From Burkholderiales bacterium (GTDB taxonomy: Bacteria > Pseudomonadota > Gammaproteobacteria > Burkholderiales > Burkholderiaceae_C), in the NCBI GenBank assembly GCA_028871575.1, contig JAGWMW010000009.1, positions 1-34,114 of the forward strand: a stretch of 34,114 nucleotides of DNA, in the 5' to 3' direction. The notes beneath the pieces are model-generated. The model saw nothing but the letters and a program-made list of their open reading frames with translations, did no database searches and was not told where the DNA came from. A program made the position numbers and the translations under genes. Each line of letters starts with the position of its first letter. The first letter of the stretch is position 1. This document shows positions 1-34,114 of the stretch, piece by piece.

Positions 1-979
1 GCGCGCCGTCGGCCGGCACGTTCTCCTCGCCGGTGAGCAGCGAGCAGGGCACGCCGCGCGCCACCAGCCGGTCGCGCCCTTCCAGCGCCAGCAGGCGCAG
101 CGGCGCGAGGTAGGCACCGTCCAGGGCCTGCGCCAGGCGCTCGAAGGCGGCGTGCGTCTTGCCGCTGTTCGGCGGGCCCACGTACAGCGTCACCTGGCGC
201 TGCAGCCGGCGCGCCTTCTGGAAGGTGTCGGGGTAGCCCTGGAAGGCGAGCTCGGTGTTGAGGCTTTGCAGCGTGTCGAGCTCGGCCACGGCGTGCTCCC
301 AGCGCTCCTGGGCGCGGGCGCAGGCCGCCTTCAGGGCCGGCAGCGCCTGCGGCGTGGCGCACTCGCTCTGCAGCCGCGGCAGCAGCGAGGCCAGGTGCTG
401 AGGCCGCAGGCGGCGGCTCTTGTCGACCAGCTCGGCCAGGAAGGCGCTCAGCTCTGCCGCCTGCGGGTGCGGCGGCGGCGGCCCCAGCGCGGCGCGCAGC
501 GCCTCGGCGTCGCCGCTGCGGTAGTAGGCCCAGACGGCCGCGTCGTCGATGCCCACGCGGAACAGCACCGGCACCTTCCAGCCCGGCTCGGGCAGGGCCA
601 GCGCGTGGCTGATCAGGCGCGTCCACTCGCCGGCACGGCGCTGCACGCCGAAGCCTTCGAGCGCCGTGGTGCGGGCCTGCATCAGCGGGCGCGCCTCGGG
701 GCCGGCGCCGACCGCGTCGAGGTGGGCCAGCGCGCTGTCCATCAGCGCCGGCGCGATCCAGCGGCTGGGGCGCTGGCCGGGCACGCTCTTTTGCAGCAGC
801 ACCAGGCCGAGCTGGTCCAGGTGCTGCTCGAACCCCGGGCTGCCCTCGGCGATGTAGTCGGCCGGCTTGACGACCTGGGGTAGCACGTAGGCCGCCTGGC
901 GCAGGCGGGCGATCTGGTCGTGGGCGATGTGCGGCGGCAGCCGCTCGGCGTGGCGGGGGGTGGGCAGGGTCAGGGACAT
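1..979 (-). CDS. SUV3-like ATP-dependent RNA helicase, N-terminal part (cut by left edge)
   Basis: No stop codon lies before the left edge, so this is the first 326 codons of a longer gene. The start is the ATG at 979, 48 bp from the divergent dbpA start. About 260 residues of mostly helical sequence precede a Walker A motif, GPPNSGKTH (Lys about residue 274). The readable end then continues with a segment of the type LAPLRLLALEGRDRL and LTGEENV. This order (long N-terminal extension, GPxNSGKT, APLRLLA, TGEE) is the signature of the SUV3 superfamily 2 RNA helicases, which in mitochondria unwind RNA for the degradosome. Bacterial homologues are annotated by similarity only and their substrate is largely unknown. 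The family assignment rests on these motifs. The helicase C-terminal half, which would confirm it, lies outside the window. Confidence 0.8.
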   Translation of the reverse strand, partial: MSLTLPTPRHAERLPPHIAHDQIARLRQAAYVLPQVVKPADYIAEGSPGFEQHLDQLGLVLLQKSVPGQRPSRWIAPALMDSALAHLDAVGAGPEARPLMQARTTALEGFGVQRRAGEWTRLISHALALPEPGWKVPVLFRVGIDDAAVWAYYRSGDAEALRAALGPPPPHPQAAELSAFLAELVDKSRRLRPQHLASLLPRLQSECATPQALPALKAACARAQERWEHAVAELDTLQSLNTELAFQGYPDTFQKARRLQRQVTLYVGPPNSGKTHAAFERLAQALDGAYLAPLRLLALEGRDRLVARGVPCSLLTGEENVPADGA

Positions 980-1027
980 GAATCGCGGATTGTCGGGCCA
1001 GCGGGCGCAGGGCCCCGACAATCGCCC

Positions 1028-2446
1028 ATGCCCATTGAAAGCCCCGCCCTGTTCTCGAGCCTGCCGCTGCCGCCGGCCCTGCTGCAGACCCTGCAGCAGC
1101 TGGGCTACGCCGCGATGACGCCGATCCAGGCCGCCACGCTGCCGCCAGCGCTGGCCGGGCGCGACCTGATCGCGCAGGCCCGCACCGGCAGCGGCAAGAC
1201 GGCGGCCTACGCGATCGCGCTGCTGATGCGGCTGCGGCCGCGCGGGGCCGAGGCCGGCCCCCCCGGGCCGGCGCCGGTGCAGGCCCTGGTGCTGTGCCCC
1301 ACGCGCGAGCTGGCCGAGCAGGTCAGCGGCGAGCTGCGCCGCCTGGCGCGTGCCGAGGACAACCTCAAGGTGCTCACCCTGTGCGGCGGCGCCCCGATGC
1401 GGCCGCAGCTGGCCAGCCTGGCCCATGGCGCGCAGGTGGTGGTGGGCACGCCCGGGCGACTGCTGGACCACCTGGCGCGCGGCAGCCTGGGGCTGGCGTC
1501 GCTGAACACGCTGGTGCTGGACGAGGCCGACCGGATGCTCGACATGGGCTTCCACGACGACATCGCGGCCGTGGCGCGGCACTGCCCGGCCCGGCGCCAG
1601 ACGCTGCTGTTCTCGGCCACCTACCCCGAGGGCATCGCCGGCCTGAGCGCAGCCCTGATGCGCGAGCCGCTGCAGATCCGGCTCGAGCAGGCGCCGGCGG
1701 CGACCCAGATCCGCCAGCGCTTCTACGAGGTGCGCGAGGACGAGCGGCTGCACGCCGTCGGCCTGCTGCTGGACCATTACCGCCCGCTGGGCACGCTGGC
1801 CTTCTGCAACACCAAGCAGCAGTGCCGCGACCTGGTGGCGGTGCTGCGCGGCCGGGGCCTGGCGGCGCTCGAGCTGCACGGCGACCTCGAGCAGCGCGAG
1901 CGCGACCAGACCCTGGTGTGCTTCGCCAACCGCAGCGCCAGCGTGCTGGTGGCCACCGACATCGCCGCGCGCGGCCTGGACATCGCGCAGCTCGAGGCCG
2001 TGATCAACGTCGAGATCACGCCCGAGCCGGCCACGCACACGCACCGCATCGGCCGCACCGGCCGCGTCGATGCGGCGGGCTGGGCCTTCAGCCTGGCCAG
2101 CCTCGACGAGATGGGCCGCGTGGGCGCCATCGAGCAGGCGCTGGGCTTCGTCTCGGACTGGCACCCGCTGGCCGAGCTCACGCCCGCCGCCGGCGAGCCG
2201 CTGCAGCCGCCGATGCGCACGCTGCAGATCCTGGGCGGGCGCAAGGCCAAGATCCGCGCCGGCGACGTGCTGGGCGCGCTGACCCAGGACCTGGGCCTGG
2301 CCGCGGCGCAGGTGGGCCGGATCGACATCAACGACCACGCCACCTACGTCGCGGTCGAGCGCGGCGTGGCCGCGCAGGTGCTGCGCCGGCTCGCCTCGGG
2401 CCGGATCAAGGGCCGCAGCGTCAAGGCGCGGCTGCTGGAGGTCTGA
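1028..2446 (+). CDS. dbpA: ATP-dependent RNA helicase DbpA
   Basis: A 472-aa DEAD-box helicase. The motifs appear in order: Q motif (TPIQAATLP), Walker A ARTGSGKT (Lys57), PTRELAEQ, TPGRLLDHL, DEAD (Asp165 onward), SAT, ATDIAARGLDI and HRIGRTGR. The last ~75 residues (IRAGDVLGALTQDLGL to the C-terminus) match the DbpA-type RRM-like domain, which in E. coli recognises hairpin 92 of 23S rRNA during 50S assembly. Length is close to E. coli DbpA (457 aa). The start chosen is the ATG at 1028, because the family N-terminus begins a few residues before FSSLPLPPALL; an upstream in-frame ATG at 920 would overlap the divergent helicase gene. No strong ribosome binding site is visible. It is transcribed away from the SUV3-like helicase, and the 48-bp gap must hold both promoters. 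Confidence 0.95.
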   Translation: MPIESPALFSSLPLPPALLQTLQQLGYAAMTPIQAATLPPALAGRDLIAQARTGSGKTAAYAIALLMRLRPRGAEAGPPGPAPVQALVLCPTRELAEQVSGELRRLARAEDNLKVLTLCGGAPMRPQLASLAHGAQVVVGTPGRLLDHLARGSLGLASLNTLVLDEADRMLDMGFHDDIAAVARHCPARRQTLLFSATYPEGIAGLSAALMREPLQIRLEQAPAATQIRQRFYEVREDERLHAVGLLLDHYRPLGTLAFCNTKQQCRDLVAVLRGRGLAALELHGDLEQRERDQTLVCFANRSASVLVATDIAARGLDIAQLEAVINVEITPEPATHTHRIGRTGRVDAAGWAFSLASLDEMGRVGAIEQALGFVSDWHPLAELTPAAGEPLQPPMRTLQILGGRKAKIRAGDVLGALTQDLGLAAAQVGRIDINDHATYVAVERGVAAQVLRRLASGRIKGRSVKARLLEV

Positions 2447-2456
2447 CGTGCTCCGG

Positions 2457-2483
2457 CGGCGCGAGCCCGGGCGGGTCGCGCCG
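2457..2483 (+). terminator. GC hairpin after dbpA
   Basis: Perfect 8-bp inverted repeat CGGCGCGA / TCGCGCCG with an 11-nt loop, starting 10 bp after the dbpA stop. No run of T follows, so it could be a hairpin terminator of the U-less kind, or only an RNA 3'-end stabiliser. Position is the main support. Confidence 0.35.
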
Positions 2484-2551
2484 GGGCCCGGCGGCTCGGC
2501 GGCTGTAGTTAAATCGCTCATGCCCCCGCCGCACGCTGCCGCCATCGACCG

Positions 2552-5500
2552 ATGAACGCATCCGCCGACCCCGGCAGCCCAGGCGCCACGGCCGGTGCCG
2601 CGGGCCGGCGCCACTACCTCACCGTCCTCTTCGCCGACCTGTCCGACTCCACCGAGATCGGCACCGACCTGGAAGCCGAGCTCTACGCGCAGCTGCTGGC
2701 CGAGGTGCGCGCGGCGATGCGGCGTCTCGTGGTCCACCACGGCGGGCGCATCGCGCGGCTGCAGGGCGACGGCGTGCTGGCCGTCTTCGGCCTGCCCGCA
2801 CCGGGCGAGGACGACGGCCGGCGCGCCTGCGAGGCCGCGCTCGACCTGCACGCGGCCGTGGCCGGCATGACGCTGCAGCTGCCCGGGCGCGAGCCGGTGC
2901 CGCTGGCCCTGCACTCGGGCATCCACGCCGGGCTGACCTACGTGCTGCCGGGCAGCGCCGAGGTGGGCGCGATGGACCTGGTGGGCGACGTGCCCAACGT
3001 TGCGGCCCGCCTGTCCAGCCTGGCCGGCCGCGGCGAGATCGTGGTCAGCACCCAGAGCCTGGGCGACGGCATCCACTTCTTCGAGGCCACGGCGCCCGAG
3101 AGCGCGCGCCTGCGCGGGCGCCCGCGTCCGCTGCCGATCTGCCGCGTGCTGCGCCGCCAGGCCATGCCGCGCCGGTTCGAGGCGCGCGCCGCACGGGGGT
3201 TGGCCCCCTTCATCGGCCGCGAGGGCGAGATGGCGCAGCTCGAGGCCGCGCTGGAAGCGGCCGCCGCCGGCGCCCCGCAATGCGCGGCCGTCATCGGCGG
3301 ACCCGGTCTGGGCAAGACGCGGCTGGTCGAGGAGCTGATGCAGGCCGCGCGCACCCGCGGCGTCGCCGTGCTGCACGGTTATTGCGAAAGCTACCTCGGC
3401 GCGGAGCCGCTGCAGCCCTTCCTGCAGATCCTGCGCGGCCTGATCGGCCTGGCCCCGGGCACCGAGGCGGCCGCCGCGGCGCAGAAGGCGCAGGCGGTGC
3501 TCACGACGCAGATCGGCCTGGCCGCGGACAGCGCCGCGGCACTGCGGCGTGCGCTTTCGCTGCCGCTGCCCGACGAGGCCGCCCCGCGCGCCGAAGCCGG
3601 CACCACCGTGCTGGCGGTGGCGCGGCTGGTCGAGCGTCTGGCTGCGCGGGCCACCGTGCTGCTGGTGCTGGACGACTGGCAATGGGCCGACGAGCACAGC
3701 CAGCGCGTGCTCGACGGCCTGCTGGCCCTGCCCGCGGCGGTCTGTGCCGTGCTGGTGACGCGGCCCGAGGCCGAGGCCACCGAGCTGCTGCCGACCGCGG
3801 CCCGGCGGCTGGTGCTGGCGCCGCTGGCGCTGGCGCAGACCCGGCAGGCGCTGGCGCACCTGCTGCCGGGGGCCGACCCGTTCGCGGTGGCCGAGATCCA
3901 CCGCTATGCCGGCGGCGTGCCGCTGTTCATCGAGGAGCTCTGCCACTCGATGGCCGCGCCGCGTGCGCTGGATGCGCCGGCCGACACCGCCGAGCGCGCG
4001 GCCTGGCTGGCGGCGCTGGTGGTCTCGCGCGTGGAGCGGCTCGAGGCCGAGCCGCAGCGCGTGGTGCAGGTCGCGGCCGTGATCGGCACGCTGTTCCCGG
4101 TCTGGCTGCTCGAGCGCCTGACCGGCTGCGGCGAGCACTCGCCCGTGCTGCAGTCGCTGGCGGCGAACGACCTCGTGTTCCCGTCGGCGCAGGCCGGGGT
4201 GCTGCGCTTCAAGCATGGGGTCACGCGCGACGTGGTCTACGAGGCCGTGGGCCTGCACGAGCGCCAGGCGATCCACCGCCAGGTGGCGCAGGCGCTGCGC
4301 GAGCGCGGCGACGACGGCAGCCGCGAAGACCTGCTCGAGGCCCTGGCCTACCAGCATGCCGCTGGCGGCCAGCCGGCCGAGGCCGCGCGCTACGCCGAGC
4401 TGGCGGGCGACAAGGCGGCCGCCGCCTTCGCGCTCGATCGCGCGCGCGTGCAGTACGCCGCGGCCCTGAAGGCGCTGGACGCGCTGGCCCCGCTGTCGCG
4501 CACCGACCGGCTGCGCTGGTGCCGCCTGGCCGAGAAGCTGGGGCTGGCCTGCGTGTTCGACCCGCTGGCGCTGGCCGACGGCGTCAGCCTGTTCGAGCGC
4601 GGCCTGGCCCTGGCCGAGAGCGCCGACGAGGCGCCGGCCGTGGCCCGCGCCCGCTACTGGCTGGGCTACCTGCACTATGCCCGCGGCCAGACGCGGCCCG
4701 CGCTCGCGCATTGCCAGGCCGCGCTGGCGATGGCCGAGCAGCTCGGCGACGAGCGCCTGGCCGCCCAGGTGCGCGCCACCCTGGGCCAGGCGCTGCAGTG
4801 CGCGGCCGACTACGGGCGCGCGCTGCCGCTGATCGACGCCGCGCTCGACCTCAAGCGCGCCCGCGGCCGGCCCGGCAGCAGCGTGGCCGTGGGCTCGGCC
4901 TACTCGCTGGCCTGCAAGGGCGCGATGCTGGGCGATCGCGGCGAGTTCGATGCCGCCGATGACTGCTTCGCCCAGGCGCTGGAGCTGCTGGGCGACAGCG
5001 CGCACCTGGTGGGCAGCTCGGTCCGCAACTGGGCCAGCTGCACCTGGCAGTGGCAGGGCCGCTGGGCCGATGCCGAGCGCATCGCCGCCGATTCGATGCG
5101 CGTGGCCGAGCAGGGCAAGAGCCGCCAGCTGCTGGCCATGAGCCGCGCGCTATGGGGCCATGCGCAATGGCGGCTCGCGCGCGAGCGCAAAGGCGGCCCG
5201 CAGGACCGCCCCGGCGCCGACGGCCTGCAGGCGCTGCTCGACGCCACGCGCTGGATCGAGGAGCGCCGCGGCGCCCTCGTCACCTCGCTCAACTATGGCT
5301 ACCTCGTCAGCGGCGCCGTGGCCGAAGGCCGGCTGGGCGATGCGCGCCGGCATGCCGCGCGCCTGTGGCAGCGGGCCCGCCAGCGCGACCGCCTGGGCGA
5401 GCCGATGGGTTGCCGCGCACTGGCCGGCCAAGCGGCGCGGCAGGGCGACTTCGCGCGGGCCGAGCGGCTGCTGCGGCAGGCCGGGCGCGCCGCCGACGCG

Positions 5501-5680
5501 CGCGGCTCGCCGCACGAACAGGCGGCCAATGCGCTGTGCCGCGCCGAGGTCGAAGCGCTGCGCGGGGCGCCGCACCGCGCGGCCGCGCTGAGCGCGCTCG
5601 ACGCCGCCGGCGCCGCCTTCGAGGCGCTGGGCATGCGCTGGCATCTGCAGCAGGCGCTGGACCTGCGGGCGCGGCTGTAG
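2552..5680 (+). CDS. class III nucleotide cyclase / AAA-type ATPase / TPR regulator
   Basis: A 1042-aa multidomain protein without a signal peptide or membrane segments, so probably cytoplasmic. Residues ~20-200 are a class III cyclase homology domain. The first metal Asp is Asp29 in FADLSDST, the second is Asp73 in LQGDGVLAVFG, and the transition-state Asn/Arg pair lies in GDVPNVAARL. The usual adenine-selecting Lys before the GDG motif is Arg here (ARLQGDG), so nucleotide specificity is open. Residues ~215-500 are a STAND-like P-loop ATPase: Walker A GGPGLGKTRLVEE (Lys255), and Walker B LLVLDDWQWAD (Asp374/375). The remaining ~500 residues are Ala/Leu-rich helical repeats of TPR type. This architecture is a known family of putative signal-integrating adenylate/guanylate cyclases with unknown inputs. 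The ATG at 2552 directly precedes the conserved domain. It stands alone, with no close downstream gene for 180 bp. Confidence 0.85.
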   Translation: MNASADPGSPGATAGAAGRRHYLTVLFADLSDSTEIGTDLEAELYAQLLAEVRAAMRRLVVHHGGRIARLQGDGVLAVFGLPAPGEDDGRRACEAALDLHAAVAGMTLQLPGREPVPLALHSGIHAGLTYVLPGSAEVGAMDLVGDVPNVAARLSSLAGRGEIVVSTQSLGDGIHFFEATAPESARLRGRPRPLPICRVLRRQAMPRRFEARAARGLAPFIGREGEMAQLEAALEAAAAGAPQCAAVIGGPGLGKTRLVEELMQAARTRGVAVLHGYCESYLGAEPLQPFLQILRGLIGLAPGTEAAAAAQKAQAVLTTQIGLAADSAAALRRALSLPLPDEAAPRAEAGTTVLAVARLVERLAARATVLLVLDDWQWADEHSQRVLDGLLALPAAVCAVLVTRPEAEATELLPTAARRLVLAPLALAQTRQALAHLLPGADPFAVAEIHRYAGGVPLFIEELCHSMAAPRALDAPADTAERAAWLAALVVSRVERLEAEPQRVVQVAAVIGTLFPVWLLERLTGCGEHSPVLQSLAANDLVFPSAQAGVLRFKHGVTRDVVYEAVGLHERQAIHRQVAQALRERGDDGSREDLLEALAYQHAAGGQPAEAARYAELAGDKAAAAFALDRARVQYAAALKALDALAPLSRTDRLRWCRLAEKLGLACVFDPLALADGVSLFERGLALAESADEAPAVARARYWLGYLHYARGQTRPALAHCQAALAMAEQLGDERLAAQVRATLGQALQCAADYGRALPLIDAALDLKRARGRPGSSVAVGSAYSLACKGAMLGDRGEFDAADDCFAQALELLGDSAHLVGSSVRNWASCTWQWQGRWADAERIAADSMRVAEQGKSRQLLAMSRALWGHAQWRLARERKGGPQDRPGADGLQALLDATRWIEERRGALVTSLNYGYLVSGAVAEGRLGDARRHAARLWQRARQRDRLGEPMGCRALAGQAARQGDFARAERLLRQAGRAADARGSPHEQAANALCRAEVEALRGAPHRAAALSALDAAGAAFEALGMRWHLQQALDLRARL

Positions 5681-5860
5681 CGCCGCCGCGGCGCCGCGGC
5701 GCCACGGCGCGCCCGAGCCGCCTCCCCTACCTTGCAGGGCCTTCGGAACTAGGGCATTGACGCCCCTGGGCCGGGGGCATTCACTGCGCCCACCCGCCGG
5801 CCGTCCGTCGGGCCCGGGCTTGCCCGGTCCGTCACCCCGTCCTTCGAAGGAGCCCCGCGC

Positions 5861-6142
5861 ATGGTCACCAGGAAGAGCGCCTCCAACTCGGCCCGCACCG
5901 GCGTGAAGACCGCCGGCCGGCCGACCGACAGCACGGCCCCGCCGCGCACCCGCGGCGCTGCCGCCGACAACACGCCCAGCGCCGCCGACCTCGACCTGCG
6001 CGACCGGCTGAAGGCCGGACCGAGGCGACCGGCCGGCCCGCCGCTGGTGGGCGACATCATGACCCGCGCCGCGATGGATGCGCTGCGCGACGAGGTCGTG
6101 CCCGAGCCCACCGAACCCAAGAACCGCCGAGCGAGGAAGTGA
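5861..6142 (+). CDS. hypothetical small basic protein, first gene of a three-gene cluster
   Basis: 93 aa, rich in Arg, Ala, Pro and Thr with no predicted membrane segment. The N-terminal ~60 residues look disordered (TRKSASNSARTG, PPRTRGAAADN), followed by a short, more ordered-looking part (PPLVGDIMTRAAMDALRDE) and a basic tail ending RRARK. I do not recognise a family. Support for a real gene is a good ribosome binding site (GAAGGAG) before the ATG and tight coupling to the next gene: its TGA is 2 bp from the next ATG and overlaps an alternative GTG. The 180 bp upstream hold GC-rich palindromic sequence just after the cyclase stop and no clear promoter. Confidence 0.6.
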   Translation: MVTRKSASNSARTGVKTAGRPTDSTAPPRTRGAAADNTPSAADLDLRDRLKAGPRRPAGPPLVGDIMTRAAMDALRDEVVPEPTEPKNRRARK

Positions 6143-6144
6143 CC

Positions 6145-7353
6145 ATGGCCCTCACACTGCTCCAGAACCTCGGGCTCGACGACGCCGCCACCAGCCAGAC
6201 CACCTCGTCCGTCTGCGAACCCACGGCGGCGGCCAACGAGCGCCAGCTCTTCATGACCGGCAACTGGTTCGCCAGCAGCTCGAACGACGGCGGCGCGAGC
6301 TGGACCTACGTCAACCCCTTCAACCGCTTCCCGGCCACCGCGGGCGGCTTCTGCTGCGACCAGGTGGTGCTCTACAACGCCCGCCACCGCATCTGGATCT
6401 GGCTGCTGCAGTACTCGCAGGGCAGCAACGGCGAGAACCTGTTCCGCCTGGCGATCTCGCGCGAGGCCAGCTTCGGCAGCTGGTACTACTGGGACTTCGT
6501 GCCGCGCGGCGTCAGCGCCAGCTGGGCTGGCCAGTGGTTCGACTACCCCGACATGGCCTGCACCGACGCCCAGCTCTTCGTCAGCTTCAACATGTTCAAG
6601 GGCAACGCCTGGCAGCGGGCCGCGGTGTTCCGCTTCCCCCTGGCCACGCTGGCCGCCGGCACCGCGCTCGGCTACCGCTACTGGGCCACCACTGCCAACG
6701 GCTCGATCCGGCTGTGCCGCGGCCCGGGCGCCACCATGTACCTGGGCAGCCACAACAACGCCAGCCAGATCCGCGTGCTGCAGTGGCCCGACAGCAGCAC
6801 CGGCATCAGCTGGAAGGACGTCAACGTGCGCGCCTGGTCGGGCGGGGCCTACTCGGCGCCCGGCCCCGGCGGCGTGAACTGGCTGGGGCGGCTGGACCCG
6901 CGCATCACCGGGGCCTGGGTCGGCGCCGGCATGGTGGGCTTCATGTGGTCGGCCAACCGCGACGGCAGCCATCCGCTGCCCTACATCCGCGTCGTGCGCC
7001 TGCGCCTGCCGGGCCTGACGCTGCTCGACGAGCCCGACATCTGGAGCCGCCTCTCGGCCTGGGCCTACCCCGCGGCCGCGGCCAACGCGGCGGGCGCCAT
7101 GGGCTTCAGCGCGTTCTACGGCGGCGGGGCGCGCCACCCCGGTCATGTGGTGGGCGTGAAGTCGGCCACCGGCTGGGACACCACGCTGACCCGCACCAGC
7201 AGCCACAGCCCGCCCGACCAGGCCTGGGGCGACTACCTCTCGTGCACGCCGCACCACGCCAGCAGCGCGCAATGGGTGGCCTCGGGCTACACGCTGCAGG
7301 GCGGCACCGCCCGCCGCAACATCGAACCCCGCTACGTGCGCTTCCGCGCCTGA
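6145..7353 (+). CDS. Asp-box (BNR) beta-propeller-like protein, unknown function
   Basis: 402 aa, rich in Trp, Tyr, Gly and Ser, with repeated beta-strand-like blocks of ~50-60 residues. A clear Asp-box, S-x-D-x-G-x-x-W, is seen early (SSNDGGASW), which is the hallmark of sialidase-like and other BNR beta-propellers. Further blocks of the type GSHNNASQIRVLQWPDSSTG look like degenerate blades. There is no signal peptide, so if it acts outside the cell its export is not obvious. The sialidase catalytic Arg triad cannot be assigned, so enzymatic function is not claimed. The ATG at 6145 is preferred over the GTG at 6139 because GAGG at 6133-6136 is well spaced for it. It sits between two small unknown genes and is probably cotranscribed with them. 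Confidence 0.75.
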   Translation: MALTLLQNLGLDDAATSQTTSSVCEPTAAANERQLFMTGNWFASSSNDGGASWTYVNPFNRFPATAGGFCCDQVVLYNARHRIWIWLLQYSQGSNGENLFRLAISREASFGSWYYWDFVPRGVSASWAGQWFDYPDMACTDAQLFVSFNMFKGNAWQRAAVFRFPLATLAAGTALGYRYWATTANGSIRLCRGPGATMYLGSHNNASQIRVLQWPDSSTGISWKDVNVRAWSGGAYSAPGPGGVNWLGRLDPRITGAWVGAGMVGFMWSANRDGSHPLPYIRVVRLRLPGLTLLDEPDIWSRLSAWAYPAAAANAAGAMGFSAFYGGGARHPGHVVGVKSATGWDTTLTRTSSHSPPDQAWGDYLSCTPHHASSAQWVASGYTLQGGTARRNIEPRYVRFRA

Positions 7354-7366
7354 GGAGCAAGCTGCC

Positions 7367-7585
7367 ATGTACGACCTGATCTCCCGCCTGCCGGCGCGCC
7401 AGCTGCTGCTGCGCCAGGCTCCCACGCTCCTTGGCGCGATGGCCATCGCCGAGACCTTCTACAAGTGGCACAGCTTCCTGCTGGAGACCGGCGGCTTCCT
7501 GCTGACCTGGTTCCTGCTGGATGCCCTGGTGAGCCTGCTCGAGCGCGCCTTGGGCCGCGCCGCCCGCGGCGGGCCGGGGCGCTAG
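7367..7585 (+). CDS. small membrane protein of unknown function
   Basis: 72 aa. Two hydrophobic stretches, about residues 18-30 and 39-60 (the second being GGFLLTWFLLDALVSLL), are followed by a basic Arg-rich tail, consistent with one or two membrane helices and a cytoplasmic C-terminus. It begins 13 bp after the propeller gene with GAGGAG as ribosome binding site, so it is almost certainly in the same transcript. No family is recognised. It could anchor or assist its propeller neighbour, but only the gene order suggests this. Confidence 0.6.
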   Translation: MYDLISRLPARQLLLRQAPTLLGAMAIAETFYKWHSFLLETGGFLLTWFLLDALVSLLERALGRAARGGPGR

Positions 7586-7607
7586 GGAACCGCGCCCGCG
7601 CGGCGGC

Positions 7608-7625
7608 GGCCCGGGGCGCCGGGCC
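7608..7625 (+). terminator. hairpin after the three-gene cluster
   Basis: 7-bp perfect stem GGCCCGG / CCGGGCC with a 4-nt loop, 22 bp after the stop of the small membrane protein and before the promoter candidate of the next gene. No T-run follows. It suggests that the cluster 5861-7585 and the peroxidase-P450 gene are separate transcripts. Confidence 0.35.
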
Positions 7626-7640
7626 CCCTGGATGGGCCCT

Positions 7641-7668
7641 CTGCAACGGCCGCCCGCCTCTGCACAAT
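7641..7668 (+). promoter_or_regulatory. candidate sigma-70 promoter for the DyP-P450 gene
   Basis: CTGCAA (-35 like) and CACAAT (-10 like, 4 of 6) are separated by 16 bp. They lie ~45 bp before the GTG start at 7713. A start here would leave a leader of roughly 40 nt. The match is moderate and unverified. It argues against the in-frame ATG at 7632, which would lie upstream of the promoter. Confidence 0.3.
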
Positions 7669-7712
7669 GCCCCGAGCCGTGGGAGCGGCCGCGGGCAAGC
7701 AGAGGGGGCGCC

Positions 7713-10700
7713 GTGCGCAGGGAACTCATCACCAAGTCCAGGAACCTGGTCGGCACGAGCGACCTCACCCTGCTGGCGCCGATCCGGCCCGGCCTGGTGC
7801 CGTCGTTCAACTCGATCAGCCACAAGTCGCGCATCAAGTCGCTGCTGCAGGCGCTGAACGCGGGGCGCAGTTCGGCGCACGAGTACGCGCTGCTGCGGCC
7901 GTTTTCCGACGCGGTCGAGCGCGTGGGCAAGATCCACTCGGTGCGGGTCGCGGTGCTCGAGCCCGAGAACCAGGTGCTGCTGGCCGTGACCTTCGACGGC
8001 AGCTGGGAGGCCTACCTGCGCGTGCTGTGGCAGAAGGTGGGCACGCTGCTGGACATCATCTTCTACGACACCGAGGGCTACGTCTGCGCCTACGACCGCC
8101 CTTACGACGAGTGGGCCGGCTGGGTGCGCCGGGTGCAGGTCGAGACCCATTTCTACTACGGCACGCCCGCACTCACCGTCGGCGACGTGCCGCTGCTGCA
8201 GGCCGAGGAGCGCCAGCGCCGCGCCTGCCCCTACCAGCCTGGTAACGAGCTGGCCGCGGCGCGGCGCCACGGCGTTGGCGCCGAGGCCGCGGCCTGGCAG
8301 CAGGTGACGGCTTCGCCCGCCACCGGGGCCGAGACCTTCAAGCAGGGGCTGGAAGCGATGGCGGCGCTGTACCGCCTGACCGAGGTCTACCAGCCCGGCA
8401 CCGACGACGGCCAGGTGCTGCTGCGCGCGGTGCGCGACCTGCTGCTCGAGTTCGTGCGGCTGCTGGGGTCGGGGGCGATCCCGCCGCCGGTGATGGCCGC
8501 GGCCCGCGTGCGCTTCGACAAGCAGCTGGCCTGGCTGCAGCAGCAGTCCGACGCGCCGCGCGAGCGCCAGCGCGTGGCCCCGCCGCTGCCGGACGGGCCG
8601 CCGGTCTTCGACGCCGCCGACGTGCAGGCCGGCATCCTGAGCGCGCACGACGGCGTGACCGACGGCGCGCTGCTGCTGCTGGCGATCACGGACCGCGTGC
8701 GCGCCGCGCCCTTCTTCCGGCGCCTGGCGCAGGCCGTGCGCCGGCACAGCGACCCGCCGGCCACCGCCGCCGACACCCTGGTCAACGTGGGCTTCAGCCA
8801 CGAGGGCCTGCGCGCGGCGGGCCTGGCCGAGGACGAGCTGGCGCTGTTCCCGCAGGAGTTCCGCGAAGGCATGGCCGCGCGCGCCAGCCTGCTGGGCGAC
8901 TGCCGGCTCAACCACCCGCGGCGCTGGCGCCTGCCGCCGCGGCGCGGCGCCGTGCCCGGGCCCGACGGCCAGGTGCCGAGGGTCGAGTGGGAGGCCGTGC
9001 ACCTGGTGCTGCAGCTGCGCTGGGTGGCGCCGCCCAGCGACCGCTGGTGCGAGATCGAGGACCCGTGCCACCCGCTGCACGGCCGCTTTGCGGGCTGGGC
9101 CGAGGACGCCGAAAGCCATGGCCTGGCCTTGCTCGCGGTGCAGACGCTGCACCGCTATTTCCGCGACGCCCGCGGCGCGCCGGCCGGCACGCCGCCCCAG
9201 GTCGAGGAGCATTTCGGCTACGCCGACGGCAACAGCGACCCGGTGCTGGACCCGGCCGAGGCCGGCCAGGTCTACCCCAACCGCATCCAGCTCGGCGAGC
9301 TGCTGGTGGGGGCCGCCAACGAAGCCGACTGGCCGCTCGACCCCGAGCGCCGAGCCGACCCCGCGCTGGAGCGCCAGCGCCTGGCCTGGCTGGGCAACGG
9401 CAGCTTCATGGTGCTGCGCAAGCTGGCGCAGAACCGGGCTCGGCTGGACCGCCTCGTGGCCGAGGCCGCCGCCGCCAGCGGCCTGGCGCCCGGGCTGCTG
9501 CGCGCCAAGCTGATGGGCCGCTGGGACGACGGCACGCCGCTGGTGGGCACGGGCGGCCCCGGCGCGGCACACAACGACTTCGACTACCGGGCCGACCCCG
9601 ACGGTGCGCAATGTCCCTTCCACGCCCATATCCGCCGCGTGAACCCGCGCCAGCCGCCGGGCCTGCACGAGCCGGCCGGCCGGCGCACCCCGCGCATCGC
9701 GCGCCGCGGCATGTCCTACGGGCCGCGCTACACCGCCGGTACCGCCGATGCCGCCGATGCCGCCGGCGCAGCCGACGCGCAGGCCGAGCGCGGCCTCGTC
9801 TTCATGGCCTACAACGCCAGCCTGGCCGAGCAGTTCGAGGTGCTGCAGGGCTGGCTCTCGGGCGGCAACAGCAGCGGCGCCGGCTCCGAGCCCAGCGACC
9901 CGTTCCTGGGCGTGCCGGCCAACGGGCGCCGGCGCCACTACCGCTTCGAGCACCCCGGCGCCGACGGTCAGCCGCGGGTCGTGAGCCTGGCGCTGGACGG
10001 CAGCGACACGCTGCTTGGCGACCCCGAGCCGATCGTGCGGCTGGACTGGGGCGGCTACCTCTTCGCCCCGTCGATGAGCGCGCTGCAGCGGCTGTGCGAC
10101 CGCGCCGCCCGCGCCGTGCCGCCGCCCGAGCCGGCCTGGTCGGTGGCCGAGGGCGCCGAGCTCATCGCGGCGCTGCGCGCCACTGAGGCCGCCGAGGGCG
10201 CCGAGGCCGCTGCGCAGGCCTGGAAGGCCGCGCTCGAAGACCCGATCGAGCAGCAGAAATTCCGCGCCGCCTCGATCTGGGCCGCCTTGCGTGCGCAGCA
10301 CGCCGGCGTGCTGCGCACGCCCTACGGCCTGCTGGTGGCCGATCCCGCGCTGGCGCTGCAGGTGCTGCGCGATGCCGCGCGATTCTCGGTGCGCGGCTAC
10401 CACGAGCGGCTGGCGCAATCGATCGGCGACATCTACCTCGGGCAGGACCCCGATGCCCGCTACGACGCCGTGGCCGGCGCCGTCAACGCCGCCATCGGCG
10501 CCCTGCCGCGCGAGCCCGCGTTCGAGCTCACGCGCCGCTGCACGGCCGAGGTGCTGGCGGCCTTCATCGCCGAGGCGCGCCGCCACCCCAACCCGGCGCA
10601 GCCGGCGCAGTGGGAGCTGATGCTCGAGCTGCGCGAGCTGATCGAGCCGGTGCTGGGCCGGCTGTGCCAGCACTGGTTCGGCATGCCGGTGCAGGACACG

Positions 10701-11534
10701 CCCGATGTCCGCCTGTCGGGCCGGCGCTGGGACGCCGGCGGCCAGACCGCCTGCTACCCGGGGCATTTCACGGCCCCATCGCGCTACGTGTTCCAGCCGC
10801 TGCCCGGCGCGCAGGCGCAGGCCCTGGGCCGCGACGACGGGCGGGTGCTGACGGCCGCCTTCACGCGCTTCGTGCGCGACCGCTGCGCGCACGGCGGCTG
10901 GCCGCTGCCGGCGCCCGACGGCCGCCCGGCCCCGGTGGCCGAGGCCATCTGGCGCCGCTTCGGCGGCCCGCAGGCCGACGCCGCCTTCATCGCCCGCACC
11001 CTGGTCGGCACCATGATGGGCATGCTGCCGACCCTGGACGGCAACCTGCAGCGCGTGCTCAACGAGTGGCTCTACGAAGGCACCCTGTGGTCGCTGCGCG
11101 CGCAGTGGCTGGCGCTGGAGGCCGGCGAGCGCAGCTTCGACGCCGCCACGCGGCTGCTCGGGCCGCCGCTGCGCCAGGCGATGCAGTTGCGGCCGGTGCC
11201 CGAGCTGGTCTGGCGCACCGCCACCGCCGCCGCGCCGCTGGGGCCGCTGGTGGTGCAGCCCGGCGAGCGCGTCGTCGTGGCCCTCGTCTCGGCCTCGCAG
11301 CAGGCGCTGGCCGACGGCGACCCCGACCTGGCGCTCAACTTCGGTGGCGACCGCGGCCTGCCGCGCCATCCGCCGCATGCCTGCCCGGGGCAGGAGGCGG
11401 CGATGGGCGCGCTGCTGGGCTTCCTGGCCGGGCTGCTGGACACACCGGGCGCGATGCGCCCGAGCCCGCTGCCGCTGGTGCTGACCTTCGACGGGCCGTT
11501 CGTGGCACCGCCGGCGCCGCCGGCCGCGACGTAG
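7713..11534 (+). CDS. DyP-type peroxidase - cytochrome P450 fusion protein
   Basis: A 1273-aa, three-part protein with no signal peptide. Residues ~1-240 resemble one ferredoxin-like module (VTFDGSWEAYLRVLWQKV). Residues ~300-770 are a DyP-type haem peroxidase: the N-terminal half begins VQAGILSAHDG, the diagnostic GYADG lies at 502-506 (catalytic Asp505), the likely proximal haem ligand is His639 in AHIRRVNPR, and the distal Arg lies in RRGMSYG (664-665). Residues ~850-1260 are a cytochrome P450, with haem-thiolate Cys1224 in HACPGQEAAM. The I-helix region is MMGMLPTLDGN (1101-1111), and the K-helix ExxR is replaced by QAMQ (1155-1158). GTG 7713 is preferred because AGAGGGGG precedes it. DyPs use H2O2 to oxidise organic substrates; the substrate of the fusion cannot be told. 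A radical SAM gene converges on its 3' end. Confidence 0.88.
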   Translation: MRRELITKSRNLVGTSDLTLLAPIRPGLVPSFNSISHKSRIKSLLQALNAGRSSAHEYALLRPFSDAVERVGKIHSVRVAVLEPENQVLLAVTFDGSWEAYLRVLWQKVGTLLDIIFYDTEGYVCAYDRPYDEWAGWVRRVQVETHFYYGTPALTVGDVPLLQAEERQRRACPYQPGNELAAARRHGVGAEAAAWQQVTASPATGAETFKQGLEAMAALYRLTEVYQPGTDDGQVLLRAVRDLLLEFVRLLGSGAIPPPVMAAARVRFDKQLAWLQQQSDAPRERQRVAPPLPDGPPVFDAADVQAGILSAHDGVTDGALLLLAITDRVRAAPFFRRLAQAVRRHSDPPATAADTLVNVGFSHEGLRAAGLAEDELALFPQEFREGMAARASLLGDCRLNHPRRWRLPPRRGAVPGPDGQVPRVEWEAVHLVLQLRWVAPPSDRWCEIEDPCHPLHGRFAGWAEDAESHGLALLAVQTLHRYFRDARGAPAGTPPQVEEHFGYADGNSDPVLDPAEAGQVYPNRIQLGELLVGAANEADWPLDPERRADPALERQRLAWLGNGSFMVLRKLAQNRARLDRLVAEAAAASGLAPGLLRAKLMGRWDDGTPLVGTGGPGAAHNDFDYRADPDGAQCPFHAHIRRVNPRQPPGLHEPAGRRTPRIARRGMSYGPRYTAGTADAADAAGAADAQAERGLVFMAYNASLAEQFEVLQGWLSGGNSSGAGSEPSDPFLGVPANGRRRHYRFEHPGADGQPRVVSLALDGSDTLLGDPEPIVRLDWGGYLFAPSMSALQRLCDRAARAVPPPEPAWSVAEGAELIAALRATEAAEGAEAAAQAWKAALEDPIEQQKFRAASIWAALRAQHAGVLRTPYGLLVADPALALQVLRDAARFSVRGYHERLAQSIGDIYLGQDPDARYDAVAGAVNAAIGALPREPAFELTRRCTAEVLAAFIAEARRHPNPAQPAQWELMLELRELIEPVLGRLCQHWFGMPVQDTPDVRLSGRRWDAGGQTACYPGHFTAPSRYVFQPLPGAQAQALGRDDGRVLTAAFTRFVRDRCAHGGWPLPAPDGRPAPVAEAIWRRFGGPQADAAFIARTLVGTMMGMLPTLDGNLQRVLNEWLYEGTLWSLRAQWLALEAGERSFDAATRLLGPPLRQAMQLRPVPELVWRTATAAAPLGPLVVQPGERVVVALVSASQQALADGDPDLALNFGGDRGLPRHPPHACPGQEAAMGALLGFLAGLLDTPGAMRPSPLPLVLTFDGPFVAPPAPPAAT

Positions 11535-11542
11535 CGCCCGCT

Positions 11543-13492
11543 TCAGGCCCGGGCCGCCAGCGCGCGCTCGATGCGGCGCCGCGCCACGCCGGCCTTGGGC
11601 ACCGTGAAGTCGAACCAGCTTCGCACGTCTTCCTCCAGCCCCAGGCCGTGCATGTAGTTGTAGAGCGCCTTCTTCAGCCCCGGCGCCAGCGCGTCGTGGT
11701 CGCAGCCGGTGGGGTCGACGAAGCCGATGTCGTTCTTCGCGAAGCGGCCGGCCGGCAGCGGCTGCAGCGTCACGCCCCAGTCCTGCGGCCGCTGGCCCAC
11801 CGGCGAGTGCACGGTGCAGGTGTAGCGGTGCCAGAAGCCCGACTGGATGCAGCCGGCGGCGAAGAGCTGGCGCACGGTCTCCAGCGCGTCCACCGTGTCC
11901 TGCAGGGTCTGGGTCGGGAAGCCGTACATCAGGTAGGCGTGCACCAGGATGCCGGCCTCGCTGAAGGCGTGCGTCACGCGCGCCACCTGCTCCACCGACA
12001 CGCCCTTCTTCATCAGCGCCAGCAGCCGGTCGCTGGCCACCTCGAGCCCGCCCGAGATGGCGATGCAGCCGCTGGCAGCGAGCTCGCGGCAGAGCTGCGG
12101 CGTGTAGGTCTTCTCGAAGCGGATGTTGCCCCACCAGCTGATGGCACGGCCGCGCCGCTGCAGCTCGGCCGCCAACGCCTTCAGCGACTTCGGCGGCGCC
12201 GCCTCGTCGACGAAGTGGAAGCCGCTCTGCCCGGTCTCGGCCACGATCGCCTCGATGCGGTCGACCAGCGTGCTCGCGGTGGCCGCGTCGTAGCGGCCGA
12301 TGTAGTCCAGGCTCACGTCGCAGAAGCTGCACTGCTTCCAGTAGCAGCCATGGGCCACGGTGAGCTTGTTCCAGCGCCCGTCGCTCCACAGCCGGTGCAT
12401 CGGGTTGAGCAGGTCCAGCAGCGAGAGGTAGCGCGACAGCGGCAGGCCGTCCCAGGTGGGCGTGCCCACGGCTTCGAAGGGCACGTCGGGCTCGACGAAG
12501 TTCGTGTACCGCACGGCCTGCGTGGCGGCGTCCCGGGTGTAGGTGCGCACCAGCCGGCTCGCCGAGCGCCGGCCCTGCAGGTGCTCGATCAGCGCCAGCA
12601 GCGGGCGCTCGCCGGCGTCCAGCGTGACGTAGTCGAAGTGGTCGAACACGCGCGGCTCGGCCAGCTCGCGCAGCTCGGTGTTGACCCAGCCGCCGCCCAG
12701 CACCGTGACCAGCCCGGGCTGCAGGGCCTTGATCGTCTGCGCGATGCGGAAGGCGGCGTAGGCCGCCCCCGGGAAAGGCACCGACAGCAGCACCAGCGTG
12801 GGCCGGTGGCGCCGCACGGCCTCGCGCGTGAGCGTGGCCAGCGTGCGGTCGATCAGGTTCGGCGGCGCCGCCAGCGCCTGGGCCAGCGGGTCGAAGTGCG
12901 GCTGGCTCTGCGCCAGGCGCTCGCCGTAGCGCACGAACTCGAAGCGCGAATCGACCGCCTCGCGCAGCACGTCGGCGAGGTCGTTCAGGTACAGCGTGGC
13001 CAGGTGGCGCGCCCGGTCCTGCACGCCCAGCGCGCCGAAGGCCCAGGCCAGAGCATCGCCCTGGCCGCCGGCACTGCCGCCGTCGCCGCCCGGCTCGGCG
13101 TACACCTCCAGGGCCTGGAACCGAGAGCCCTCGGGCAGGAAGGCGCGCCCGGCGATGCGGTGCGCCAGCGTGGCGTCGCGGCCCTGCAGGAAGGCCAGGG
13201 CCGGCCCGACGGTGGCGCGGTAGCGCTCGAAGCGGGCGTCGAAGGCGGCCACGCGCGGCGTGCGCGCGGCCGCGGGCAGCGCGGCGATGGCCTCGCGCAC
13301 CGCGTCCAGCCCGGTCGGCGACAGCAGGGCCAGGATCAGCGCCAGCGCCAGGTCTTCCTGCTGTGCGGCGATGCCGCGCGAGCGCAGGAACCCGGTCAGG
13401 TAGGCAGTGGACGGGTAGGGCGTGTTCAGCTGCGTCATCGGCGGGATCAGCGACAGGACGCGCAGCGGCACGCCGGGCGGGGCGGCAGGCAT
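11543..13492 (-). CDS. B12-binding-type radical SAM protein
   Basis: 649 aa. The N-terminal ~330 residues look like the cobalamin-binding-like domain of this class (start VLSLIPPMTQLNTPYPSTAYL, and later LVLLSVPFPGAAYAAFRIAQ and VTVLGGGWVNTEL). The radical SAM core follows, with its iron-sulfur cysteines in GCYWKQCSFC (Cys383, 388, 391). This is a CX4CX2C spacing rather than the usual CX3CX2C. Later core elements are visible: HFVDEAAP, WWGNIRFEK, ISGGLEVASDRLL and HAYLMYGFPTQT. Such enzymes cleave S-adenosylmethionine to a 5'-deoxyadenosyl radical; many methylate or rearrange unactivated carbons, but no substrate is evident. It is convergent with the DyP-P450 gene (8-bp gap) and divergent from the patatin gene (98 bp). 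The canonical DXHXXG cobalamin motif is not obvious, so B12 binding itself is uncertain. Confidence 0.85.
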   Translation of the reverse strand: MPAAPPGVPLRVLSLIPPMTQLNTPYPSTAYLTGFLRSRGIAAQQEDLALALILALLSPTGLDAVREAIAALPAAARTPRVAAFDARFERYRATVGPALAFLQGRDATLAHRIAGRAFLPEGSRFQALEVYAEPGGDGGSAGGQGDALAWAFGALGVQDRARHLATLYLNDLADVLREAVDSRFEFVRYGERLAQSQPHFDPLAQALAAPPNLIDRTLATLTREAVRRHRPTLVLLSVPFPGAAYAAFRIAQTIKALQPGLVTVLGGGWVNTELRELAEPRVFDHFDYVTLDAGERPLLALIEHLQGRRSASRLVRTYTRDAATQAVRYTNFVEPDVPFEAVGTPTWDGLPLSRYLSLLDLLNPMHRLWSDGRWNKLTVAHGCYWKQCSFCDVSLDYIGRYDAATASTLVDRIEAIVAETGQSGFHFVDEAAPPKSLKALAAELQRRGRAISWWGNIRFEKTYTPQLCRELAASGCIAISGGLEVASDRLLALMKKGVSVEQVARVTHAFSEAGILVHAYLMYGFPTQTLQDTVDALETVRQLFAAGCIQSGFWHRYTCTVHSPVGQRPQDWGVTLQPLPAGRFAKNDIGFVDPTGCDHDALAPGLKKALYNYMHGLGLEEDVRSWFDFTVPKAGVARRRIERALAARA

Positions 13493-13590
13493 GGCCCGCG
13501 CATTGTCACCGCCCGCCAGGCGCCGCCGGGGCGTGCCTAGGGACGTTGCCGAGGCGGGCCCGACAAGTCGTCGGTTACATTCGCCCCGCC

Positions 13591-15462
13591 ATGCGACAGC
13601 CGTACCAGGACGAACTGCTCGATCAGCATCTGCGCGCGGTCCTGGGCGACCTGCCGGCCGAAGTGTTGGCCCCGCTGCGGCAGGCGCTGCGCTGGGTCGA
13701 GCTCGCCGGCGGCGAGACGCTGATGACGCAGGGCGAGCCCGGCGACTGCCTGTACCTGTCCATCAGCGGCCGCCTGCGCGCCTACGTGCGCGACGACGAC
13801 GGCCGCGAGCGCGCGGTGCGCGAGATGGCGCGCGGCCAGGTCATCGGCGAGATGGCGCTGTTCACCGACGAGCCGCGGTCGGCCACGGTGGTGGCGATCC
13901 GCGACTCGGTGCTGGTGCAGCTCAGCCGCAGCGCCTTCGAGCGCCTGCTGGGGGCCAGCGCGCAGGCCTCGATCGCGCTCACGCGGCGCGTGATCCAGCG
14001 CCTGCGCAAGCCGCAGACCGCGGCCGACTTCGCACGGCCGGTGACGCTGGCGCTGCTGCCGGTGACGGCCGGCGTCGACGTGCCGGCCTTCGCGCAGGCG
14101 CTGGCCGCGCAGCTGCGCCGCCAGCCGGGCGCGTCGCGGGTGTGCATCGTCGACGCCGCCGGCGTCGAGGCCGCGCTGCACGCCAGCGCCGACAGCGAGC
14201 TCGAAGCCGAACGCCGGATCGCGCTCTACCTGGACCGCATCGAGGCCGAGCACGAGTTCGTGCTGCTGCTGGGCGACGACGGCCCCACGCCCTGGACGCG
14301 GCGCTGCTGCCGCCGCAGCGACGAGATGCTGCTGCTGGCCGACGCCGATGCCGCGCCGGTGCTGCACCCGATCGAGACCGAGCTGCTGATGCACCGGCCC
14401 GGGCGCAGCGAGGCGGCCGAGATCCTGGTGCTGCTGCACCCGGCCGAGCGGCGCTGCCCGCAGGGCACGCGCGCCTGGCTCGACCGCCGGCCGCTGACCG
14501 ACCACGTGCACATCCGCCCCGCCCTCGCGCGCGACATGGCGCGGCTGGCGCGGCTGCAAAGCCGCAACGCCATCGGCCTGGTGCTGGCCGGCGGCGGCGC
14601 GCGCGGGCTTTCGCACCTGGGGCTGCTGCAGGCGCTGCAGGCGCAGGGCATCGAGATCGACTGCGTGGGCGGCACCAGCATCGGCGCCGTGATGGCGGCG
14701 CTGATCGCCTCCGACCAGCCGCCCGAGACCGTGGTGCCGATCGCGCGCCGCGCCTTCATCGGCAACCCCACCGGCGACTTCAACCCGGTGCCGCTGCTCT
14801 CGCTGATCCGCGGCCGGCGCCTGAAGCGCGTGATGGACGCCGCCGCGTTCGAACTCTTCGGCACCATGCCCGACCTCGAAGACCTGTGGAAGACCTGCTA
14901 CTGCGTGGCCAGCAACTACTCGCAGGCGCACGAGGCGGTGCTGCGCCGCGGCAGCGTGTCGTGGGCGCTGACGGCCAGCACCGCGATCCCGGGTGCGCTG
15001 CCGCCGGTGCTGTACGGCGGCGAGCTGCTCTGCGACGGCGGCACCTTCAACAACTTCCCCGTCGACGTGATGCGGGCCCAGCGCGGCGTGGGCCGCGTCA
15101 TCGGCGCCGACCTGAGCTACCGCAAGCTGCGCCCCATCGAGCTCGACGAGGTGCCTTCGCCCTGGGCGCTGCTGCTGGACCGCCTGCGCCCGCGCGGCCG
15201 GCGCCGCTACCGGCTGCCCTCGCTCGTCGGCTACCTCATGAACGTGAGCGTGCTGTACAGCGCCTCGCGCCAGCGCCAGTCGCGCGCCCTGACCGACCTG
15301 TACTTCAACCCCCACCTGCCCAAGGTGGGCATGCTGCAGTGGCGCCGCTTCGACCACATCGTGCAGCTCGGCCGGGCCCATGCGCAGGAGGTGCTGGCTG
15401 CGCTGACGCCGCAGGCCCTGCGCCCGTACCGCGACGCCGTGGCGCTGCCGCCCGAGGGCTGA
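13591..15462 (+). CDS. cyclic-nucleotide-binding patatin-like phospholipase (NTE type)
   Basis: 623 aa. Residues ~15-130 are a cNMP-binding domain of CRP type, with phosphate-binding cassette GEMALFTDEPRSAT (Glu87, Arg96). A linker region follows (~150-320). Residues ~325-520 are a patatin lipase with oxyanion loop GGGARG, nucleophile Ser363 in GGTSIGA and dyad partner Asp482 in DGGTFNNFP. Both catalytic residues are present. This is the bacterial neuropathy-target-esterase layout, expected to hydrolyse acyl esters of (lyso)phospholipids, possibly gated by cyclic nucleotide. The start is ATG 13591; upstream in-frame codons overlap the divergent radical SAM gene. The next gene starts 17 bp after its stop and is likely cotranscribed. 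Ligand binding by the cNMP domain is inferred from the intact Glu/Arg only. Confidence 0.92.
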   Translation: MRQPYQDELLDQHLRAVLGDLPAEVLAPLRQALRWVELAGGETLMTQGEPGDCLYLSISGRLRAYVRDDDGRERAVREMARGQVIGEMALFTDEPRSATVVAIRDSVLVQLSRSAFERLLGASAQASIALTRRVIQRLRKPQTAADFARPVTLALLPVTAGVDVPAFAQALAAQLRRQPGASRVCIVDAAGVEAALHASADSELEAERRIALYLDRIEAEHEFVLLLGDDGPTPWTRRCCRRSDEMLLLADADAAPVLHPIETELLMHRPGRSEAAEILVLLHPAERRCPQGTRAWLDRRPLTDHVHIRPALARDMARLARLQSRNAIGLVLAGGGARGLSHLGLLQALQAQGIEIDCVGGTSIGAVMAALIASDQPPETVVPIARRAFIGNPTGDFNPVPLLSLIRGRRLKRVMDAAAFELFGTMPDLEDLWKTCYCVASNYSQAHEAVLRRGSVSWALTASTAIPGALPPVLYGGELLCDGGTFNNFPVDVMRAQRGVGRVIGADLSYRKLRPIELDEVPSPWALLLDRLRPRGRRRYRLPSLVGYLMNVSVLYSASRQRQSRALTDLYFNPHLPKVGMLQWRRFDHIVQLGRAHAQEVLAALTPQALRPYRDAVALPPEG

Positions 15463-15479
15463 CCGAGGCCGCACCGACG

Positions 15480-17420
15480 ATGACCGCCCCGCCCGAGCTG
15501 CACCCGCGGCTGCAGCCGCACGCCGACAAGGTGGCCAGCGCCGCCGAGGCGGTGCGCCTGGTGCGGCCCGGCGACCACGTGTTCGTGGGCAGTGCCTGCG
15601 CCACGCCGCGCGCGCTGGTGGCGGCGCTGGAGGCCTGGGAGTTCGGCCCCGCCGACGTCGAGCTGCTGCACTTCCTGACCGACCATGCCGTGCCGCACGA
15701 CGCCCAGGGCCGGGCCACGACGCGGCTGCGCCACCGCAGCTTCTTCGTCGGCGCCGACATCCGCGCCGCGGTGGCCCAGGGGCTGGCGGAGTACGTGCCG
15801 CTGTCGATCGCCCGCGTGCCGGGGCTGATCGCGCTGGGCCGCATCGCCGTCGACGTCGCCTTCGTCCAGGTCTCGCTGCCCGACGCCCACGGCTGGGTCA
15901 GCCTGGGCGTCTCGGTGGACCTGGCCCCGGCGGCGCTGGCGCGGGCCCGGGTCGTGATCGCCGAGGTCAACCCCGCGATGCCGCGCACGATGGGCGACAG
16001 CCTGCTGCACGTCAGCCGCATCGACCGCCTGGTGCCGGTGAACGCGCCCGTGATCGAGTACGCGCACCCGCCCACGGCCGAGGCCGCGATGGCGCAGATC
16101 GCGCGCTACGTGGGCGGCATCATCGAGGACGGCTCGACGCTGCAGATCGGCCTGGGCCGGGTGGCCAACGAGGCGCTCAAGCACCTGGCCGACCGGCGCG
16201 ACCTGGGCATCCATTCCGATGTCGTCACCGACGCCCTGCTGCCGCTGCTGGCGCGCGGCATCGTCACCGGCCGGCGCAAGACGCAGCAGCCGCACAAGAT
16301 CGTGGCCAGCTTCGCGATGGGCAGCCGCGCCCTGTACGAGCTGATCGACGGCAACCCGCTGTTCTCGTTCCAGCCCATCGAGCAGGTCTGCGACCCCGCC
16401 GTGCTCGCGGCGCAGCACCGGCTGGTCTCGGTGACGCAGGCCTTCGCCATCGACCTGAGCGGCCAGGTCTGCGTCGACCAGGAGGCCGGCGGCTTCTACG
16501 GCGGCCTGGCCGCGCAGGCCGAGTTCCACGCCGCGGCGGCACGCTCGCCGGGCGGCAAGGCCATCATCTGCCTGGCGTCCACCGAAGCGCTCGAAGCGGC
16601 AGTGGAGGGCGAGGCGGGCGCTCCCGCCCTGCCGCCCTCGCGCATCCGGGCCCGGCTCGGCCCCGGCGAGGGCGTGGCCGTGCCGCGCAGCGAGGTGCAC
16701 TACGTCATCACCGAATACGGCATCGCCTACCTCTTCGGCAAGTCGGTGCGCGAGCGCGCGCTGGCGCTGATCGGCATCGCTCATCCCGGGCACCGGGCCG
16801 GGCTGCTGGCCCAGGCGCAGGCCCTGGGCTGGGTGCCGGCGGCGCAGACGCTGAAGAACCTGCAGGCCTACCCGGTGCACGAGGAGCAGGCCGCCACGTT
16901 GAAGGACGGCCGCGCGCTCCTGCTGCGCCCGGCCACCGCCAGCGACGGCGACGGCATCCGGGCGCTGTTCCACGGCCTGTCCGAGCGCGACGTCTACACC
17001 CGCTTCTTCCGCAAGCTGCGCGGCCTGTCCGACCGCGACGCGCAACGCCTGTGCAACGTCGACTTCGACAACGAGGTGGCCTTCGTCGCCACCGCCGGCC
17101 CGCGCGAGAGCGCGCAGGTCGTGGGCCACGCCTTCTACAGCGTCGACCCTTCCACCAACCTGGCCGAGACGGCCTTCATGGTGCACCCCGACTGGCGCGG
17201 CTCGGGCCTGGGCGCGCTGCTGCAGCGCAGCCTGGCGGCCCATGCGCGCAGCCGCGGCGTGCGTGGCTTCGTGGCCGAGCTGCTGGCCAGCAACGAGCAC
17301 ATGCTGCGCCTGGCCCGCGGCCGCGCCGGCGACGACCCCGCAGGCGACGCCGGCTCGGTGCAGATCGAGGACCAGGGCGGCACGCTGCGCGTCACGCGTC
17401 TGTTCGGCGACGGGGGCTAG
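15480..17420 (+). CDS. bifunctional acetyl-CoA hydrolase/transferase - GNAT acetyltransferase
   Basis: 646 aa. Residues ~10-460 are an acetyl-CoA hydrolase / class I CoA-transferase pair of domains (PGDHVFVGSACATPRAL, LQIGLGRVANEAL, VHYVITEYGIAYLFGKS). Residues ~485-630 are a GNAT acetyltransferase domain with acetyl-CoA loop RGSGLGALL. The fusion is a known proteobacterial family. The first part should hydrolyse or transfer CoA from short acyl-CoA; the second may acetylate lysines of proteins, as in Pat-like GNATs, but no target is known. It lies 17 bp downstream of the patatin gene and probably shares its transcript. Lipid acyl release and acyl-CoA handling would then be expressed together. 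The catalytic Glu of the CoA-transferase part was not assigned. Confidence 0.9.
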   Translation: MTAPPELHPRLQPHADKVASAAEAVRLVRPGDHVFVGSACATPRALVAALEAWEFGPADVELLHFLTDHAVPHDAQGRATTRLRHRSFFVGADIRAAVAQGLAEYVPLSIARVPGLIALGRIAVDVAFVQVSLPDAHGWVSLGVSVDLAPAALARARVVIAEVNPAMPRTMGDSLLHVSRIDRLVPVNAPVIEYAHPPTAEAAMAQIARYVGGIIEDGSTLQIGLGRVANEALKHLADRRDLGIHSDVVTDALLPLLARGIVTGRRKTQQPHKIVASFAMGSRALYELIDGNPLFSFQPIEQVCDPAVLAAQHRLVSVTQAFAIDLSGQVCVDQEAGGFYGGLAAQAEFHAAAARSPGGKAIICLASTEALEAAVEGEAGAPALPPSRIRARLGPGEGVAVPRSEVHYVITEYGIAYLFGKSVRERALALIGIAHPGHRAGLLAQAQALGWVPAAQTLKNLQAYPVHEEQAATLKDGRALLLRPATASDGDGIRALFHGLSERDVYTRFFRKLRGLSDRDAQRLCNVDFDNEVAFVATAGPRESAQVVGHAFYSVDPSTNLAETAFMVHPDWRGSGLGALLQRSLAAHARSRGVRGFVAELLASNEHMLRLARGRAGDDPAGDAGSVQIEDQGGTLRVTRLFGDGG

Positions 17421-17426
17421 GCGAAG

Positions 17427-17456
17427 GTTCCGGATCCGGGTCTCCCGGTCCGGAAC
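17427..17456. terminator. bidirectional hairpin between convergent genes
   Basis: Inverted repeat with arms GTTCCGGA(T)CCGGG and CCCGGTCCGGAAC, 13 pairs with one bulged T and a 3-nt loop. It starts 7 bp after the stop of the CoA hydrolase/GNAT gene, 40 bp from the convergent DUF1345 stop. No T-run on either strand. Confidence 0.55.
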
Positions 17457-17459
17457 GCG

Positions 17460-17495
17460 CCCCCTCGGGGGGCCGCGAGCGAAGCGAGCCGGGGG
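17460..17495. repeat. interspersed GC-rich repeat-like element
   Basis: A C5-TC-G6 block, then CCGCGAGCGAAGCGAGCC, then G5. The outer C5 and G5 can pair and close a stem over the whole unit. From memory, similar C5/G5-framed elements with GAGCGAAGCGAGC-like cores recur between genes in Burkholderiales genomes. Only one copy lies here, so its repeat nature is inference. It abuts the stop codon of the DUF1345 gene. Confidence 0.45.
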
Positions 17496-17496
17496 A

Positions 17497-18171
17497 CTAG
17501 AACAGCCCGGCCGCGATGTTGATCGTCAGCGCCAGCACCGTGGTGTTGAAGAAGAAGGCCAGGATGCAGTGCAGCACCCCCACCGGGCGCAGGTCGCGGC
17601 CGTTGAACGACACATCGGCGGTCTGGCCCGAGGTGCCGATGATGGCGGCGAAGTAGAAGAAGTCGCCGTAGCCCGGGTCGGCGGTGCCGGGGAAGCTCAG
17701 CGGGTCGGGCCGGCCGCGGCTGCGCGCGAGGTAGAAGTCGTGCGCGTAGTGCAGCGCGAACAGCACCTGCGTGAACAGCCACGAGGTGACCACCGTCAGC
17801 GCGGCCAGGGCCATGTGCCAGCGCCGCGCGCCGCCCTGCAGCGACTTGGCGTCGCCCAGCTGCGAGGCCACTGCCAGCAGCACCGCCACCGCGGCGAAGA
17901 CCACCAGCGACAGCACGATCAGCCGGCCGTCGTCCTGGCGCAGCGCGCGGCGGTGCATCCTGGCCGCGCCCGAGGCCAGGCCCATCTCGAGGGCCAGCGC
18001 CAGGTACAGCAACGCGCCGGCGTTCCAGGCCAGCAGCACGCGGGTGGGCGTGCGCGCCACCAGCGCGGTGGGCATCCAGGCGTAGACCGCCACCCCGAGT
18101 GCGACCGAGAACCACAGCCGCGGCCGCGCATGCAGCATCACGGCCAGGCGGCGCAGGGGCAGCATCGACAT
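17497..18171 (-). CDS. DUF1345 family membrane protein
   Basis: 224 aa with about five hydrophobic segments (two near the N-terminus, then around residues 80-100, 120-140 and at the C-terminus). Family landmarks are visible: [19 protein letters not shown], the [21 protein letters not shown] block, and a C-terminal [22 protein letters not shown]1345 proteins are inner-membrane proteins without assigned function. The ATG at 18171 was chosen because it lies just 14 bp below the stop of the VWA gene and the protein then starts MSMLPLRRL; longer versions would overlap that gene. It is probably cotranscribed with the VWA gene upstream. Confidence 0.82.
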
Positions 18172-18185
18172 CGCCGGCAGTGCCT

Positions 18186-19418
18186 TCAGGCCCGGCGACG
18201 CCGCTCGGCGTCGCCGCCGGCCAGCGCCGCGGCCAGCCCCTGCAGGCTCTGCAGGTTGTGCGCGGGCAGGAACAGGTCGACCTGCGGCAGCATCGCGCGG
18301 ATGCCGGCGGCGCGCGGCTGGAAGGCGTCGAAGCGCAGGAGCGGATTCAGCCAGACCAGCTTGCGGCAGCTCTTGTGCAGCCGCTCCATCTCGAAGCGCA
18401 GCTGCTCGCAGCGCGGGTCGTCGGGGGTGCCGTGCTCGAGGCCGTCGGAGATCAGCAGCAGCGTGGCGCGTCCGCTCAGCACGCGGCGCGCCCAGCGCTG
18501 GTTGAACTCGCGCAGGCAGGCCGTGATGCGGGTGCCGCCCGACCAGTCGGCCACGTCGCGCACGACGCGCGCCACCGCGATGTCGGGGTCGCGCTGGCGC
18601 AGCGCGCGCGTGGTTCGCGTCAGGCGCGTGCCGAAGACGAAGCTCTCGACCCGCATGTCGGCATGGCCCAGGGCATGCGTGAAGTGCAGCAGCATGCGCG
18701 AGTAGCGGCTCATCGAGCCCGAGATGTCGGCCAGCACCACCAGCGGCGCCGGCCGCTCGGCCGGGCGGCGCCAGCGCAGCTGCCAGACCTCGCCGCCCTG
18801 GCGTGCCAGCGCCTGCAGCGTGGCCCGGCCGTCGATCCGGGCCTGGCGGCCGGGGCCGGCGGCGCGCTCGCGCCGGCGCGTGGTGATGGGCTCGAACAGC
18901 GGCGCCAGGCGATGCAGCATCGCCTGCGCGGCGCGCCACTCGTCGGCCGTCATGGTCTCGAAATCGGCCTTCTGCAGCAGCTCGCGCTCGTTCCAGGTGA
19001 GCGTGGCGTCGACGTCGATCTTCTCGGGCGGCGGCGGCGGGTTCGGCGCATTCGGCGGGTGCGGAAACAGCGCCTCGCCCAGGCGGCGGTTCTCCGGCGG
19101 CGGGGCCTGCTCGGTCTTGGCCTGCACCCGCGGCAGCAGCATCGCCATCATGCGGCCGGCCAGGTCGGGGTCGCGCCAGAACAGCGCGAAGGCCTGGTCG
19201 AAGAGCTCGCGGTGCTCGACGCGGTCGAGCAGGCAGGCCGCCAGCGTGGCGTGGAAGTCTTGCCGCGACTCCAGGCCCGCCACCTGCAGCGCCGCCAGCG
19301 CGAGCTGGATGCGGTCGGTGGGCAGCGGCATCCCCGCCTGGCGCAGCACGCGACCGAAATGCATCACGTTCTCGGCCAGGTGGCCGGGCAGGGCGGCGGC
19401 GTCGGGGGCGCGGAGCAT
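18186..19418 (-). CDS. VWA domain protein, CoxE-like
   Basis: 410 aa. The first ~120 residues are helical, followed by a Pro-rich linker ([11 protein letters not shown]). The second half is a von Willebrand factor A domain with the metal-ion-dependent adhesion site DISGSMSRY (DxSxS) and later metal-site elements around SGGTRI and [10 protein letters not shown]. This is the CoxE-like family, which usually works with a MoxR-type AAA ATPase to insert or mature metal cofactors (for example in the carbon monoxide dehydrogenase cluster). No MoxR gene or cox gene is in the window, so the partner is elsewhere or outside. Start is ATG 19418, divergent from the dienelactone hydrolase with 117 bp between. 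Confidence 0.85.
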
Positions 19419-19493
19419 CGGCTGGATTGTGTCGCGTCGCGAAGGCCCTGGTGCCGCTGGCGGCGAGCCGGCGAGGTAGGCTAGCGGGCTGCC

Positions 19494-19508
19494 GGCATCG
19501 CCGATGCC
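19494..19508. promoter_or_regulatory. 15-bp palindrome upstream of dienelactone hydrolase
   Basis: GGCATCG-C-CGATGCC is a perfect inverted repeat centred 35 bp upstream of the ATG at 19536, in the divergent gap. A 7-7 dyad in this place is a plausible operator. No regulator gene is adjacent, and a -10-like TAGGCT at 19477-19482 is only weak support. Confidence 0.3.
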
Positions 19509-19535
19509 ACCACCCACCCCAGAAGGAGCCCCGCC

Positions 19536-20228
19536 ATGGGATCGACCGTCACCTTCAACCGCCCCGATGGCCAGCCCGTGCAGGGCTACCTGGCCGAACC
19601 GTCACGGGCCGCCGGCGCGCCCGGCGTGGTCGTGATCCAGGAATGGTGGGGGCTGAACGACCAGATCCGCGGCGTCGCCGACCGCCTGGCGCTGGCCGGC
19701 TTCCGCGCGCTGGTGCCCGACCTGTACCGGGGCAAGAGCACGGTCGAGGCCGAAGAGGCGCACCACCTGATGAGCGGCCTGAACTTCGCCGACGCGGCCT
19801 CGCAGGACATCGCCGGCGCGGTGCGCCACCTCAAGGCCGGCGGCGCCAAGGTCGGCGTCACCGGCTTCTGCATGGGCGGCGCGCTCACGCTGCTGGCGGC
19901 CTGCTTCGTGCCCGAGGCCGACGCGGCCGCCATCTGGTACGGCTGCCCGCCGCTGGAGTACATCGACGCGGCCAAGATCAAGGCGCCGCTGCTCGGCCAC
20001 TGGGCGACCCAGGACGAGTTCTTCAAGATCGACACCGTCGACGCGCTCGAGGCCAAGCTGGCCGCGGCCGACGTGCGCTTCGAGTTCCACCGCTACCTCG
20101 CGCACCACGGCTTCGCCAACGAGACGGCCGTCGGCCCCGGCCGCATCCCGGCCACCCAGTACGACCCGGTCTGGGCCCAGCAGGCCTGGGACCGCACGTT
20201 CGCGTTCTTCGGGCAGCGGCTGCGTTGA
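19536..20228 (+). CDS. dienelactone hydrolase family protein
   Basis: 230 aa alpha/beta hydrolase. The signature residues of carboxymethylenebutenolidases are all visible: Glu in VVIQEWWGL, nucleophile Cys in [10 protein letters not shown], Asp in WATQDEFF and His in HHGFANE. The classic enzyme opens dienelactone to maleylacetate in chloroaromatic degradation, but most chromosomal copies away from catabolic genes have unknown ester substrates, and no aromatic-degradation gene lies nearby. A strong ribosome binding site (AGAAGGAG) precedes the ATG. It is a single-gene unit, convergent with the phosphoesterase. Confidence 0.92.
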
Positions 20229-20238
20229 AGAGGGCCTG

Positions 20239-20261
20239 CGGCTCGGTGTCAGGCCGAGCCG
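20239..20261. terminator. hairpin between dienelactone hydrolase and phosphoesterase genes
   Basis: Perfect 8-bp inverted repeat CGGCTCGG / CCGAGCCG with a 7-nt loop, 10 bp after the dienelactone hydrolase stop, in the gap before the convergent gene. No T-run. Confidence 0.5.
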
Positions 20262-20358
20262 TTCGGCGCCTTCCGCACAAGACGAGCCCCGAGGCTTTCG
20301 CGACAGCGGCGAGCGCCAGGTGCGCGCTCGGCTGCCGCCTGGCCTCGGCTCTGGCCAA

Positions 20359-22158
20359 TCAGTCGCTGCCGTCCCGCTGGCCTTCGCCAGCGTGGTCGTC
20401 CTCGCCCTCTTTGACCTGCTTGAAGTCGAACATCGACATCAAGTCGCCGATGGCGGGCCGGTTGGTCGGCACGTAGCGGTCGTCGTCGCCCTGCCGTGGG
20501 TTGGGCAGGTTGTCGCGGCTGCGTGCCGACAGGGGCTTCAGGCGCCAGTTCTTCTCGATGAACTTGAGGATCGAGGCGTGATCGGCATAGGTATGGTCGA
20601 CATGGCCGCGCCTGGCCCAGGGCGAGATCGCAAGCAGCGGGATGCGCGTGCCGTCGCCGAAGAAGTCCACCGGCTGGATGTAGCCTGAGTCGTAGTACCC
20701 GCCACCCTCGTCGACCGTCACCAGCACCGCCGTGTGCTGCCACAGCGCCGGGTGGGCCTTCACCTTGTCGACCAGATCGGCCACGAAGTTCTCGAATGCC
20801 GAGGTCGTCGCATTCGCCGGATGACCCGCCTGGCTCTCGTACGGGCGCACGAAGGCGACCGCCGGCAGCATTTCATCGGCAAGGTCCGCGTACAGCTCGG
20901 GCACGCCCTGCAGGTGGGCCTTCAGCGGCGTCGTCATGATCGACGTGAACGCGGTGAACGGGTCGCAGATGCCGCAGTATTCCTTCGTGGTCCGGGTGGG
21001 CTCGCGGCCGCCGCTGTACCACTTCCACGACACCTGCTTGGCCGACAACGCGTCGGCGATCGTCGGGATCGTCTGCGGCGGCAGCGTGAAGTTGGTGGCG
21101 AGCACCGGCTTGGCCTTGCCGTCGAAGGTGTAGCCCAGGCCGTAGTTGTTGACCAGGTAGTAGGTGTCGGCGGCGCAGTTGCCGCCGTGGAAGGCGTGCC
21201 CGGGCTGGCTGTCGATGTAGCCCTGAATCGCGCTTACGCCGGGCTGGCTCGGATCGGCGCAGTTCACGTAGGAGCCGCCGGTGTAGCCGTCTTTCGTGTA
21301 CCAGTTGTTGGTGCCGGGCTGCGGATTCGGGTTCTCGATCTGGTTGCCGAAAGGCTGGGCGGGCACGCCATTGACGTTGAAGTACGCGACGTCGCCGGTG
21401 GCGATGGCCAGGAAGTTGGCCCCGGTGCCGCCCATGATCGATTGGTGATCGTTGTCGCTGAGCGCGTAGCGCCGCGCCAGGGCCTTGAACTTCGGTGCGT
21501 CGCCGGTGCTCATGTTGTAGAAGCCCAGCGCCTCGCCACCCTGGAAAGTGTTGTTGGGCCCGTAGGTCGACGGATTGAAGCTGTTGTCGGGTCCGATGCC
21601 GGTGGTGGCGCCAACCCAGGCGAACAAGTCGTGCCGGCCCTGGTCGACCTGCTGCCACATCTGGAAAAAGCGGTGCGGCGGGTCGCCAACGTACGAGTCG
21701 TAAGGCACGTAAGTGGTGATCTGGAACGGCCCCGGCGGCAGGTTGGCCGGAAAGCGCATGTCGGGAACGCCCGGAGGCAGCCCGGTGGCGTAGGTGGTCT
21801 GCGGTTGCGGCAGGAACGGGTAGGCGCCGGTGAGGCTGGGGTCGATGCGGTAGACGCTGGTGTTGCCGGCTTGCTGTTGCACAGCCGTGGCGAAGTTGGG
21901 TCCCGGGCTGCCGTCGGCATTGACGATGCCTTGCGACAGCAGGTTGTGGATGGTTTGTCCCCCGCGCGGCTTGTAGACGCCGAACAGGTTGTCGAAGGTG
22001 TGGTTCTCGCCGATCACGATGATGACGTGCTGGATCGGGGTGGTGGTCCGGGCGGCCGGCTCGGGCGACGTGCGCTGCACGTCGTCGGCCAGCGCGATCG
22101 ACAGCGTCGCGATGCCCAGTGCCATGACGCTGAGGTTGCGCAGGAATGCAGGTTGCAT
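20359..22158 (-). CDS. exported phosphoesterase (acid phosphatase / phospholipase C family)
   Basis: 599 aa with a Sec-type signal peptide (residues ~1-24, cleavage near ALA-DD). The metal-site motifs of the PF04185 phosphoesterase family follow: VIIVIGENHTFDNLFG near the N-terminus, SDNDHQSIMGG in the middle, VTVDEGGGYYDS and then ISPWARRG near the C-terminus. Members act in the periplasm or outside as phospholipase C or AcpA-type acid phosphatase; the choice cannot be made here. The Tat twin-arginine motif of the Pseudomonas PLC type is absent. Codon use is somewhat less GC-biased than in neighbours (more GTT, TTG, AAT codons), a hint of more recent arrival. Ribosome binding site GAAGGAAC precedes the ATG. 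Confidence 0.88.
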   Translation of the reverse strand: MQPAFLRNLSVMALGIATLSIALADDVQRTSPEPAARTTTPIQHVIIVIGENHTFDNLFGVYKPRGGQTIHNLLSQGIVNADGSPGPNFATAVQQQAGNTSVYRIDPSLTGAYPFLPQPQTTYATGLPPGVPDMRFPANLPPGPFQITTYVPYDSYVGDPPHRFFQMWQQVDQGRHDLFAWVGATTGIGPDNSFNPSTYGPNNTFQGGEALGFYNMSTGDAPKFKALARRYALSDNDHQSIMGGTGANFLAIATGDVAYFNVNGVPAQPFGNQIENPNPQPGTNNWYTKDGYTGGSYVNCADPSQPGVSAIQGYIDSQPGHAFHGGNCAADTYYLVNNYGLGYTFDGKAKPVLATNFTLPPQTIPTIADALSAKQVSWKWYSGGREPTRTTKEYCGICDPFTAFTSIMTTPLKAHLQGVPELYADLADEMLPAVAFVRPYESQAGHPANATTSAFENFVADLVDKVKAHPALWQHTAVLVTVDEGGGYYDSGYIQPVDFFGDGTRIPLLAISPWARRGHVDHTYADHASILKFIEKNWRLKPLSARSRDNLPNPRQGDDDRYVPTNRPAIGDLMSMFDFKQVKEGEDDHAGEGQRDGSD

Positions 22159-22263
22159 AGTGGCAGTTCCTTCGGTGGATGAGGGGTGCGAATCGACGGC
22201 TTCGCGACCCGCAGTGGGCGCTTCGCGTATGGCAGCGGTGTGTCAGATTTCGGACTGCCGGGG

Positions 22264-22284
22264 CGATCGGCCAGCGGCCGGTCG
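22264..22284. terminator. hairpin between lacI-type gene and phosphoesterase
   Basis: CGATCGGCC / GGCCGGTCG, 9 pairs including one G-U, with a 3-nt loop. It lies 100 bp beyond the stop of the LacI-type regulator on the minus strand and 106 bp before the phosphoesterase start. It may end the regulator transcript. The rest of this 225-bp gap shows no gene. Confidence 0.3.
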
Positions 22285-22383
22285 AAGCACCGCAGCACAT
22301 GACGGCGGTCGCCTCCAGGCGCTGGTGCTGTCCGTGCGGTGGGCCGTGCCGCCGTGGTCGGCGGCCAGCGCTGTCCGCCCCGC

Positions 22384-23412
22384 TCAGCTGCTGCCGCGCA
22401 CCATCAGCTCGAAGCCCAGGTCCTGGTGCTGGGCGGCCCGGGCCGGGTCGCGGATGCGGGCCACCAGCAGCTCGGCCGCGCGCTGGCCGATGGCGGCGCG
22501 CGGCGTGCGCACGGTGCTCAGCGGGGGCACGGTATGGGCGCTCTCCGGCAGGTCGTTGAAGCCGGCGACGGCGATGCGGCCGGGCACCGGTACCCCCAGC
22601 CGCAGCGCGGCCAGCAGCGCCCCCTGGGCCAGGTCGTCGTTGCAGAAGAAGACGGCATCCACCGCCGGGCTGGCGGCCACGATCTGCTCGAAGAGCTGAG
22701 CCCCGAGGCCCACCGACGAGGCCGCGGGCTCGCGCCACTCGAGCCGGGCGTCGAAGCGGCCGGCCTCGGTGAGGGCCGAGCGCCAGCCGGCCAGGCGCTG
22801 CAGCGTGCGCGGGTCGAGCTGCGCCGCCACGAAGGCGATGCGCCGGCGCCCGCGCTGCAGCAGGTGGCGCGTCATCGCGGCGGCGGCGGCCTCCTGCGAA
22901 AAGCCGACGCTGGCGGTGCCGGGCCCGCTGCCCATCTCCATCATCGTGACGCAGGGCGTGTCCTCGGCCGCGAGCAGCCGGCGCGTGGCCCGGGTCTGCT
23001 CCAGGCCCGTCAGCAGCACGCCGGCGGGACGGTGCAGCAGCTGCTCGCGCAGCAGCTGCTCTTCCTCGGCGGGGTCGTAATGGGTGATGCCGATCAGGGT
23101 CTGCAGGCCCGCGCTGCGCAGCGTGCGCTGCGCCGCCTCGAGCAGCTCGACGAAGAGCTGGTTGGTCAGCGACGGGATCAGCACCGCCACATGGGTGCTG
23201 CGGCGCGACGCCAGTGCGCGCGCCGCCGGGTCGGGCAGGTAGCCGAGCTTGGCCGCGGCGGCCTGCACGCGCTGCACCAGCGCGGCGTCCACCGTGGGCT
23301 CGCCACGCAGCGCGCGCGAGGCCGTCATCGGGCTCACCTCGGCCACGCGGGCCACGTCGGCCAGCGTGGCGCGGCCGGTGGCGCGGACGGATCGGGGCGC
23401 GGCTGACTTCAT
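22384..23412 (-). CDS. gntR: LacI-family transcriptional repressor, gluconate type
   Basis: 342 aa. The N-terminal helix-turn-helix reads TLADVARVAEVSPMTASRALRG, with the LacI hinge region just after (AARALASRRST). The rest is a periplasmic-binding-protein-like effector domain (VAVLIPSLTNQLFVELL, FFCNDDLAQGALLAA, VAGFNDLPES). It is divergent from gluconokinase, and two identical operator candidates lie in the shared 177-bp gap, one near each gene. In characterised gluconate systems GntR represses gntK and the transporter until gluconate binds. Here the effector is inferred from the neighbour only. The start at 23412 places the helix-turn-helix at the usual distance from the N-terminus. Confidence 0.88.
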   Translation of the reverse strand: MKSAAPRSVRATGRATLADVARVAEVSPMTASRALRGEPTVDAALVQRVQAAAAKLGYLPDPAARALASRRSTHVAVLIPSLTNQLFVELLEAAQRTLRSAGLQTLIGITHYDPAEEEQLLREQLLHRPAGVLLTGLEQTRATRRLLAAEDTPCVTMMEMGSGPGTASVGFSQEAAAAAMTRHLLQRGRRRIAFVAAQLDPRTLQRLAGWRSALTEAGRFDARLEWREPAASSVGLGAQLFEQIVAASPAVDAVFFCNDDLAQGALLAALRLGVPVPGRIAVAGFNDLPESAHTVPPLSTVRTPRAAIGQRAAELLVARIRDPARAAQHQDLGFELMVRGSS

Positions 23413-23459
23413 GAGGCTTGCGGGAAAACCCGGATGGGCGAAAGCGGCTCGGCTTCTAA

Positions 23460-23471
23460 GATAGCGCTACC
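23460..23471. promoter_or_regulatory. operator candidate 1 for the LacI-type regulator
   Basis: GATAGCGCTACC, near-palindromic around the core TAGCGCTA with the central CG typical of LacI-family sites. It lies 48 bp upstream of the regulator start. An identical copy lies at 23561-23572. Two exact copies of a 12-mer in a 177-bp divergent gap are unlikely by chance. Confidence 0.7.
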
Positions 23472-23560
23472 TCAAACCGGAACCCTGAGGACTGCCGATC
23501 AGGCCCTGCATTGGAGTTGCCCTTGCAGGAATGGAACCGGACCCTTTGGCTTCGTATTGA

Positions 23561-23572
23561 GATAGCGCTACC
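23561..23572. promoter_or_regulatory. operator candidate 2, in front of gluconokinase
   Basis: Second exact copy of GATAGCGCTACC, ending 17 bp before the gluconokinase ATG, so occupancy should block transcription start or early elongation. The centres of the two copies are 101 bp apart. Confidence 0.7.
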
Positions 23573-23589
23573 CAAGTCACTGCGACCGC

Positions 23590-24189
23590 ATGATGCCAGA
23601 GATCAACGCACCGGCGCCCGCGCCCCTGCCCGACGTCACGCCCGGCCTGCCGCCGCCTGCCGCCGTGGTGGTGATGGGCGTGGCGGGCTGCGGCAAGAGC
23701 AGCCTGGCCCAGGCGCTGGGCGCGGTGCTGGGCTGGGCGGTGCTGGAAGGCGACGATTTCCACGGCGCGCAGAACAAGGCGCTGATGCAGGCCGGCATCG
23801 CCCTGACCGATGCCGACCGTGCCGGCTGGCTCGATGCCCTGGCGGTCGAGTTGAGTGGTCACCCCGGCGGCGTGCTGCTCAGCTGCTCGGCGCTCAAGCG
23901 CGCCTACCGCGAGCGGCTGCGACATGCCCGGCCCGGGCTGCGCTTTCTCTACCTCGATCTCGACGAGGCCGCCGCCCAGGCCCGCGTGCAGGCGCGCGCG
24001 CTCGGCCACTTCTTTCCGCCGACGCTGGTGCGCAGCCAGTTCGCGGCGCTGGAGCCGCCCACCGCCGAGCCCGGCGTGCTGCGGCTCGATGCCCTGCAGT
24101 CCCCCGCCGCGCTGCGCGAGGCCGCCCTGGCGTGGCTGGCGCTGGTCCCGCGCGGCCCCTCCGAACCCAACGAGGAATCGACACCATGA
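23590..24189 (+). CDS. gntK: gluconokinase
   Basis: 199 aa. After a ~25-residue Pro/Ala-rich extension comes the P-loop GVAGCGKSSLA, then the family block EGDDFHGAQNKALMQAG, with LTDADRAGWL and LLSCSALKRAYR. These are the GntK/IdnK landmarks. The enzyme phosphorylates D-gluconate to 6-phosphogluconate, feeding the Entner-Doudoroff or pentose phosphate routes. The family is usually ~170-180 aa, so the N-terminal extension is slightly long; an ATG at 23593 is an alternative start. The stop overlaps the transporter ATG (ATGA), so the two are translationally coupled. Regulation by the divergent LacI-type protein is supported by the adjacent operator copy. Confidence 0.93.
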   Translation: MMPEINAPAPAPLPDVTPGLPPPAAVVVMGVAGCGKSSLAQALGAVLGWAVLEGDDFHGAQNKALMQAGIALTDADRAGWLDALAVELSGHPGGVLLSCSALKRAYRERLRHARPGLRFLYLDLDEAAAQARVQARALGHFFPPTLVRSQFAALEPPTAEPGVLRLDALQSPAALREAALAWLALVPRGPSEPNEESTP

Positions 24190-25520
24190 GTCCCACCCCT
24201 TCCACCCCCGTAGCGCGCCTGCGCTGGCGCATCGGCGGCCTCATCGGCGCCGGCGTGCTGATCAACTACTTCGACCGCATCAGCCTGTCGGTGGCCGGGC
24301 CGCAGCTGCAGCAGGCCTTCGGCCTCACGCCGGCCGACCTGGGGCTGCTGTTCAGCGCCTTCTTCTGGAGCTATGCGCTGCTGCAGGTCCCGGCCGGGCT
24401 GGTGCTCGACCGCTTCGGCGTCACGCGGGTCGGCCGCTGGGGCGCCTTCCTCTGGGGCCTGGCCTCGACGATCACGGCCTTCGCGGGCGGCTTCGCCGGC
24501 ATCTTCGCCGCCCGCATGCTGCTGGGCATTGCCGAGGCGCCGAGCTTCCCGGCCAACGCCAAGGCCACGGGGATGTGGTTCCCGCGCGGCGAGCGGGCGA
24601 TGTCCACGGCGCTGTTCGACGCCGCGGCCAAGTTCTCCAACGTGATCGGCGTGCCGCTGGTGGCGCTGGCGGTGGTGCACCTGGGCTGGCGCTGGGGCTT
24701 CGGCATCGTGGCCGCGCTCAGCTTCGCCTACTTCATCGCGTTCTACTTCATCTACCGCGACCCCAGCCAGCACGCCGGCCTGAGCCGGGCCGAGCATGCG
24801 TACATCGTCGACAACGGCGCCACGCCCGAGGGCCAGCTGGCCGCCAGCCCGGCCGGCATGCTGGGCTACCTGCTGAAGAGCCGCAAGGTCTGGGGCCTGT
24901 CGATCGGATTCGCCGCCTACGGCTACTGCTTCTACCTGTTCCTGACCTGGCTGCCCGGCTACCTGGTGCAGACCATGCACATGAGCATCCTGCAGTCGGC
25001 CGGCTACGCCGCGATCCCCTGGCTGTGCGCCACGGTGGCCGACCTGGTGGTGGGCGGCTGGCTCATCGACCGCCTGATCGCCCGGGGGTGGGACGAGACG
25101 CGCGTGCGCAAGGGCGTGCTGCTGTGCGGCATGGCGGCCGGCCTGGCGGTGTTCGGCGCCACCACCACCACCGACCCCGTGGTCGCGATCACCTGGATCT
25201 CGATCGCGCTGTCGGGCCTGGCCGCGGCGGCGCCGGTGGGCTGGTCGCTGCCGTCGCTGATCGCGCCCAAGGGCGGCGTGGGCACGGTGGGCGGGATCAT
25301 GAACTTCTTCAACAACCTGATGGGGGCGGTGGCCCCGATCGTCACCGGCTACATCGTCGGCAGCACGCAGTCGTTCACCAATGCCTTCATCGTGGCCGGC
25401 GTGGTGCTGCTCGTGGGCATGGCCTCGTTCGTGTTCATGCTCGGCCGCATCGAGCCGCTGCCCGAGCCGCCCGACCACGGCCGGCCCGACGGCTTCGGCG
25501 GGCGGGTCCGCCCGGTCTGA
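24186..25520 (+). CDS. MFS transporter, anion:cation symporter family (gluconate or related sugar acid)
   Basis: 444 aa with about 12 hydrophobic segments. The N-terminus reads LINYFDRISLSVAGPQL, the typical first helix of ACS-family sugar-acid transporters (GudP, ExuT, KguT). The loop 2-3 motif is LDRFGVTRVGRWG. It overlaps gluconokinase by 4 bp. Gluconate uptake is therefore the likely role, but classical gluconate permeases belong to the unrelated GntP family, and ACS members also carry 2-ketogluconate or hexuronates. The protein ends with a short hydrophilic tail (EPPDHGRPDGFGGRVRPV). Confidence 0.88.
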   Translation: MSPTPSTPVARLRWRIGGLIGAGVLINYFDRISLSVAGPQLQQAFGLTPADLGLLFSAFFWSYALLQVPAGLVLDRFGVTRVGRWGAFLWGLASTITAFAGGFAGIFAARMLLGIAEAPSFPANAKATGMWFPRGERAMSTALFDAAAKFSNVIGVPLVALAVVHLGWRWGFGIVAALSFAYFIAFYFIYRDPSQHAGLSRAEHAYIVDNGATPEGQLAASPAGMLGYLLKSRKVWGLSIGFAAYGYCFYLFLTWLPGYLVQTMHMSILQSAGYAAIPWLCATVADLVVGGWLIDRLIARGWDETRVRKGVLLCGMAAGLAVFGATTTTDPVVAITWISIALSGLAAAAPVGWSLPSLIAPKGGVGTVGGIMNFFNNLMGAVAPIVTGYIVGSTQSFTNAFIVAGVVLLVGMASFVFMLGRIEPLPEPPDHGRPDGFGGRVRPV

Positions 25521-25532
25521 GGCTGCGCCCCG

Positions 25533-25556
25533 GCCGGCCGCGCTCAGGCGGCCGGC
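25533..25556. terminator. bidirectional hairpin between MFS gene and tatC
   Basis: 9-bp perfect stem GCCGGCCGC / GCGGCCGGC with a 6-nt loop that contains the tatC stop codon (TCA on the plus strand, 25544-25546). No T-run. It lies 12 bp after the MFS stop. Confidence 0.5.
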
Positions 25557-26374
25557 TTGTCGGCCGGCTTGTCGGCCGAGCCCGCGTCGGGCGCCTGCGT
25601 GTGCTTGATGAAGAAGCCGGCGGCGATGATGCCGATCTCGTAGAGCAGGCACATCGGGATCGCCAGCGACAGCTGCGAGATCACGTCGGGCGGGGTCACG
25701 ACGGCGGCGACGACGAAGGCGCCGACCACGAAGTAGCCCCGCACCTTGCGCAGCTGCGCCACCGTCACCAGGCCGATGCGGGCCAGCACCACCACCGCCA
25801 CCGGCACCTCGAAGGCGACGCCGAAGACGAGGAACAGCGTGAGCACGAAGCTGAAATATTCCTCGATGTCCGGCGCGGCGGTGATGGTGACGGGCGCGAA
25901 GGCCTGGATGAAGCGCGACATCGCCGGGATCACCAGGAAGTAGCAGAAGCCCACGCCCACCACGAAGAGCACGGTGCTGGACACCACCAGCGGCAGCACC
26001 AGCCGCTTCTCGTGCGAGTAAAGCCCCGGCGCGACGAAGGCCCAGACCTGGTACAGCACCACCGGCAGCGCCAGCATCAGCGCGGCCATCAGCGTGATCT
26101 TCAGCGGCACCAGCACCGGCGAGATCACGTTGGTGGCGATCAGGTGCGCGCCGGCCGGCAGGTGGTGCACCAGCGGCGCGGCCAGCAGGTCGTACAGGCC
26201 CGAGGGGCCGGGGTAGATGCACAGCGCGACGAAGGCGATGCCGATCGCGATCGCCGAGCGGATGAGCCGGTCGCGCAGCTCGATCAGGTGCGAGACGAAG
26301 GGCGCCTCGGTGCCGTCGAGCTCGTCGCTGGCGTTCTTGGCCCCCGGCTTGGCGTCCTGCCCGGCGTCGCTCAT
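25544..26374 (-). CDS. tatC: Sec-independent protein translocase TatC
   Basis: 276 aa, six hydrophobic segments. N-terminal family signature is seen in [15 protein letters not shown], then [17 protein letters not shown] and the [17 protein letters not shown] region, with [16 protein letters not shown] before the last helix. TatC is the twin-arginine signal receptor of the inner-membrane Tat translocase, working with TatA and TatB. The start ATG overlaps the tatB stop (ATGA). The C-terminal tail carries a short tandem duplication ([10 protein letters not shown]), encoded by a ~12-bp repeat. The N-terminus has a ~25-residue hydrophilic leader, longer than in E. coli. Confidence 0.97.
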
Positions 26375-26889
26375 GGCCGCGGCGACTTCAGCCCCGGCGG
26401 CCTGAAGCGCGCCACCCGCGCCGCCCCCGACTGGGCATGCGTGCGAACGCCCTCGCGCCGCTTGTACCACTGCGGCATGGCGCCGCGCTTGAGCCGCCAG
26501 TTCTTCTTCGGGTGCCGGTAGCTGGGCGCGGGCGGCTCGTAGGCGCTGCCGCCGCCGCCCTCGCTGCCGCTGCCGCCGCCGCCGCCGCCGGCCAGGGCTT
26601 CCTGGGCGCCGCGCCATTCATCGGCGATCACGCTGCCGGCCTGCGCCACGCCGCTGCGCACGGTCTGCTCGACGTTGCGCGCGGCGTCCTCGAACTCGGT
26701 CTTCATCTTCTTGAGCTCATCGAGCTCGATCGACCGGTTCACCTCGGCCTTGACCTCGGCCACGTAGCGCTGCGCCTTGCCGAACAGGTGGCCCATGGTG
26801 CGCGCCACCTTGGGCAGCTTCTCGGGCCCGATCACGATCAGCGCGACCGCGCCGATGAGCGCGATCTTGTCGAAGCCGAAGTCGAGCAC
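26371..26889 (-). CDS. tatB: Sec-independent protein translocase TatB
   Basis: 172 aa. An N-terminal membrane helix with the Glu/Gly/Pro-Glu pattern of TatB ([20 protein letters not shown]) is followed by an amphipathic helix and a coiled region (residues ~20-85), then a linker of almost only Gly and Ser (about 99-115) and a basic tail with [17 protein letters not shown]. TatB bridges TatC to the substrate and TatA. The start lies 6 bp after the tatA stop and the stop overlaps tatC, so the three are one operon. The poly-Gly linker is encoded by a GCC repeat. Confidence 0.95.
26548..26592. repeat. GCC trinucleotide tract inside tatB
   Basis: Two runs of GCC/CCG (about 4 and 6 units) separated by a short TCGCTGCCGCTG-like spacer. 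It encodes the Gly/Ser linker of TatB on the minus strand. In-frame length change by slippage would alter only the linker. Confidence 0.6.
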
Positions 26890-26895
26890 CGCGCG

Positions 26896-27135
26896 TCAGG
26901 ACTTGGTCTTGGCTTCGACGTCGACGGTGTTGCTGTCGGCCGTGCGCTGCGCCGTCACCTGCTGCACCGGCGCGGCGGGGGCGTCGGCGTCGCTGCTGGC
27001 GCCCTTGACGCCGTCCTTGAAGCCCTTGACGGCTTCGCCGAGGTCGGTGCCGATGTTCTTCAGCTTCTTGGTGCCGAAGATCAGCACCACGACGAGCAGA
27101 ACGATCATCCAGTGCCAAATGCTCAAACCACCCAT
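26896..27135 (-). CDS. tatA: Sec-independent protein translocase TatA
   Basis: 79 aa. Single N-terminal membrane helix ([16 protein letters not shown]), the [10 protein letters not shown] hinge, an amphipathic helix ([16 protein letters not shown]) and an acidic/polar tail. TatA oligomerises to form the protein-conducting element of the Tat system. First gene of tatABC; 58 bp separate it from the HIT gene upstream, enough for a promoter but none is clear. The ORF ends 6 bp before tatB. Confidence 0.96.
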
Positions 27136-27193
27136 GATGAATCTCCTACGGGGAACCGCACATTCTAGGGGAGGGCGGGGACCCCTCGGGCCT

Positions 27194-27541
27194 TCAGCCG
27201 CGGGCCCAGGGGCGGGGGCCGCCCATCACGTGCAGGTGCAGGTGATAGACCTCCTGGCCGCCGTCGCGCCCGCTGTTGATCAGGGTTCGGAACCCGTTGA
27301 CGACGCCGAGTTCCCGCATCAGCCGCGGTGCCAGGCCCAGCATGCGCCCGAGCAGCGCTTCATGCCCGGGGCCCACGTCGGCCAGCGTGGCGATGTGGGT
27401 CTTCGGGATCACCAGCACATGCACCGGCGCCCAGGGGGCGATGTCGTGGAAGGCGAGCAGCTCGTCGTCCTCGTACGCCTTGCGCGCCGGGATCTGCCCG
27501 GCCACGATCTTGCAGAAGATGCAGTTCGGATCGGTGTCCAC
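27194..27541 (-). CDS. HIT family (histidine triad) nucleotide hydrolase
   Basis: 115 aa with a GTG start at 27541. The N-terminus reads [16 protein letters not shown] (the two Cys of the HinT zinc-type start), followed by [11 protein letters not shown] and the histidine triad HLHLHVMGG near the C-terminus. HinT-like enzymes cleave the P-N bond of adenosine 5'-phosphoramidates. An in-frame ATG at 27607 would overlap the upstream membrane protein by 50 bp, so the GTG with a GAGG 7 nt upstream is preferred. It sits 16 bp after that gene, in the conserved run of hisE, membrane protein, HIT, tatABC known from Burkholderiales. Confidence 0.92.
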
Positions 27542-27557
27542 GGCTGGCCTCGGCCGC

Positions 27558-27920
27558 TCAGGCCGGCACCGGCATCGGCCGCCGCTCGCTGAACGCCAGC
27601 CAGCCACGGATGAAGCGGTAGAGGTACCACAGGCTGATCAGGAACCAGGCCGCCACGCCGGGGAACCAGAAGGCCAGCCACAGCGGCCAGCTCAGCACCA
27701 GCCACAGCAGCGTGAACCAGAAGCTGCGCGCCTGCCAGCGGAAGTGGCTGCGGTAGAAGTCGTCGGGCAGGTCGGGCCGCTTGACGTAGTTGATGATCAT
27801 CGCGATCACCGAGAAGATGCCGCCCGAGAACCAGGACAGCGTGTGCAGCCCGTACAGCACGTGGGTCAGCAGCCGCAGGTCGGACTGCGAGGGGCTGGCC
27901 GGCATCACGACGTCGTTCAT
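27558..27920 (-). CDS. small membrane protein, DUF4870-like
   Basis: 120 aa with hydrophobic segments around residues 20-45 and two close ones around 67-105 ([39 protein letters not shown]). The pattern [12 protein letters not shown] with a following [20 protein letters not shown] fits the DUF4870-type family. Its function is unknown. It overlaps hisE by 4 bp (ATGA), so expression is coupled to histidine biosynthesis, although no link to that pathway is known. Confidence 0.8.
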
Positions 27921-28273
27921 CCGCGTTCTCCTTCCCGTTGCTGGGCCTTGCGCAAGGCGAATTCTTCCAGTCCCGAAAGGCCCTCGCGGCGCCGCAGCTC
28001 GGCCAGCACCTGGGCCGGCGACAGGCCGAACTGGGCCAGCGCCACCAGGCAATGAAACCACAGGTCGGCCATTTCGGCCACGATGCGCTCGGGCTCGCCG
28101 TCCTTGGCCGCCATCACGACCTCGGTGGCTTCCTCGCCCACCTTCTTCAAGATGGCGTCGGTGCCCTTCGAAAACAAGCGCGCGACGTAGCTGACGGCCG
28201 GGTCGCCGCCGGCGGCGGGCTTGCGCGACTCGATCACCGCCGCCAGCCGCGCCAGGGCGTCGTCGCCGGTCAT
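27917..28273 (-). CDS. hisE: phosphoribosyl-ATP pyrophosphatase HisE
   Basis: 118 aa. The all-alpha MazG-like fold is recognised from [31 protein letters not shown] and [16 protein letters not shown], including the EExxE and EMxD metal-binding elements. HisE removes pyrophosphate from phosphoribosyl-ATP in histidine synthesis, before HisI. It is a separate gene here, not fused to hisI as in enterobacteria. It starts 58 bp after hisI and overlaps the next gene. Confidence 0.95.
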
Positions 28274-28331
28274 CGGGCCACCTCCGGGCTGCGCACTGCG
28301 GCATGAGCCCCTGCGGGCGGTCGGCCGGGGC

Positions 28332-28721
28332 TCATCGGTAGATCGCCGCCGGGTCTTCGAGCACTGGCTCGACGGCCTGCCAGGCGCCGCCTTCGCGGCG
28401 CTGGTGGAAGCAGCTGTGGCGCCCGGTGTGGCAGGCAATCGACGGGTCGTGGCCGTGCTGCGTGACGGTCAGCAGCAAGGCGTCGCCGTCGCAGTCCAGC
28501 CGGATGTCGTGAACGGTCTGGGTGTGGCCCGACTGCTCGCCCTTGCGCCACAGGCGCCCGCGCGAGCGGCTCCAGTACACGGCCTGGCCCTGCGCGGCGG
28601 TGGCGGCCAGGGCCTCGCGATTCATCCAGGCGAGCATCAGCACGTCGCCGCTGCCGGCCTCCTGCGCGATCACGGGCACCAGGCCGTCGCGGTCCCATTT
28701 GACGCTGTCGAGCCAGTCCAT
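28332..28721 (-). CDS. hisI: phosphoribosyl-AMP cyclohydrolase HisI
   Basis: 129 aa. Family landmarks: [31 protein letters not shown], then metal-binding DCDGDALLL and the zinc ligands in CHTGRHSCF. The enzyme opens the adenine ring of phosphoribosyl-AMP in histidine synthesis. Length is typical of the single-domain form. It starts 9 bp after the Nudix gene stop. Upstream genes are a Nudix hydrolase and a DUF815 ATPase rather than hisF, so this piece of the his pathway is detached from the rest. Confidence 0.96.
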
Positions 28722-28730
28722 GGCCGCAGT

Positions 28731-29168
28731 CTAGTGGGTCGGCCCGGCAAAGCCCCGCTCGGCCGCGAACCAGGCCAGCACCGGCACCGTGCCCGGCAGC
28801 AACGGCGCCACCCGCACCGGCAGCGTCTGCCAGGCCATCTGCTGGCCCTCGCGCATCTCGATCGCGCCCTGCCAGGCGTGCACCTTGCAAAAGTGCAGCC
28901 GCACCCGGGCGTGCGGGTAGTCCATCAGCTCGACCTTCCAGGGCCGGGCGTCGCCGATGGTGACGCCCAGCTCCTCGTGCAGCTCGCGTCGCAGCGCCTG
29001 CAGCACGGTCTCGCCCGGCTCGAGCTTGCCGCCCGGAAACTCCCAGTGGCCGGCGTAGACCTTGCCCGCGGGGCGGGAGGTGAGCAGGAAGCGCTGCTCG
29101 GCGTCGATCAGCACGCCCACCGCCACATCGACCGGACGGCGCGCCGCGCCGGGCTCAGCCCCCGGCAT
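28731..29168 (-). CDS. Nudix hydrolase, MutT-like (8-oxo-dGTP diphosphatase type)
   Basis: 145 aa with a complete Nudix box, G-x5-E-x7-R-E-x2-E-E-x-G, in GKLEPGETVLQALRRELHEELG. The N-terminal part (VDVAVGVLIDAEQRFLLTSRP) and the EFPGG before the box are typical of MutT-type sanitising pyrophosphohydrolases. Substrate 8-oxo-dGTP is inferred. The gene overlaps the DUF815 ATPase by 14 bp, an arrangement found in other betaproteobacteria, and is followed after 9 bp by hisI. Confidence 0.9.
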   Translation of the reverse strand: MPGAEPGAARRPVDVAVGVLIDAEQRFLLTSRPAGKVYAGHWEFPGGKLEPGETVLQALRRELHEELGVTIGDARPWKVELMDYPHARVRLHFCKVHAWQGAIEMREGQQMAWQTLPVRVAPLLPGTVPVLAWFAAERGFAGPTH

Positions 29169-30039
29169 GGCGCCCGGCCCAGTCGCGCGCGAACTGCTGG
29201 GCCACGCGGCCCGAGCGCGAGCCGCGCTCCAGCGCCCAGACCAGCGCGGCCTGGCGCGCGGCGGTGATCGACGGCTCGCCGGCGCCGAAGGCGCGCAGCC
29301 ACTGCGCGACGATGGCCAGGTACTCGTCCTGCGTGAAGGGGTAGAAGCTGATCCACAGGCCGAAGCGCTCGGACAGCGAGATCTTCTCCTCCACCGCCTC
29401 GCCCGGGTGCACTTCGCCGTCGTCGGTGTGGCGGTAGGCCAGGTTCTCCTTCATGGTCTCGGGCAGCAGGTGGCGGCGGTTGCTGGTGGCGTAGATCAGC
29501 AGGTTGTCGCCGGCCTGCGCCACGCTGCCGTCGAGCGCGCTCTTCAGCGCCTTGTAGCCGGGCTCGCCCTCGTCGAAGCTGAGGTCGTCGCAGAAGACGA
29601 TGAAGCGCTCGGGTCGCGGCGCCACCAGCTCGATCAGGTCGGGCAGGTCGACCAGGTCGGCCTTGTCGACCTCGATCAGGCGCAGCCCCTGCGGCGCGAA
29701 CTCGTTCAGCACCGCCTTCACCAGGCTGCTCTTGCCGGTGCCGCGCGCGCCCGTCAGCAGCACGTTGTTGGCGCCCCGGCCGGCGACGAACTGCGCCGTG
29801 TTCCGCCGCAGCCGCTCCTTCTGCGGCTCGACCTCCTTCAGCTCGTCCAGGCGCACGGTGGCGACATGGCGCACCGGCTCGAGCACGCCGGCCCACTGGC
29901 CCAGGTTCGCGCGCCGGCGGTAGCGGAAGGCGGTGGATGCGGCCCAGTCGGGCGCGGTCGGCGCATGCGGCAGCAGCTGCTCCAGCCGCGCGAGCAGGGC
30001 CTCGGCGCGATGCAGCAGGGCTTCGAAGGCGGCGTTCAT
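29155..30039 (-). CDS. DUF815 family AAA-type ATPase
   Basis: 294 aa. Walker A is GARGTGKSSLVKAVL, Walker B FIVFCDDLSFDEG, and a sensor region IYATSNRRHLLPE follows. DUF815 proteins are P-loop ATPases of unknown role. The N-terminal ~80 residues are helical and the C-terminal part contains EDV-free helical sequence (FYPFTQDEYLAIVAQWL). It overlaps the Nudix gene by 14 bp and starts 10 bp after pdeM, so it is one of a chain of coupled genes. No partner function can be read from the sequence. Confidence 0.93.
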   Translation of the reverse strand: MNAAFEALLHRAEALLARLEQLLPHAPTAPDWAASTAFRYRRRANLGQWAGVLEPVRHVATVRLDELKEVEPQKERLRRNTAQFVAGRGANNVLLTGARGTGKSSLVKAVLNEFAPQGLRLIEVDKADLVDLPDLIELVAPRPERFIVFCDDLSFDEGEPGYKALKSALDGSVAQAGDNLLIYATSNRRHLLPETMKENLAYRHTDDGEVHPGEAVEEKISLSERFGLWISFYPFTQDEYLAIVAQWLRAFGAGEPSITAARQAALVWALERGSRSGRVAQQFARDWAGRHAGG

Positions 30040-30049
30040 GGCAACGAGT

Positions 30050-30697
30050 TTAGAGGGCGCGCACCGCATCGCCGGCGATGGCGTAGACGCGGTCGCCGGG
30101 GCCGCGCGGCAGCACCTGCATGCCGGTGAAGGCGCCGAAGGCCGGCAGCACGCCCACCGCCGGCCCGAAGTGGAAGCAGGGCAGGCGCAGCCGGTCCGGC
30201 CCGCGGCGGCCCACCACCGCGGCCGGGTGCAGGTGGCCGGCCAGCACGTAGGCGCCCGGCCGCGGCTCGGGGTCGTGCGCCAGCGCCAGGCCGTCCAGCC
30301 GCAGGGCGCCGTCCACGCAGCGCACGCCCCAGGACGGCGGCGGGTCGCCGGCGTGGCGGTCGTGGTTGCCGCGCACCAGGGTCAGCTCCAGCGCCGCATG
30401 CGCGTCGCGCCAGCGGGCCACGGCGTCCAGCGTGGCCGCGGCGCGGCCGCGCGCCGAGTGCAGCAGGTCGCCCAGGAAGACGATGCCGCGTGCGCCGGTG
30501 GCGGCCAGCGCGGCGTCGAGCCGCGCCAGCGTGGCCTCGGTGGTGCCGGCCGGCACCGGCACCCCCAGGCGCCTGAACGACGCCGCCTTGCCCAGGTGGG
30601 CGTCGGCCACCAGCAGCCAGCCGGCCCCGGGCAGGTAGGCGGCGCGCTCGGGCAGCAGGCGCAGCCGCGCACCGCCGACCTCGATCTCGGCCGTCAC
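30050..30697 (-). CDS. pdeM: ligase-associated-type metallophosphoesterase PdeM
   Basis: 215 aa with a GTG start. The calcineurin-like metal motifs appear in order: VADAHLGK (DxH), FLGDLLH (GDxxH), VRGNHDR (GNHD) and GHLHP. The pattern AAYLPGAGWLLVADAHLGKA is that of PdeM, a DNA endonuclease/phosphoesterase that in other genomes accompanies the ligase-associated DEXH helicase. Neither helicase nor ligase gene is in the window: the upstream neighbour is a peptide transporter. No in-frame ATG was found upstream of the GTG. It reads into the DUF815 ATPase 10 bp downstream. Confidence 0.88.
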   Translation of the reverse strand: MTAEIEVGGARLRLLPERAAYLPGAGWLLVADAHLGKAASFRRLGVPVPAGTTEATLARLDAALAATGARGIVFLGDLLHSARGRAAATLDAVARWRDAHAALELTLVRGNHDRHAGDPPPSWGVRCVDGALRLDGLALAHDPEPRPGAYVLAGHLHPAAVVGRRGPDRLRLPCFHFGPAVGVLPAFGAFTGMQVLPRGPGDRVYAIAGDAVRAL

Positions 30698-30787
30698 CGG
30701 GCCGTGCGCGGCCGGGGCCTGCGGCTCACTGGACGACGCTTCGCGCTGCGCGCTCCGGGATGAGCGCTTGGGAGCGGCCTGGCGCGC

Positions 30788-32287
30788 TCATGCCGAGTGC
30801 GCGGCCACGCGGCGCCGCAGCAGCGGGCCCATCGCGTACAGCACCCCCCCCGCGGCCACGCCGATCGCCGCGAGCAGGGCGAAGAACCGGGTGTGCGCCA
30901 GCGTGCCGTAGAAGCTGCCCAGGTAGCCGCTCATGTAGCCGCCGATGAAGTTGGCCAGGAACCACAGCCCCATCATCATCGAGACGATGCGCAGCGGCGC
31001 CACCTTGGTCACGAAGGACAGGCCCACCGGCGAGAGGTAGAGCTCGCCGGTGGTGAAGATGGCGGTGGAGGCCAGCAGCCACAGGATGCTGCGCTTGTCG
31101 CCCGGGGCCAGGCCGCTGGCCGCGGCGATCATCACCGCGAAGCCCAGGCCCAGCAGCACGCAGCCCAGGGCCATCTTGGTCAGGCTGCCGGGCTCGCGCC
31201 CGCGCCGGGCCTGGCGCGCCCAGACCGCGTTCAGCAGCGGCACGAACAGCGCGATCATGAAGGGGTTGAAGGCCTGGTACCAGGTCGAGGGCAGGGTGAA
31301 GCCGAACACGCTGGGCCAGGCCGTGCGCTGGTCGGCCCAGATCTGCATCGTGTTGCCCTGCTGCTCGTAGACGGCCCAGAAGGCGGCCGTGACCAGGCAG
31401 GCCAGCGCCAGCGCCACCACGCGCGGCCGCTCGTCGGCGGGCAGCCGCACGATCCAGGCCAGGCCCGCGCCCAGCCCGGCCAGGGCCAGCGCCAGCGCCA
31501 GAGGCCGCGGCAGCGTCAGCATCGCCAGCAGCGCCAGCACCACCAGCGGCATGCCCGCCAGGTAGGCCAGCACGCCCAGGCCGGGCGCCGTGCGCGAGTC
31601 CGTGGGCGGCGCCTCCTGCGGCAGCCGGTGCTGGTTGAACACGTAGAACAGCAGGCCCAGCAGCATGCCCACGCCGGCGGCGCCGAAGCCCCAGTGCCAG
31701 CCCAGGGTCTGGCCCAGCGTGCCGCAGATCAGCGGCGCAATGAAGGCGCCCAGGTTGATGCCGACGTAGAAGACCGAGAAGGCGCGGTCGCGCCGCGGGT
31801 CGCCGGGCGCATACAGGCCCCCGACCTGGGTCGACACGTTGGGCTTGAAGCAGCCGTTGCCCAGGATCAGCACCATCAGCGCGACGAAGAACAGGTGCTC
31901 CGAGGCCATCAGGAAGTGCCCGATCGCCATCAGCACCCCGCCCAGCACCACGGCGCGGCGGCGCCCGATCAGGCGGTCGGCCAGCAGGCCGCCGAACAGC
32001 GGCGAGAGGTACACGAAGCCGGTGTAGAGCCCGTAGACCTGCGAGGACAGCGCCTGCGTCGAGAGCGGGCCGAAGGCGGTCTCGAGCGCCCGGCGCAGGG
32101 TGGCGTAGCCCCAGACGCCGGCGCCGCCGTCGGGGCGCACGAACAGGTGCTGGATCATGTAGAGCACCAGCAGCGCGCGCATGCCGTAGTAGCTCATGCG
32201 CTCCCACATCTCGGCCACGAAGAGCACGACGAGGCCGCGCGGGTGGCCGAGCCAGGTGGGCTCGGCCGTCGAAGGAGGGGTGGACAT
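30788..32287 (-). CDS. POT/PTR-family peptide MFS transporter
   Basis: 499 aa, 12 to 14 membrane segments. The POT signature ExxERxxYYG appears at EMWERMSYYG near residues 26-35, where the Glu/Arg residues couple proton and peptide transport. The FYxxINxG motif is present as VFYVGINLGAF, and GNGCFKPNVSTQVG follows the usual POT pattern. These proteins import di- and tripeptides with protons through the inner membrane. It lies 40 bp beyond the cbbR stop, same strand, with no functional link to carbon fixation. Confidence 0.94.
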   Translation of the reverse strand: MSTPPSTAEPTWLGHPRGLVVLFVAEMWERMSYYGMRALLVLYMIQHLFVRPDGGAGVWGYATLRRALETAFGPLSTQALSSQVYGLYTGFVYLSPLFGGLLADRLIGRRRAVVLGGVLMAIGHFLMASEHLFFVALMVLILGNGCFKPNVSTQVGGLYAPGDPRRDRAFSVFYVGINLGAFIAPLICGTLGQTLGWHWGFGAAGVGMLLGLLFYVFNQHRLPQEAPPTDSRTAPGLGVLAYLAGMPLVVLALLAMLTLPRPLALALALAGLGAGLAWIVRLPADERPRVVALALACLVTAAFWAVYEQQGNTMQIWADQRTAWPSVFGFTLPSTWYQAFNPFMIALFVPLLNAVWARQARRGREPGSLTKMALGCVLLGLGFAVMIAAASGLAPGDKRSILWLLASTAIFTTGELYLSPVGLSFVTKVAPLRIVSMMMGLWFLANFIGGYMSGYLGSFYGTLAHTRFFALLAAIGVAAGGVLYAMGPLLRRRVAAHSA

Positions 32288-32327
32288 CGGTGAGGGCGGA
32301 TCGAGCAGGCCGAAACCCGAAACGGTA

Positions 32328-34114
<1,787 letters not shown>

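Follow-up and report, generated by a model that had tools for sequence, protein, structure and literature searches.

The window analyzed here, a stretch of 34,114 nucleotides from a Burkholderiales bacterium (GCA_028871575.1, contig JAGWMW010000009.1), carries a gene whose product unites three parts in one chain: an N-terminal domain, a DyP-type peroxidase domain, and a C-terminal domain of the cytochrome P450 superfamily. We read this product, with a probability of about 0.45, as an oxylipin-synthase-like enzyme with two haems and a new architecture, in which a peroxide would pass from the DyP half to the haem-thiolate half and whose control may be linked to a nucleotide cyclase. The features on which this reading draws are the following.

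2552..5680, plus strand: class III nucleotide cyclase-AAA_16-TPR gene (Pfam Guanylate_cyc, 4.1e-13; AAA_16, 8.8e-28)
7713..11534, plus strand: entire fusion gene, beginning with GTG and encoding 1273 aa before the stop
7713..8591, plus strand: N-terminal domain, residues about 1 to 290, with FDGSWE at residue 94 (tblastn and annotation)
8604..10136, plus strand: DyP-type peroxidase domain, residues about 298 to 808 (TIGR01413 and solved DyP structures)
9216..9230, plus strand: GYADG, residues 502 to 506, with Asp505 (Asp in 13/13 covering members)
9627..9650, plus strand: HIRRVNPR, with proximal His639 (His in 14/14)
9702..9722, plus strand: RRGMSYG from residue 664, with Arg664 and Arg665, distal arginine region (both Arg in 14/14)
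10233..11501, plus strand: P450-superfamily domain, residues about 841 to 1263 (hhalign profile-profile comparison)
11013..11033, plus strand: helix-I stretch MMGMLPT, with Pro1106 in place of the AGx[D/E]T acid (Pro in 13/14, Ala in 1/14)
11175..11216, plus strand: helix-K/meander stretch QAMQLRPVPELVWR, without ExxR and with Trp-Arg retained (alignment of 14 members)
11340..11390, plus strand: Cys loop FGG ... HACPG, with putative haem-ligand Cys1224 (Cys in 14/14 covering members)

The frame from 7713 to 11534 is open throughout, with a single stop at its end (ORF translation), as the first-pass annotation of this DNA had stated, and the DyP and Cys-loop motifs lie where it had placed them. 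The longest ORF over the gene begins at ATG 7632. GTG 7713 is the likely start, because homologues have an ATG in exactly the same column (L002, L003, L009, and L010) or two or three columns past it (L004, L012 to L015, and L017), ten homologues altogether. G+C at the three codon positions (0.78/0.53/0.96) resembles that of the neighbouring cyclase gene (0.82/0.54/0.95).

Of 148 related genomes, 13, among them that of the window, have the same fusion, which lies in one contig in 10 and is cut by contig ends in 3; one of the 13, G042, is assembled in 3 contigs. Public records L002, L003, and L004 also carry it, L002 being a contig of genome G053 and L003 ending inside the P450 part. Thus, although the window's assembly is a draft of 293 contigs, the explanation that two genes were wrongly joined, which the first-pass annotation had raised as a possible sequencing error, is in practice refuted by this recurrence and has a negligible probability. 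Identity to the window's P450-type domain is 84% in L002 and 29 to 43% in the remaining members. In three fusions (L128, L009, and L011) a GDSL-type hydrolase domain is added at the C terminus, with PF13472 E values of 6.5e-7, 3.2e-6, and 0.0013, all below Pfam's cut-off.

DyPs are known as H2O2 peroxidases. By sequence, the central domain of the fusion is of the DyP type: the catalytic Asp, proximal His, and distal Arg are kept (one of the 14 alignment rows lacks the GYADG region, hence 13/13 for Asp505), and family models match, TIGR01413 with an E value of 1.2e-22 and 80.7 bits (curated cut-off, 100.5 bits) and PF20628 with 19.4 bits on the protein and 21.7 in the genome search (cut-off, 20). 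The nearest solved structures are 8re3 and 8re2 (E value, 2.7e-32), those of Deinococcus radiodurans DrDyP, whose gene DR_A0145 aligns with 8RE3 across the full 445 residues. Unlike the fusion, DrDyP is a stand-alone DyP without a P450; at its locus, an N-domain gene precedes it and a catalase-like gene follows. Some DyPs have only feeble peroxidase activity at physiological pH. According to excerpts of one paper (PMC10820274), the DyP family uses H2O2, the D. radiodurans enzyme is inactive as a peroxidase at that pH, and the natural role of DyPs is an open question.

The earlier description of the chain as a DyP joined to a P450 holds for both superfamily domains, but the two-domain layout does not stand, as residues 1 to 290 form a third domain. 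A separate "hypothetical protein" gene near DyP genes on plasmids is a homologue of this N-terminal domain (tblastn and annotation), and stand-alone N-domain genes were matched at about 1e-6. No Pfam family was assigned to it, the best E value among 13 members (0.065) being at chance level, and a profile search of 369 genomes of the class matched 2, the window's own among them. Its AlphaFold2 model is of low confidence (pLDDT, 50.1); a Foldseek search with that model returned many ferredoxin-like/ABM-type proteins (best E value, 0.029), which hints weakly at an alpha+beta fold of the ferredoxin-like kind. The idea that the domain holds a second haem site was dropped, since none of its invariant or nearly invariant columns has a His or Cys. 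At split loci, where the N-domain and the DyP are separate, an oleate hydratase, a 3-hydroxyacyl-CoA dehydrogenase, or an acyl-CoA thioesterase gene was present in three of the seven read. These lipid-type genes, together with the GDSL domains, count in favour of a lipid-linked reading.

The kinship of the C-terminal domain to P450s is visible only by profile-profile comparison and not from the sequence letters alone. The profile of window-type C-terminal domains (A2) was aligned by hhalign with a profile of peroxidase-partner P450s (A7) over 346 columns (probability, 99.5; E value, 3.2e-22; score, 170), whereas the best of 20 column-shuffles scored 21.3. Against 20 ordinary P450s, the alignment spanned 372 columns (probability, 98.6; E value, 5.5e-16), with shuffles scoring at most 21.4, a DyP profile 22.9, and an N-domain profile 16.0. 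When the C-terminal profile was searched against the PDB with E values up to 10, 19 of the 20 matches were P450s, the best of them at just 0.015. The Pfam P450 model matches this part in 0 of 15 members, Pfam and NCBIfam scans gave no P450 match to it, and an AlphaFold2 model built from four sequences was of too low a quality to support any fold assignment (pLDDT, 43.4; pTM, 0.28). On these profile alignments, the domain is assigned to the P450 superfamily, and its closest relatives appear to be DyP-linked P450s: all 15 four-member sets of these scored 125 to 143 with A2, compared with 93 for four RoxA/COX-linked P450s. The ranking by single sequences is less clean, with a type A P450 (see below) first and a COX-linked P450 (L087) second.

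This P450 half is not a standard one. At the ExxR position, Glu occurs in 0 of 14 window-type domains and Arg in 4 of 14; the motif is kept in 26/26 P450s compared. The acid of the helix-I acid-alcohol pair is missing in all 14. Meander Arg1168 is present in 14/14 and Trp1167 in 13/14 (Tyr in L022); compared with FxxGxxxCxG, the Cys loop keeps F, G, and Cys in 14/14 but departs from the strict motif by several inserted residues, and H-A-C-P around Cys1224 is likewise invariant. So of the P450 site proposed in the first-pass annotation, superfamily membership and Cys1224 stand, and a standard P450 does not. With the acid of helix I and the glutamate of ExxR both gone, ordinary O2-activating chemistry is unlikely, and because the ExxR Glu and the Pfam match are both absent, haem binding by this half is putative. 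Judged by alignment, the haem-ligand residues are conserved on both halves (Cys1224 and His639), as is Asp505 of the DyP haem site.

The related P450 clade has several kinds of partners. Type A fusions have the reverse order, with the P450 first and the DyP last, and occur in Novosphingobium aromaticivorans (SARO_RS19865, 1443 aa), Sulfitobacter (1620 aa), Pararhizobium (1423 aa), and six further genomes. They resemble the window's fusion in having a DyP, an N-domain-like part, and a related-clade P450 in one chain, but differ in the N-terminal P450, in the ExxR motif (kept in 9/9), and in a hydrophobic stretch between (by eye). In the DyP tree, fusions of the one order lie well away from those of the other. 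A DyP and a related P450 are neighbouring genes in 9 loci. Elsewhere, a COX-like protein with YRWH adjoins the clade P450 (Rhizobium etli and Sinorhizobium medicae; best PDB matches of the R. etli protein are prostaglandin synthases, 4.7e-57), or RoxA-like dihaem proteins do so (Bradyrhizobium barranii, Methylobacterium radiotolerans, and two further genomes). The COX-like and RoxA-like families include fatty-acid dioxygenases; PA2077 and PA2078, relatives of RoxA, oxygenate fatty acids, as stated in excerpts of PMC4496055. At the helix-I acid position, Pro is found in 18/18 DyP-linked clade P450s and Glu in 6/6 RoxA/COX-linked ones; the former may stem from a single ancestral change, and several of its rows are near-duplicates. 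Since the clade swaps peroxidase- and dioxygenase-type partners, an oxylipin-like enzyme with peroxide hand-over is the best reading, and the partners, together with the missing acid, strengthen the earlier analogy to PpoA and CYP74.

In 8 of 9 genomes tested, the best match of the cyclase gene is no more than about 2.2 kb away from the fusion. The enzyme might therefore be part of a locus under signal control, with the cyclase-AAA_16-TPR gene as its possible regulator. A Crp/Fnr gene is near the fusion in several loci. Type A fusions have a TPR gene next door, with a cyclase domain by Pfam in 5/9 and without one in 4/9. None of the nine window genes scanned is a lipid-oxidation gene, a point against the preferred reading. 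By codon-position G+C, the plus-strand ORF 6139-7353 (0.60/0.58/0.98) is a real gene, and the minus-strand ORF 5749-7446 (0.88/0.62/0.68) was rejected.

In the preferred reading, the DyP half, aided by the N-terminal domain, would make or present an organic peroxide, most likely a fatty-acyl one; the altered haem-thiolate half would break and rearrange its O-O bond, requiring neither O2 nor a reductase; and the timing of synthesis would be partly under the control of the cyclase gene next door. The two bound haems, the peroxide transfer, the lipid substrate, the product, and the control are what we infer. A bolder version, which we consider unlikely though worth keeping in view, makes the DyP half itself a fatty-acid (di)oxygenase that supplies a hydroperoxide to the reductase-free haem-thiolate half, as the output of a cyclic-nucleotide-controlled lipid-signal locus. 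We know of no DyP that acts as a fatty-acid dioxygenase. Should the bolder version hold, the cyclooxygenase/P450 idea would have been invented once more, without kinship to the earlier cases, and this DyP subfamily would have a natural job.

The lost acid-alcohol pair also fits CYP152 enzymes, which are driven by H2O2 through the peroxide shunt. The fusion could likewise be a peroxygenase with H2O2 as the oxidant of both halves: the P450 would hydroxylate a (perhaps acyl) substrate, and the DyP would clear excess H2O2 or oxidize the product. The use of H2O2 by the DyP family agrees with this, as does the result that the Methylorubrum ferredoxin reductase, the sole such query, had no match in the fusion and DyP-P450 loci searched; but the partner swap with dioxygenase-type proteins is left unexplained, and the DyP of the nearest solved structure shows no activity with H2O2 at physiological pH (excerpts of PMC10820274), and we hold this reading to be credible but unlikely. 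Rather less probable is a decayed, non-catalytic P450 half that serves for substrate retention, for docking of a partner, or as a sensor, while the DyP works alone: ExxR is lost, the Cys loop is enlarged, and the Pfam match is absent, but a dead domain would not need a Cys, H-A-C-P, and meander Arg that are invariant despite such low identity. An ordinary monooxygenase fused to an unrelated peroxidase, with ferredoxin and reductase encoded elsewhere, has a model in a Methylorubrum plasmid (gene order: ferredoxin, reductase, P450, catalase-like, N-domain, DyP), where the ferredoxin, reductase, and P450 form an ordinary monooxygenase set; that DyP-linked P450, however, keeps AGHET, whereas the acid is absent in the window-type domains and the 18 DyP-linked A7-clade P450s, which makes this explanation improbable. 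Where the flanks are long enough, a cyclase-AAA-TPR gene adjoins most fusions, and several loci have a Crp/Fnr gene; these neighbours, and the match of the window cyclase to PycC models (best, 1.1e-15), would suit a cyclic-nucleotide signalling or defence unit with the fusion as effector, for example one making a toxic or signalling oxidized lipid on cue. Yet the PycC matches may reflect the shared cyclase domain alone, PADLOC gave no match for the fusion, and the 19 pattern matches in a scan of viral contigs for the N-domain included no relative; we regard this as very improbable.

Among known systems, fungal DOX-CYP enzymes (PpoA and the linoleate diol synthases) have the same plan, a single chain in which the P450 half comes after a half of the haem peroxidase type. 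Their P450 half is self-sufficient and has HxC in the Cys loop (excerpts of PMC13049297), as does the fusion. Unlike the bacterial fusion, with its DyP of unrelated fold and extra N-terminal domain, their first half is of the COX superfamily. Rhizobial COX-like and P450 gene pairs likewise set a related-clade P450 beside a haem dioxygenase-type protein, but as separate genes, with a COX-like partner and a P450 that has the helix-I acid. CYP74 and CYP152 use peroxides without the usual O2-activating pair and have no DyP partner. Fusions of a DyP and a P450 are already in public annotation, unremarked there. In the literature searched (titles and abstract openings, with few subscription papers), none is named and no paper was found on the type A fusions, and the earlier remark that no bacterial example is characterized holds within that scope, with uncharacterized ones in public records; in the excerpts seen of a heme-peroxidase review, a P450 fusion is named for linoleate diol synthases only (PMC4420034).

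The fusion looks like a bacterial counterpart, made from different parts, of the fungal two-haem lipid-signal enzymes: a possible self-contained two-haem catalyst whose P450-type domain seemingly needs neither ExxR nor the O2-activating acid. One DyP subfamily is linked to one P450 clade by fusions in two different orders and by many gene pairs, and this link offers a testable guess at a natural role of DyPs, which may be peroxide hand-over in lipid oxidation.

The first-pass annotation had proposed a natural fusion of a DyP-type peroxidase with a cytochrome P450, and both domains do lie in a single uninterrupted frame (7713-11534, + strand), which has one terminal stop and encodes 1,273 aa. 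Its motif numbering was also right (GYADG at 502-506 with Asp505, His639, RRGMSYG from 664, and Cys1224). However, the chain is built of three parts and not two, since an N-terminal domain precedes the DyP domain. An alternative, longer open reading frame begins at ATG 7632, upstream of GTG 7713, but in an alignment the GTG column is ATG in four homologues, so that GTG 7713 is the likely start.

Fusion domains and neighboring genes in the window
2552-5680, + strand: class III cyclase-AAA-TPR gene, neighbor of the fusion
6139-7353, + strand: 404-aa gene between cyclase and fusion
7713-8591, + strand: N-terminal domain, first part of the fusion
8604-10136, + strand: DyP domain, middle part of the fusion
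10233-11501, + strand: C-terminal P450-superfamily domain, last part of the fusion
11543-13492, - strand: gene for a B12-binding radical SAM protein, convergent with the fusion gene
13422-17420, + strand: acetyl-CoA hydrolase-GNAT protein

Among 148 related genomes searched, 25 gave any match and 13, the window's own counted, carry the fusion, which is whole on one contig in 10 of them and cut by contig ends in the other three (G021, G033, and G072). Public records with the fusion are L002 (the contig of genome G053, 85% identical to the window's fusion), L003 (which ends inside the P450 part), and L004. In a phylum-wide sample of 398 genomes, the window-type fusion is present in two, the window's own and G609. 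It is therefore a rare yet recurrent protein, found also, in G609, beyond the window's class. Three copies (L009:142-1170, L011:511-1518, and L128:4226-5152) have an added C-terminal GDSL-type hydrolase domain (PF13472 E values of 3.2e-6, 0.0013, and 6.5e-7, respectively, all scoring under Pfam's cut-off). A Sphingopyxis plasmid copy (L022:7962-10391) is without the N-domain and DyP front, and a Tn3 transposase gene directly precedes it.

The C-terminal part was matched by the Pfam p450 model in none of 15 members, and P450s make up 19 of the 20 matches (up to E 10; best E, 0.015) of the family profile to PDB sequences. Its kinship with P450s is settled by profile-profile comparison. A set of 20 ordinary P450s, drawn almost entirely from related genomes and including one DyP neighbor (L072), gave a probability of 98.6 (E = 5.5e-16; score, 126.6, versus at most 21.4 for 20 column-shuffled copies), and A7, a clade of 10 P450s adjoining or fused to peroxidase-type proteins, gave 99.5 (E = 3.2e-22; score, 170, versus at most 21.3 after shuffling). 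DyP-linked members of the A7 clade are closer to the window type, all 15 four-member sets scoring 125 to 143, against 93 for the four RoxA/COX-linked members and 63 to 91 for random triples of ordinary P450s (n = 8). Single-sequence ranking was mixed, the window-type profile matching best a P450 (L129) from an opposite-order fusion and next a COX-linked one (L087). The Cys and its H-A-C-P surroundings are invariant in 14 of 14 members (L003 ends before that site), but the helix K ExxR is lost (Glu, 0/14; Arg, 4/14) and the Cys loop contains an insert. Thus, the P450 identity stands at the level of the superfamily, with Cys1224 kept, and not as a standard P450. An AlphaFold2 model of this part from four sequences was too poor to use (pLDDT, 43).

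The Asp, the His, and both Arg of the DyP motifs are conserved in every aligned member covering them, and TIGR01413 matches the domain at 1.2e-22, with a score under its curated cut-off. The closest solved structures (8RE2/8RE3) are of Deinococcus radiodurans DrDyP, which is reported to be inactive at physiological pH owing to a six-coordinate low-spin heme (PMC10820274).

DrDyP is also the DyP of a Deinococcus locus that encodes the N-domain separately. A Pfam scan of this domain in 13 members gave a best E of 0.065, which is chance level. A similar "hypothetical protein" of about 200 aa is matched in 37 plasmid records, with many from Alphaproteobacteria, and in the seven loci read its gene lies directly upstream of a DyP gene, except in Streptomyces (one gene between). 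The window's protein has thus absorbed a gene that elsewhere is a neighbor of DyP. A catalase-like gene belongs to the same run in five of the seven loci (Methylorubrum, Agrobacterium, Deinococcus, Acinetobacter, and Rhodococcus), and three (Agrobacterium, Deinococcus, and Acinetobacter) are adjoined by oleate hydratase, 3-hydroxyacyl-CoA dehydrogenase, or thioesterase genes. On plasmids of hosts ranging from Agrobacterium to Deinococcus (there DrDyP with its neighbors), the genes for the N-domain, DyP, and the catalase-like protein travel as a set (L024, L027, L028, L029, and L032); fatty-acid metabolism genes lie near three of these five.

The same parts are joined in other ways. In type A fusions, the order is reversed: the P450 comes first, then a middle segment that includes a hydrophobic stretch, an N-domain-like part, and DyP. 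Hosts are Pararhizobium, Novosphingobium aromaticivorans DSM 12444, Sulfitobacter, and six genomes of the phylum sample (6 of 398); 7 more of the 398 have P450 and DyP as adjoining separate genes (L072 in G103), as do Skermanella and G110 (L073). When 53 DyP domains were placed in a FastTree tree, those of the window type clustered on one long branch (node support low, 0.31), and those of type A formed a second cluster (support, 1.0), with one unfused neighbor (L073) within it. Because these clusters lie far apart, the two fusion orders probably arose separately. In genomes G028 and G036, the P450 beside DyP is of another kind (AGYAST), and the DyP-linked P450 of Methylorubrum retains AGHET and is accompanied by ferredoxin and reductase genes.

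Other A7-clade P450s have a partner of a different family. In Rhizobium etli IE4771 and Sinorhizobium medicae, the neighbor is an animal-peroxidase-family protein (PF03098, 9.3e-44 and 1.5e-44, respectively); both contain YRWH, a motif that is reported in fungal linoleate diol synthase (PMC4496055), and the top PDB matches of the R. etli protein are prostaglandin synthases (4.7e-57). In B. barranii, M. radiotolerans, and two further genomes, one of which (L124) carries the B. barranii protein itself, the partner is a RoxA-like diheme protein. An oleate hydratase gene lies near the B. barranii pair, and Pseudomonas aeruginosa PA2077/PA2078 are described as fatty-acid oxygenating, RoxA-related enzymes (PMC4496055). 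The pairs of this one P450 clade with RoxA-like diheme proteins (L084, L085, L124, and L125) or with YRWH-containing COX-like proteins (L086 and L087) may themselves be bacterial oxylipin pairs. At the helix-I acid position of 26 P450s, Pro occupies 18 of 18 DyP-linked sequences (nine neighbors and nine type A), and Glu all six with RoxA-like/COX-like partners and both for which no partner was found. Because several rows are near-duplicates and the Pro may reflect one single change, this split is a pattern and not a statistic.

In eight of nine fusion genomes, no more than about 2.2 kb separates the best match of the cyclase gene from the fusion, and the two are often tail to tail; in the ninth (G012), they share a contig at a distance of 16 kb. 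Pfam finds the cyclase domain at all eight window-type loci scanned (window, L022, L033, and L035 to L039); no such gene was found at E 1e-4 in L003 (8 kb, upstream only) or L004 (8 kb each side). A TPR gene is upstream in nine of nine type A loci, five of which have the cyclase domain, and precisely these five contain a Crp/Fnr gene, as is also found near L022, L033, and L035. The stretch 13675-14076, inside the coordinates of the acetyl-CoA hydrolase-GNAT gene, has no Pfam match but shows weak similarity to a Crp-type regulator (31%, 8e-5); therefore, it might receive the cyclase signal. The 6139-7353 gene (codon-position G+C, 0.60/0.58/0.98) is 91% identical in L002 (same contig as L008), where the radical SAM gene also occurs; it has no Pfam match and no counterpart in the other loci compared. 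Stretches of its product such as SNDGGASW resemble sialidase-type propeller repeats.

We propose that the altered P450 half would use up a peroxide made or delivered by the DyP partner. This is the most likely working, at a rough probability of 0.45, because the O2-activating acid is missing from this P450, which is fused to a peroxidase and whose sisters adjoin members of dioxygenase-type families. The hand-over would parallel that in DOX-CYP and COX/prostacyclin-synthase pairs (PMC13049297), from which the fusion differs in that DyP occupies the first place. Homology would suggest lipid chemistry, with which the three GDSL-type domains and the lipid genes near some of the split versions agree. 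The fusion is real, unusual, and recurrent; with its function predicted from sequence, it is a variant among the peroxidase-P450 fusions and not an entirely separate kind.
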